From NCBI GenBank assembly GCA_015061285.1, contig SUWW01000015.1, forward strand, positions 1 to 48,264: a stretch of DNA of 48,264 bases, given 5' to 3'. The notes below the pieces were generated by a model. The model had not been told where the DNA came from and ran no database searches. It worked only from the letters and a program-made list of their open reading frames with translations. Positions 1 through 48,264 of the stretch are shown one piece after another. Made by a program: the position numbers and the translations under genes. The DNA is from Bacteroidales bacterium (GTDB lineage Bacteria; Bacteroidota; Bacteroidia; Bacteroidales; Marinilabiliaceae). The first letter of the stretch is position 1; each line of letters starts with the position of its first letter.

Positions 1-90
1 CCCGAAAGTTTGCTGCTTAATTTCTGTGGCTATTTTTTTTGAGAAAATGTTTGGATATAACCTATAATACTGTGCGAAAATTTAGTAAAG

Positions 91-132
91 TGTAAACCCC
101 TCAACTGTAAAGCATGTAAAGTTTTTTTACAC
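91..132. promoter_or_regulatory. Upstream activator site cluster 1 (TGTAAA repeats)
   Basis: Three direct half-sites (TGTAAAC at 91, TGTAAAG at 106 and 115) are followed by an inverted half-site, giving the near-palindrome TGTAAAGTTTTTTTACA at 115-131. The same arrangement occurs at 4895-4935, and in both places the palindrome ends 57 bp before a -24/-12 element. This is the geometry expected of an enhancer for an NtrC-type activator. The binding protein is inferred; the regulator encoded at 14598-15938 is the obvious candidate. Confidence 0.6.
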
Positions 133-187
133 TTCCTATTTCATATTCTTAGCTCTTAACTCTTAACTATCAACTAATTACAACTTT

Positions 188-203
188 TGGCACGCGCACT
201 GCT
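188..203 (+). promoter_or_regulatory. Sigma-54 (-24/-12) promoter of the ABC ATPase gene
   Basis: TGGCACGCGCACTGCT matches the sigma-54 consensus TGGCAC-N5-TTGC with GG and GC twelve bases apart. The start of transcription would fall near 214, about 55 bases before the ATPase start codon. A second copy of the element (TGGCACGCACTCTGCC) lies at 4991-5006 before the second permease. Confidence 0.65.
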
Positions 204-219
204 AATGTGTTTGCTGAAT

Positions 220-235
220 TGTAAGAATACTTACA
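220..235. repeat. Palindrome in the ATPase 5' leader
   Basis: TGTAAGAATACTTACA has perfect 6-bp arms around AATA and lies just downstream of the predicted sigma-54 start. It resembles the upstream TGTAAAG sites and might be a second regulator site. No matching palindrome follows the second sigma-54 promoter, so its role is uncertain. Confidence 0.3.
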
Positions 236-268
236 GTCATGGTATTTAACACTTAACACTAAAAGAAT

Positions 269-949
269 ATGATAACAGTAAACAATCTCACGAAGCTTTT
301 CCAATCGGAAGAAGTAGAAACCATTGCGCTCGATAAAATTTCGTTCAGCATCGACGAAGGCGATTTTGTAGCCATCATGGGACCTTCGGGATGTGGCAAA
401 TCTACGTTGCTCAACATTCTCGGTTTGCTCGATAGTCCTACCGAGGGCAGCTACGAATTGCTTGGCACCGAAGTGTCGAAACTCAAAGAGCGCGAGCGCA
501 CTCGTTTTCGCAAAGGCAACATCGGCTTTGTGTTCCAGAGCTTCAACCTTATCGACGACCTCAATGTATACGACAATGTGGAACTGCCATTGCGCTATAT
601 GAACATCTCGGCATCGGAGCGCAAAGAGCGTGTGAACGACATACTCAAACGTATGAACATAGCTCACCGTGCACAACACTTTCCGCAGCAGCTCTCGGGT
701 GGTCAGCAGCAGCGTACGGCCATTGCGCGTGCCGTTGTTTCGCGTCCGAAGTTGATTTTAGCCGACGAGCCCACTGGTAACCTCGATTCGAAGAACGGCA
801 AAGAGGTTATGGACCTTTTGCGCGAACTCAACAACGAAGGCACAACCATAGTTATGGTTACTCACTCGCAGAAAGATGCTTCGATGGCCAAGCGCACTAT
901 CAACCTCTTCGATGGTCAGATTGTTACAGATGTGAAGAACGAGTTGTAA
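269..949 (+). CDS. ABC transporter ATP-binding protein (MacB/LolD type)
   Basis: Cytoplasmic ATPase subunit of 226 residues, the usual length for the MacB/LolD class that powers FtsX-like permeases. Visible motifs are Walker A GPSGCGKST at residues 38-46, a Q-loop glutamine near 90, the signature LSGGQQQR at 142-149, Walker B LILADEPTG at 162-170 and the switch histidine at 199. It follows a sigma-54 type promoter. Its expected partner is the FtsX-like permease at 1607-3997, from which it is separated by an opposite-strand ORF6N gene. The family exports peptides, lipoproteins or antimicrobials or acts by mechanotransmission; the substrate here cannot be read from sequence. Confidence 0.93.
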   Translation: MITVNNLTKLFQSEEVETIALDKISFSIDEGDFVAIMGPSGCGKSTLLNILGLLDSPTEGSYELLGTEVSKLKERERTRFRKGNIGFVFQSFNLIDDLNVYDNVELPLRYMNISASERKERVNDILKRMNIAHRAQHFPQQLSGGQQQRTAIARAVVSRPKLILADEPTGNLDSKNGKEVMDLLRELNNEGTTIVMVTHSQKDASMAKRTINLFDGQIVTDVKNEL

Positions 950-973
950 ATTGAAAATTGGGAGTTGACAATT

Positions 974-1555
974 CTACTTGAAGCCTATGCGAGATCGTGG
1001 AGTAGCTTTTTTGTCGTCCAGTTTGAGTGCAAGTTCGCCAATAGCAACATATAGGTTGTCAATGTCTTTTCGAACATCTTCCGAAAGGTCGTTGACGGCT
1101 TCTAAATTCTCTTCTTGCTGCATGGCGAGTAAATCTACTTTGGCTCTAAGTTCGTTTATTTCAGCCGATACCGATTTGCTAAGTGTCAATGCTTCTCTAA
1201 CTTGTATGAAAGCGCGCATAATAGCTATATTGACCTTGATGGCCACCTCGCTATGCAGTACCGACGACAACATTGCTACGCCTTGCTCTGTAAAAGCAAA
1301 GGGCTTGTATTTTGTGTTTTTACCTTGTTTCAAGGTCACAATTTGTGATCTTGAAATTTTCAATAAACTATCAGCTTCTTCAAGGGAGAGTTCAAACATA
1401 AAATCCGAAGGGAATCTCTCGATATTTCGGCGAACGGCTTGTTTCAATGCTCTTGTTTCAACGCCATACAGCATTGCCAAATCAGAGTCGAGCATAACTC
1501 GCCTACCTCTAACCTCGCATATATAGTTATGAATATTAATCAGTTTATCATTCAT
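974..1555 (-). CDS. ORF6N domain protein
   Basis: A 193-residue protein whose N-terminal ~110 residues match the ORF6N domain (VRGRRVMLDSDLAMLYGVET, then RFPSDFMFELS and FTEQGVAMLSSVLHSE), a putative DNA-binding domain common in phages and Bacteroidetes accessory regions. The C-terminal part (about 125-180) is rich in charged heptads and is probably coiled coil. It lies antisense between the ABC ATPase and its permease and has its own -7 box at 1582-1589, so it looks like an independent inserted gene. The function of chromosomal ORF6N proteins is not established. Confidence 0.85.
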   Translation of the reverse strand: MNDKLINIHNYICEVRGRRVMLDSDLAMLYGVETRALKQAVRRNIERFPSDFMFELSLEEADSLLKISRSQIVTLKQGKNTKYKPFAFTEQGVAMLSSVLHSEVAIKVNIAIMRAFIQVREALTLSKSVSAEINELRAKVDLLAMQQEENLEAVNDLSEDVRKDIDNLYVAIGELALKLDDKKATPRSRIGFK

Positions 1556-1581
1556 ATATCTATAACTATTTGATATATCGA

Positions 1582-1589
1582 CAAATATA
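1582..1589 (-). promoter_or_regulatory. Bacteroidetes -7 box for the ORF6N gene
   Basis: On the minus strand this reads TATATTTG, a perfect match to TAnnTTTG, about 27 bases before the ORF6N start codon. No good -33 TTTG is visible. It lies just upstream of the divergent permease start, where I see no perfect plus-strand box. Confidence 0.5.
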
Positions 1590-1606
1590 TAAGTAAAATA
1601 TTTTGT

Positions 1607-3997
1607 ATGAAATCATTCATAAAATTCCTATCGCGACATAAACTCTACACCACCATCGAGGCTATTGGACTTACGGTGAGCCTGGCTTTCGTAATACTTA
1701 TTGGTAGCTACGTGGTGCAGCAATACGAGGTGGCGCACGAAGCGCCCGATTGGGAACGCACATTTGTACTCGGCACCGACGAATTTTTTGGTCTTTCCTA
1801 TTGGGATAAGGAAGAGGTTGAAGCCAACATTCCCGAGGTAGAAGTCATTACTCACGTGAATTGGTTGTGGGACGCCAAAGTGGAGATCGACAACGAAAAG
1901 CCGCGTTGCAGTGGTATGGCTACCGATGCCGCATTCTTCGATGTCTTCCCCGAATATCACCTCGTAGAAGGCGACGTGAAGAGTTTTGTAAGCAAGACCG
2001 ACGTTCTTGTAAGTCAGTCGTTTGCGCGTCGCATAGCTAAAGATGGCGAGAGCGTTGTGGGCAATGTCCTGAAGGTGAACGATACGGAGAAAACCATCAA
2101 AGGTGTGTTTGCCGACTTCGACCACCAGTTTTTCTTGGATGTAGATATTCTCACGCACATTTCCGACACTTGGGGCGCATCGATGCCAAAATCGTTCAGC
2201 AGCATAGGTGGTTATGCCACATGGTATCGCCTGTTGCCCAATGCCGACATTGAACAAGCGGAGGCCAAGGTGAAGGCTTTGTTGCATAAAAATTACGATC
2301 AAAATTGGTCGGCTGCTCGTGTAGACAAATGGCGCCCGTTCCGCATCGACGAAGCCTTCTTTAGTGGCAACGACACCCTCACCACTCGCAACGGCGATTT
2401 GAAAATGCTTCAGCTGCTCACCGTTGTTGTGCTGCTGCTCTTGTTGTCGGCCATATTCAACTACGTAAACTTGAGCCTCGCACTTACGGGCAAACGCGCC
2501 AAAGAGATGGCCACACGTCGTCTGTTGGGGGCTCAGCGCAGTAGCATTCTGCTGAAATACATAGTAGAATCGGTGTCGTTCACTGCCGTATGCTTCGGTG
2601 CGGCATTGGTATTGGCAAAACTGTTTGTACCAATGATGAACGAACTACTCTCCAATAGCGACCCCGAAATGGTGGCTTGGGGCATGGCTGAAACGTCCGT
2701 GCGTCTTTCGCTCATGCTTACGCCTAGCTACATCGGTGCATACGTAGCCTGCATAATATTTATAGGCACCATCTGCGGATTGCTACCTGCCTTCACCGCA
2801 TCGCGATGCAAACCTATCGACGTGATAAAAGGTACACTGCGCCTACAAAACAAATTGGTGCTAAACCGCATATTCATTGTGATTCAGAATGTTCTGACGG
2901 TGTTCCTCATAGCTATGGCTTTAGTTATGGAGGCACAGATGAACCACATGCTCAGTCGCCCAATGCACATAAAGACCGATAATCTCTATTACATAGAATA
3001 TATAGCGCGCGACGTCGATATGGCAAGGCTCCTCAAGGATAAATTGGAGCAACTTCCGTTTGTAAAACGCGTTGGCGTTAGTCAGGGTATGCCGTGCCAA
3101 ATCAACATGGCGATGGGTATTACTCTTGCCGACGAGACTGCTGTGGAACTGCCTGTAATTATTTGCGACACCACCTATTTCGACATGATGGGTTTTGAGG
3201 TGAAAGAAGATTTCGGAACGCCTAAGCCGCACTCAATATGGTTATGCGAATCGGCATACAACACAATTGTTGTTAACGACACGATAAATTCTGGTAAGAT
3301 TTTCAATGGCCATACAACATTCAACGGTGTAACTACAGAATTTATTGGTGGCGTGGTTGCCAACTTCCCTTCGCGTCCTGCTTCCGATGGCGACCTCCAT
3401 CCGAACTCTGCCGTAATAATAGGTAATTCCGAAGAGATGAAGTACGCCAACTACATGCTCATAGAAACCACAAGCGAAGACGAGGCCTTTGCCCAGCAGA
3501 TTCAGAATATATATAAAGAATGCCGCCAAGAGATTACAGGCGTACCAGAATCCGCATTCGACTATGGCTACCTACGCGATTTGGACTACAAGCTGCTCGA
3601 ACCCGTGCGCCGCACCATGCGCCTTGTGGAACTTTTTGCTGTGCTTTCGGTAATTATTTCGTTGCTTGGTTTGTTAGCTATGAGTACCTATTTCGCTGGC
3701 GAGAACACAAAGCAGATTGCCATTCGCAAAGTCTTCGGTAGCGATGTGCATAACGAGATATTTCGCAACATACGCGACTACATGGTGATGGTTGTCATAG
3801 CATGTGTCGTAGGCATTCCGCTTGCAGTTTGGGCTGCGAGAGTCTACCTCGAACGCTTCGCCTATCGCACAGAGAACTACGCATGGGTATTCTTTGCCGC
3901 CGTGGGCATATCTATAGCAATAGCTTTCGTCACGGTACTTTGGCAAACCTCCAAAGCCGCAAAAACAAACCCTGCCGAAGAATTGAAGAAAGAGTGA
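1607..3997 (+). CDS. FtsX/MacB-like ABC transporter permease 1
   Basis: A 796-residue inner-membrane permease with the duplicated FtsX layout. One TM helix at about 15-37 is followed by a ~230-residue periplasmic MacB-PCD-like domain, TM helices near 268-290, 318-340, 374-396 and 420-443, a second periplasmic domain, and three C-terminal helices near 676-695, 726-747 and 760-780. Conserved cytoplasmic stretches follow the first helix of each FtsX unit (KRAKEMATRRLLGAQ; TKQIAIRKVFGSD) and contact the ATPase in this family. Length is normal for Bacteroidales two-FtsX permeases. It is paralogous to the protein at 5053-7419. No own promoter is obvious, so it probably relies on read-through from the ATPase promoter across the ORF6N gene. 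Confidence 0.9.
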   Translation: MKSFIKFLSRHKLYTTIEAIGLTVSLAFVILIGSYVVQQYEVAHEAPDWERTFVLGTDEFFGLSYWDKEEVEANIPEVEVITHVNWLWDAKVEIDNEKPRCSGMATDAAFFDVFPEYHLVEGDVKSFVSKTDVLVSQSFARRIAKDGESVVGNVLKVNDTEKTIKGVFADFDHQFFLDVDILTHISDTWGASMPKSFSSIGGYATWYRLLPNADIEQAEAKVKALLHKNYDQNWSAARVDKWRPFRIDEAFFSGNDTLTTRNGDLKMLQLLTVVVLLLLLSAIFNYVNLSLALTGKRAKEMATRRLLGAQRSSILLKYIVESVSFTAVCFGAALVLAKLFVPMMNELLSNSDPEMVAWGMAETSVRLSLMLTPSYIGAYVACIIFIGTICGLLPAFTASRCKPIDVIKGTLRLQNKLVLNRIFIVIQNVLTVFLIAMALVMEAQMNHMLSRPMHIKTDNLYYIEYIARDVDMARLLKDKLEQLPFVKRVGVSQGMPCQINMAMGITLADETAVELPVIICDTTYFDMMGFEVKEDFGTPKPHSIWLCESAYNTIVVNDTINSGKIFNGHTTFNGVTTEFIGGVVANFPSRPASDGDLHPNSAVIIGNSEEMKYANYMLIETTSEDEAFAQQIQNIYKECRQEITGVPESAFDYGYLRDLDYKLLEPVRRTMRLVELFAVLSVIISLLGLLAMSTYFAGENTKQIAIRKVFGSDVHNEIFRNIRDYMVMVVIACVVGIPLAVWAARVYLERFAYRTENYAWVFFAAVGISIAIAFVTVLWQTSKAAKTNPAEELKKE

Positions 3998-4031
3998 GAA
4001 TTGAAGTAGATGTCTGAAATCAACAATTTTA

Positions 4032-4691
4032 TCATCTGAGTTCGTCCGATTCCCATTGCGCTACGTTGTTTTCGATATATACGGCGATGCGGTTCATTTC
4101 GTCGCGGTCGCGTATGATATGGTCGTGAAAACGCGTCTGCCACGCGAACGGCAGGGCGCTGGCGTTGGCAAAACGGGTGATGGCACGTTTCAGACCACCA
4201 ATTGTCGTAGATAATAGGCCACGTTTTTGTGATATGATTTGCATGTGTTCGTTCACGGATTCGTTTTTCCAACGATGGTTGATTGGCGTTTGTTGTAGAG
4301 ACGATGTGCACATCGTCTCTACGTCCGTCCCCGCACGATTTTGCATATCCCCATCAATAATCACAATTGCATGGATATGGTTGGGCATCACCACCCACAA
4401 TGGTATTTCGGCGTATGGATAATGCGACGACACGTTGCGCAATTGTTCATCTGCATAACGTCCGATTTCGTTTAGGTGCATTGTTGGTTCCGTTGTTTTG
4501 TGTAGAGACGGGGCGTTTTGTAGAGACGTTTCATGAAACGTCTCTACGGTAGGTTTCGAATTTATTTCCCCGAAAAAATGTTCCATATTCCTGGTGCAGA
4601 TGGTTACGAAATATGCACCGCCACTGTAATCGTGCCACGTAGCGCGCGCCGATGGTATGCGGTATCGGTTATGGTATAGATTGTCGGACAT
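4032..4691 (-). CDS. REP-associated tyrosine transposase (RAYT, Y1/HUH family)
   Basis: A 219-residue IS200-like single-strand transposase of the RAYT type, which acts on REP palindromes and is normally domesticated. The HUH motif is HIH at residues 105-107 (in VMPNHIHAIV) and Tyr205 in RIAVYIENN aligns with the catalytic tyrosine of TnpA-REP proteins. Two 28-bp palindromes sit inside the frame: residues 49-58 (VETFHETSLQ) and 124-133 (VETMCTSSLQ), both in loops that vary in the family, so the protein stays open. Two more copies of the same palindromes lie upstream. The gene is antisense between the two permease genes and has a -7 box at 4717-4724. Confidence 0.88.
   Translation of the reverse strand: MSDNLYHNRYRIPSARATWHDYSGGAYFVTICTRNMEHFFGEINSKPTVETFHETSLQNAPSLHKTTEPTMHLNEIGRYADEQLRNVSSHYPYAEIPLWVVMPNHIHAIVIIDGDMQNRAGTDVETMCTSSLQQTPINHRWKNESVNEHMQIISQKRGLLSTTIGGLKRAITRFANASALPFAWQTRFHDHIIRDRDEMNRIAVYIENNVAQWESDELR
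4295..4322. repeat. REP-like palindrome, type B, inside the RAYT gene
   Basis: A perfect 28-bp palindrome with arms GTAGAGACGATGTG and CACATCGTCTCTAC. It lies in frame in the transposase gene and encodes residues 124-133. It is identical to the copy at 4827-4854. Confidence 0.85.
4502..4510. repeat. Partial REP-like arm
   Basis: A solitary GTAGAGACG arm lies 18 bp from the same arm of the full palindrome at 4520-4547, also within the transposase gene. It looks like the remnant of a third intragenic copy. Confidence 0.4.
4520..4547. repeat. REP-like palindrome, type A, inside the RAYT gene
   Basis: A perfect 28-bp palindrome with arms GTAGAGACGTTTCA and TGAAACGTCTCTAC. Its edge coincides with the first base of codon 49 of the transposase. 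It is identical to the copy at 4770-4797. Confidence 0.85.
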
Positions 4692-4716
4692 GGTTGTGCA
4701 TCAGATGGTTATGGTG

Positions 4717-4724
4717 CAAATATA
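4717..4724 (-). promoter_or_regulatory. Bacteroidetes -7 box for the RAYT gene
   Basis: The minus strand reads TATATTTG (TAnnTTTG), placing the transcript start about 20 bases before the transposase ATG at 4691. No clear -33 element is visible. Confidence 0.5.
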
Positions 4725-4769
4725 ACGTCCCGATGGGGATTTTTATGTATATATACGCGTATTTCACCT

Positions 4770-4797
4770 GTAGAGACGTTTCATGAAACGTCTCTAC
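4770..4797. repeat. REP-like palindrome, type A, upstream of the RAYT gene
   Basis: Identical to the intragenic palindrome at 4520-4547. With the type B copy at 4827-4854 it forms an A-B pair that mirrors the B-A order inside the gene. Confidence 0.85.
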
Positions 4798-4826
4798 AAT
4801 CCGACATTTTTTTTTACGGATTTCGC

Positions 4827-4854
4827 GTAGAGACGATGTGCACATCGTCTCTAC
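4827..4854. repeat. REP-like palindrome, type B, upstream of the RAYT gene
   Basis: Identical to the intragenic palindrome at 4295-4322. The 29 bp between it and the type A copy at 4770-4797 include a run of nine T residues. Confidence 0.85.
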
Positions 4855-4894
4855 GACAACAAACGCCATCGATATAATTACAAAATGTTCCATC

Positions 4895-4935
4895 TGTAAA
4901 CCTCCCACTGTAAAGTCTGTAAAGTTTCTTTACAC
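4895..4935. promoter_or_regulatory. Upstream activator site cluster 2 (TGTAAA repeats)
   Basis: Direct half-sites at 4895 (TGTAAAC), 4909 and 4918 (TGTAAAG) plus an inverted arm make the palindrome TGTAAAGTTTCTTTACA (4918-4934) with perfect 7-bp arms. Its end is 57 bp from the -24 element at 4991, exactly as in cluster 1. The intervening DNA also resembles that at 132-187, which suggests a duplicated promoter cassette. Confidence 0.65.
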
Positions 4936-4990
4936 ATTTAGTACTGTACTCTTAACTCTAAACTTTTAACTCTCAACTATTTACCACTTT

Positions 4991-5006
4991 TGGCACGCAC
5001 TCTGCC
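4991..5006 (+). promoter_or_regulatory. Sigma-54 (-24/-12) promoter of permease 2
   Basis: TGGCACGCACTCTGCC fits TGGCAC-N5-TTGC with canonical spacing. Transcription would start near 5018, about 35 bases before the permease ATG. This gives permease 2 its own regulated promoter separate from the ATPase promoter. Confidence 0.65.
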
Positions 5007-5052
5007 TATGGGATTGTCGATTTGTAAATAGATAATTGTAAAAAACAACGAT

Positions 5053-7419
5053 ATGAAGCAGAATCTCATTACCAAAGTACTCTCGTTGGGCATTGGCTTG
5101 GCGCTTGGCATAGTACTTATAGCGAAGGTCTTTTTCGAACTTAGCTACGACAGTTTTTATAAAGATATTGACCGTGTATATAGCATTTGGACTGGATATA
5201 CGCAGAATTCAGATAGTCACGATTTTGGACAGGTGAGCGGCGCTACGGCTCTTGGGTTTCGAGCTGAAGTGCCTGGCGTTGAGGCTGCTACGCGTACTAC
5301 GTTCATCTTCAATGACAATAATTATATCGATGAGAAAAACAACAAAATCACGGGCGTTTTGGTGGCTACCGACAGCTGCTTCTTCGATGTGTTCGATCGT
5401 CCTATTCTTGCTGGCAATCCTAAAGCCGCATTGAGTAAAAATGGCTGTGTGATGGTGTCGCGCTCGTTTGCTGAGAAGCTGCTAACGTCTAATAACGAAA
5501 GTGTTAGAGATGTGCTTGGTAAACAAATCTACAACGAAGATGTTCCCAATGTAAAGCTCACCATAGAGGGCGTGTACGAAGATTTCCCGAAGAATGGCAG
5601 TCTCTACTACGACATTCTTCTATCGATGGTATCATACCGAAAGGAGAGCTACGAAAATTGGATTGGCAACGACCGCTACAAAGGCTACGTAAAGCTTGCC
5701 GATGGTGTCGACCCTCATTCGCTCAAAGATGCTATTCGCAAGATGCAAGAGGCGCACCAGCCGTTGGCGCAATTTGAGCAAAATGGCATATCGTTGTGGT
5801 ATTATCTCAAGCCTTATAGCTCCATTCACACCTCCGACCCCGAAGTGCATTCGCAAATAGTTATGCTCTCGATTGTTGCTGCGCTCCTGATACTTATATC
5901 GCTGCTCAACTACATACTTATCGTTATATCTACAATAGTGAAACGCTCAAAGGAGGTTGGCATACGCAAATGCTATGGTGCCGAGGCTCGCAATATTTAT
6001 GCGTTGCTAAGTCGCGAAGCTGGTCTGCACGTATTTCTGTCGCTCTTAGTGGCTGCTATAATTATAGGCATCTGCCGAAGCGAGGTAGAGAACTTGCTTG
6101 GTGTGCCATTCAGCACACTGCTTGTGCCGCAAAGTGTAGTGGCTATCGTGGGCGTTGTCGTGCTCATACTCGTAGTATCTATTGTGGTGCCAGCGCAACT
6201 CTACACACGCATACCTATCTACGTGGCGTTGAAGAGCTACACCGAAAATTCGCGCCGATGGAAACTCGGTTTGGTTGGCACGCAAGTGTTCATCAACGTG
6301 TTTTTAGCTATAATGATGATAATAGTTGGTACTCAATACGAAAAAGTATCGCATAGCAACACGGGCTACAATTACGAAAATCTCTACTATTTCAGCACCT
6401 ACAATGGCGATCGAGTAGCGCAGCAGCGTGCTATTTCGACATTAAGGTCGCTTCCAGAAGTTTCGGGCGTTGCTACGGCCTACAATATTCCATATCAAGG
6501 CTCAAGCGGCGACAACGTCTATCTGCCATCTGCACCCGAAAAGGAGCTTTTCAACTTTGCCGACCAATACGATTGTTCTGAAAATTTCTGCGAACTCTTA
6601 GATATAGAATACGTCACTGGCCGTGCGCCGCGCGATTCATCGGAGATTGCTGTAGATGAAGAGTTTGTAAAAAAGATGTCGCAATTTACCGATTGGAGCG
6701 ATGGCGCTGTGGGTAAACAAATTTTGGTTACAGGACATAAACCTACAATTGGTACAGCCTTTATGGACCTTGCATCGTATACTATTTCTGGTGTATACAA
6801 GAGTTATCTCATTGGCAATCTTATAAATGTAGACCGTCGTCCGAGTGCGCTCTTCTATGGCAACATAGAAAACCCTAATTCATACATGCCACACACCTTT
6901 TTCAAGGTAAAGAATAATGATGCGCCGACTATGAATAAAATTCGTACTGCACTTGCGGAAATGTCTGATGGTAAGGAGGTTAATATTATCTCGTACGAAG
7001 AAGAGATGCGTAATATCTATTCCGACAGCCTCAAGATGCGCAACACCATAGCCGTTGGCGGTATCTTCAGCATACTTATAGCAGCGCTCGGTCTATTCGG
7101 CTTCATTCGCGACGAGGCGCAGCGCCGTAGTAAAGAGATTGCCGTGCGCAAGATAAACGGAGCTTCCACTCGCGACATAACGGCGCTCTTTGTATGGGGC
7201 ATAATGAAGTTTTCGGTAATTATGGCAGCCTTGGCAGCCGTAGTCACACTCTTTGCTGCACAAAAATGGCTCGAGCAATTTGCCGATAAGATTTCGCTCA
7301 ACCCACTCTATTTCATTGGCGGCACATTGGCGGTGCTTGCTCTGGTGGCTGGCATAGTTATGCTCTGTTGTCTCCGCATAGCACGAGCAAACCCAGTGGA
7401 TTCGCTGAAAAATGAGTGA
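5053..7419 (+). CDS. FtsX/MacB-like ABC transporter permease 2
   Basis: A 788-residue inner-membrane permease, paralogous to the one at 1607-3997. An N-terminal helix (about 6-28) is followed by a periplasmic MacB-PCD-like domain, three or four helices near 275-395, a fifth near 410-430, a second periplasmic domain, and three C-terminal helices (about 660-680, 710-730, 755-775). KEVGIRKCYGAEARN and KEIAVRKINGASTRD are the conserved post-helix motifs of the two FtsX units. It has no ATPase gene of its own, so it presumably shares the ATPase at 269-949. A sigma-54 promoter with upstream sites lies directly in front. The substrate is unknown. Confidence 0.9.
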   Translation: MKQNLITKVLSLGIGLALGIVLIAKVFFELSYDSFYKDIDRVYSIWTGYTQNSDSHDFGQVSGATALGFRAEVPGVEAATRTTFIFNDNNYIDEKNNKITGVLVATDSCFFDVFDRPILAGNPKAALSKNGCVMVSRSFAEKLLTSNNESVRDVLGKQIYNEDVPNVKLTIEGVYEDFPKNGSLYYDILLSMVSYRKESYENWIGNDRYKGYVKLADGVDPHSLKDAIRKMQEAHQPLAQFEQNGISLWYYLKPYSSIHTSDPEVHSQIVMLSIVAALLILISLLNYILIVISTIVKRSKEVGIRKCYGAEARNIYALLSREAGLHVFLSLLVAAIIIGICRSEVENLLGVPFSTLLVPQSVVAIVGVVVLILVVSIVVPAQLYTRIPIYVALKSYTENSRRWKLGLVGTQVFINVFLAIMMIIVGTQYEKVSHSNTGYNYENLYYFSTYNGDRVAQQRAISTLRSLPEVSGVATAYNIPYQGSSGDNVYLPSAPEKELFNFADQYDCSENFCELLDIEYVTGRAPRDSSEIAVDEEFVKKMSQFTDWSDGAVGKQILVTGHKPTIGTAFMDLASYTISGVYKSYLIGNLINVDRRPSALFYGNIENPNSYMPHTFFKVKNNDAPTMNKIRTALAEMSDGKEVNIISYEEEMRNIYSDSLKMRNTIAVGGIFSILIAALGLFGFIRDEAQRRSKEIAVRKINGASTRDITALFVWGIMKFSVIMAALAAVVTLFAAQKWLEQFADKISLNPLYFIGGTLAVLALVAGIVMLCCLRIARANPVDSLKNE

Positions 7420-7540
7420 TTGTTAGTAGTTACGAATTACGAGTTAGTAATTACGAGTTTTGAATTATGAATTTGGGAATACGATGTTCACTCGTCGTAA
7501 CTCTTAATTCTTAATTCGAAACTCTTAATTCATTATAATC
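7420..7540. repeat. Degenerate AATTACGAGTT / TTAATTC intergenic repeats
   Basis: The spacer after permease 2 is made of imperfect repeats such as TTACGAATTACGAGT and CTTAATTCTTAATTCGAA. Similar material occurs at 150-180, 4949-4978 and 14557-14597. Such low-complexity spacers are common between Bacteroidales genes; no specific role is visible. Confidence 0.45.
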
Positions 7541-7551
7541 CTCTTGTTGCC

Positions 7552-7559
7552 TAACTTTG
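7552..7559 (+). promoter_or_regulatory. Bacteroidetes -7 box for murF-alr
   Basis: TAACTTTG is a perfect TAnnTTTG. It puts the transcript start near 7565 and therefore excludes the in-frame TTG at 7557 as start codon, favouring the ATG at 7587. Confidence 0.55.
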
Positions 7560-7586
7560 GTGCCCGAAAAAATTTGGAGTACTAAA

Positions 7587-10040
7587 ATGAATATTTCAGA
7601 GATTGCTTCAGCATGCAACGGTCGTTTGGTCGGACCGTCCTCACTCGAAATAAAGAACATTGTTATAGATAGTCGTCGCCCGTTTAGTTCGGCCGATTCG
7701 CTCTATGTAGCCATAGTTGGCGCGCGCCACGATGGACATCAATACATAGCCGACCTCTATTCGCGCGGTTTGCGCGCTTTTGTTGTGGGCAAATCGTTCG
7801 ATGTAGCGCCGTTCACTCAAGCTTCGTTTATCGTAGTCGACAACACGCTCACCGCATTTCAAGATATTGCTCTGCATCACCGCTCTACGTCTGCTTGCCG
7901 CGTTGTGGCTATCACGGGCAGCAATGGCAAAACCACAGTGAAAGAGTGGCTCGCTCAACTCGTTGCTGGTGACATGGTTACGGCTCGCTCTCCTCGTAGC
8001 TACAATAGCCAAACGGGTGTGCCATTGAGCTTACTTACCATCGAAGACGATACGCAACTTGCCATCATCGAGGCTGGTATATCGCAATGTGGCGAAATGG
8101 AACATCTGAGCCGCATTGTTAAGCCTAACGACGTAATTATTACCAATATAGGCGAAGCTCACCAAGAGAATTTTAGCTCTATCGACGAGAAGATTGCCGA
8201 GAAGATTAAGCTTTGCAAAGGTGCTGAACGCATCGTATATAATATTGATAATGATGCTCTTGCATCAGCGCTAAAACGCGAATATCCGCAAGCCAAGCAT
8301 ATCACTTGGAGCAGCAAAGGCACACAAGCCTACTGCACGGTTGCCGTTGCCGATAGTAATAATGGTAAAAATATTACGCTCGACTTCGACGATAAGCATC
8401 TGAGCATCAATACGCAGTTGACCGATGCGGCCTCGGTCGAAAACATCATCACGGCGGCGCTCTATGCTGCCATTGTAGGTATAAATACAGCTAAAATAGC
8501 GAGCCGTGCTGCCGAACTCAGCAACATTGAGATGCGTCTCGAACAAAAAGAGGGCGTGAACGACTGCCTCATCATCAACGATAGCTACAACGCCGACCTT
8601 ACCTCACTCTCCGTTGCTCTCGATATGTTGCATGTCTTAGGTACGCGTCGAGGATTGACAAAAACGCTTATACTTAGCGATTTGCAACAAACAGGCTTGC
8701 CAGATGCAGAACTCTATCACCGCGTGAAGACGCTGATTGCCGAAAAGAATGTCGACCGTTTGATTGGCATTGGCAAGCATATCAGTCGTGCACTGGCTGG
8801 TATGCCAGAAGCGCTGTTCTTTACTTCGACGGAACAGTTTTTAGGCACGTTTTCCACCGCCGATTTTCGTCAAGAAGCCATATTGCTCAAGGGCTCGCGT
8901 GTGTTTGGCTTCGAGCGTATAGCTACTATGTTGGCTTCGGCGCGCCATCGCACCATAATGGAGATTAATCTCAATGCGCTCTCGCACAACATAGCCTATT
9001 TCCGCCGTCTGCTGCCGCCTACCACCAAATTGCTATGTATGGTGAAGGCCTATAGCTACGGCACTGGTTCGTTTGAAATTGCGCGCCTCATGCAGCAGCA
9101 AGGTGTCGACTACCTCGGTGTTGCCTTTGCCGACGAGGGCGTAGAACTTCGCGCTGCTGGCATCACGCTGCCTATCATAGTTATGAACCCCGAAGAGCAC
9201 GCCTTCGACGTGATGCTGGCTAACCATCTGGAACCAGAAATCTACTCCGAACTTGTGCTACGTCGCTTTGCCGAAGCTGCCAAACGCGCTGGCATACGCA
9301 ATGCCGAAGTACATATAAAGATAGATACTGGTATGCATCGTTCGGGTTTCGACTTCGACCAAGCAGACCACATAGCCGATGTGCTGAGCGAACTGCCCAA
9401 CGTGCATGTAGCGTCGGTTTTCAGCCATCTCGTTGGTGCCGACGAAGCTATACACGACGACTTCTCGCGTGAGCAGATTGCACGATTCAAAGCCGCTACT
9501 TCGCGTCTTCGTGAACGCCTCGGCTACGATTTCATTCGCCACATACTCAACTCGGCAGGCATTGAGCGCTTTACTCAAGACGCAATGGAGATGGTTCGCC
9601 TCGGCATAGGCTTGTATGGCGTGTCGGCTATCGACAATTCGAAACTGAAAAATGTTGCCACGTTGCGCTCATTCATAAGCCTCATACGTACGGTGAAAGC
9701 TGGCGATTCTATTGGTTATAGCCGCAAGACGGTAGTCAATCGCGAGTCGCGCATTGCTATTGTACCTATTGGTTATGCCGATGGTCTCGACCGCCGACTG
9801 AGCAACGGCGTGGGCAAAGTGATGATAAACAACAAGCTTTGCCCGATAGTTGGCAACGTATGCATGGACCTATGTATGGTGGATGTCACCGATGTGCCTA
9901 ATGCGCGCGAATCGGATTCTGTCATCATCTTTGGCGACCAGCACCCTGTGTGGGAAGTCTCCGACGCCATCGGCACTATTCCCTACGAAGTGCTCACTGG
10001 CATTGGTCGCCGCATAAAACGCGTATATTATATCGAGTAA
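7587..10040 (+). CDS. Bifunctional UDP-MurNAc-tripeptide:D-Ala-D-Ala ligase / alanine racemase
   Basis: A MurF-Alr fusion of 817 residues, an arrangement typical of Bacteroidetes. The MurF half (about 1-440) adds D-Ala-D-Ala to the peptidoglycan precursor and has the ATP motif GSNGKTT near 111-117. The alanine racemase half (about 455-817) makes D-alanine and shows the PLP lysine region MVKAYSYG near 484-491 and the tyrosine region SIGYSRK further on. Together they supply and use D-Ala in cell-wall synthesis in the cytoplasm. I chose the ATG at 7587 because an upstream TTG overlaps the promoter box. The gene stands alone. Both domains look full length, with no obvious loss of key residues. 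Confidence 0.96.
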   Translation: MNISEIASACNGRLVGPSSLEIKNIVIDSRRPFSSADSLYVAIVGARHDGHQYIADLYSRGLRAFVVGKSFDVAPFTQASFIVVDNTLTAFQDIALHHRSTSACRVVAITGSNGKTTVKEWLAQLVAGDMVTARSPRSYNSQTGVPLSLLTIEDDTQLAIIEAGISQCGEMEHLSRIVKPNDVIITNIGEAHQENFSSIDEKIAEKIKLCKGAERIVYNIDNDALASALKREYPQAKHITWSSKGTQAYCTVAVADSNNGKNITLDFDDKHLSINTQLTDAASVENIITAALYAAIVGINTAKIASRAAELSNIEMRLEQKEGVNDCLIINDSYNADLTSLSVALDMLHVLGTRRGLTKTLILSDLQQTGLPDAELYHRVKTLIAEKNVDRLIGIGKHISRALAGMPEALFFTSTEQFLGTFSTADFRQEAILLKGSRVFGFERIATMLASARHRTIMEINLNALSHNIAYFRRLLPPTTKLLCMVKAYSYGTGSFEIARLMQQQGVDYLGVAFADEGVELRAAGITLPIIVMNPEEHAFDVMLANHLEPEIYSELVLRRFAEAAKRAGIRNAEVHIKIDTGMHRSGFDFDQADHIADVLSELPNVHVASVFSHLVGADEAIHDDFSREQIARFKAATSRLRERLGYDFIRHILNSAGIERFTQDAMEMVRLGIGLYGVSAIDNSKLKNVATLRSFISLIRTVKAGDSIGYSRKTVVNRESRIAIVPIGYADGLDRRLSNGVGKVMINNKLCPIVGNVCMDLCMVDVTDVPNARESDSVIIFGDQHPVWEVSDAIGTIPYEVLTGIGRRIKRVYYIE

Positions 10041-10112
10041 AGAATTGCGTGATGCGCGCGCTTCCGCTCTTTTTTCGCTGTTCTGCCTTGGTTTAGGGGC
10101 GTTTCATTGAAA

Positions 10113-10120
10113 TAGTTTTG
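10113..10120 (+). promoter_or_regulatory. Bacteroidetes promoter for the beta-helix lipoprotein
   Basis: TAGTTTTG matches TAnnTTTG, with TTGG at 10088-10091 giving a plausible -33 element 21 bp upstream. The gene starts at 10175, leaving a leader of roughly 45-50 bases. Confidence 0.5.
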
Positions 10121-10174
10121 AGTCGTGTCGCATAGTCGGTAGACTTGCGGCACGAAACAAGATTATTATACATA

Positions 10175-11518
10175 ATGAAAAAACGGTACGCCCTTTTTAC
10201 ACTATTCATAGCAATCGTTGCTATAGCATCGTGTGCACATACCAACACTACAAGCGAAGAGAGCTTGCAACCTATGCCGCCTAAGGAAAATTCTTTAGAT
10301 ATGCGCCCCCCACTCGATTCTCTTGGGCGGCCATTGCCTCCACCCGAAGGCTTTGAAGGCGAAATGCGCCCACCGCTCGACTCTCTTGGTCGACCTCTTC
10401 CGCCACCCAAAGGAGGACACCGCGAACAAAGTGCCTCTCTATTAGGTAAGGTCGGTAGTGCTGGTTTGTTGCACATCGATGGTAATGCTGAGCGTGTGGA
10501 CATCACTTATATGTCCGATTTGGCTGATCAAAATGTTGTGCAGCAAATAGGAGGTTCGCTCGAGCTCGATAATTGCCATATAGAGAAGTTGGCTGGCAAT
10601 TGTAGCAATTCCGATGCAAGTAGTTTTTTGGGTATAAATTCGGCTGTGTACGTGGCAGGCAAAGGTTCTGTGATGAATATAGCTGGCGGTGATATATACA
10701 CATCGGCAAGAGGAGCAAATGCATGTTTCGCATACAATGGGGGAGTGCTCAATATCAGTAAGACCAAAATACGCTGCAAAGACAATCTCTCGCGAGGCAT
10801 TCATGCTACAGGAGGTGGTGAGATATACGCCTACGATCTCGATGTGGCAACATCGGGCAACAATAGTTCGGTGATAGCTACCGATCGAGGTGGAGGAAAA
10901 GTTATGGTGGATAGAGGTTCCTACCTATGCAAAGGCAAAGATTGTGCTGTGGTCTATTCTACAGGTGATATTGTGGTAGAAAATGCTACAGGAGAGAGTC
11001 TGCAAGGCGAAGTATGTGTTGTTGAGGGCGATAATTATGTCAAGCTTGTCAATTGCAACATGAAGTCGGGTTCGTCGAAGCGAGGCATAATGATTTTGCA
11101 GAGTGGCTCTGGTGATGCTCGTGGCAAGCATGGTAGAGTATATATAGAACAAGGAGCCATTGAACTGACAAACAGCGCAGCACCGCTCGTTGATGTCCCT
11201 ACAAATGCCACAGGCTCAGTAACTATCACCGATGCATCACTCGTTATACCAAGCAAAATACTTATGCGAGTGGCCTACAATTCGCGATGGAAGACACGTG
11301 GAGGAAAAGGCAATTTGGTGCTTGCAAGTAAACATAAGCATACTTATGAAGGCACTGTGATTCGCGATGCCGATTGCACGTTGAATGTGACTATTCAAAG
11401 TGGTGCAACGTGGCGTTTGACGGCTAATACGACACTCGATACGTTGACTGTAGAGCCTGGTGGTGCAGTTGATTTGAATGGCTATAAGCTGATTACTAAG
11501 GCTCGAAATGATATGTGA
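10175..11518 (+). CDS. Lipoprotein with proline-rich duplication and beta-helix-like domain
   Basis: A 447-residue predicted lipoprotein: a signal peptide ends in the lipobox AIASC with the modified cysteine at 20. Residues 43-57 and 64-78 are two copies of MRPPLDSLGRPLPPP spaced 21 residues apart, a probable extended spacer. From about 90 onward short Gly/Asn/Val-rich strands repeat (GGDIYTSARGANACFAYNGG and similar), as in right-handed parallel beta-helix or pectate-lyase-like surface proteins. No catalytic motif is recognisable. The ATG at 10175 is preferred over an upstream in-frame TTG because it gives a proper signal peptide. Likely surface-exposed or periplasmic; function unknown. Confidence 0.75.
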   Translation: MKKRYALFTLFIAIVAIASCAHTNTTSEESLQPMPPKENSLDMRPPLDSLGRPLPPPEGFEGEMRPPLDSLGRPLPPPKGGHREQSASLLGKVGSAGLLHIDGNAERVDITYMSDLADQNVVQQIGGSLELDNCHIEKLAGNCSNSDASSFLGINSAVYVAGKGSVMNIAGGDIYTSARGANACFAYNGGVLNISKTKIRCKDNLSRGIHATGGGEIYAYDLDVATSGNNSSVIATDRGGGKVMVDRGSYLCKGKDCAVVYSTGDIVVENATGESLQGEVCVVEGDNYVKLVNCNMKSGSSKRGIMILQSGSGDARGKHGRVYIEQGAIELTNSAAPLVDVPTNATGSVTITDASLVIPSKILMRVAYNSRWKTRGGKGNLVLASKHKHTYEGTVIRDADCTLNVTIQSGATWRLTANTTLDTLTVEPGGAVDLNGYKLITKARNDM

Positions 11519-11538
11519 GGTTTCTGTTACCTCGCGTT

Positions 11539-12414
11539 TTATCTAAACACCAATTCAAACGCCGTCTCAGTCTCGTTGCTGCATACGAGTTCTATACTGC
11601 CATTGTGCAGACGCATTATCTGGCGCGATATACTCAGTCCGATGCCATTTCCGTCGGCCTTGGTGGTGAAGAAAGGCACGAAAATTTGATCTTGATTTTT
11701 TAGCGGTATAGGAGCTCCATCGTTGGCAATGCGGATTGTAATTTCATCTGAGGAACAGAGCTTGGTTTCTATATTTATATGCTTGGCATTAGCTTGAATA
11801 GCATTTTTTATCAGATTGATAATGATTTGCGAAATCTGTCCTTCATCGGCATATATCATTAGGTCGTGCTCTTTCGATGAGTATTGGCATTCTGCGCCAT
11901 GCGATGAGCAAAATTCTCTGTTGAGTGAAATGACCTTTTCTATAAGAGGTTGCAGCTCAATAGCGCGGCGCATTGGACGGGCTACACCTCCGAGTTTGCG
12001 GTAGTCGTCTACAAATTTGATGAGGTTTTTCGATGAGTCGGATATGGTTTGCAAACCAGCCTTGACGTCGAGTTCGCAGTGCCCATTGTCGTCGACCGAC
12101 TTCGACAGAGCATCGCTGAGTGACGCAATGGGCGACACGGTGTTCATAATTTCATGTGTCAGAACTCTAATAAGTTTTTCCCACGACTCTTGTTCGTTCT
12201 GTTGACGTAGTTTTTTGAATATGAATCGAATACGATTAAGAGTGCGGTTGAAACGATTTGTTTCTCTGAAACGAAAATTTATCTCACCATCTTCGAGCGA
12301 GTCCATCATGTAAGCCACCTTTTTGATATCTTTTCTGCGCGTAATTAGCGAGGCTATAGTGGCGGCAATAGCTGCGATAAGGATATTTGTTAGTATGAAA
12401 ATCCAAAGTGTCAT
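11539..12414 (-). CDS. Compact membrane sensor histidine kinase
   Basis: A 291-residue kinase with one N-terminal TM helix (about 3-23), a short HAMP-like linker, a HisKA domain with the phospho-acceptor His87 in LTHEIMNTVSPI, and a HATPase domain with an N-box (INLIKNAIQANA) and G-box (DGNGIGLSISRQI). There is practically no periplasmic part and no PAS domain, so it probably senses within the membrane or through a partner such as the ABC permeases. Its likely response regulator is the NtrC-type protein at 14598-15938 on the same strand, now separated from it by an opposite-strand gene. Many Bacteroidales kinases paired with such regulators are longer; this one may have lost its sensor module. 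Confidence 0.88.
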   Translation of the reverse strand: MTLWIFILTNILIAAIAATIASLITRRKDIKKVAYMMDSLEDGEINFRFRETNRFNRTLNRIRFIFKKLRQQNEQESWEKLIRVLTHEIMNTVSPIASLSDALSKSVDDNGHCELDVKAGLQTISDSSKNLIKFVDDYRKLGGVARPMRRAIELQPLIEKVISLNREFCSSHGAECQYSSKEHDLMIYADEGQISQIIINLIKNAIQANAKHINIETKLCSSDEITIRIANDGAPIPLKNQDQIFVPFFTTKADGNGIGLSISRQIMRLHNGSIELVCSNETETAFELVFR

Positions 12415-12464
12415 ATATGTGTTGCACTATTTGTACTCGTATTGTCAGTATGAAGAGAGAATAT

Positions 12465-12566
12465 CTACATGCTTGCCGTGCGTTTGAGCAGAGTCTCGTC
12501 ACTTGCAATAGCTCCGAGATTGCGCAAAATATAAGCATTCAATGCACTCATTTGTAGTTCAGTCAT
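12465..12566 (-). CDS. Possible 33-residue ORF in the kinase leader
   Basis: An ATG-initiated frame starts with MTELQMSALNAYILRNLGAI and ends at a TAG 50 bases before the kinase ATG. It lies directly downstream of the minus-strand -7 box at 12602-12609, so it would be translated first on that transcript. The N-terminus resembles small Bacteroidales antitoxin-like proteins, which are longer, so it could be a remnant. Speculative. Confidence 0.3.
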   Translation of the reverse strand: MTELQMSALNAYILRNLGAIASDETLLKRTASM

Positions 12567-12601
12567 AAGATAAACATGTTTAGTTTGGAGATAAACATAC
12601 G

Positions 12602-12609
12602 CAAAATTA
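12602..12609 (-). promoter_or_regulatory. Bacteroidetes -7 box for the kinase transcript
   Basis: The minus strand reads TAATTTTG (TAnnTTTG). Transcription would start near 12595, giving the kinase gene a ~180-base leader that contains the small ORF at 12465-12566. It shows that the kinase can be transcribed apart from the regulator gene. Confidence 0.45.
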
Positions 12610-12648
12610 TGCTTTGTGGTTTGTAAAGTTTATTTGTTGCGAAAATAC

Positions 12649-12656
12649 TAAATTTG
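12649..12656 (+). promoter_or_regulatory. Bacteroidetes -7 box for the 609-residue membrane protein
   Basis: TAAATTTG matches TAnnTTTG about 75 bases before the ATG at 12729. The spacer also holds a lone TGTAAAGTTT half-site at 12622-12631, similar to the sigma-54 upstream sites but without the inverted arm or a -24/-12 element. Confidence 0.4.
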
Positions 12657-12728
12657 TTGCGGCCTGAATATTATACAGACTGCAAACCCCAATAAGAGAG
12701 AGTAAAAACATTTATTACACGAATATTT

Positions 12729-14558
12729 ATGAAAAAAGTATTAAGCCTCCTTTTTGCTTGTGTTTCAACATTAGCAGCCATAGCTGACGATGGTGGAGCT
12801 CGTTATCCTGAAGATTGGACGTACGGCAATATTTATGTGAAAGAACCCAACCAAAGCATCGCTTTGGAGAAAGAGTATATGTATGTTTCTGGAGATAGAA
12901 TAGAGGCTGTTTTCTGTTTTCGTAATACTACAGATTCTACCGTTGTTGTTCCTTGTGCATTTCCTATTGTAATAAGTATGCCGTTTAGGATTGATAATGA
13001 TACTGTTATAGTAGGAGATTATAATCGTCTGGAGAATGCTAATTTATGGAGGATAGCATTAGATAGAGAGATTAGTATCGTTCATAATGAAAGCCTGACA
13101 CATCAATTGGATATGTCAAAACGAGATCTTGAAAAGTGTGACAAGAAACTTCGTGTACTGACATACTCTGATTATGAATCGTTGTATAGGCAAGGCATAG
13201 CTGATGAAAAAGATGCCAAGTATTATAAAGGTTGCAACATAATGCAAGATGGTAAGCATGTCGAGCTAAAAAATGTTGGGCTGGAAACGAATATAAAATT
13301 CAGGAAAAACAGTAATAAATATGAATTTGAGAGTGCCGTTGAATTAACATTGCATTTTTATCACGAGCTAAAATTTGAACCTAATTCGTTATCATACCTC
13401 TTTGTAGAATATAACATAGATGTAGCATCAGAATCATATATTGTCAATTCTTATGATGTATATTATGATATATCAACTGGTGGTACATGGAAAGATGGCA
13501 CTATTGGCTCTTTCGTGTTATTGACAGATTATCTTATGGAAGAAGTAAAAGGACTCCAGTCAACACGAATAATTCCGTACTATGTTTATAGTGCAAAAAA
13601 TTACAAACCAACAGGGCGTTTCCATTTTCATGGAGATGATGAAGAATCCAATAAAATGTACGAAAGGAAATTTCCAGGTAGAGAGTATCCTACGTACAAT
13701 TATAAGAAAGTAGAACGAATATATTTGCCCAAAATCAATCGTGAGATGGAACTTTGGGGAATCAAAAATGAAAGTGCAGAGAGTTTTTTCCCATTTACAA
13801 TTGATAGCGCTATCTGTTTCAAAATTCGAGAGTCTTGTCTAGGTCCGTTTGTCGCAAACGGCTTTGTAGATGTCGAAAATTTGGAACGAAATAGTGCTTT
13901 GTTTGAAAAAGAATATAGCGGTAGAGACCCTGAGATGTTCACTCTGTGGCAAGACAGCGTATGGGGAAAGTATAGCCGAATAAAAACGGCCAAACTATCG
14001 AATATAGATGAAGGTTGGGAAGAGACGTTGCAGCTCGAAGATCGTTTCCCTGCCTATCCGTATGAAGTGAATTCAAATTTCAACGATGGTTGGTATGGTT
14101 CTAACTCTGTGCGGAATGTTAAACTATTGCAGCCAGGCAAATACAAGTTTGAAATAACTGATACATATAAAGGCGATTCTACTACAGCGGTCGGTGTGAG
14201 TCATATATGGTTTTATCCTGTCGATGCGACATTGATTTCTATTATCGACGAAGATGCTCAAAGTGAAAAACCGTTATTTGCCGATGTGTGGAATAAACTA
14301 TTTGCTATTCAGCATAACAATGAAGAACTTCTATTGGGCGATGCCGATGAAGCGGCGAGAGCTGTACAAAAAGCCTATGAGGAAGCTCTAAAGAGAGATA
14401 GTAAAAATGGAGCCAAAACAGCAAGTGTAAGAACAATATATAGCGTTCTTGAATATACTTTGGCTATACTTATCCTTGTACTTCCATTGGCGATAATAGT
14501 AACAATAATCGTTTTGATTATCAGAAGAATACGTCGTCGCAAAAGAACAAACTCATAA
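12729..14558 (+). CDS. Unknown exported protein with C-terminal membrane anchor
   Basis: A 609-residue protein that I do not recognise. It has a signal peptide (about 1-19, ending SVSTLAAIAD-like as ACVSTLAAIADD), a long beta-rich extracytoplasmic region (about 20-560), one TM helix near 573-597 and a very basic tail RRIRRRKRTNS that would face the cytoplasm. The layout loosely recalls secreted DUF4424-type proteins, but I cannot confirm that. Codon use is more AT-rich than that of its neighbours. It lies on the plus strand between the kinase and response-regulator genes, which suggests it was inserted into a two-component locus. Confidence 0.7.
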   Translation: MKKVLSLLFACVSTLAAIADDGGARYPEDWTYGNIYVKEPNQSIALEKEYMYVSGDRIEAVFCFRNTTDSTVVVPCAFPIVISMPFRIDNDTVIVGDYNRLENANLWRIALDREISIVHNESLTHQLDMSKRDLEKCDKKLRVLTYSDYESLYRQGIADEKDAKYYKGCNIMQDGKHVELKNVGLETNIKFRKNSNKYEFESAVELTLHFYHELKFEPNSLSYLFVEYNIDVASESYIVNSYDVYYDISTGGTWKDGTIGSFVLLTDYLMEEVKGLQSTRIIPYYVYSAKNYKPTGRFHFHGDDEESNKMYERKFPGREYPTYNYKKVERIYLPKINREMELWGIKNESAESFFPFTIDSAICFKIRESCLGPFVANGFVDVENLERNSALFEKEYSGRDPEMFTLWQDSVWGKYSRIKTAKLSNIDEGWEETLQLEDRFPAYPYEVNSNFNDGWYGSNSVRNVKLLQPGKYKFEITDTYKGDSTTAVGVSHIWFYPVDATLISIIDEDAQSEKPLFADVWNKLFAIQHNNEELLLGDADEAARAVQKAYEEALKRDSKNGAKTASVRTIYSVLEYTLAILILVLPLAIIVTIIVLIIRRIRRRKRTNS

Positions 14559-14597
14559 TTCGTAACTCACAACTCGTAATTCATAATTCGTAACTAC
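14557..14597. repeat. Degenerate AATTCGTAACTC spacer repeat
   Basis: Imperfect repeats such as CATAATTCGTAACTCACAACTC fill the gap between two convergent genes. They resemble the spacer at 7420-7540. No hairpin terminator is visible. Confidence 0.4.
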
Positions 14598-15938
14598 CTA
14601 CATTCCATACTTTTTCATTTTGGTATACAACGTAGGGCGGCTGATACCAAGCATCTTGGCTGCGGCCGATATGTTGCCATTGCAACGCTCTACTGCGCTG
14701 CGCACCAATTTCTCTTCGGCAGCATCTAAACCTGTGAGATTGTCATCGGAATTCGAGGAGTTTTCAAGCTGTATGTCGCTGTCAGTTAGCGTGTTGCCTT
14801 CTGAAAGTATGACCGCCTTTTCGATGCAATTTTGTAGTTCGCGTATATTGCCACGCCAACGATATTCGCGCAGTTTGGAGGCGGCCTGAGCATCTACACC
14901 AATCACCGAACGATGATATTTATTAGCAAACTCTATCACAAAACGTTCTGCAAGAGGCACTATGTCGTCGCGGCGTTCACGCAACGGCAGCAACTCAATG
15001 TGCATAGTATTTATGCGGTAGTAGAGGTCTTCGCGGAATTTGCCCTCTTTTACCAATTGCTCCAAATTCATGTTGGTAGCGCAAATGAGGCGAATGTCTA
15101 TAGGACGAGCTGTTGAGTCGCCTACTCTTACCACGCAGCGGTTTTGCAGCACACGCAGCAGTTTAGCTTGTAAATGCAGAGGTATGTTGCCTATTTCGTC
15201 AAGAAAGAGAGTGCTGCCATTGGCTTGTTCAAATTTGCCAACGTGGTCGGTGTGAGCATCGGTGAAGGCGCCTTTCACGTGGCCAAAGAGTTCGCTTTCG
15301 AAGAGCGTTTCGGTTATGGCACCAGCATCAACAGCCACCATAGGTTTCTTGTGGCGTTCGCTTCGCATGTGTATTTCGCGGGCCAACACGTCTTTTCCTG
15401 TTCCATTTTCGCCAGTGATGAGCACCGTGGCATCGGTTGGCGCAATTTTGTCGACCATGGCGCGAATTTGGCGCATAGCATCGCTTGAACCCCAGTACAT
15501 ATCGGAATTTTTGGGTTGAGAAGGTGCGTTGCTATTGTCGTTTGTAAGCTCGCGAGTGCGCTCACAAGCTGCGGCAAGCGTATCGAGCAGTTTGTCGTTA
15601 TCCCACGGCTTCACCACAAAGTCGAATGCGCCGCGCTTCATGCCTTCTACGGCGAGCGAGATGTCGGCGTATGCAGTGAAAAGTACCACTTGCAAATTGG
15701 GGCGCTTCGTCTTAAGCTCAGTCAGCCAATACAATCCTTCGTTGCCTGTGTTCACCTCCGATGTGAAGTTCATATCCAGCAGCACAGCATCTGGATTAAA
15801 TGTGCTCACCTTGCTCAGCAACTCTTTGGGCGATGATAATATTTCAATTTCGGCAAATCGTATGGGTAATAATATTTTTAGCGTAGTACGTATGCCAGCA
15901 TTGTCGTCGACAACGATAACTCTCCCTGTTTTTTTCAT
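14598..15938 (-). CDS. NtrC-family sigma-54-dependent response regulator
   Basis: A 446-residue activator with three standard parts. The receiver domain (about 5-120) has phospho-acceptor Asp55 in VLLDMNF. The AAA+ domain (about 148-385) shows Walker A GENGTGKD at 176-183, the sigma-54 contact loop GAFTDA at 223-228 and Walker B LFLDEIG at 244-250. A C-terminal Fis-type helix-turn-helix follows (NGNISAAAKMLGISRPTLY, about 420-440). The intact GAFTDA loop means it should activate sigma-54 promoters, and two such promoters lie in this window before the ABC transporter genes. It is on the same strand as the kinase at 11539-12414, its probable partner. Full length, no missing residues. Confidence 0.95.
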   Translation of the reverse strand: MKKTGRVIVVDDNAGIRTTLKILLPIRFAEIEILSSPKELLSKVSTFNPDAVLLDMNFTSEVNTGNEGLYWLTELKTKRPNLQVVLFTAYADISLAVEGMKRGAFDFVVKPWDNDKLLDTLAAACERTRELTNDNSNAPSQPKNSDMYWGSSDAMRQIRAMVDKIAPTDATVLITGENGTGKDVLAREIHMRSERHKKPMVAVDAGAITETLFESELFGHVKGAFTDAHTDHVGKFEQANGSTLFLDEIGNIPLHLQAKLLRVLQNRCVVRVGDSTARPIDIRLICATNMNLEQLVKEGKFREDLYYRINTMHIELLPLRERRDDIVPLAERFVIEFANKYHRSVIGVDAQAASKLREYRWRGNIRELQNCIEKAVILSEGNTLTDSDIQLENSSNSDDNLTGLDAAEEKLVRSAVERCNGNISAAAKMLGISRPTLYTKMKKYGM

Positions 15939-16013
15939 TGAAAAAGTTTTACTTAGGCGAATTTACAACATAAAAACTACTAAAACGCGATATATGCATA
16001 AGTATGTATACAT

Positions 16014-16053
16014 AATAAAAAAGCGTTCCCGATAATTATTACCGAGAACGCTT
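16014..16053 (-). terminator. Terminator of the aromatic operon
   Basis: On the minus strand a long imperfect hairpin (outer stem AAGCGTTC / GAACGCTT, inner CGGTAATAATTATCGG) is followed by TTTTTTATT. It lies just past the stop of the coiled-coil lipoprotein gene and would end the leftward transcript. Confidence 0.8.
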
Positions 16054-16075
16054 AGTGTTAGTATTAGTGTGACTA

Positions 16076-16933
16076 TTAGTCTTTTATCTGTATTACGAGA
16101 TATTTGCTTGTTTGCCAGAACGACTCAACGTTTTTGATTACCAACGATTGAGTTTCGCCATCAGCATTGTCGACAATTTCGTATGACGATTCGTTGTGCT
16201 GCGAAAGCACTTTAGCTCTGCGTCCTCCGAGGTCGATTTTGGTGACTTCGTTTTTGTTTATGGCAGTGAAAATCTTGTTGTCGATGTCGCCAGAGAGTAC
16301 TTTCTTCTTGAACAAGCCATCTTTTTCTACAATAGCTTTTTCGCGTAGGTAGCTCTTAGAGCCTATTACGTAGTAGCAAGTGTTAATCTCGTCGGTAGCA
16401 TTAGCGAGGCTTTGGTCTACTTTAGCTTTTTCGGTTGCAAGCGAGTCGACCGAAGAGGTGAGCGAAATCACAGCGCCAGTAAGTGCATTGATGTCGAGGT
16501 CTTTGTCCTTGAGCATTGCGGTGAGTTTCTCAATCTCTTTGTTTTGCTGGTCTATTTGCTCTTGCAGCACGCTAATCATTTGCTGAAGCTCTTTGTTGTT
16601 CGATGTGGCTTTACGTAGCTTGGCTTCAAGGTTTTGAACCTTTTTCTTGTTGTCGAGCAGCACTTTGTAGATGGCATCAACATCATCTTGAATTTGGTTG
16701 TTGCTACCTTCATTGAGGTTAGAGCTTATCAAGCCCTCTTTCTCTTTTATAACATTCAAGTTCTGCTGAAGTTCCGACATCGTTCCAGCTATGAGCGAGA
16801 AGTTGTCGTCTTTCGTTTGTATAACATGATTGAGTGAGTCAACTCTGCTTTGCAGAACCTGAACTTCTGCCTGATGATTGTCGCAACCTACTAATGCGGT
16901 GGCTGCAACGGCAATAACTAAAATCTTCTTCAT
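16076..16933 (-). CDS. Coiled-coil lipoprotein, last gene of the aromatic operon
   Basis: A 285-residue protein of unknown function, conserved in type among Bacteroidales. The signal peptide ends in the lipobox ALVGC with Cys17. Residues about 22-185 are heptad-rich coiled coil, and a compact C-terminal domain of about 100 residues follows, with strands like KKVLSGDIDNKIFTAINKN. It begins 18 bp after the prephenate dehydrogenase stop and precedes the operon terminator, so it is probably co-transcribed although nothing links it to amino-acid synthesis. It should be periplasmic, anchored by lipid. Confidence 0.75.
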   Translation of the reverse strand: MKKILVIAVAATALVGCDNHQAEVQVLQSRVDSLNHVIQTKDDNFSLIAGTMSELQQNLNVIKEKEGLISSNLNEGSNNQIQDDVDAIYKVLLDNKKKVQNLEAKLRKATSNNKELQQMISVLQEQIDQQNKEIEKLTAMLKDKDLDINALTGAVISLTSSVDSLATEKAKVDQSLANATDEINTCYYVIGSKSYLREKAIVEKDGLFKKKVLSGDIDNKIFTAINKNEVTKIDLGGRRAKVLSQHNESSYEIVDNADGETQSLVIKNVESFWQTSKYLVIQIKD

Positions 16934-16951
16934 TGTAATGTTGTTAGTTAA

Positions 16952-17725
16952 CTATTTTATGTTTTCCCGAAGTTTAGTCAAATATTGGCACATTTCTTCA
17001 GAATCTTTTCTTTTTATTATGTCGAGAAGTTTATTCATCTGAGACACAATGTTTTCCACTTGCGATGGTGTGTATGGGTTGAAAAGTATTTCCGAGAGAA
17101 GGAAGTCGTCTTCAGATAGTACACCTTTGGCAATGTCGAAATGTTTTTTGAAAGTGGTGCCTGGAGCATCTTGATGCTTCATGCAAGCTGCAAAAACCAT
17201 TGTCGATACGAAAGGTATTGAAAGCGAGTAGGCTATCGTTTCGTCGTGACCTTGGAATGTATATTCGTGAATATTAAGGCCTAACGACTGGTAGAAATCT
17301 TTGAAGAAGACTTTTCCCAAATGGTCGCCCTCGGCAATAATAATAGCATGATTCTGACGCAATTCGCGCAAATTGGCAAACGTAGGTCCGAACATCGGGT
17401 GTGTCGATACGTATGGATGCCCACACGATTCATAGAATTCTTTGAATCCAGTCTTCACCGAAGCAATATCCGACACCATACACATTGGCGATAGGTATGG
17501 CAGCACTTCGTTGAATGTGCTTATAGTATATTTCAATGTTACAGCATTGATGAGCAGTTCAGGATCGAAATCGCGAATCTCCTCAAGCGATGTCAAGCGA
17601 CGTGTGTTGAATACGTACTGCAATCGTTTTATGTCGCGGTCGTACACTGCAACTTCGTGCTGCAAGCATAGAGAGTCGGCTAAAATAGTGCCCATTTTGC
17701 CAGCTCCCACAATGCAAATTCTCAT
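16952..17725 (-). CDS. tyrA: Prephenate dehydrogenase
   Basis: A 257-residue NAD(P)-dependent enzyme converting prephenate to 4-hydroxyphenylpyruvate for tyrosine synthesis. The N-terminus IVGAGKMGTILADSL (3-17) is the nucleotide-binding glycine loop. The catalytic histidine region is STHPMFGPTFANL near 108-120. The C-terminal half is the helical dimerisation domain. It is short, with no ACT or chorismate mutase domain, as is usual in Bacteroidales where chorismate mutase is fused to DAHP synthase. It starts 7 bp after the stop of the upstream DAHP synthase gene. Arogenate use cannot be excluded from sequence. Confidence 0.92.
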   Translation of the reverse strand: MRICIVGAGKMGTILADSLCLQHEVAVYDRDIKRLQYVFNTRRLTSLEEIRDFDPELLINAVTLKYTISTFNEVLPYLSPMCMVSDIASVKTGFKEFYESCGHPYVSTHPMFGPTFANLRELRQNHAIIIAEGDHLGKVFFKDFYQSLGLNIHEYTFQGHDETIAYSLSIPFVSTMVFAACMKHQDAPGTTFKKHFDIAKGVLSEDDFLLSEILFNPYTPSQVENIVSQMNKLLDIIKRKDSEEMCQYLTKLRENIK

Positions 17726-17732
17726 GGTTGTA

Positions 17733-18827
17733 TTACTTCTTTGATAGTTCTTTCATCACGTTGTTTTGTCTATTCACCGACTCTTCGTGAATATCTTCAT
17801 AAACCTTCACAACGAAGTCGGGGTTCAGCCCATTTTGTTCGGCCTGCATACGACGGTTTTGCAATATCTCTTCGTAGCGTCCTTGTTGCAGAATGGTTAT
17901 GCTATGTTCGAATTTGTATTTAGCAATTTTCTCCGACACCTGCATACGTTTGCCCAGGCAACTGAGAAGTTGGCGGTCGAGTTCGTCTATTTTCATGCGG
18001 AGGTCGTCAAGCTCGGTGCGAGGCTTGTCTTCTATAGAATGGTCACGTATCACGAGTGCATTAAGTATAAGTTGAAGATGTTGTGGTGTAACTTGTTGTT
18101 TAGCGTCCGACCAAGCGCGAGCAGGACATTCGTGGCTCTCGATAATCAGACCTTCAAAGTTAAGGTCCATTGCCTCTTGTGCAACTTCTTGAATCAAGTT
18201 TGAATCGCCTGTGATGTGGCTCGGGTCGTTAATTATAGGCAATTGTGGCAAACGGCGGTGTAGTTCAATAGGAATTTGCCACTGTGGATCGTTGCGGAAG
18301 CGCGTTTTTTCATATACAGAGAAGCCTCTATGTATGGCTGCCAATTGCTTTACTCCAGCTTGGTTGAGGCGTTCGAATGCGCCTATCCACAATTCAAGGT
18401 CTGGGTTGACTGGGTTCTTTACCAATACTGGTATGTCTGTTCCTCGAAGAGCGTCGGCAATCTCTTGCACTGCGAATGGGTTCGCTGTGGTGCGGGCGCC
18501 TATCCAAAGCACATCGATGCCATATTTTATAGCTTCGTAGCATTGCTGAGCCGTGGCAACTTCGACGGCTGTGTACATACCAGTTTCTTTCTTAACACGT
18601 TGAAGCCAAGGTAGACCAACCACGCCAACACCTTCGAATGTGCCTGGTCGTGTGCGTGGCTTCCAAATGCCAGCACGGAATATTTTGATGCCGTTTGCTG
18701 CCAATTCACGTGCTGTGTTCATTACCTGTTCTTCTGTTTCGGCGCTGCATGGTCCTGCTATCACCAATGGGCGTTTCAAACTTACGCCTTCGAGCGTTAT
18801 TGGTTTTATGTCTAATGTATTTTCCAT
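17733..18827 (-). CDS. Bifunctional DAHP synthase / chorismate mutase
   Basis: A 364-residue fusion. Residues about 1-260 are a type I-beta (KDO8P synthase-like) DAHP synthase, with IAGPCSAET near 24-32 and the conserved PVLVKNPVN region. It catalyses the first step of the shikimate pathway from phosphoenolpyruvate and erythrose 4-phosphate. Residues about 265-355 are an AroQ-type chorismate mutase (DDLRMKIDELDRQLLSCLGKRM), which makes prephenate. Fusion lets the last common intermediate control the first step. The gene lies in the Phe/Tyr operon between an aminotransferase and prephenate dehydrogenase, so both ends of the pathway are expressed together under the leader attenuator. Confidence 0.94.
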   Translation of the reverse strand: MENTLDIKPITLEGVSLKRPLVIAGPCSAETEEQVMNTARELAANGIKIFRAGIWKPRTRPGTFEGVGVVGLPWLQRVKKETGMYTAVEVATAQQCYEAIKYGIDVLWIGARTTANPFAVQEIADALRGTDIPVLVKNPVNPDLELWIGAFERLNQAGVKQLAAIHRGFSVYEKTRFRNDPQWQIPIELHRRLPQLPIINDPSHITGDSNLIQEVAQEAMDLNFEGLIIESHECPARAWSDAKQQVTPQHLQLILNALVIRDHSIEDKPRTELDDLRMKIDELDRQLLSCLGKRMQVSEKIAKYKFEHSITILQQGRYEEILQNRRMQAEQNGLNPDFVVKVYEDIHEESVNRQNNVMKELSKK

Positions 18828-18864
18828 ATTTAGTTTGACTTTTTATTCTTTTTCTTGTTGTTGC

Positions 18865-20025
18865 TTATTTCATCTCTTTCAATCGGCGTATTGCCTCTTT
18901 TAGAGTCTCTACTTTCGAGCATAGCGATATGCGAAGGAAGCGTTCGCCTTGACTTCCGAAAATGAAGCCTGGCGTAATGAATATGCCCGTTTTGTGGAGT
19001 ATCTCGTCCGACAATGCTTCTGCCGATTTCCAATTGTCGGGAATGCGACCCCAAACGAACAAACCGCCTTGCTTGCGATCGGCCTTGCATCCGAGCATAT
19101 CCATAATATCGAATGCATATTTCTGACGTTCGCGATAGGTGCGATTCACTTCGTCGAACCACTCTTTGCCAAGCGCAAGGGCTTTTGCTGCAGCCGATTG
19201 CATTGGACGAAAAACGCCACTATCCATATTGCTCTTCACTCTAAGTATGCACGATATAATTTCACTATTCGATGCTGCCATGCCAAAACGCCAACCTGCC
19301 ATGTTGTGCGCTTTGCTCATCGAGTTGAGCTCTATTGCTACGTCTTTCGCTCCTTCTATAGATAGTATACTTATTGGCTTCTCGTGTAGTATGAAGCTAT
19401 ATGGGTTGTCATTACATATAAGTATGTTATGTCGACGACCGAAATCGATAATTTTCTTATATAGTTCCATTGATGCGGGCGCGCCAGTTGGCATGTTAGG
19501 GTAATTCACCCACATCATTTTCACACCGCTGAGGTCAAGTTTTTCGAGCTCGTCGAAGTTCGGTTGCCACCCGAGTTCTTCGTAGAGGTTGTATGTAATA
19601 GTCTTAGCGCCAACGAGTTTTGCTACAGATGAATAGGTAGGATAGCCAGGGTTTGGCACAAGCACACCATCGCCTTCGTTGATGAAAGCCATCATTATAT
19701 GCATGATGCCCTCTTTAGAACCAATGAGAGGCAAAATTTCGTTGTCGGGGTTTAGTTGTACGCCATACCATTGGGCATACCAATCAGCATAGCCCTTACG
19801 GAGTTCTGGTATGCCTGTGTAGCTTTGATAACCATGGACGTTGGGTTTGCGAGCTTCAGTGCTTAATGTCTCAATAATATCGTCGGCTGGAGGAAGATCG
19901 GGGCTGCCGATGCCGAGATTTATTACGTCTACGCCGCTCTTGCGCATGGCATCGAGACGACGGTTGTTGCGCGAGAAGTAGTATTCTTCTACGTTGCTTA
20001 TTCGCTTTGCTGGTGCTATTATCAC
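18865..20025 (-). CDS. Class I/II PLP aminotransferase (probable aromatic aminotransferase)
   Basis: A 386-residue fold-type I aminotransferase. The PLP lysine lies in ELNSMSKAHNMAGWR near residue 235, and the motifs NPGYPTY and VNYPNMPTGA are present. Sequence alone resembles the LL-diaminopimelate/aspartate aminotransferase group, but its place between prephenate dehydratase and DAHP synthase/chorismate mutase argues that it transaminates phenylpyruvate and 4-hydroxyphenylpyruvate to Phe and Tyr. It starts 22 bp after the pheA stop and ends 37 bp before the next gene. Full length. Confidence 0.88.
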   Translation of the reverse strand: MIIAPAKRISNVEEYYFSRNNRRLDAMRKSGVDVINLGIGSPDLPPADDIIETLSTEARKPNVHGYQSYTGIPELRKGYADWYAQWYGVQLNPDNEILPLIGSKEGIMHIMMAFINEGDGVLVPNPGYPTYSSVAKLVGAKTITYNLYEELGWQPNFDELEKLDLSGVKMMWVNYPNMPTGAPASMELYKKIIDFGRRHNILICNDNPYSFILHEKPISILSIEGAKDVAIELNSMSKAHNMAGWRFGMAASNSEIISCILRVKSNMDSGVFRPMQSAAAKALALGKEWFDEVNRTYRERQKYAFDIMDMLGCKADRKQGGLFVWGRIPDNWKSAEALSDEILHKTGIFITPGFIFGSQGERFLRISLCSKVETLKEAIRRLKEMK

Positions 20026-20047
20026 TTTATGTATATTTTGTAGTTAC

Positions 20048-20917
20048 TTATTCTTTATGACTTTGACGACCGAGTTCAAATTCGCCGAGCACTGTCAGTT
20101 TGTCGCACAAAGGGCGAACTGCATCTACAGCCTGAATGTAGCGCGTGTAGTTGTTGAACGAAAGGTCGATGTAGAAGAGATATTCCCACTCGCGACCGAC
20201 GATAGGATTCGACTGAATTTTGGTTAGGTTGATGCCGTAGAAAGCAAACACCGTAAGCACTTTTGACAAACTGCCAACTTCTTGTGCTTGTGGAAGTGAA
20301 AACACTATCGATGCGCGGTTGATGCGGTTTTGTGCAAAGAGTTCGTCTATTTCCGTCTTGCCATGTTGACTGACAATCAGGAATCGGGTGAAATTCTTTT
20401 TGTTGGTTTCTATGCCATGCTCGAGAATTTTCAATCCGTAGAGTTCTGCCGCCAATTTCGGGGCGATGGCTCCAATAGTGCGATTCTGCTTTTCGCACAA
20501 TTCTTTGGCCGAAAGAGCGGTGTCGTCGCTCTCTACGAGGCGTATGTGTGGATATTTACGGAAGAATGCTTCGCATTGGCGCAGTGCCATTGGGTGCGAA
20601 TGAACTTCGGTTAGCTCTTCAATCTTTACACCTGGCAGTGCCATCAAATTGTGCTTGATACGTAGTTTGTATTCACCAATAACTGTCAGTCCCGATTCTT
20701 TGAGTAGCGTGTAGTTCGATTGTATGGTGCCTACAAGCGTGTTTTCTATCGCTACAATACCATAGAGTTGCGAGTCGGCTTTTACGGCATCAAACAGGTC
20801 TTGAAACGTTAAGCATGGTACAACTTCAACATCGTAGTCGTTGAAAAATTCGCGAGCTGCTATCTCGTGGTTGGCTCCTGCTATGCCTTGTATGGCTACT
20901 CTTTTGGTCTCTTTCAT
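20048..20917 (-). CDS. pheA: Prephenate dehydratase
   Basis: A 289-residue enzyme that converts prephenate to phenylpyruvate. The catalytic domain (about 1-185) contains the TRF motif (NFTRFLIVS) and the ACT regulatory domain follows (about 200-280, GSLSKVLTVFAFYGINLTKIQ). The Phe-binding ESRP motif is replaced by QSNP, a divergence seen in Bacteroidetes, so feedback inhibition may differ. It is the first structural gene of the operon and starts 18 bases after the T-run of an attenuator hairpin. No chorismate mutase domain is fused; that activity is on the DAHP synthase. Confidence 0.94.
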   Translation of the reverse strand: MKETKRVAIQGIAGANHEIAAREFFNDYDVEVVPCLTFQDLFDAVKADSQLYGIVAIENTLVGTIQSNYTLLKESGLTVIGEYKLRIKHNLMALPGVKIEELTEVHSHPMALRQCEAFFRKYPHIRLVESDDTALSAKELCEKQNRTIGAIAPKLAAELYGLKILEHGIETNKKNFTRFLIVSQHGKTEIDELFAQNRINRASIVFSLPQAQEVGSLSKVLTVFAFYGINLTKIQSNPIVGREWEYLFYIDLSFNNYTRYIQAVDAVRPLCDKLTVLGEFELGRQSHKE

Positions 20918-20934
20918 TTTATATTTTGTCTACA

Positions 20935-20964
20935 ACAAAAAAGCCCACCGTTTCTGGTGGGCTT
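20935..20964 (-). terminator. Attenuator terminator before pheA
   Basis: On the minus strand the stem GCCCACC / GGTGGGC (extended to AAGCCCACC / GGTGGGCTT) with loop AGAAAC is followed by TTTTTTGTTG. This intrinsic terminator sits between the promoter and pheA, so it must be conditional. Its 5' arm can also pair with GGTGGG at 20999-21004 inside the leader peptide gene, the classic antiterminator arrangement. Confidence 0.85.
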
Positions 20965-20986
20965 ATTTCTATAAGTAATCAAATTA

Positions 20987-21067
20987 TTATTTACAACACC
21001 CACCGCTCTTTTGGCAATAACCAAAAAAGTAAAAGTAAAAACCGAAGTAAAATCGTGCAGTAAGCAT
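20987..21067 (-). CDS. Phe/Tyr-rich leader peptide of the pheA operon
   Basis: A 26-residue ORF starting MLTA followed by RFYFGFYFYFFGY (residues 5-17) and ending CQKSGGCCK. Six Phe and four Tyr codons lie within twelve consecutive positions (6-17), which is far from chance. It ends 22 bases before a strong intrinsic terminator that precedes pheA, and it follows a -7 box at 21109-21116. Codons 22-23 (GGT GGG) are complementary to the terminator's 5' arm. Model by analogy with pheA/trp leaders: a ribosome starved of Phe- or Tyr-tRNA stalls on these codons, leaves GGTGGG free to form the antiterminator and lets transcription reach pheA. An overlapping out-of-phase frame exists but lacks such bias. 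Confidence 0.85.
   Translation of the reverse strand: MLTARFYFGFYFYFFGYCQKSGGCCK
20999..21004 (-). promoter_or_regulatory. Antiterminator strand within the leader gene
   Basis: GGTGGG on the minus strand (leader codons 22-23) is complementary to CCCACC of the terminator's 5' arm, with a further G-U pair possible. A ribosome at the leader stop codon would cover it, whereas one stalled at residues 6-15 would not. Confidence 0.65.
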
Positions 21068-21108
21068 TGTCTTTCTATATCTTTTGTCATTTGTCGTTTT
21101 CGACGCAG

Positions 21109-21116
21109 CAAAAGTA
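21109..21116 (-). promoter_or_regulatory. Bacteroidetes -7 box for the aromatic operon
   Basis: The minus strand reads TACTTTTG (TAnnTTTG). Transcription would start near 21102, about 35 bases before the leader peptide ATG. A TTTG further upstream is too distant to be a good -33 element. Confidence 0.55.
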
Positions 21117-21166
21117 GGTATTTTTATATATACGTTGTTAAGATTCAAACAGAAAATTTCAAAATT

Positions 21167-21889
21167 TTACAAGAAGCGACGATGAACCGCTCTAAAAAAT
21201 GCTTCAACGGTAGGGTCGTTTTCGTCGAAATGGTATGTGCTCATCACTTTTCCATATGCCTCGTTGAAGTCGGTAGATTGGTTTATCATGTCGATGATAG
21301 TGTTGAATTCGTTGGTTTTTCCACCGAATAGTTCTTTCTGATACAAGAATCTATCGCTGATACTGAACGCTTTAGCCACGTTGTCGACTGGTGTTCCGTA
21401 ATTTACAAGGTCAGCCGAATTGATAGCTTTTGCAGGTTTGGGTTCTGGCGTGGGCGCCGCAACTTTAGGAGCTGGTTTGGGCTGAGGTTTTGGCTCAACT
21501 TTGGCTTGTGGTTTAGGTTCTGGTTTAGGTTCTGGCTTGGGTTCAGGCTTAGGCCTTGGGCTCTCTTTGGGCGCGTTGTTGACGGTTGTAGCCACATCGA
21601 CAGGTTTTGTTGGCTCTTCAACCACATCGTGAAGCTCAGGCTCACTTTCTATAACTATGGTAGTGTTTTCGGTCTTTGGACTGCAGCTACTCTTTATGCA
21701 CGCTTGGTTGTCGTTGTCTTTTGCCCAATGGTCGAGTAGAGCTATTTCGTTGGATATGCCTGAGTTTTTGCGCTTTAGCAGTTCTATAAAATCTTGTTCG
21801 ATGGTATCGGCTTCTTTGAAAGTCTCAACCAAATTGCTCATTTCCCTAAGGTCGCTAATTATGATGTCGATTATCGCGTTCTTTTTCAT
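21167..21889 (-). CDS. Conserved Bacteroidales hypothetical protein with Pro/Lys/Glu linker
   Basis: A 240-residue protein in three parts: an N-terminal helical region (1-60), a low-complexity linker at about 105-155 built from PKPEPKPE-like repeats, and a C-terminal helical domain (about 165-240; KAFSISDRFLYQKELFGGK then EAYGKVMSTYHFDENDPTVEAFFRAVHRRF). The last domain belongs to a common Bacteroidetes hypothetical family with the pattern NDRFxFxxELFGG. No signal peptide or TM segment is obvious, so it is likely cytoplasmic. It is transcribed divergently from thymidine kinase. Function unknown. Confidence 0.75.
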   Translation of the reverse strand: MKKNAIIDIIISDLREMSNLVETFKEADTIEQDFIELLKRKNSGISNEIALLDHWAKDNDNQACIKSSCSPKTENTTIVIESEPELHDVVEEPTKPVDVATTVNNAPKESPRPKPEPKPEPKPEPKPQAKVEPKPQPKPAPKVAAPTPEPKPAKAINSADLVNYGTPVDNVAKAFSISDRFLYQKELFGGKTNEFNTIIDMINQSTDFNEAYGKVMSTYHFDENDPTVEAFFRAVHRRFL

Positions 21890-21911
21890 ACAAACAGCAT
21901 TCGTTTATTTT

Positions 21912-21919
21912 TACTTTTG
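21912..21919 (+). promoter_or_regulatory. Bacteroidetes -7 box for tdk
   Basis: TACTTTTG matches TAnnTTTG about 33 bases before the GTG start of thymidine kinase. It lies only 6 bp from the minus-strand box for the divergent gene. Confidence 0.5.
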
Positions 21920-21925
21920 CATCTA

Positions 21926-21933
21926 CAAATGTA
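21926..21933 (-). promoter_or_regulatory. Bacteroidetes -7 box for the divergent hypothetical gene
   Basis: The minus strand reads TACATTTG (TAnnTTTG), with the start codon at 21889 about 37 bases downstream. The two divergent promoters face away from each other but overlap, so only one polymerase can bind at a time. Confidence 0.5.
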
Positions 21934-21951
21934 GCCAAACTATTCAACGAC

Positions 21952-22572
21952 GTGTTTCTTGAACAAAAAAATGACCGCCAATCTTGTCGCGGATGGATTG
22001 AAGTGATAACAGGTTCTATGTTTTCTGGTAAAACAGAGGAACTTATGAGGCGTTTGCGCCGTGCTGTGCTTGCTAAGCAAAGGGTAGAGGTGTACAAACC
22101 TGCTGTCGATGTGCGTTATAGCGAGACCGACGTGGTGTCGCACGATGCCAATTCGGTGAACTCAATAGCCGTTGAGAATGCCAATAATATACTTTTGCTT
22201 GCTGCCGAAGCCGATGTAGTAGGCATTGACGAGGCTCAATTTTTTGGTCCTGAGGTAGTTGATGTCTGTCAAAAACTCGCAGCCATGGGTGTTCGTGTTA
22301 TTGTGGCTGGTTTGGATATGGATTATTTGGGTAAACCATTTGGCAGCATTCCGCAACTTATGGCGGTGGCCGAACACGTATCTAAAATGCACGCTATTTG
22401 TTCGCGTTGTGGCAATTTAGCTCAATATTCGCATCGCCTCGTTTCTGTGGGCAATCTTGTGTTGCTTGGTAGCACCGAGCAATACGAACCGCTTTGCCGC
22501 ACATGCTATTTGGCTACTAAAGATGCCGAATCGACAATGAAAATCGATTCCGAAAAATCTGTTGCAGAGTAA
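21952..22572 (+). CDS. tdk: Thymidine kinase
   Basis: A 206-residue type II thymidine kinase that phosphorylates thymidine to dTMP in the salvage pathway. The P-loop is GSMFSGKTE at residues 21-29, Walker B is GIDEAQFF, and a zinc site is formed by CSRC and CRTC in the C-terminal lasso region. The start is a GTG at 21952; this gives an N-terminal extension before WIEVITGSMF like that of Bacteroides homologues, and no ATG is available between it and the P-loop in a better position. It ends 3 bp from the convergent sulfatase gene. Confidence 0.95.
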   Translation: MFLEQKNDRQSCRGWIEVITGSMFSGKTEELMRRLRRAVLAKQRVEVYKPAVDVRYSETDVVSHDANSVNSIAVENANNILLLAAEADVVGIDEAQFFGPEVVDVCQKLAAMGVRVIVAGLDMDYLGKPFGSIPQLMAVAEHVSKMHAICSRCGNLAQYSHRLVSVGNLVLLGSTEQYEPLCRTCYLATKDAESTMKIDSEKSVAE

Positions 22573-22575
22573 ACA

Positions 22576-24570
22576 CTATTCTACCACAAGTTGGTTGTTG
22601 TTCATTCGCTGCATATATTGCTGAATTATAGATTTCATCTGTGCGGTCATCTCTTCGAGAGTGTCGGCGGGCATAGTCTCCACTACGTTGTGCGATAGTG
22701 TAGAATCGTTTCGATATTCAAATGCAGCGTTTACATTTTGACCGTCAAATTCGAGAACGTAATTACCGCTCACAAATTCGTATCCACTACTTTCGGGCAC
22801 CCAATGTAGAGCGTGGGTCTTGTCGGCGGCAAGTGTGTTGAGCATATTTTTACCAAAAGCAATGTATGGATGTTGATAGTGTAGATAAGCCAATACGGTT
22901 GGCATAATATCAATCTGTTCTACAATGCTTTGAGTGTTATATCCATGAAGTGTAGTGTCGGCAGGAGCATAGAATATGATAGGCACACAATAGCGTCCGA
23001 GTGATGTTAAGTAGCACGCATCGGTGTGCGAACTTGTATGGTCGGCAGTTATGACAAATAAGGTGTTGTTGAACCATGGCTGTTTGCTTGCTTTCTCGAA
23101 AAACAAGCGTAAAGCATTGTCGGAATAAGCTACACACTCCTGAAGGGGCACTTCGCCTTTTGGAAAGCGACCTTTGTATCGTTCGGGTAGGTTGAATGGA
23201 GTATGCGACGATGCTGTGAAAACGGCTGTCATGAAAGGCTCTTTCATTTCGCTCATGCGGTCGGCGTAGAATTGTAGAAATTCTTCGTCCCAAATGGCCC
23301 AAGTGCCATCGTAGTCGGCATCACCATTATAATTAGGATCTTGATTATATTCAGTGCGACCATAATAGTGCTGAAAACCCGTAGCGCGAGCGAAAGCTTG
23401 AAAACCCATCGAATTGTTTTGTGCACCATGGAAAAACGCAGTTGTGTAACCCTCTTTCTCGCCGAGTTCGCGTGCCAATCCCGACATGTGGTTGAGTGAG
23501 GCTGGTGTTAGGAAAAGAGGCTCTACATAGTTCGGCAGTGACGATAGTGCTGATGGCATACCTTCTATGCTTTTACGACCATTGGCATAGGAATATTGCC
23601 ACGTCATAGCATGGTTGGTGATGAGAGAGTCGAGAAATGGTGTGAAGCCTTTGTATGTGCCATTGCGCAACGTACGATTATAGAATCCAAAATGTTGTTT
23701 GCTAAAGCTCTCAAGAATAAGAACAACTACATTTTTAGGTTGGAAAGTGGCAGTATCGTTTGGCGTATGTATGGGCGAGAAAAGTGTTAGAGCCTCTTCT
23801 TCACTCATATAATTGGGCACCGACATTGGTTTCTTGTTAAGTGTGCGATAAATAGAAAAAGGGGTGTTGAGCACAATGCCTGTTTCGGCCGGACGGTCGA
23901 CAAACTGGTTTGCATTGCTTATGGTTATCGGACGCACAGCATGAGAGAAACCACCTCGAACGCCTGCTATACATAAAGGTATGGCCAGTGCAAGCGATAA
24001 TGTTTGTATGACGTAGTATTTCAATAGCGAGGTGTGTGTGCTGTCTTCATTGTAGCTACGACTATAAATCGGCATAAAGAAATGCCAGAGCACTCCGATG
24101 AACAAAGCTGCAATCAACACCAAATACCAATTGGCAATGATCTGTTCGGCAAAGATTTTAGTCATATTGCCAGCACCTTCGTTGCCAAATTCGGCAAATA
24201 CCGATGTTGTGGTTCGTTTGCCTGTGAAAGGAAAGTATACGCAGTCGGCAAGATTGGCAATTATGGCTATGCCATTGAATATTACGTATATCCATCGAGT
24301 GACTTTATGAAATGTGGTGCGCTCTTTCACGTGAAGTGGCAGCAATGTAAGTACTATAATCAGCATATTCGTGTATAGTATAGCTGTTGTGTCGAACATA
24401 ACACCCACACCGAATAGGTATAGCGCATGGCTGAGCGACAAAGAGTCGGAATACATGTTCCAATTGTCGAGTAGAAATATGAGTCGACATAGTGTGAAGA
24501 GTATGTATACTATAGCAATGTTGACCAAAAGCGATAGGATAGGGAAGTTCCTAAAGATGTTATTTTTCAT
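22576..24570 (-). CDS. LTA synthase-like sulfatase (membrane phosphoglycerol/phosphoethanolamine-type transferase)
   Basis: A 664-residue inner-membrane enzyme: about five TM helices in the first 200 residues, then a periplasmic alkaline-phosphatase/sulfatase domain. Metal and catalytic motifs are VVVLILESFSKQHFGFYN, YANGRKSIEGMPSAL (nucleophile position Ser/Thr) and VITADHTSSH. In Gram-positive bacteria the family polymerises lipoteichoic acid; Gram-negative members modify periplasmic glycans or lipids, and the substrate here is unknown. I place the start at the ATG at 24570 (MKNNIFRN), because a 38-residue upstream extension would overlap the neighbouring gene and has no membrane-protein character. 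Confidence 0.88.
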   Translation of the reverse strand: MKNNIFRNFPILSLLVNIAIVYILFTLCRLIFLLDNWNMYSDSLSLSHALYLFGVGVMFDTTAILYTNMLIIVLTLLPLHVKERTTFHKVTRWIYVIFNGIAIIANLADCVYFPFTGKRTTTSVFAEFGNEGAGNMTKIFAEQIIANWYLVLIAALFIGVLWHFFMPIYSRSYNEDSTHTSLLKYYVIQTLSLALAIPLCIAGVRGGFSHAVRPITISNANQFVDRPAETGIVLNTPFSIYRTLNKKPMSVPNYMSEEEALTLFSPIHTPNDTATFQPKNVVVLILESFSKQHFGFYNRTLRNGTYKGFTPFLDSLITNHAMTWQYSYANGRKSIEGMPSALSSLPNYVEPLFLTPASLNHMSGLARELGEKEGYTTAFFHGAQNNSMGFQAFARATGFQHYYGRTEYNQDPNYNGDADYDGTWAIWDEEFLQFYADRMSEMKEPFMTAVFTASSHTPFNLPERYKGRFPKGEVPLQECVAYSDNALRLFFEKASKQPWFNNTLFVITADHTSSHTDACYLTSLGRYCVPIIFYAPADTTLHGYNTQSIVEQIDIMPTVLAYLHYQHPYIAFGKNMLNTLAADKTHALHWVPESSGYEFVSGNYVLEFDGQNVNAAFEYRNDSTLSHNVVETMPADTLEEMTAQMKSIIQQYMQRMNNNQLVVE

Positions 24571-24641
24571 TACGTTGTCCTCATTTTTTAGAGGAGACAA
24601 AATTGCGTAAAAAGCGCGAAAACGTGTAATGGAATATGTAG

Positions 24642-24649
24642 TAATTTTG
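24642..24649 (+). promoter_or_regulatory. Bacteroidetes -7 box for the metallophosphoesterase
   Basis: TAATTTTG matches TAnnTTTG but lies only 6 bases before the ATG at 24656. If used, the mRNA would be almost leaderless. Confidence 0.35.
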
Positions 24650-24655
24650 CTGCCT

Positions 24656-26020
24656 ATGAAAACGAGTGTAAAATTATCAATCATTGCCGCAGTAGTAGGC
24701 GCAATAGCAGTTTGGGTATCAAGTAGGTGGGATGTTTGGTTTCACAATCCCGAAGAACAACCATACATATCGGCATCGGAGCCACACCGAGTGTTGCTTA
24801 CTTTTGGCGACGAAAGCGAGTGGTCGCGCAACGTGAGTTGGCAAGCCGATAGTGTGTTGCTTCCGTCGCATCTCGAACTTGCGTTGTTGCCAAGTGGCGA
24901 CACCATAAATATCGAAGCTAATGGCGAAGTTTTTCGTTCGCGTGGTGGTGTGGCTGCCTACTATGTGGCTCGTTTGCGCAATTTGCAAAAAGATGCTCAT
25001 TATGCTTATCGCGTGGTTACTAACGACATTCCATCGCCTTGGTATGAATTCCATACGCATAACGGCGATACTTCGAAGGTATCGTTTCTCTACGTAGGCG
25101 ATGTGCAAGACACCATAGGTGGACGCGCCAATGAAATGCTAAAAGCGGCATTGGCTCACCACCCCGAGTGTGAATTTGTGGTTTGTGGCGGCGACCTCAC
25201 CGAGCGTCCTACTGATATGTTTTGGGCTGAAACGTTCCGCGACATCGATAGTGTGTGCCAAGCCTTGCCATTGCTCAATATTACTGGTAATCACGATTAT
25301 CTGAAAGGAATAAAAGTGAAACTCGAACACCGCTTTTCGCTTGTTTTTTCATATTTCCTTGATTCTAAAATAGCTGATAATCAGGTGTATATGTTGCATT
25401 ATGGTGATGTCGATATTTTTGCTCTCGATAGCAATAGAGAATTGCCATACCTATATACACAGCGACGTTGGTTGGAAGAGCAACTCGAAAAGAGCTCTGC
25501 AAAGTGGAAAATTGTTTTGCTTCATCATCCTTTATACACAATATCTGTAGCCGAGACCAATAACATCATTCAACGCTATATGTTCAACGATCTTATCGAA
25601 GAGTATGGAGTCGATTTGGTGTTGCAAGGCCATGAGCACGAATATGCGCGCATGACAAACCATAGTAGCAGTGGCGAACCTACTACGCCGGTTTATACAG
25701 TGAGTCATTGTTCGCCGAAGAACTACCGTATAGCTTTTCGCGATATATTCGATAAATATGGCATCTCAAGTCGTTACTATCAGACTATCAATGTGGTAGG
25801 CGATACACTCACATTGTCGGCATACGAAGTGTATAATCATACGCTATACGATTCGTTGCAAATAGTAAAAGCTAACGATAAAAAAATTATTAGTGATTAT
25901 GGTGCTGATATTCCTGAGTATATGGAGTTTACGCCAGATCCTAACAATAAAAGAGATATTGCCTACAAAGAGCGTATTGACGAATATGTAAAACGACACC
26001 CTGAAAGGCTTGGCAAGTGA
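24656..26020 (+). CDS. Membrane-anchored metallophosphoesterase (purple acid phosphatase-like)
   Basis: A 454-residue calcineurin-like phosphoesterase exported through an N-terminal signal anchor (about 5-23). An N-terminal beta-sandwich-like domain (about 40-130) precedes the catalytic domain with all metal motifs: GDVQD, GGDLTE, GNHDY, LLHHPLY and LQGHEHEY. The layout matches purple acid phosphatase-like proteins. The substrate is unknown. The start at 24656 is chosen over an in-frame ATG nine codons earlier, because it begins a proper signal anchor. It is divergent from the sulfatase gene. Confidence 0.9.
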   Translation: MKTSVKLSIIAAVVGAIAVWVSSRWDVWFHNPEEQPYISASEPHRVLLTFGDESEWSRNVSWQADSVLLPSHLELALLPSGDTINIEANGEVFRSRGGVAAYYVARLRNLQKDAHYAYRVVTNDIPSPWYEFHTHNGDTSKVSFLYVGDVQDTIGGRANEMLKAALAHHPECEFVVCGGDLTERPTDMFWAETFRDIDSVCQALPLLNITGNHDYLKGIKVKLEHRFSLVFSYFLDSKIADNQVYMLHYGDVDIFALDSNRELPYLYTQRRWLEEQLEKSSAKWKIVLLHHPLYTISVAETNNIIQRYMFNDLIEEYGVDLVLQGHEHEYARMTNHSSSGEPTTPVYTVSHCSPKNYRIAFRDIFDKYGISSRYYQTINVVGDTLTLSAYEVYNHTLYDSLQIVKANDKKIISDYGADIPEYMEFTPDPNNKRDIAYKERIDEYVKRHPERLGK

Positions 26021-26134
26021 TTTTTTCTCTATTATGGGAGTTGTACTACTAATTAGTAACTATTCGTATGTATTTTTATTCAAATTATTATAATAAACGA
26101 GTAATTTCGCATAGTATTTTTATTTCTCTATTAT

Positions 26135-28156
26135 ATGAAAATTAACATTTTTATCATGGCGTGTATGACAGCAGGCGTATTAGGCTGTGGATGTCAAAAA
26201 ACAGATGACGGAAATGCCCACTTTACTGCCGACGACATGGATTTGTCGGTTAAACCGGGCGAGGATTTCTTTCAGTATGCTAACGGCGGTTGGCTTAAGC
26301 AACATCCTCTTCCATCAGACAAGAGCCGTTTCGGAACTTTCGACCTCCTTTACGACGAAAATCTATTGAAACTCAAAGGAATTGTAGAAGCCGCTCAAAA
26401 TTCAGGCGCAGCACAAGGCACTCCTGAACAGAAAATTGGAGACCTCTATTCGTGTGGTATGGATACCGTTGCACGCAATGCTGATGGCTACAATGCATTG
26501 AAACCATATTTGGCTGATATTCAAGCAAAAGCCGATAATGAGTTGCCTCAGCTCATAGCTGAAATTCACGCTATTGGCGTTAATCCTTTCTTCGGGCTCT
26601 ATGCTGGTGCCGACATGGATAACAGCGAGATGAATATTGCAAATTTGTATCAATCGGGCCTTGGTTTGCCTAACCGTAATTACTATTTCGATGAGTCGGA
26701 GAATGGTTTGGCTTTGCAGAAAGGCTATATAGATATGCTTACCAAAATGGCTGAACTTATCGGCTTCGAGAACGCTTCGGAACGCGCTCAAGCTGTGTTC
26801 AACTTCGAAAAGCAACTTGCTGAGATGCAGAACACTCCAGAAGAAAACCGCGACCCAGTTAAGCAAAACAACAAATCGCAGGCTTCGGAACTCAACGAAA
26901 AGTATCCTTCGTTCGATTGGAATGCTTATTTTGCTGCTGTTGGTGTAGCTCCTGAAATAGTAAATGTTGCTCAGGTTAAATATTTCACCGCTGTTGGCAA
27001 CATCATCAAAGCTGCTGATAAAAATGTTGTAAAGGATTATATGTCGTTGCGTGTGATTCGTTCCTACGCTTCAGATTTGAGCTCCGACTTCGAGACAGCA
27101 TCTTTCGATTTCTACGGCCGTCAGTTGTCTGGTCAGAAAGAGCAGAAACCTCTCTGGAAGCGCATCCTTGGCGATGTTGAAGGTGCTATGGGTGAGCAAC
27201 TTGGTCAGGTGTTCGTTCAAAAATATTTCCCACAATCGGCTAAAGATCGCACTCGCGACCTTATTGAGCACCTTCGCACTGCATTTGGCGAACGTATCGA
27301 AAAACTTGCTTGGATGGGCGATTCTACCAAACTTCAGGCTAAAGATAAGTTGGCTGCCATAACCATAAAAATCGGTTTCCCCGACAAATGGCGCGACTAC
27401 AGCGGACTCGAAATCTCGCGTGAAGCTGGTTTTGCTGCCAATATCATAGCTACTGCTAAATTCGAAACTGCTTTTGGCCTTGCTAAGATTGGTAAACCTG
27501 TCGACCACACCGAGTGGTATATGACTCCTCAAACCGTTAATGCTTACTACGATCCTTCTTCTAACGAAATTGTGTTCCCTGCTGGCATTCTTCAACCACC
27601 TTTCTTCTATGCAGAAGGCGACGATGCTGTTAACTACGGCGGTATTGGTGTAGTTATTGGTCACGAAATGACTCACGGTTTCGACGACCAAGGTTCACAG
27701 TTCGACAAAGTTGGTAACCTCAAAAACTGGTGGACTGCCGAAGATAAAGAACGTTTCAGCGAAGCTACCAAACGCTTGGCAGATCACTTCGCAAGCTTCG
27801 TTGCTGTTGATACTATGCATATCAATGGTATGCTTACTCTTGGTGAAAACATTGCCGACCTTGGAGGTTTGAACATCTCATATCAAGCTTACCACAATGC
27901 AGTTGCAGGCAAAGATGTTCCTCAAATTGATGGCTTGACAGGCGATCAGCGCTTCATGCTCTCTTACGCTCGCGTTTGGGCACAGAACAGCAGCGACGAG
28001 TATCTCCGTCAGCAAATCAACACCGACCCACACTCTCCTGGCAAATTCCGCACGAACGGACAAATGTGCTTGTTCACTCCATTCTATAATGCTTTCGGAA
28101 TTGCCGAGGGCGATTCTCTCTATCGTGCGCCAGAGCAACGTATAGTTATATGGTAA
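26135..28156 (+). CDS. M13-family (neprilysin/PepO-like) zinc metallopeptidase lipoprotein
   Basis: A 673-residue endopeptidase of oligopeptides. The signal peptide ends in GVLGC, with lipid-modified Cys18, so it is anchored in the periplasm or at the surface. The zinc motif VIGHEMTH lies near 507-514 and the third ligand region ENIADLGG near 568-575. The C-terminus IVIW is a conserved M13 ending. Length is typical. A TAATTTCG element near 26102 is one base off the -7 consensus. A GCAA-loop terminator follows 25 bp after the stop, so it is monocistronic. Confidence 0.95.
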   Translation: MKINIFIMACMTAGVLGCGCQKTDDGNAHFTADDMDLSVKPGEDFFQYANGGWLKQHPLPSDKSRFGTFDLLYDENLLKLKGIVEAAQNSGAAQGTPEQKIGDLYSCGMDTVARNADGYNALKPYLADIQAKADNELPQLIAEIHAIGVNPFFGLYAGADMDNSEMNIANLYQSGLGLPNRNYYFDESENGLALQKGYIDMLTKMAELIGFENASERAQAVFNFEKQLAEMQNTPEENRDPVKQNNKSQASELNEKYPSFDWNAYFAAVGVAPEIVNVAQVKYFTAVGNIIKAADKNVVKDYMSLRVIRSYASDLSSDFETASFDFYGRQLSGQKEQKPLWKRILGDVEGAMGEQLGQVFVQKYFPQSAKDRTRDLIEHLRTAFGERIEKLAWMGDSTKLQAKDKLAAITIKIGFPDKWRDYSGLEISREAGFAANIIATAKFETAFGLAKIGKPVDHTEWYMTPQTVNAYYDPSSNEIVFPAGILQPPFFYAEGDDAVNYGGIGVVIGHEMTHGFDDQGSQFDKVGNLKNWWTAEDKERFSEATKRLADHFASFVAVDTMHINGMLTLGENIADLGGLNISYQAYHNAVAGKDVPQIDGLTGDQRFMLSYARVWAQNSSDEYLRQQINTDPHSPGKFRTNGQMCLFTPFYNAFGIAEGDSLYRAPEQRIVIW

Positions 28157-28181
28157 AATAAATATACTTAATATCTACTGG

Positions 28182-28214
28182 GCGTCGTCGTAGCAATACG
28201 GCGGCGCTTTTTTT
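28182..28214 (+). terminator. Intrinsic terminator after the M13 peptidase
   Basis: Stem GCGTCGTCGTA / TACGGCGGCGC (two G-U pairs) with a GCAA tetraloop, followed by seven T residues. Confidence 0.9.
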
Positions 28215-28458
28215 ATAAATAGGATTATAACTTTTGCAAGCTCACGATTCTTTACTTTTTCTGTATCGATAGGCTCAAAGATGATTGAGCTTTACGAAAA
28301 TTTTTCCTTCACTCTCACTTGACTAAAGCGACATAAATAATATAGCTATCTGTGCTCTCTCGCGTCATCTGTGCGAATTTGTATAGTTACGAAAGTTGAA
28401 CTCGAAACCGAATTGTAAAAATCTACTAAAAAATATTTTCTCATTAGAAAAGGCGATA
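28215..28458. other. Intergenic region upstream of xylR
   Basis: No gene or clear operator is visible between the terminator and the xylR promoter. A weak hairpin (GCTCAA at 28273-28278 with TTGAGC at 28285-28290) is the only structure seen. A regulatory site for xylose control could lie here but no motif is recognisable. Confidence 0.4.
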
Positions 28459-28466
28459 TATATTTG
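28459..28466 (+). promoter_or_regulatory. Bacteroidetes -7 box for the xylose operon
   Basis: TATATTTG matches TAnnTTTG 23 bases before the xylR ATG. The short leader contains the imperfect repeat GTAACAGAACGGTACAGAA, which could be an autoregulatory site, but that is a guess. Confidence 0.5.
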
Positions 28467-28489
28467 CACTCGTAACAGAACGGTACAGA

Positions 28490-29497
28490 ATGGCTGTAGA
28501 TAAACATATATTGAATATCGATTGGGAAGCATCGGGCAACATGCCTAAGTTTAGGATTGTTGTAGATGCCGTAAAATCAGCTATTTCCGAGAATCGATTG
28601 AGCATCGGCGATGTGTTGCCTTCTGTAAATCAGATGTGCACAGAATATCAGCTTTCGCGCGATACGGTGTTCAAGGCTTATACTATACTCAAAGAACAGG
28701 GCATAATAGATAGTGTACCTAACAAAGGCTACTTTGTGGCAGAGCAAACGCGCAAAGTGTTTGTTTTTCTCGATACATTCAAGGCTTACAAAGAGGTGCT
28801 CTACGATTCGTTTGTACATAATATTCCGCGCAACGTGATTGCCGATGTAAATTTTCATCATTACAACACGCGCGTGTTCAAAAAGTTGATTGAGGACAGC
28901 ATAGGTCGATATACCAAATACATAGTTATGCCCTTTGAAGGCGATGGTGTGGCGGAGGCTCTTTCGCTCATTCCGCGTGAGAAGCTCCTAATTATCGACT
29001 GGAAACTCTACACCGACGAGCAGAGTAATTATCTATATCAGGATTTCGGTGAGTCGTTTGGTAAGGGCCTTCAGGATGTGTTGCACTTGCTTACAAAATA
29101 CAAAGAGGTGCACATGCTTTACCCAGAGTACACCAACCATCCGCATGTGACGGTGGAGGAGTTTTGCAAGTTTTGCGAGGCCAATCATCTTACGTACGAA
29201 GTGGAGACCGATTCGGAGAGTTTCGAGGTGCACGCTAATGTTGCATACGTAAGTGTGAGCGACAGAATGCTTGGCAGATTCTTGGAGCAATGCCGTCAGA
29301 AGAAGCTTGAGCCGGGCATAAACACGGGCATAATATCGTACAACGAAACGCCTATGAAGAAGTTCATATACAAAGGCATAACAGTCTTTTCGACCGACTT
29401 TGAGCTTATGGGCAAAAAAGCGGCACAGTTCGTCATGAGCGATAAGCCAATGCAGGAGCGAATAGAATCGCATATAGAAATAAGAGAATCATTATAA
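28490..29497 (+). CDS. xylR: GntR-family xylose regulator with sugar-binding domain
   Basis: A 335-residue transcription factor with an N-terminal GntR winged helix (about 18-85, LSIGDVLPSVNQMCTEYQLS then DTVFKAYTILKEQGII) and a C-terminal LacI/periplasmic-binding-protein-like domain (about 90-330). This architecture is the usual regulator of xylose genes in Bacteroidetes. It is the first gene of a plus-strand operon with xylulokinase and xylose isomerase, 23 bp before xylB, so xylose is the likely effector and autoregulation is likely. The gene symbol rests on context. Confidence 0.88.
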   Translation: MAVDKHILNIDWEASGNMPKFRIVVDAVKSAISENRLSIGDVLPSVNQMCTEYQLSRDTVFKAYTILKEQGIIDSVPNKGYFVAEQTRKVFVFLDTFKAYKEVLYDSFVHNIPRNVIADVNFHHYNTRVFKKLIEDSIGRYTKYIVMPFEGDGVAEALSLIPREKLLIIDWKLYTDEQSNYLYQDFGESFGKGLQDVLHLLTKYKEVHMLYPEYTNHPHVTVEEFCKFCEANHLTYEVETDSESFEVHANVAYVSVSDRMLGRFLEQCRQKKLEPGINTGIISYNETPMKKFIYKGITVFSTDFELMGKKAAQFVMSDKPMQERIESHIEIRESL

Positions 29498-29520
29498 AAA
29501 CATAAAAGGAGAGAAACAGT

Positions 29521-31008
29521 ATGTATTTATTAGGAGTTGACGTAGGAAGTTCGTCGGTAAAGGCCAGTTTGGTTGATGCAGAAAACGGACAAAGCGTAGC
29601 AAGCGCATTCTATCCCAAAACGGAAGCACCTATAATATCGGTAAACAGCGGTTGGGCAGAGCAGAAACCCGAAAGTTGGTGGGAATATCTACAACAATCG
29701 GTGAAAGCTGTGTTGGCAGAAAGCCGTGTGAATGCTGCCGATGTGAAAGCTATTGGTATTTCGTATCAGATGCACGGATTGGTATGCGTAGATAAGAATC
29801 AAGAAGTGCTTCGCCCAGCCATCATCTGGTGCGACTCGCGTGCTGTGTCATACGGTCAGAAGGCATTCGACACACTTGGCGCAGAACAATGCCTCTCGCA
29901 TCTACTCAACTCTCCGGGCAATTTTACCGCCTCGAAACTTGCGTGGGTGAAGCAAAACGAACCCGAAATTTTTGAGAAAATCTACAAAATTATGCTTCCT
30001 GGCGACTATATAGCTATGAAGATGACGGGTGTGATAAGCACTACAGTTTCAGGTCTTTCGGAAGGCATGATGTGGGATTTCAAAGAGAATAAACTTGCAA
30101 AATTCTTGCTCGATTATTACGGCATTAGTGAGTCGCTCATACCAGAAATAAAACCAACCTTCAGCAATCAAGGCGAACTAACAGCCAAAGCAGCTGCTGA
30201 ACTCGGATTGAAAGAGGGTACACCTGTTACCTATCGCGGAGGCGACCAACCAAACAATGCACTCTCTCTCAATGTGTTCAATCCAGGCGAAATAGCTTCT
30301 ACGGCTGGCACTTCGGGTGTTGTGTATGGCGTGAATGGTAGCGTAAACTACGACAAGAAATCGCGCGTCAACTCGTTTGCTCATGTCAACCACACGGCAG
30401 AGAGCACGCGTTTGGGCGTGTTGTTATGCGTAAACGGAACAGGCATCCTCAACTCGTGGATTCGTCGCAACGTGGCACCCGAAGGCATTGGATATGCCGA
30501 TATGAATACACTTGCGGCGCAAGCTCCAATTGGCAGCAATGGCTTGAGCATACTTCCTTTCGGCAACGGAGCTGAGCGTATGCTCGAAAACAGAGAGATT
30601 GGTAGCAGCATAAGCGGCATAAATTTCAATATACATAGCAAGCAGCACATCATTCGTGCGGCGCAGGAAGGCATTGTCTTTTCGTTTAAGTATGGTATAG
30701 ATATTATGGAGAGTATGGGCATGAAGGTGAACAAGATTCACGCTGGCAATGCCAATATGTTCCTCTCGCCAATCTTCCGCGACACGCTTGCTGGAGTGAC
30801 GGGTGCTACCATTGAACTCTACGACACCGATGGTTCGGTGGGTGCGGCTAAAGGTGCTGGTATGGGTGCTGGTATATACAAAGACCACAACGAAGCTTTT
30901 GCTACACTCAAGAAAATCAGCGTGATAGAGCCCGATGCCGCCAATAAGCAAGCATACGCCGATGCATATGCTAACTGGAAACGTGCACTCGATAAAGCCT
31001 TGGCATAA
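29521..31008 (+). CDS. xylB: Xylulokinase
   Basis: A 495-residue FGGY-family kinase that phosphorylates D-xylulose to xylulose 5-phosphate, feeding the pentose phosphate pathway. Visible are the N-terminal phosphate loop GVDVGSSSVKASLVD (5-19), the substrate region SYQMHGLVCVD and the adenosine-binding motif AGTSGVVYGV. Length is typical. It follows xylR by 23 bp and precedes xylA by 68 bp. No promoter box is obvious before xylA, so the three genes are probably co-transcribed. Confidence 0.95.
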   Translation: MYLLGVDVGSSSVKASLVDAENGQSVASAFYPKTEAPIISVNSGWAEQKPESWWEYLQQSVKAVLAESRVNAADVKAIGISYQMHGLVCVDKNQEVLRPAIIWCDSRAVSYGQKAFDTLGAEQCLSHLLNSPGNFTASKLAWVKQNEPEIFEKIYKIMLPGDYIAMKMTGVISTTVSGLSEGMMWDFKENKLAKFLLDYYGISESLIPEIKPTFSNQGELTAKAAAELGLKEGTPVTYRGGDQPNNALSLNVFNPGEIASTAGTSGVVYGVNGSVNYDKKSRVNSFAHVNHTAESTRLGVLLCVNGTGILNSWIRRNVAPEGIGYADMNTLAAQAPIGSNGLSILPFGNGAERMLENREIGSSISGINFNIHSKQHIIRAAQEGIVFSFKYGIDIMESMGMKVNKIHAGNANMFLSPIFRDTLAGVTGATIELYDTDGSVGAAKGAGMGAGIYKDHNEAFATLKKISVIEPDAANKQAYADAYANWKRALDKALA

Positions 31009-31076
31009 ATAGAGTGAAATTGCTGAAATAGAAAAATATTTGATATATAAATAACTATAACAAAAAATTAAGTAAA

Positions 31077-32393
31077 ATGGCAAAAGAGTATTTTCCACAA
31101 ATAGGAAAAATCAAATTCGAGGGTAAAGATTCTAAAAACCCTATGGCATTCCACTATTATGATGCCGAAAAAGTAATCATGGGTAAAAAGATGAAAGATT
31201 GGTTGCGTTTTGCAATGGCATGGTGGCACACCCTCTGTGCAGAAGGCGCCGATCAATTTGGTGGTGGCACCAAAACTTTCCCATGGAACACTGGTAAAGA
31301 TGCTGTAGAAATAGCTAAAAACAAAGCTGATGCTGGTTTTGAAATTCTCGAAAAACTTGGTATCGACTATTTCTGCTTCCACGATGTTGACCTCGTTAGT
31401 GAAGGTGCTTCTGTTGAGGAGTATGAAGCTAACATGAAGGCTATCGTGGCTTACCTCAAGGAGAAGATGCAAGCTACTGGCAAGAAACTCCTTTGGTCTA
31501 CTGCTAACGTATTTGGCAACGCTCGTTATATGAACGGTGCTTCTACAAACCCAGATTTCGATGTTGTAGCTCGTGCTATCGTGCAAATCAAGAATGCTAT
31601 CGATGCTGGTATAGCTCTTGGTGCTGAAAACTACGTATTCTGGGGCGGTCGCGAAGGTTATATGAGCCTTCTCAACACCGACCAAAAACGCGAAAAAGAG
31701 CACATGGCTACCATGCTTACCATGGCACGCGACTACGCTCGTTCTAAAGGTTTCAAAGGCACATTCCTCATCGAGCCTAAACCAATGGAACCATCTAAAC
31801 ATCAGTATGATGTTGATACCGAGACTGTTATTGGCTTCCTCAAAGCTCATAACCTCGACAAAGATTTCAAAGTAAATATCGAAGTTAACCACGCTACTCT
31901 CGCAGGTCACACCTTCGAGCACGAACTTGCTTGTGCTGTTGATGCTGGTATGCTTGGTTCTATCGATGCTAACCGTGGTGATATGCAGAACGGTTGGGAT
32001 ACCGACCAATTCCCAATCGACCAGTTTGAACTCGTTCAAGCTTGGATGCAGATTATCCGCAACGGAGGTCTCGGCACTGGCGGTACCAACTTCGATGCTA
32101 AGACACGTCGTAACTCTACCGACCTCGAGGACATCTTCATCGCTCACATCAGCGGTATGGACGCAATGGCTCGCGCTCTTGAAAGTGCAGCAGAATTGCT
32201 CGAAAAATCGCCATACAAGAAGATGCTTGCTGAACGCTATGCATCATTCGACAAGGGCGAAGGCAAGAAGTTCGAAGAGGGTAAGATGACGCTTGAAGAG
32301 GCTTACGAATACGGCAAGAAAGTAGGTGAGCCTAAGCAGACAAGCGGCAAACAAGAACTCTACGAGGCAATCGTTGCAATGTATTGCAAATAA
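31077..32393 (+). CDS. xylA: Xylose isomerase
   Basis: A 438-residue enzyme that converts D-xylose to D-xylulose using two divalent metals. The catalytic histidine lies in FCFHDVDLV near residue 102, and metal ligands lie in [18 protein letters not shown] (about 265-283). Length is that of class II xylose isomerases with the N-terminal insert. It shows strongly biased, highly expressed codon use (AAC, GGT, GCT rich). A strong terminator follows 35 bp after the stop. Confidence 0.97.
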
Positions 32394-32428
32394 AAATTAT
32401 AGTTAAGTTTAAGTTTTTCAGATGAAGG

Positions 32429-32467
32429 GCCTGCTACTGCCGAGCGAGGCGTAGCAGGCTTTTTTTT
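32429..32467 (+). terminator. Intrinsic terminator between xylA and xylE
   Basis: Stem GCCTGCTAC / GTAGCAGGC with an inner GCC/GGC pairing, then eight T residues. It lies within the xylose gene set, 35 bp before the transporter ATG, and should lower transporter expression relative to xylA. Confidence 0.9.
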
Positions 32468-32502
32468 ACAGCTTACAAAATCTCATCAAAATTCATATAC
32501 GC

Positions 32503-33969
32503 ATGACAACCAACGAAAATAAAAAAGGAAGTGCCCCATATCTATTCTCAATAGTGTTAGTGGCTGTGTTTGGCGGATTGCTTTTTGGCTACGACACCGC
32601 AGTAATTTCAGGTGCTGAAAAAGGGCTTCAAGCATTCTTTGCGCAAGCCAAAGATTTTGTCTACTCCGATGCATGGCACGGATTCACTTCATCGAGTGCA
32701 CTCATCGGCTGCATCATAGGTAGTGCATTGTCGGGATTTTTTGCATCGTATTTAGGACGACGCAAATCGCTATTCCTTGCCGGCATTCTGTTTTTCTTGT
32801 CGGCTTTGGGCTCTTATCGTCCCGAATTTTTGTTTTTCAACTACGGCGAGCCCACCGCAGCGCTCTTAGTAGCATTCAATATTTATAGAATAATAGGCGG
32901 CATCGGCGTAGGCTTAGCATCGGCCGTTTGCCCTATGTATATAGCCGAAATAGCTCCTGCTGGCATTCGCGGCAAACTTGTTTCGTGGAACCAATTCGCC
33001 ATAATCTTTGGTCAGTTGGTGGTCTATTTTGTCAATTTCAAAATTCTTGGCGACCATCTTCAGCCTATCGTTGAGGATATAGCTAAGGGCATCTTTAGCA
33101 CCTCCGATCAGTGGACAATCAACACCGGTTGGCGCTACATGTTTGTGAGCGAAGCATTCCCTGCTGGACTCTTTGCTTTGCTAATATTGCTTGTGCCCGA
33201 AACGCCTCGATACCTCGTCCTTAGCGGCAACGACGAAAAAGCTATGCATGTGCTTACGCGCATAAATGGCGAGACCAAAGCAGCCGAAATACTCAAAGAG
33301 ATAAAAACTACAGCCGAAGAGAAAACCGAAAAACTTCTGTCGTACGGTTGGCTTGTAATATTTATAGGCATTATGCTCAGCGTATTCCAGCAGGCTGTAG
33401 GCATCAACGCTGTGCTCTACTTTGCTCCGCGCATCTTTGCGTCGATGGGCGCTGGCGACCCAATGGTTCAGACGGTACTTATGGGCATAGTAAATATTAC
33501 GTTTACGCTTGTGGCTGTGTTCACTGTTGAGAAACTCGGCCGCAAACCACTACTTATCTATGGTTCGCTTGGTATGGCTCTCGGCGCATTGGGTGTAGCT
33601 CTTAGCAACATCATCGACGTAGCGCCAATATTCGCCGTTGTAAGCATTATGGTCTATTCGGCATCATTCATGTTCTCGTGGGGCCCAATTTGCTGGGTAC
33701 TTATTTCGGAAATATTCCCTAACACCATTCGCGGCGCAGCCGTGGCAATAGCCGTTGCATTCCAATGGATATTCAACTTCATCGTTTCGTCGACTTTCGT
33801 GCCTATGTACAATATGGAGATAAGTGCAGGCGATGGCTTCGGTCACATCTTTGCTTACGGACTATATGGTGTAATATGCATCATAGCTGCAATATTTGTT
33901 TGGCGCTTAGTGCCCGAGACCAAAGGCAAAACGCTCGAAGATATGAGCCGTTTGTGGCGTAAAGAATAG
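32503..33969 (+). CDS. xylE: D-xylose:proton symporter, MFS sugar porter
   Basis: A 488-residue inner-membrane transporter with about twelve TM helices. Sugar-porter signatures are visible: GGLLFGYDTAVISGAEKG (26-43), the GRRKSLF loop after helix 2, GVGLASAVCPMYIAEIAP, the PETPRYLV motif in the central loop, the LGRKPLLIYG loop and VPETKGKTLEDM at the C-terminus. Identity as xylose permease follows from its position after xylR-xylB-xylA; other hexoses or pentoses are possible. No promoter is seen after the preceding terminator, so expression may depend on read-through. Confidence 0.93.
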   Translation: MTTNENKKGSAPYLFSIVLVAVFGGLLFGYDTAVISGAEKGLQAFFAQAKDFVYSDAWHGFTSSSALIGCIIGSALSGFFASYLGRRKSLFLAGILFFLSALGSYRPEFLFFNYGEPTAALLVAFNIYRIIGGIGVGLASAVCPMYIAEIAPAGIRGKLVSWNQFAIIFGQLVVYFVNFKILGDHLQPIVEDIAKGIFSTSDQWTINTGWRYMFVSEAFPAGLFALLILLVPETPRYLVLSGNDEKAMHVLTRINGETKAAEILKEIKTTAEEKTEKLLSYGWLVIFIGIMLSVFQQAVGINAVLYFAPRIFASMGAGDPMVQTVLMGIVNITFTLVAVFTVEKLGRKPLLIYGSLGMALGALGVALSNIIDVAPIFAVVSIMVYSASFMFSWGPICWVLISEIFPNTIRGAAVAIAVAFQWIFNFIVSSTFVPMYNMEISAGDGFGHIFAYGLYGVICIIAAIFVWRLVPETKGKTLEDMSRLWRKE

Positions 33970-34011
33970 TGTAAGATTGAAGTTTTTTTATAGAATAATT
34001 GCAAAAAGAAG

Positions 34012-34044
34012 CGACCATCGAGCTACGCAACAGCTTGGTGGTCG
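34012..34044 (+). terminator. Probable terminator after xylE
   Basis: Imperfect stem CGACCATCGAGCT / AGCTTGGTGGTCG with loop ACGCAAC, followed by TTAATTATTATTTAT rather than a clean T-run. Confidence 0.55.
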
Positions 34045-34137
34045 TTAATTATTATTTATCTACCCATATTCAATAACAGCTTAGAATTAAGCCCATTATA
34101 TATGTATTTGCCGCATAAAGGTTCAAAGGCAACTATT

Positions 34138-34376
34138 ATGACGAATATATATATGCTATCAGATGCTATCATTCTTAGCAAAATTGGAGATAGACTAAAA
34201 TCTATTCGACTAAAACAAAACATCACACAACAGAGTTTAGCCGAAGCAGCATGCGTCTCTCTGTCTTCAGTCAAGAAGATAGAAAAAGGCGAAATCGGTT
34301 CTTTCGACTCATTCTTGCGAATCGTACGCACATAAGGAAACGTGCAGCAAGAGCAATAAGGAAATCACAAGATTGA
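34138..34376 (+). pseudogene. Broken XRE/HipB-like regulator
   Basis: An intact helix-turn-helix starts at the ATG at 34138 (MTNIYMLSDAIIL; then ITQQSLAEAACVSLSSVKKI and GEIGSFDSFLRIVRT) and stops at 34335 after 65 residues. Full-length Bacteroidales relatives run about 100 residues and end in a basic tail. Here the tail-like sequence RKRAARAIRKSQD continues in another frame from 34335 to the TGA at 34374-34376. I read this as an internal deletion plus frameshift. A HipA-type toxin partner, usual downstream, is absent. The HTH part could still be expressed and bind DNA. Confidence 0.6.
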
Positions 34377-34772
34377 ATACCCCAAACTCGTATTATCGCA
34401 TATATTCCCCTAAATTTGCAACTGCCTTATGCCTTAGTGCGTAGGCAGCTACATACATAAAAAGCGTCAGCCTGTACATGACACAAAAGAATGAAATACA
34501 GCTCCACAAAGATTTTTTGACAGACATTAAGTCTATCATTGAATTGGGTCGACAGAAAGCTTATGCTACTGTTGAGCATGAGGCTATCGTTACGTTTTGG
34601 AAAGTTGGCAGACGCATTGTTGAGGAAGAACTAAAAGGTGAGAAACGGGCGGCATACGGCGCAAAACTCATTATGAATTTAGCGAGCAGTCTTGTTCCTA
34701 CATATGGTAATAGTTACAATAAGCGTAATCTGGACTACTACAAAAGGTTCTACCAACTATTTCCAGACATTC

Positions 34773-34800
34773 AAATTGTGAACGCGTGCGTTCACAATTT
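34773..34800. repeat. Perfect 28-bp palindrome inside the DUF1016 gene
   Basis: Arms AAATTGTGAACGC and GCGTTCACAATTT (13 bp, perfect) flank a GT centre. In the reading frame it encodes part of DIQIVNACVHNL, a variable loop between two conserved blocks. It looks like an inserted REP-type element tolerated in frame. Confidence 0.7.
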
Positions 34801-34998
34801 AGGATGGACACATGTCCGTAGAATACTGTCGGTTACTAATTCAGATGCCCGTCTGTGGTATCTGAGAGCCGCTTCGGAGAATATGTGGAGCACGAGAGAA
34901 CTTGATCGTAACATTGCAACACAATATTTCAGAGCGGTATTTCACCGACATACACACATTGAATCGTCTAAACACAAATTATCACATCAAAAATTTTC

Positions 34999-35006
34999 TA
35001 AATTTG
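34999..35006 (+). promoter_or_regulatory. Bacteroidetes -7 box for the 35051 gene
   Basis: TAAATTTG matches TAnnTTTG, lies within the end of the DUF1016 remnant and is 44 bases before the ATG at 35051. Confidence 0.4.
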
Positions 35007-35050
35007 TGATTGCTATGTGATAATTGTTTTATAACAATATTAATCTAAAG

Positions 35051-36502
35051 ATGATGAGAATAAAAAGATTAGACATAGGAATGTTGGTCAAGGCATCATC
35101 ACCTTATATAATCCTATCATTGAATGGGCAATTCATGATTGATAATCAAGATTTTTGCGAAGGTGCAAAAATGTATGATACCATTTTATTTGAAAGTTCT
35201 AATGGAGAAGTTGTTTTCGCCATAGAATTTTCTTGTTTAAGATATTTCAAGTTACAGCACCAAAATCCAAATCCTAACAATAAAGAATATCTGTTACGTA
35301 CTCGTATATATGTACCCGAAAAATGTGCCCAAACAAGTGATGGCTTTATAGTTGACTTTGGTAATTATAATATTGTAGTAAGGCACAAAGATTGTTTGTA
35401 TTTCAACGACATAAATGGGGCTGGCTATTACAACGGATGGTCAGACCTTCCATCCTCATCCTATTACTCTACTAAAAGTGATATAATGGGATTTATTATC
35501 GAAAGTTCCATCAGACAAAAGAAAAAACAAATAGAAGCAATAAGAATAGAGAATATAAAAGAACATTGCCACCCATATCCATCTCGAGAATATGCAGTGC
35601 GTTTGAAAAATGAAATAAAGCCACTTAGCATCAACCCTTTAGAAGAAAAAATATTTCATAATATAGACGAGCTAAATGAGTTTTATACTAAAAAATACGA
35701 AACGTTAAGAGAATCAGCAGAAAAAATGTTTCTTGAAAAAGAAGCAATACTCAAAAAAGGAGGATTTGTATACCTCAATGATTTTGAGGAAGATTTTCTT
35801 GCACATTGGGACGAATTACAACAAAGTCAATACCATATAAAAGAAAGGGCGAAATTTGGATTTAGCGGGAATAGTGTTGTGTTTTCAATAGGGGTTAATG
35901 ACCCTGTAAACGAAATAAATACCATTATACAAGAGGTTGACAATTACATATCTACACTAAATGTAGATGAACTATTAGAATCTTTCACTATATCAAATGA
36001 AGAATTTTTCAATCATCGTGCCGGTAAAGATGATCGTTACTTTGTGTTTAAGCGTTCTAAAGAATTTGAAGATAAATACATCAATTCATTATTCCCTAAG
36101 ATAAATGAGACTATTTATGAGGATAGAGGCTATTGTACTGCAGAAAGTATGAGAATTGACATAGAAAAAAGACCTTATACTAAAGAAGAAGCAGAACTAA
36201 TAGATAAAGCTAAAGAAAAATATAACAAAGACGAGCATCGTGCTTCTCTATTGAACGAGCAACTTGATAATTATTTTCGTAAGCAAAGGAATATTGTTTA
36301 TGATGCTATTCACGAGCAAAAATTCTATTATCAATATATGCTAAAACGCAGAACAGCTTTTTTAGATGCTCTTATAGAAAAGCACAGACCTCCAATTACT
36401 GAAGGCAACACACAACCAAACAAAGAGGTAAGTGAATATTTCAAGAAATTGACAAAAAATTGTATCATACCCAAGCAAACAGATCAGGATGATGACGATT
36501 AA
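35051..36502 (+). CDS. Unknown AT-rich accessory gene
   Basis: A 483-residue protein that I do not recognise. The N-terminal ~150 residues are beta-rich (SSPYIILSLNGQFMIDNQDF). The rest is mainly helical and charged, with probable coiled coil at about 190-260 and 380-440, and the C-terminus is very acidic (QTDQDDDD). No signal peptide or TM helix is visible, so it is probably cytoplasmic. Codon use is AT-rich and unlike that of the xylose genes next door, consistent with horizontal transfer. The ATG at 35051 is chosen because the in-frame TTG upstream overlaps no signal. It is convergent with the gene at 36512. Confidence 0.6.
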   Translation: MMRIKRLDIGMLVKASSPYIILSLNGQFMIDNQDFCEGAKMYDTILFESSNGEVVFAIEFSCLRYFKLQHQNPNPNNKEYLLRTRIYVPEKCAQTSDGFIVDFGNYNIVVRHKDCLYFNDINGAGYYNGWSDLPSSSYYSTKSDIMGFIIESSIRQKKKQIEAIRIENIKEHCHPYPSREYAVRLKNEIKPLSINPLEEKIFHNIDELNEFYTKKYETLRESAEKMFLEKEAILKKGGFVYLNDFEEDFLAHWDELQQSQYHIKERAKFGFSGNSVVFSIGVNDPVNEINTIIQEVDNYISTLNVDELLESFTISNEEFFNHRAGKDDRYFVFKRSKEFEDKYINSLFPKINETIYEDRGYCTAESMRIDIEKRPYTKEEAELIDKAKEKYNKDEHRASLLNEQLDNYFRKQRNIVYDAIHEQKFYYQYMLKRRTAFLDALIEKHRPPITEGNTQPNKEVSEYFKKLTKNCIIPKQTDQDDDD

Positions 36503-36511
36503 AAATTGGCA

Positions 36512-37174
36512 TTATACAATCTCTTCTAAATAGAATTTCTTATAACTCGTTCCTATTGTATTGTCCACACCTTTCACTAAGAAACTCACATTCCTTAGAA
36601 AATCGACTTGTTTTTCATCGCCATGCTCGTAAATTTCATAAAGGTTATGAGCTTTAGTTTTTCCTCCTTTCAGAGGGGAGATGTAATATACATTTGTGTA
36701 TTTGGCTTGATTCCAGTCAAAGTTTGTACATGTAAGATTATGATGGAATGTCACTTTATCACCAATATTCATGTCAGTTTTATCATATTCTGTACAAAAA
36801 CGATAAAGAATGCTATCGTTACTAATAGGTGCTTTCTTTATCATATCATCTAATGTGTCAAATAAATTTTGCACAAAATTAGTAATGCCGGAGTAATAGT
36901 AGTCGTCTCTGAAAATAGCGGAATGCTGACAATAGAATAATCGCAACAATACCCTTTGTGCATCAGACAAACCAAATTCAATTTCTCTACCTAAAGGTCC
37001 TTTTATCGACTTATATGCTTTTGAGAATACTCTATCCGATAGGTAATTTAGACGATCGCTAATACCTACTTCGCTCAATTCTCCATACTCATTACAACAA
37101 GTCTCTCCATAATCTGGATGTTCCTTACAAAATGCATTTTCCTCGTCAAGGAAATATTGTAAATCTTTTACCAT
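36512..37174 (-). CDS. Unknown protein with ADP-ribosyltransferase-like C-terminal features
   Basis: A 220-residue protein without a recognised family. The N-terminal ~110 residues are helical. The C-terminal half recalls the ADP-ribosyltransferase fold in order and spacing: ILYR with Arg125, a T-x-T at 148-150 (LTCTN) in place of S-T-S, the basic stretch KGGKTKAHNLYEI, then DEKQVDFLRNVSFLVKGV (about 186-203) where ART toxins have an E-x-E loop, and a final strand YLEEI. The second acidic residue of E-x-E would be Gln189, so activity is doubtful. It lies downstream of the AAA-ATPase gene on the same strand. The ATG at 37174 avoids overlap with that gene; an ATG at 37207 is also possible. Confidence 0.5.
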   Translation of the reverse strand: MVKDLQYFLDEENAFCKEHPDYGETCCNEYGELSEVGISDRLNYLSDRVFSKAYKSIKGPLGREIEFGLSDAQRVLLRLFYCQHSAIFRDDYYYSGITNFVQNLFDTLDDMIKKAPISNDSILYRFCTEYDKTDMNIGDKVTFHHNLTCTNFDWNQAKYTNVYYISPLKGGKTKAHNLYEIYEHGDEKQVDFLRNVSFLVKGVDNTIGTSYKKFYLEEIV

Positions 37175-37184
37175 ATACACTATA

Positions 37185-38744
37185 TTACTCCACCACCCAC
37201 TCATCAATATTCCTTATCTCGTTGTTGAAGTTGGCGCCTATTAGCACAATCTTTTTGCCACTGGCGCGGAAGGGTTCGGCATAGTTGTTTGCTTTTATCT
37301 GTTGTAAGGCTTCGGCGGCCGACTTATTGAATTTGAACTCGAAGATATATACATAGTTGGCTGTTTCTATTGTCATATCTATGCGGCCTTGTGAGGTGTG
37401 ATATTCGGCTTTGGTATAGAGTCCGCAGAGGTTGCTGAGGATGAAAAGCACATTTTGATAATGGTTCTCAAGGTCGCGTACAAGTTCGTAGGGTGTATTA
37501 GCGAAGAAACTCTTTATGCGCGCCATAAAAGAGTCAATCTTGCCAACCTCAACCTCGCGCACAAAGTTCATTATCTGAAAGCCCGATTTGCCTTTCTCCA
37601 CTGGCGTGTAATAAGGCATCAAAAAGCGCATGAAGCCTTCGCGAACCTCCTCGTTGGGGAAGCCTAATTTATATAAACCAAAACGCTCATCGTAGTCAGT
37701 GATTGTCAGATAACCACTCTGGAAAATAACTGGAATTGGGTTCGTTGAAGTAGAATCAATCGAATTGAGCACATCGGCTTCAACCTCTTCGCCAGTGGCC
37801 ATGTGTTCGAGATTATAATTGTGCGCCTTGAGTAGTTCTACGAGGTATGTAGGTGTGCCTGTCTCGAACCAATAGCTGCCAAATTCGCAGTTTTTCAATG
37901 TGTTAAGCACACTATATGGATTATATATACCATCCGTATTGCGCAAAAAATGGTATCCGTCGTAATGCTTTTTGAGTTTTGCGTATGTATCGTCAATACT
38001 AATATTATTCGCAGCTGCAAGTTGTTCAACATAGGGGCGAAGAATGCCGTGAAGTTCCTCTTTATCTATGCCGCAAATGTTGTAGTAGCTTTTGTTCATC
38101 GAAATATCTTCGAGGTTGTTCAAATCGCTAAAGACGCTCACTTTGCCGAATTTTGTCACGCCCGTTAGCATGGCAAATTTTATGCAGCCATCCATGCTCT
38201 TTAGCGCACCATAGAAGCCTTTCAATGTAGCACGATAATCGTCTTGAAGTTCTGGCTTGCCAATGGCTTGAAGCATCGGCTTGTCATATTCATCGACGAG
38301 GATAACTACGCGCTGCCCTGTTTTTTCGTAAGCACAACGGATAACGTTTTCGAAGCGAACGCCTAGATCGTCGTTATTGTCTGCCCTGCCATATATTTTT
38401 TCCCACGCGGTTAGTGCCGAATCGAGTTTATTTTGCAGTACGTTTTTCTCTACAAACTTTGAAGTATTCAAATCCAAATGCAGCACGGGATGAACATCCC
38501 ATTGCTTTTCGAGTTGCTCCACAGCAAGGTCTTTGAAGAGTTCTTTCTTGCCCAAGAAATAGGCCTTCAACGTACTTATCAACAGACTTTTACCAAATCG
38601 ACGTGGACGCGAAAGAAAATAATATCGACCCGTAGAAACGAGACGATACATCAACGCCGTTTTATCTACATAGAGGTAGCCATCGTTGCGAAGGCTTTCG
38701 AAGTCTTGTATACCAATCGGAAGATTCTGTAGTTCTTGTGTCAT
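37185..38744 (-). CDS. AAA-ATPase-like / PD-(D/E)XK protein (PF09820-PF08011 type)
   Basis: A 519-residue member of a family highly repeated in Bacteroidales genomes. The N-terminal AAA-ATPase-like domain has YVDKTALMYRL, SRPRRFGKSLLISTL (Walker A, about 45-59) and VVILVDEYDKPM (Walker B). The C-terminal domain ends in a PD-(D/E)XK-like core, GRIDMTIETANYVYIFEFKF (about 458-477). The role of the family is not established; mobile or defence functions have been proposed from its nuclease fold. It precedes the ART-like gene on the same strand and has a -7 box at 38768-38775. The tandem repeat array begins right behind its promoter. Confidence 0.9.
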   Translation of the reverse strand: MTQELQNLPIGIQDFESLRNDGYLYVDKTALMYRLVSTGRYYFLSRPRRFGKSLLISTLKAYFLGKKELFKDLAVEQLEKQWDVHPVLHLDLNTSKFVEKNVLQNKLDSALTAWEKIYGRADNNDDLGVRFENVIRCAYEKTGQRVVILVDEYDKPMLQAIGKPELQDDYRATLKGFYGALKSMDGCIKFAMLTGVTKFGKVSVFSDLNNLEDISMNKSYYNICGIDKEELHGILRPYVEQLAAANNISIDDTYAKLKKHYDGYHFLRNTDGIYNPYSVLNTLKNCEFGSYWFETGTPTYLVELLKAHNYNLEHMATGEEVEADVLNSIDSTSTNPIPVIFQSGYLTITDYDERFGLYKLGFPNEEVREGFMRFLMPYYTPVEKGKSGFQIMNFVREVEVGKIDSFMARIKSFFANTPYELVRDLENHYQNVLFILSNLCGLYTKAEYHTSQGRIDMTIETANYVYIFEFKFNKSAAEALQQIKANNYAEPFRASGKKIVLIGANFNNEIRNIDEWVVE

Positions 38745-38767
38745 TATACCGCGCGTTTAGGATATTG

Positions 38768-38775
38768 CAAAAATA
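38768..38775 (-). promoter_or_regulatory. Bacteroidetes -7 box for the AAA-ATPase gene
   Basis: The minus strand reads TATTTTTG (TAnnTTTG), placing the start about 17-20 bases before the ATG at 38744. The region that should hold a -33 element adjoins the tandem repeats. Confidence 0.45.
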
Positions 38776-38800
38776 TCAAAAACAGAGGAGTAACATAAGT

Positions 38801-39528
38801 TATCAGCGAAAAGAACGAATTAATACAAAAAGAATTCGTTTCAATTGAAGTAACAGAACTTCAACAAATTGAACTAATTACAGATGCCGAATTTGTTTGC
38901 TTTAGTTCAATTCGGTGACTTATTGAGTTCGGCGTTTATTTGGATATTATCACCGAAAAGAACGAATTAATACAAAAAGAATTCGTTTCGATTGAAGCAA
39001 CAGAACTTCAACAAATTGAACTAATTGCAGATGCCAAATTTGTTTGCTTTAGTTCAATTCGGTGACTTATTGAGTGCGGCGTTCATTGGGATATTATCAG
39101 CGAAAAGAACGAATTAATACAAAAAGAATTCGTTTCAATTGAAGCAACAGAACTTCAACAAATTGAACTAATTACAGATGCCAAATTTGTTTGCTTTAGT
39201 TCAATTCGGTGACTTATTGAGTTCGGCGTTCATTGGGATATTATCACCGAAAAGAACGAATTAATACAAAAAGAATTCGTTTCAATAGAAGCAACAGAAC
39301 TTCAACAAATTGAACTAATTACAGATGCCAATTTGTTTGCTTTAGTTCAATTCGGTGACTTATTGAGTTCGGCGTTCATTGGGATATTATCACCGAAAAG
39401 AACGAATTAATACAAAAAGAATTCGTTTCGATTGAAGCAACAGAACTTCAACAAATTGAACTAATTACAGATGCCGAATTTGTTTGCTTTAGTTCAATTC
39501 GGTGACTTATTGAGTTCGGCGTTCATTT
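38801..39528. repeat. Five tandem copies of a 147-bp structured repeat
   Basis: Copies start at 38801, 38948, 39095, 39242 and 39388; periods are 147, 147, 147 and 146, and the last copy is cut at 39528. Copies are about 95% identical by eye. Each holds three inverted repeats in order (copy 1): AACGAATT 38814-38821 with AATTCGTT 38833-38840; TTGAAG 38845-38850 with CTTCAA 38859-38864; AATTGAACTAA 38867-38877 with TTAGTTCAATT 38902-38912. CACCGAA at the start can pair with TTCGGTG at the end, giving a cloverleaf-like fold. A 28-codon ORF starting MPNLFALVQFGDLL recurs (38884-38970, 39031-39117, 39178-39264) but is frameshifted in copy 4. No gene is seen here. Confidence 0.9.
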
Positions 39529-40929
39529 GAAGATTTTCACTATTCGGCAGCCGTGGGCTGGAATGTCGAAACTGATGCTTTCGGAGGTTGTGCCAAGGTC
39601 TTCGTGGAGCCAAAGGTCTCTTATTTTCCATGTGCCTGCGAGGCCAATTTGCGACAGTCTCAACGAGCGGTTTTGCATTGACTCATTGCGATTGAATAGT
39701 CCAACAATCCAAGTGTTGTCGTTTAGTTTGCCATACCATATTTGGCTCTCGGGGTCGATGATGCTTCCCGATAGTGGCTTGCCAACAAAACGTTGGTTAC
39801 GAAGTGCCAAAAGTTCCGTATTCTGATAAAATTTCACTCTGTCGCCGATGGTCGATGGCATGTCGCTCACGGCTATTGGCCCGCCTGCCATTATTTGTAA
39901 CGAGACGACCGACTGGCATTCGTCATCGGTTGAAAAGGTATTTAGCCGCGTAAAATCGCCATCTAAAATAACTTTGCCTTCGCCTGAAATTTCCGACCAA
40001 TGGATAAAGCCATCGAACATGTTGTTGCAGTTTGGCCAGTTGGGATATATTATACCACGGTCGTTTTCTGAAAAATGGTTCCAACCGCCTGTTTGTGTGT
40101 CGGCCACTATGCGCACCATATTTCCATATTTACGTTCCACAGCAGCCTTGTCGTTGAGGTGAGGCATCACGAGCGACGTAAACACGCCATAGCGCGAGGC
40201 CGATTCGGCAATGTATTTGAGGGCTTGTTCGTAGCATTCGCGCCCGTAGCCACGCCCTACAATGCCCATTCCACGGTCGTTGCCATCTTCATACCACGAG
40301 AGGAAATCCATACGTATGAACTTGACGCCCATTTCGGCATAGTGACGAAAAAAGCCATCGATATACTCCTTTGCACCATCGTGTGTGGCCACAACCCAAC
40401 TGAACCAAAGGTCGTCGGTTTTGTGCTGAATTTTGTCGCCTGAGCGGTATTTCAAATCGCCCAAAGTTACGCGCCCATTGGTGCCTTGCACGGGTGTAGA
40501 GTCGTCGGAGTGAATCCATAGTGGGTTGTCGTACACACTCAATTGGAGCCCGTGTTTTTGGCATTTTTCTATCAAAGTGGTAAGTTTCACAGAACCATAG
40601 CGTGTCATGTAGCCTGAGTTGTCATCGCCTGCGAGCATAGGTATGAAGCCATCGGTGCAAAGCATGTCGTAGCCGTAGGGTTTTAGCTCTTTTGCCACCC
40701 ATTCTATCACCTCGTCCCATTGCTGCTCGGTGAAGTCCATATCGGCATTGGCAACACCTTTTTGACTCTCTGAGTAGCAATATTCGTAGATACTCCAATA
40801 GAGTGGGGCAGCATAGTTGTGAATATTCTCTTCGGTGTGGGCATTTTCATTTTCGTCTACGAAGTCATCGTCGGTGGCGCTGCATGCCGTAATCATTATG
40901 AAAATGAGTAATTGTAGAAAAGTTTTCAT
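39523..40929 (-). CDS. Glycoside hydrolase-like TIM-barrel lipoprotein (clan GH-D-like)
   Basis: A 468-residue predicted lipoprotein (lipobox MITAC, Cys16), last gene of the glycan-utilisation locus. The central TIM barrel has motifs resembling GH27/GH36 enzymes: YGYDMLCTDGF, LQLSVYDNPLW, VKFIRMDFLSWYED (a likely nucleophile aspartate in RMDF) and MAGGPIAVSDMP. A C-terminal beta-sandwich follows (about 385-468). Alpha-galactosidase or isomaltodextranase activity is possible, but the exact family is not certain. The ATG at 40929 is chosen because it begins the signal peptide. The stop codon lies at the edge of the 147-bp repeats, and a terminator-like hairpin precedes the start. Confidence 0.7.
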   Translation of the reverse strand: MKTFLQLLIFIMITACSATDDDFVDENENAHTEENIHNYAAPLYWSIYEYCYSESQKGVANADMDFTEQQWDEVIEWVAKELKPYGYDMLCTDGFIPMLAGDDNSGYMTRYGSVKLTTLIEKCQKHGLQLSVYDNPLWIHSDDSTPVQGTNGRVTLGDLKYRSGDKIQHKTDDLWFSWVVATHDGAKEYIDGFFRHYAEMGVKFIRMDFLSWYEDGNDRGMGIVGRGYGRECYEQALKYIAESASRYGVFTSLVMPHLNDKAAVERKYGNMVRIVADTQTGGWNHFSENDRGIIYPNWPNCNNMFDGFIHWSEISGEGKVILDGDFTRLNTFSTDDECQSVVSLQIMAGGPIAVSDMPSTIGDRVKFYQNTELLALRNQRFVGKPLSGSIIDPESQIWYGKLNDNTWIVGLFNRNESMQNRSLRLSQIGLAGTWKIRDLWLHEDLGTTSESISFDIPAHGCRIVKIFK

Positions 40930-40942
40930 AGCCGTAAATATG

Positions 40943-40995
40943 TAAAAATCTCGCATCGAGGTCTATAATTATTATGCTATGACCTGATGCGAGAT
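40943..40995 (-). terminator. Hairpin terminator between GH43 and the TIM-barrel hydrolase
   Basis: On the minus strand ATCTCGCATC pairs with GATGCGAGAT, with an inner AGGTC/GACCT stem, followed by TTTTTACA. It lies inside the glycan operon just before the last gene, whose own promoter is not visible. Confidence 0.75.
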
Positions 40996-41027
40996 CCAAG
41001 GAATGTTTATAGCGAATCAATCTATCA

Positions 41028-42080
41028 TTATTCGAACACAGGAACTTCTGCTTCGGTAACTACAACTTTAGGGTCGAAATAAGGCCAACCATCTTTATCC
41101 CAATGGAGTTCTTGGAGGAACATTGGGCGAGTTGTACCACCATCGGTTTGTGCGTCGTGGCAGTGATATACGATGAAGTCGCGGTTGTACTTATCGGTAT
41201 ATATTTCGCCGTTGTGGCCAGGACCGAAGAAGCGATTAGTAGAGTTGATAATCTGAGAAGCTATACCCGTAGTTTTGAGCGAGTTGCCAAGTTTATCAAC
41301 AAAATCGCCTTCGAGGCTCTTGCTACGACCTACACGCATTTGGTAAGTCTTGTCGTAGTACCAACCAGAGCTAACAAAGAGATACCAATAGTCGCCACGT
41401 TTGTGGAGGTATGAACCTTCGAGCACTTTCAAACGGCTCTGATCTTCCTCGATGTTGAGACCAGCCACGCGAATGTATTCAGCACCCTCTTTGATAGCCG
41501 TACCGTCAGAGGTGAGCTCTATGCGGTGAATGCCACCAATACTTCCGAAGAAGAACCAAACTTTGCCAGTCTCGGGGTCGGTAACAACTTCAGGGTCGAT
41601 GGTGTCGGGTATGCCAGTTTCTTTGCCTTTGGTAATTACACCTACAAACTCGAAGTGGTTTGTAGAGACCTCTTTCAACACGCAAATAGTGGCGTCGTTG
41701 GCAGCATTGTAGCAAGCTACGTAGCAAAGACGCTGACCATTTACGGTGGTTACGTCGGGAGCCCAAAGGTTCCAACCCTCTTTCTGAAGTTTATCTTTCG
41801 ACTCCTGGTCGAATGGCGAGATGTGCAAGTCTTCCCAATCTACGAGGTTGGTACTTCTGATGATGGTTTCGCAATTGGTAGAAATGCTGTAGAAAGCACC
41901 ATCTTCGCCCTTCCAAACTGTAGGATCTGGCCAATCTTTAGCCCAAACAGGGTTTGTATATGTAGGAAGTGGCTCGTGGGTTGGAACGTTTTCGGTGTTT
42001 TCTGCCTCATCGCTGCTACTGCACGAACTGCACGATGACATTGCAACAACTAAGGCTGCAATCATAAGTAATTCTTTCAT
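41028..42080 (-). CDS. GH43-family glycoside hydrolase lipoprotein
   Basis: A 350-residue five-bladed beta-propeller enzyme of the GH43 type, which acts on arabinan, arabinoxylan or xylo-oligosaccharides. The lipobox is AMSSC (Cys17). The three catalytic carboxylates are visible as WPDPTVW (general base, near 50), TIDPEVV (pKa modulator) and VLEGSYLHKR (general acid); WAPDV is also conserved. It is the fourth gene of the locus, 32 bp after the SusE/F-like gene. Endo-arabinanase versus xylosidase/arabinofuranosidase cannot be told from the motifs. Confidence 0.92.
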   Translation of the reverse strand: MKELLMIAALVVAMSSCSSCSSSDEAENTENVPTHEPLPTYTNPVWAKDWPDPTVWKGEDGAFYSISTNCETIIRSTNLVDWEDLHISPFDQESKDKLQKEGWNLWAPDVTTVNGQRLCYVACYNAANDATICVLKEVSTNHFEFVGVITKGKETGIPDTIDPEVVTDPETGKVWFFFGSIGGIHRIELTSDGTAIKEGAEYIRVAGLNIEEDQSRLKVLEGSYLHKRGDYWYLFVSSGWYYDKTYQMRVGRSKSLEGDFVDKLGNSLKTTGIASQIINSTNRFFGPGHNGEIYTDKYNRDFIVYHCHDAQTDGGTTRPMFLQELHWDKDGWPYFDPKVVVTEAEVPVFE

Positions 42081-42112
42081 CTTTTGTTTATTAGTTTTTA
42101 GGGTTATACAAA

Positions 42113-42922
42113 TTAGAGTGCCGATTTATATACAACATCGATTGTCCAATTGCGGAGGTCGAACGTGATGGTGTAGTTGCCTGCCTCGGTGATTTTCCAC
42201 TTTTTGTCGGGGTTGCCGCCTTTGACAAAGTCGAACTCTTTTTCGGCGCAACCGTTACTATTAATCTCCATTTGGTCGGTGACAGGCATTATGAAGTCGC
42301 CGCCCCAATTGCCCGTAGCTATAGGGCATTTCAATTCGCCTTCGTAGAGCGGACCGTCGTATACGTATACATAATCTGCGGTCTTGGTCAATTCGAAAGG
42401 TTCGTCGATATTCCAACCAACGGGAGTGGCATTGCCAACAGCGTACAACGTAGCCACTTCGATAGGCATTTTCGATTCGTAAACCACATCGATAGTCCAA
42501 TCGCGAAGGTTGAATGTTAGAGTGTAGATGCCAGCTTCGGTAATATTCCATTTCTTATCGGGCTGACCACCATTGATGAGATCGAACTCTGTTTCGGCGC
42601 AACCATCTTTGTTAATCTCTATCTGGTTAGTAATAGGCATAATATAGTTGCAATTCCAATTGCCAGTGGAGAGTGGGCATTTCAATTCGCCCTTATAGAG
42701 TGGACCATTGTAGACGAACACGAGTGGATCTTCTTCCGAAGGCGTAAGAAGGTATGGATCGTCGATGTTCCAGCCCACAGGTGTTGCATTGCCAACCATG
42801 TATAATTGAGCAGTTTTGATTGGCAGATTACCTTCAATGAAAATCACCTCCTTCTCGTCGGAGCAGCTTGCCATAGAGAGGCATATTCCTGCGAGAGCCA
42901 ATATGTTGAATAACTTATTCAT
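42113..42922 (-). CDS. SusE/SusF-like outer-membrane glycan-binding lipoprotein
   Basis: A 269-residue surface lipoprotein (lipobox SMASC, Cys20) with two tandem ~115-residue domains, at about 38-150 and 152-268. Each begins LYMVGNATPVGWNID-like (VGNATPVGWNID in both) and ends NLRDWTIDVVY / DLRNWTIDVVY. The domains resemble the starch-binding-like modules of SusE/SusF and should bind the target glycan at the cell surface. It follows susD by about 85 bp, with a hairpin in between. The ATG at 42922 is preferred to one two codons earlier. Confidence 0.88.
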   Translation of the reverse strand: MNKLFNILALAGICLSMASCSDEKEVIFIEGNLPIKTAQLYMVGNATPVGWNIDDPYLLTPSEEDPLVFVYNGPLYKGELKCPLSTGNWNCNYIMPITNQIEINKDGCAETEFDLINGGQPDKKWNITEAGIYTLTFNLRDWTIDVVYESKMPIEVATLYAVGNATPVGWNIDEPFELTKTADYVYVYDGPLYEGELKCPIATGNWGGDFIMPVTDQMEINSNGCAEKEFDFVKGGNPDKKWKITEAGNYTITFDLRNWTIDVVYKSAL

Positions 42923-42945
42923 TGTCATTATTGTTTTCGGTTTCT

Positions 42946-42976
42946 AAAAGCCCCGCTCTGCCGTACAGAGCGGAGC
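42946..42976 (-). terminator. Intercistronic hairpin between susD and susE/F
   Basis: On the minus strand the stem GCTCCGCTCTG / CAGAGCGGGGC with loop TACGG is followed by TTTTAG. The T-run is short, so it is more likely a partial terminator or RNA stabiliser than a full stop. Confidence 0.65.
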
Positions 42977-43008
42977 ACATCACATGGTTTGAATTATGTA
43001 AAAGCTAA

Positions 43009-44739
43009 TTAGTAGCCTGGGTTTTGCTTAAGTGCAGTGTTGGTGTTGAGAATATCCTGAGTCAAGCAATAGATGATGGTATGATTGTCGGCATCAGGGG
43101 TTTTGTCCCACCATGTACCAGAAGCAAACTTATCGAAGCGGATGAGGTCCGTACGGCGGCGGCCACCTTCTGCAAAGAATTCGCGACCCCACTCGTCGAG
43201 CAATTCAGCTTCGTCGAGCACTGCATTTCCTTCAGGAGCATAGAGATATTCGTTCCAATCTTCTTCTGGATAGTTGCGGCGGCGCACTTGGTTGAGCAAG
43301 CGAGCAGCTGCATCTACATCGCCAGCGCGGAATTTGCATTCAGCCAACGAGTAGTAGAGCTCAGCAAGACGAATTTCGGTGTAGTCCGACTCCATTTGGC
43401 CTTCATCGTCGTCGGAGTAGAATGGATATTTAGCGAAGTGCCAACCAGAGTTGTGGTCGCCATCCATAAGGGTGCTTGTAGAAGTGCTGAGCCAACCCTC
43501 GCTACCTTGGAACTGACCTACGGCATCGCGAATGTTGAGGTCGTATTTGCCGTTAGGGTCGCGGACGAAGCCCGAAGTGCCATCGAGGCAGGGGAGTTTG
43601 CCGAAGAGGAACATGCCCTCGCGGCGGCTGTTGCCAAGATTTCTATAGAGCTTTAGGCGATAGTCGTTAGGATATTTCTGATACTTGCTAACGGTGTTGC
43701 CAAGCTGGTATGGAAGCAAATCGCCATTAGGAGCGTGGCTTGGTGTACAAGCATACATACAGTTGTGATCGCCACCTTCCGCTTTAGCATCGTTGAAATA
43801 GTGCTTAATATGAGCAGGAACACTCCACCAATATACGTCGCAGCCATATTGCCAGAAGGTATAAGCCTCTGAGCCTGGGAAACCGAAGATTACTTCGTTG
43901 CAAGTTTCGTTGTTCCAGTCGAAAGGAGCGTCCCAAGTGTCGGCGAGAGTATACGTACCATACTTACCATTGATGATGTCTTGTGCGTATTGAGCGCAAT
44001 CGTTATAGCGGTCTTCGCCAATGTAAACTTTGGCATTGAGGTAGAGGCGCACGAGGAGCGAAGCTGCAGCGGCTTTTGTCCACTGACCTTGAATCTTGCC
44101 ATTGCCACCTTCTGCATTTGGCTTAACTGCGAGAAGCTTAACGCACTCTTTGAGTTCGCTTTCGATGAATTCGAACAAAACCTTAGGGTCAACTTGTTCA
44201 AGAGTGTTGAGGCTCTGGTCGTAGTAGCTAACCACAAGAGGCACATTGCGGAATTCGTCGAGGAGGCGAAGGTAGAACCAGCAACGAAGTGTGCGGCTCT
44301 GCGCTTTCAAGTTGTTCCATTCAGAATCGGTGAAGCCAAATTGTTTCGCATTAAGTCTGTCGAGGTCTTCAATTACGTAGTTACATTGTCCGATACCCTG
44401 ATAGCAACCACGCCATTCGGTTTGAATGTTGTCGTTGGTGTCGGTCCAAGTGTGGTAGTGTAGTCGGCGCCATTTGCCAGCATCTTCCCACCAACCATCG
44501 CGGGTACAAGTCATAATTTGGTCGGCAGCGAGCTCGTTGAGCGCTTGGCGAGGCATGATGCTCCAATAGGCGTGCTCAAACGGACGGAATACGCTGCGCA
44601 CAACGTCCATTTTTGTGTTATAGTAGTTTGAGGCATCCACTTGATCGTAGAGCGTCTCGTCGAGGTCGGTACAGCTTGTAGACGTAGTAGCAAGCGTAGT
44701 ACCACAGAGAATGCCGTAGAATATATGCTTAAGTTTCAT
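43009..44739 (-). CDS. SusD/RagB-family glycan-binding outer-membrane lipoprotein
   Basis: A 576-residue lipoprotein (lipobox STSC, Cys23) of the SusD family, which caps the SusC transporter and captures oligosaccharides at the surface. Typical features are the N-terminal CTDLDETLYDQVDASNYYN and the helical TPR-like scaffold, and the C-terminal region with RLAELYYSLAEC, LLNQVRRRNY and EWGREFFAEGGRRRTDLIRF. Length is typical. It begins 44 bp after the susC stop. The substrate cannot be derived from the sequence. Confidence 0.96.
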   Translation of the reverse strand: MKLKHIFYGILCGTTLATTSTSCTDLDETLYDQVDASNYYNTKMDVVRSVFRPFEHAYWSIMPRQALNELAADQIMTCTRDGWWEDAGKWRRLHYHTWTDTNDNIQTEWRGCYQGIGQCNYVIEDLDRLNAKQFGFTDSEWNNLKAQSRTLRCWFYLRLLDEFRNVPLVVSYYDQSLNTLEQVDPKVLFEFIESELKECVKLLAVKPNAEGGNGKIQGQWTKAAAASLLVRLYLNAKVYIGEDRYNDCAQYAQDIINGKYGTYTLADTWDAPFDWNNETCNEVIFGFPGSEAYTFWQYGCDVYWWSVPAHIKHYFNDAKAEGGDHNCMYACTPSHAPNGDLLPYQLGNTVSKYQKYPNDYRLKLYRNLGNSRREGMFLFGKLPCLDGTSGFVRDPNGKYDLNIRDAVGQFQGSEGWLSTSTSTLMDGDHNSGWHFAKYPFYSDDDEGQMESDYTEIRLAELYYSLAECKFRAGDVDAAARLLNQVRRRNYPEEDWNEYLYAPEGNAVLDEAELLDEWGREFFAEGGRRRTDLIRFDKFASGTWWDKTPDADNHTIIYCLTQDILNTNTALKQNPGY

Positions 44740-44783
44740 AATCTATTTTTTTTACTATTAAGTATTAACCAATCAAACCATCA

Positions 44784-47720
44784 TTAGAAATCCACTTGAA
44801 TACCTAAGATGAACTGGCGGCATGAAGGATAGTATGTACGCGAACCCTTTGCACCTGGAGCAAGACCGTTGACATTGTAGTTTGATGGGTCGATGCCACT
44901 AAAGCTGGTGAATGTTGCAAGGTTCTTGCCTGTAGCGTTGATGCGCACACGGTCGATATACTTAGCATTGATGTCGAAGGTGTAGCCGAGAGTAACCATG
45001 TCGAGTTTGAGGTAATCGCCCTTTTCAAGATAGTAGTCGCACAAAGCTTGGTTGCCCTTTATGTCTTTGTTCTTCTCGTAGGCCTTCTTGAGTGTATTTC
45101 CAGTGAACGACTGAGTTCCGTAGTAGAAATCGTGAATATTGAAGATGTCGTAGCCAAAAGCACCACGCAAGAATACCGTAGCATCGAAGTTCTTGTAGCG
45201 GAAGTTGTGGGTCATTGAGCCAGTGAACTTAGGTAGACCATTGCCTACAACTTGGTAGTCGTTCATTGTGGCATTGCTTGCCAAAATGAGGTCACCATCT
45301 TTGTCGTATACTACGAAGTTGCCATCTTCATTAATACCAGCATATTTGAGCATGAAGAAGTTGCCAAGGCGCTCGCCTTTCTTGATGCGTTGCAAGTTGT
45401 AGCGTGGGTATGGATCTTCGGTGCCACATACATCGAAGTAATCCTGACCTACATATTCAGAGTTGCTGAACTTGGTAAACTTGTTGTTCTGTGTAGCACC
45501 AACAACAGTTACGCTATACTGGAAGTTCTTATTATTTATAATATTGAAGTTGAGGTCGAACTCAAAACCAGAGTTGTTCATCGTACCTACATTCACAAAT
45601 GTCTCCTCGAATAGGTATGGAGGAACAGATACTTTGTAGTTACCGAGCAAATCTTGCTGAGTGCGGTTGTAGTAGTTGAGCGAACCGCTAATCATGTTGT
45701 CGAGAATAGAGAAGTCGATACCGACGTTCCAGTTCTTACCCTTTTCCCATTTGAGGTCTGGGTTTATGTTCTTCGATGGACCCCACACTTGGAAGTATTT
45801 GCCCTCGTAGTTGTAGTATCCATAGCCCGACAAAGTATTGAGCGAGAGGTAGCTACCGAAATCTTGGTTACCAGTGACACCATAGTCGGCACGAACCTTC
45901 AAATCGTTAATCCATTCAATATCGCTCATGAAGTTCTCTTCAGATATACGCCAACCAGCCGATACTGCAGGGAAGTCACCCCACTTGTTGTTAGCACCGA
46001 AACGTGACGAACCTTCGTGACGAAGAGAAGCGGTGAAGAGATACTTACCAGCAAAGTCGTAGCTCAAACGGCCGAAGAATGCTATGAGTTTCGAGTCGTT
46101 TTTGTAGCTACCGAGGCAGATGTTACCCTCTTCGTTGGCATACTCGCCAGTAGCAAGGTTGTTGTATGACAAACCGTCGGTAGGGAAATCCTTATTGTCG
46201 GCCGAGAGACCAGAGTTCTGGTTGTACTGATAGCTATAACCAACCATCAACTTAACGTTGTTCTGTCCGAAGCTATTTCCATAATTAGCGAGCCACTCCA
46301 AAGAATGACTTCTCGATTTGCTGTATGAACGCGAAGCTTCACCAGCGCGTCCAGCATTGATAGCTAAAGTGCTATTTGATGGGCGATACCAATAGTTGAA
46401 GTTGTCGTACTGATGGTCGGCAAAGGTCAACTGAGTGTCGAAGCTCTGCTGATCTTGGTCGGGCATGAGCAATGGGAAAAGGTTGAGTTTTACGGTAGCG
46501 TCAAAATCGATAAGTTTCGTTTCGCCACCATCTTTCTCGAGTTTTGCAAGTTCTACAGGGTTATAGCCTGCTGTCTGACCTTGCACATTGTAGTACATAG
46601 AAGGATCTTCAGGATCCATAATAGGTGTAGTAGGGTTCATGTCGAGGCTGTTGCGGAACACATCCCAAGCACCTGTTTCGCGGTAAGCAATACGAGGAGC
46701 TACATTACCCATGAAAGTGAAGAGCTCGCTCTTGGTGGTATGCGAAACCGACATGCGTGCACCATACTCACGACGCGAAGAACGAATGTCCAAACCCTCA
46801 GCATCGCGATAGTCGAATGAGGCACGATAGTTAGATTTCTGATTACCACCGCTGATAGTCAACGTGTGCTGCATGCTGTGACCCAATTGGCTAACCTCGT
46901 CGAACCAATTGTCGTTGCCACCCAAGTCGAGACCGCGACCATACTTTCTGTAATCGTCGGCGTCGAGCATATCGAGCTCTTTGATAATCTTGTCCACCGA
47001 GAATGTGCCGTTGTAGGTGGTGTGCATTACACCATCTTTCTCACCCTTCTTTGTGGTGATGAGGATTACACCATTCGAGCCACGAGTACCATAAATAGCC
47101 GAAGCAGCACCATCTTTCAAGATGTCGAAGCTTGCTATGTCGTTAGGGTTGATATTGGTGAGGTTGCCACCAGCTATACCATCGATAACGATAAGCGGAC
47201 CAGTACCAGCCGAACGGCTACTTACACCACGAATCTGAATGCTTGCCTGTGCGTTAGGGTCGCCCACGCCAGTGTTGGTGATAGATACACCAGGCACCTT
47301 GCCCTGAATCATCATTGCCACATCGGCGCTCGTTGAAGCAAGAAGGTCCTTCTCCGAAATGTGCGAAATGGCCGATGTAAGTTCCTTCTTGTCCATCGTA
47401 CCATAACCGATAACAACCACTTCCATGAGCGATTTCAAATCACTCTCCAGAATAACATTCAGCTCCTGACCATTAAATGTCAGCTCTTGGCTCTCCATAC
47501 CTAAACTGCTAATTACGAGAGTAGTTCCTGGTTCGCCAGATAGTTCGAAATTACCATCTACATTAGTGACAGTACCTTTTGTTGTGCCTTTGATCAACAC
47601 ACTAGCTCCTATCACTGGTTCTCCAAAATCGTCGACAACTGTACCTTTGATGTTGGTCGTTTGTGCCCACGATGCCAGCGAAGAAAGAGCCATCATAATA
47701 AATAGACTACTTTTTTTCAT
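44784..47720 (-). CDS. SusC/RagA-family TonB-dependent outer-membrane transporter
   Basis: A 978-residue outer-membrane beta-barrel that imports oligosaccharides with TonB energy. It has a signal peptide (1-19, ending SWAQT), a carboxypeptidase-regulatory-like domain (about 24-95, VVDDFGEPVIGASVLIKGT), the SusC signature LMEVVVIGYGTMDKKELTSA, a plug domain (about 105-220, VPGVSITNTG) and a 22-strand barrel ending GIQVDF with the terminal Phe. It is the first gene of the leftward locus. A box one base off consensus (TACATTGG, minus strand 47826-47819) could be its promoter. No ECF sigma/anti-sigma or hybrid regulator for the locus lies in the window. Confidence 0.96.
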   Translation of the reverse strand: MKKSSLFIMMALSSLASWAQTTNIKGTVVDDFGEPVIGASVLIKGTTKGTVTNVDGNFELSGEPGTTLVISSLGMESQELTFNGQELNVILESDLKSLMEVVVIGYGTMDKKELTSAISHISEKDLLASTSADVAMMIQGKVPGVSITNTGVGDPNAQASIQIRGVSSRSAGTGPLIVIDGIAGGNLTNINPNDIASFDILKDGAASAIYGTRGSNGVILITTKKGEKDGVMHTTYNGTFSVDKIIKELDMLDADDYRKYGRGLDLGGNDNWFDEVSQLGHSMQHTLTISGGNQKSNYRASFDYRDAEGLDIRSSRREYGARMSVSHTTKSELFTFMGNVAPRIAYRETGAWDVFRNSLDMNPTTPIMDPEDPSMYYNVQGQTAGYNPVELAKLEKDGGETKLIDFDATVKLNLFPLLMPDQDQQSFDTQLTFADHQYDNFNYWYRPSNSTLAINAGRAGEASRSYSKSRSHSLEWLANYGNSFGQNNVKLMVGYSYQYNQNSGLSADNKDFPTDGLSYNNLATGEYANEEGNICLGSYKNDSKLIAFFGRLSYDFAGKYLFTASLRHEGSSRFGANNKWGDFPAVSAGWRISEENFMSDIEWINDLKVRADYGVTGNQDFGSYLSLNTLSGYGYYNYEGKYFQVWGPSKNINPDLKWEKGKNWNVGIDFSILDNMISGSLNYYNRTQQDLLGNYKVSVPPYLFEETFVNVGTMNNSGFEFDLNFNIINNKNFQYSVTVVGATQNNKFTKFSNSEYVGQDYFDVCGTEDPYPRYNLQRIKKGERLGNFFMLKYAGINEDGNFVVYDKDGDLILASNATMNDYQVVGNGLPKFTGSMTHNFRYKNFDATVFLRGAFGYDIFNIHDFYYGTQSFTGNTLKKAYEKNKDIKGNQALCDYYLEKGDYLKLDMVTLGYTFDINAKYIDRVRINATGKNLATFTSFSGIDPSNYNVNGLAPGAKGSRTYYPSCRQFILGIQVDF

Positions 47721-48058
47721 ACATAATGAGATTGTTGTATTATTACTTGTTATCCTTAATGCTTTTCTAAAAACCAGTCGGCAGATTCACGACCTATGGT
47801 TGAGCATTTTTGATGCTGCCAATGTAGATTGATTAATAAATGCAAAAATCGTGTAGGAGCAGTTTGGGAGTGAAAATGAAATGTTAAAACACACTAAATC
47901 AGATAGATAGCAGTAAACTGTGGCGATGAAAAAGGAGTGGCTGTTTTTAGATTATTTCACAGTTTGATGGCGTTTTTGTTGCATTTTGGGTCGGAGAGAA
48001 ATGGTGAACAATCGCACGGATTTCGTTTGAGTGGATTGGCAATCCGATGGCATTCCCG
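47721..48058. other. Non-coding region upstream of susC
   Basis: I see no convincing gene. It holds the weak promoter-like box at 47819-47826 and AT-rich DNA. Regulatory sites for the locus would be expected here but no motif is recognisable. Confidence 0.4.
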
Positions 48059-48264
48059 CCTAAACACAAGTCAATCACCAATTGGCGCAAATTGAAACCA
48101 CTAATTATGATAAATATTATTATTGATTTGTGGCATGATTAGCCACGATTTGTGATTATTTCCTCAACACAAGACAATCACCAATTGGCGCAAATAGAAT
48201 CCACTAATTATGATAAATATTAATCTTGATTTGTGGTCTAATTAGCCACGATTTGTGATTATTT
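48059..48264. repeat. Two tandem copies of a 103-bp repeat at the window edge
   Basis: Copies at 48059-48161 and 48162-48264 are about 90% identical by eye. Each has the palindrome CCAATTGG and a GTGG...CCAC inverted repeat (GTGGC 48130-48134 with GCCAC 48142-48146 in copy 1). The array may continue beyond the window. Its sequence is unrelated to that of the 147-bp repeats. Confidence 0.8.

Follow-up and report, generated by a model that had tools for sequence, protein, structure and literature searches.

The pheA gene of this contig, from a gut bacterium of the Bacteroidales, is preceded by a short open reading frame (ORF) rich in phenylalanine and tyrosine codons and by a hairpin with a T-run. 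Do these elements together control the operon, and what do they sense? We examined the locus in the window (the whole stretch of DNA analyzed, 48,264 nucleotides) and in related genomes. The comparison makes it very probable (about 0.93) that the pheA leader is a ribosome-mediated transcription attenuator sensing charged tRNA-Phe and tRNA-Tyr.

The leader locus and its operon

The features of the locus are as follows.

21109..21116, minus strand: −7 promoter box TACTTTTG (TAnnTTTG), from the sequence
21057..21070, minus strand: region 1, which spans the leader start codon and can pair with 20993-21006 (protector helix), from the minimum free energy (MFE) fold
20987..21067, minus strand: leader ORF MLTARFYFGFYFYFFGYCQKSGGCCK, ATG at 21067, 26 codons plus stop (20989-20987), from the sequence and kept in relatives
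21017..21052, minus strand: control codons 6-17 FYFGFYFYFFGY, ten Phe/Tyr in twelve, from the sequence
20998..21004, minus strand: region 2, GGTGGGT, antiterminator strand, codons 22-24, from the sequence and the pairing permutation test
20956..20962, minus strand: region 3, GCCCACC, terminator 5' arm, common to terminator and antiterminator, from the sequence and pairing
between GCCCACC (ends 20956) and GGTGGGC (starts 20949), minus strand: terminator loop AGAAAC, from the sequence
20943..20949, minus strand: region 4, GGTGGGC, terminator 3' arm, from the sequence and fold
20937..20942, minus strand: T-run of the intrinsic terminator, six T, from the sequence
20048..20917, minus strand: pheA, prephenate dehydratase (PF00800), ATG at 20917, Pfam E-value 1.1e-55
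18865..20025, minus strand: class I/II aminotransferase (PF00155), by Pfam
17733..18827, minus strand: DAHP synthase fused to chorismate mutase (PF00793 + PF01817), by Pfam
16952..17725, minus strand: tyrA, prephenate dehydrogenase (PF02153), Pfam E-value 7.5e-8

The gene order on the minus strand is leader ORF, terminator, pheA, aminotransferase, DAHP synthase-chorismate mutase (DAHPS-CM), and tyrA. All of the parts named in the preliminary description are present: the −7 box, the 26-codon ORF, ten Phe/Tyr codons in twelve, GGTGGG (21004-20999, codons 22-23 of the leader ORF, minus strand), the terminator, the T-run, and pheA. The locus thus has two features expected of an attenuator: a short leader ORF in which codons for the operon's products are clustered, and an intrinsic terminator between this ORF and pheA. 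By eye, no −33 element was seen at the customary distance from the −7 box. Among 2868 start-to-stop ORFs of 8-60 amino acids on both strands of the window, the leader ORF, which scored 10 and was listed from two starts, is the only one with more than seven Phe/Tyr in 12 codons. The upstream gene (21167-21889, minus strand) encodes a product with a long PKPEPKPEP-like repeat and without a Pfam family.

The leader RNA has a folding energy of −49.9 kcal/mol, compared with −28.2 kcal/mol for dinucleotide shuffles (z −6.45, 0/200). Its MFE fold consists of two hairpins, the terminator and a helix joining the start region to 21006-20993. The latter, the region 1:2 helix, comprises 14 contiguous pairs, including G-U, between 21070-21057 and 21006-20993. 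It is possibly a 1:2 "protector", an element absent from the list in the preliminary description.

The ribosome was modeled by masking at ten positions in the window, eight of them within the Phe/Tyr run. With codons 6-17 in the A site, the region 2:3 helix remains, and before region 4 emerges the antiterminator amounts to −13.5 kcal/mol or lower with the ribosome on the tested codons. When codon 21 or the stop codon is in the A site, the helix is lost. In the modeled window, a stall thus frees region 2 and a ribosome at the stop covers it, and the relatives behave likewise under the lax criterion given below. Once region 4 is present, the equilibrium favors the terminator, even for a ribosome stalled at codon 17; therefore, the switch must be kinetic. 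The order of synthesis also matters in known attenuator systems.

Conservation and pairing in relatives

Three sets of pheA loci were compared. The nearest set started from 80 named pheA loci, of which three with less than 190 nt upstream were dropped. The order set was drawn from 109 genomes, each representing a different family and at least 90% complete; of these, 48 had a PF00800 match and gave 44 usable loci. The phylum sample contained 158 genomes; 138 had PF00800 and yielded 34 class loci and 40 loci from other classes (39 genomes). The pairs L108/L234, L109/L238, and L110/L235 appear, to judge by their lengths, to be identical contigs and represent overlap of the samples. A leader was called at a Phe/Tyr score of 6 in 12 codons. 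In 775 windows of 560 nt drawn at random from related loci, the best score was at least 6, 7, and 8 in 4.6%, 1.2%, and 0.13%, respectively.

The predicted conservation of the Phe/Tyr run upstream of pheA was borne out. A Phe/Tyr-rich leader precedes pheA in all 77 usable nearest loci, in 41/44 order loci, and in 30/34 class loci. Beyond the class it was found in 5/40 loci, a count that leaves out L150, L160, and L165 (scores 6-7) because of their distance and look. The TAnnTTTG box lies 10-130 nt 5' of the leader ATG in 119/149 leader loci, compared with 15/425 random 120-nt windows. Five class leaders of a single family (L114, L115, L121, L127, and L132) contain Asn-Asn within the aromatic run (YFSNNFYFFF and alike). 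Two loci from reduced genomes (L245, 1.2 Mb; L335, 1.0 Mb) keep the four-gene operon without a Phe/Tyr leader, and a leader is present at L334, from a 2.7 Mb genome of the same family. A PF00800 match was missing in 61 of the 109 order genomes, which suggests many Phe auxotrophs or another route.

An intrinsic terminator was located 3' of 150/153 leaders; a stricter scan, applied to the first 77, recovered it in 70. The terminator arms differ by clade (CCCACC, CCCGCC, CCUGCC, CUCACU, and others), and the leader end shifts in step. When each leader end was paired with its own arm, no permutation of the arms in 1000 did as well in any set: the z-scores were 14.1 in the order set (one per family, n = 39), 9.6 in the class/phylum set (one per genus, n = 27), and 9.3 in the nearest set (39 distinct pairs). 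An antiterminator that excludes the terminator and is kept by compensating changes, the further hallmark of an attenuator, was thus found by pairing and permutation. The preliminary description had stated that GGTGGG can pair with the terminator 5' arm to give two exclusive folds, and had proposed compensatory changes as a check; the fold of the window and the own-arm permutations agree with the former, and the stepwise changes between clades with the latter.

Against dinucleotide shuffles, the region 2:3 pairing reached p 0.05 in 56/70 loci and p 0.01 in 40/70, and in the remaining 14/70 loci it was no better than the shuffles at p 0.05. The distance from the last Phe/Tyr codon to the start of region 2 has medians of 12, 9, and 12 nt in the three sets. 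The distance from region 2 to the stop codon is far more variable, at about −2 to +30 (10-90%). In short leaders the stop codon lies right at region 2, and in others it lies 20-30 nt beyond. For the region 1:2 protector, the permutation z-scores in relatives were 3.2-7.7, and only 15/70 loci fell below shuffle p 0.05, so that the helix is weak outside the near relatives. A general protector across relatives is favored by permutation alone and not supported by the shuffles.

Ribosome positions were also modeled in sets of 76, 27, and 39 loci. Under a lax criterion (engagement of the arm greater by 0.2 when stalled than at the stop), the switch was seen in 74/76, 27/27, and 35/39 loci, 136/142 in total. 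A strict criterion (arm at least 0.4 engaged when stalled and less than 0.2 at the stop) gave 49/76, 18/27, and 19/39, or 86/142. With the ribosome at the stop, engagement of the arm remained at 0.4 or more in 10, 2, and 7 loci of the respective sets.

Leader codons and the genes behind them

Some relatives carry pheA alone, with neither tyrA nor DAHPS behind it. Eight such loci, spanning four families, have a leader: L210 (MTRFFTHFFFFFTQQ), L236 and L306 (FRFFFFFAFFF), L251 (SFFFFFF), L308 (GFFFFFFG), L309 (RFSFLFFFF), L214 (FDFVFGFLFCF), and L310 (RFFFYF). Tyr is absent from the 12-codon window of five of these leaders and occurs once in that of the other three. For L309 we took the ORF nearest pheA, an alternative ORF with Tyr being 415 nt away, and L310 was kept despite its score of 5, below the cut of 6. 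The lone pheA loci L113, L130, L227, L305, and L307 showed no leader.

Of 181 operons with a verified downstream DAHPS or tyrA, 171 have a leader, and none of the 171 leaders is without Tyr; a single one (L220) has only one Tyr. Among the 10/181 such operons without a leader before pheA are the class loci L125 and L134, where the leader sits before DAHPS instead, because the operon there begins with DAHPS-CM. Fisher's test, run with 176 in place of 171 and uncorrected for kinship, gave 3e-8 for absence of Tyr (5/8 lone pheA leaders versus none of the DAHPS/tyrA leaders) and 3e-13 for at most one Tyr (8/8 versus one); the 176 include five contigs that stop short of DAHPS. Leader and DAHPS also co-occur: the class/phylum and order sets together comprise 118 loci, of which 71 have both, 5 the leader only, 7 DAHPS only, and 35 neither (Fisher 1e-17, kinship uncorrected). 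The contrast is repeated within families. In family f48, G241 has a lone pheA with a Phe-only leader, while G345, G426, and G540 have the full operon and mixed leaders; in f122, G315 and G467 (lone pheA) stand against G520 (full operon) in the same manner. This natural experiment favors codon sensing.

In 13 Bacteroidales genomes (G241, G251, G260, G291, G315, G324, G353, G381, G433, G454, G467, G494, and G511), the split tyrA/DAHPS operon starts with its own Phe+Tyr leader, which in eight of them also contains Trp. A terminator-like hairpin stands behind all 13. The preliminary description had argued that a mixed leader fits an operon serving both branches, and the genomes bear this out: leaders of lone pheA are Phe-only or nearly so, and those of split tyrA/DAHPS operons combine Phe and Tyr. 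Region 2 pairing is weak in the split-operon leaders L342 and L345 (12.6 and 11.6) and not convincing in L285. G496 was left out of the tally because its contig ends 162 nt upstream, and the tyrA search gave no match in G437 and G278. In G082 and G165, split genomes of another order, no clear leader was found before DAHPS-CM: ORFs ending in YRFYWYC or YRFYYWYC are present there, and the scan detected no terminator. At about 22-300 of the reverse complement of L285, from one genome, tandem leader-terminator units, MTTYTFSYFYYWFRTP then MVNFEFYYGFYYYLD, lie 5' of aminotransferase-tyrA-DAHPS. At L200 and L203, from a family of another order, the ORFs with the YRFYWYC or YRFYYWYC ending lie at about 1200-1300, before DAHPS-CM, with neither a near ATG nor, by the scan, a terminator; these are possibly an odd form of leader.

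Sister operons carry leaders with other codons. In the genus of the window, 15/15 genomes have a leader containing 3-4 Trp upstream of trpE, and 9/15 have one containing 6-7 His upstream of hisG. In its own genome (L260 and L269, reverse complement), the Trp leader MYNNIWWWRKSYFQSRR lies 5' of trpE and the His leader MILNVHHHHHHHSLQQ lies 5' of hisG, each followed by a terminator.

Mechanism, alternatives, and known systems

The DNA itself shows the parts and how far they are conserved, the mutually exclusive pairings that co-vary, the spacing, and the agreement of leader codons with the genes of the operon; from these we infer leader translation, stalling, termination, and a response to starvation. 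RNA polymerase would start just 5' of the leader ORF, with a ribosome behind it. When either Phe- or Tyr-tRNA runs short, the ribosome would stall in codons 6-17 and leave region 2 free to pair with region 3; the terminator would be blocked, and pheA, the aminotransferase, DAHPS-CM, and tyrA would be transcribed. If both are ample, the ribosome would proceed over region 2, regions 3 and 4 would pair, and transcription would end near 20937. If the leader is not translated, the region 1:2 helix would hold the terminator on.

The conserved run might instead act as a peptide. In such a TnaC-type arrangement, the aromatic nascent peptide, not tRNA charging, would arrest the ribosome or bind an effector. 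Conservation at the amino-acid level with mixed codon choice (TTT 611, TTC 186, TAT 314, and TAC 239 in the Phe/Tyr runs) is compatible with this. However, the order and spacing of Phe and Tyr vary freely from family to family, and the residues beyond the run track the RNA pairing rather than a peptide motif. Moreover, Tyr is lost where pheA is alone but retained by that genome's tyrA/DAHPS leader, and the sister operons have Trp-only and His-only runs. We therefore regard a peptide effect as improbable.

The hairpin could also terminate transcription of the upstream gene or act as a constitutive attenuator, with the short ORF having no regulatory role, as the same-strand gene ends at 21167, about 220 nt 5' of the hairpin. 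However, the −7 box, leader, and terminator intervene between that gene and pheA and recur together in relatives, and the own-arm permutations tie the leader end to the terminator; this explanation is very improbable. Least to be expected is a leader that binds a metabolite or protein (a riboswitch, T-box, or similar). The 5' region is long and structured, as such a leader would be, but what is conserved in it outside the ORF is the pairing arms. A riboswitch or T-box was rejected because no Rfam family reached its cut-off in the window. Ribosome-mediated attenuation, as proposed in the preliminary description, is thus supported by the sequence-based tests.

Beyond this locus, it is rather likely that a family of aromatic attenuators extends across Bacteroidota with its control codons adapted to the genes that follow. 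Leaders of lone pheA would then use Phe, those of operons with tyrA or DAHPS-CM would use Phe+Tyr, and some DAHPS operons would add Trp, so that one leader would read all three aromatics. If so, transcription and translation would be closely coupled in the phylum, and 12 codons could predict operon content. The comparison of split operons serves as an evolutionary test and points to selection on codon identity, not on the peptide or T-rich RNA. The switch depends on a ribosome that follows RNA polymerase closely, so the leaders make transcription-translation coupling in Bacteroidota, which include the Bacteroidales dominant in the gut, directly testable by reporter.

Leader-peptide control of amino-acid synthesis is textbook knowledge for proteobacteria. 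The mechanism itself is known, and the flavobacterial literature already hints at it in this phylum. In Flavobacterium psychrophilum, strong clues to leader-peptide attenuation before amino-acid operons were reported, as were 5' elements upstream of pheA and hisG, the one at pheA being structured and shared among Flavobacteriaceae (PMC9723704). The leader here shares the phylum with that pheA element; the passages of that paper considered here are without the leader sequence, the Phe/Tyr logic, and analysis beyond Flavobacteriaceae, which are present here. In B. thetaiotaomicron, small ORFs in 5' UTRs reminiscent of leader peptides were described (PMC7366714). The available part of PMC2965389 contains no word starting with "bacteroid" and no "pheA", and we found no worked-out leader-peptide regulation of Bacteroidales pheA in open-licence PMC papers. 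The study of attenuation across bacteria by Lopatovskaya (2010), cited in PMC4833913, may already list Bacteroidetes cases; therefore, we make no claim of priority. On comparative evidence, the proposed pheA attenuator is unusually well supported.

E. coli pheL is a Phe-rich leader. The best sub-threshold Rfam match in the leader here is Phe_leader (RF01859; 27.7 bits, E 0.0083, cut-off 55), and Thr_leader and Trp_leader are also among such matches; by score, it is not a member of Rfam Phe_leader. Three leaders gave no match up to E 10 to the NCBIfam/Pfam leader-peptide profiles, although the filters may miss peptides this short. The shared design with the enterobacterial pheA (pheL) and trp attenuators (RF01859, RF00513) includes the short ORF with control codons, regions 1/2/3/4, an intrinsic terminator, an excluding antiterminator, and structural genes behind. 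Unlike in those systems, the codons here are mixed Phe and Tyr, and the four-gene operon covers both branches and the entry step. In the enterobacterial thrABC (Thr/Ile) and ilvGMEDA (Leu/Val/Ile) attenuators, several amino acids are read by one leader. The sensing of several amino acids is alike; here, however, they are Phe and Tyr, sometimes joined by Trp, and from lineage to lineage the combination follows the gene content.
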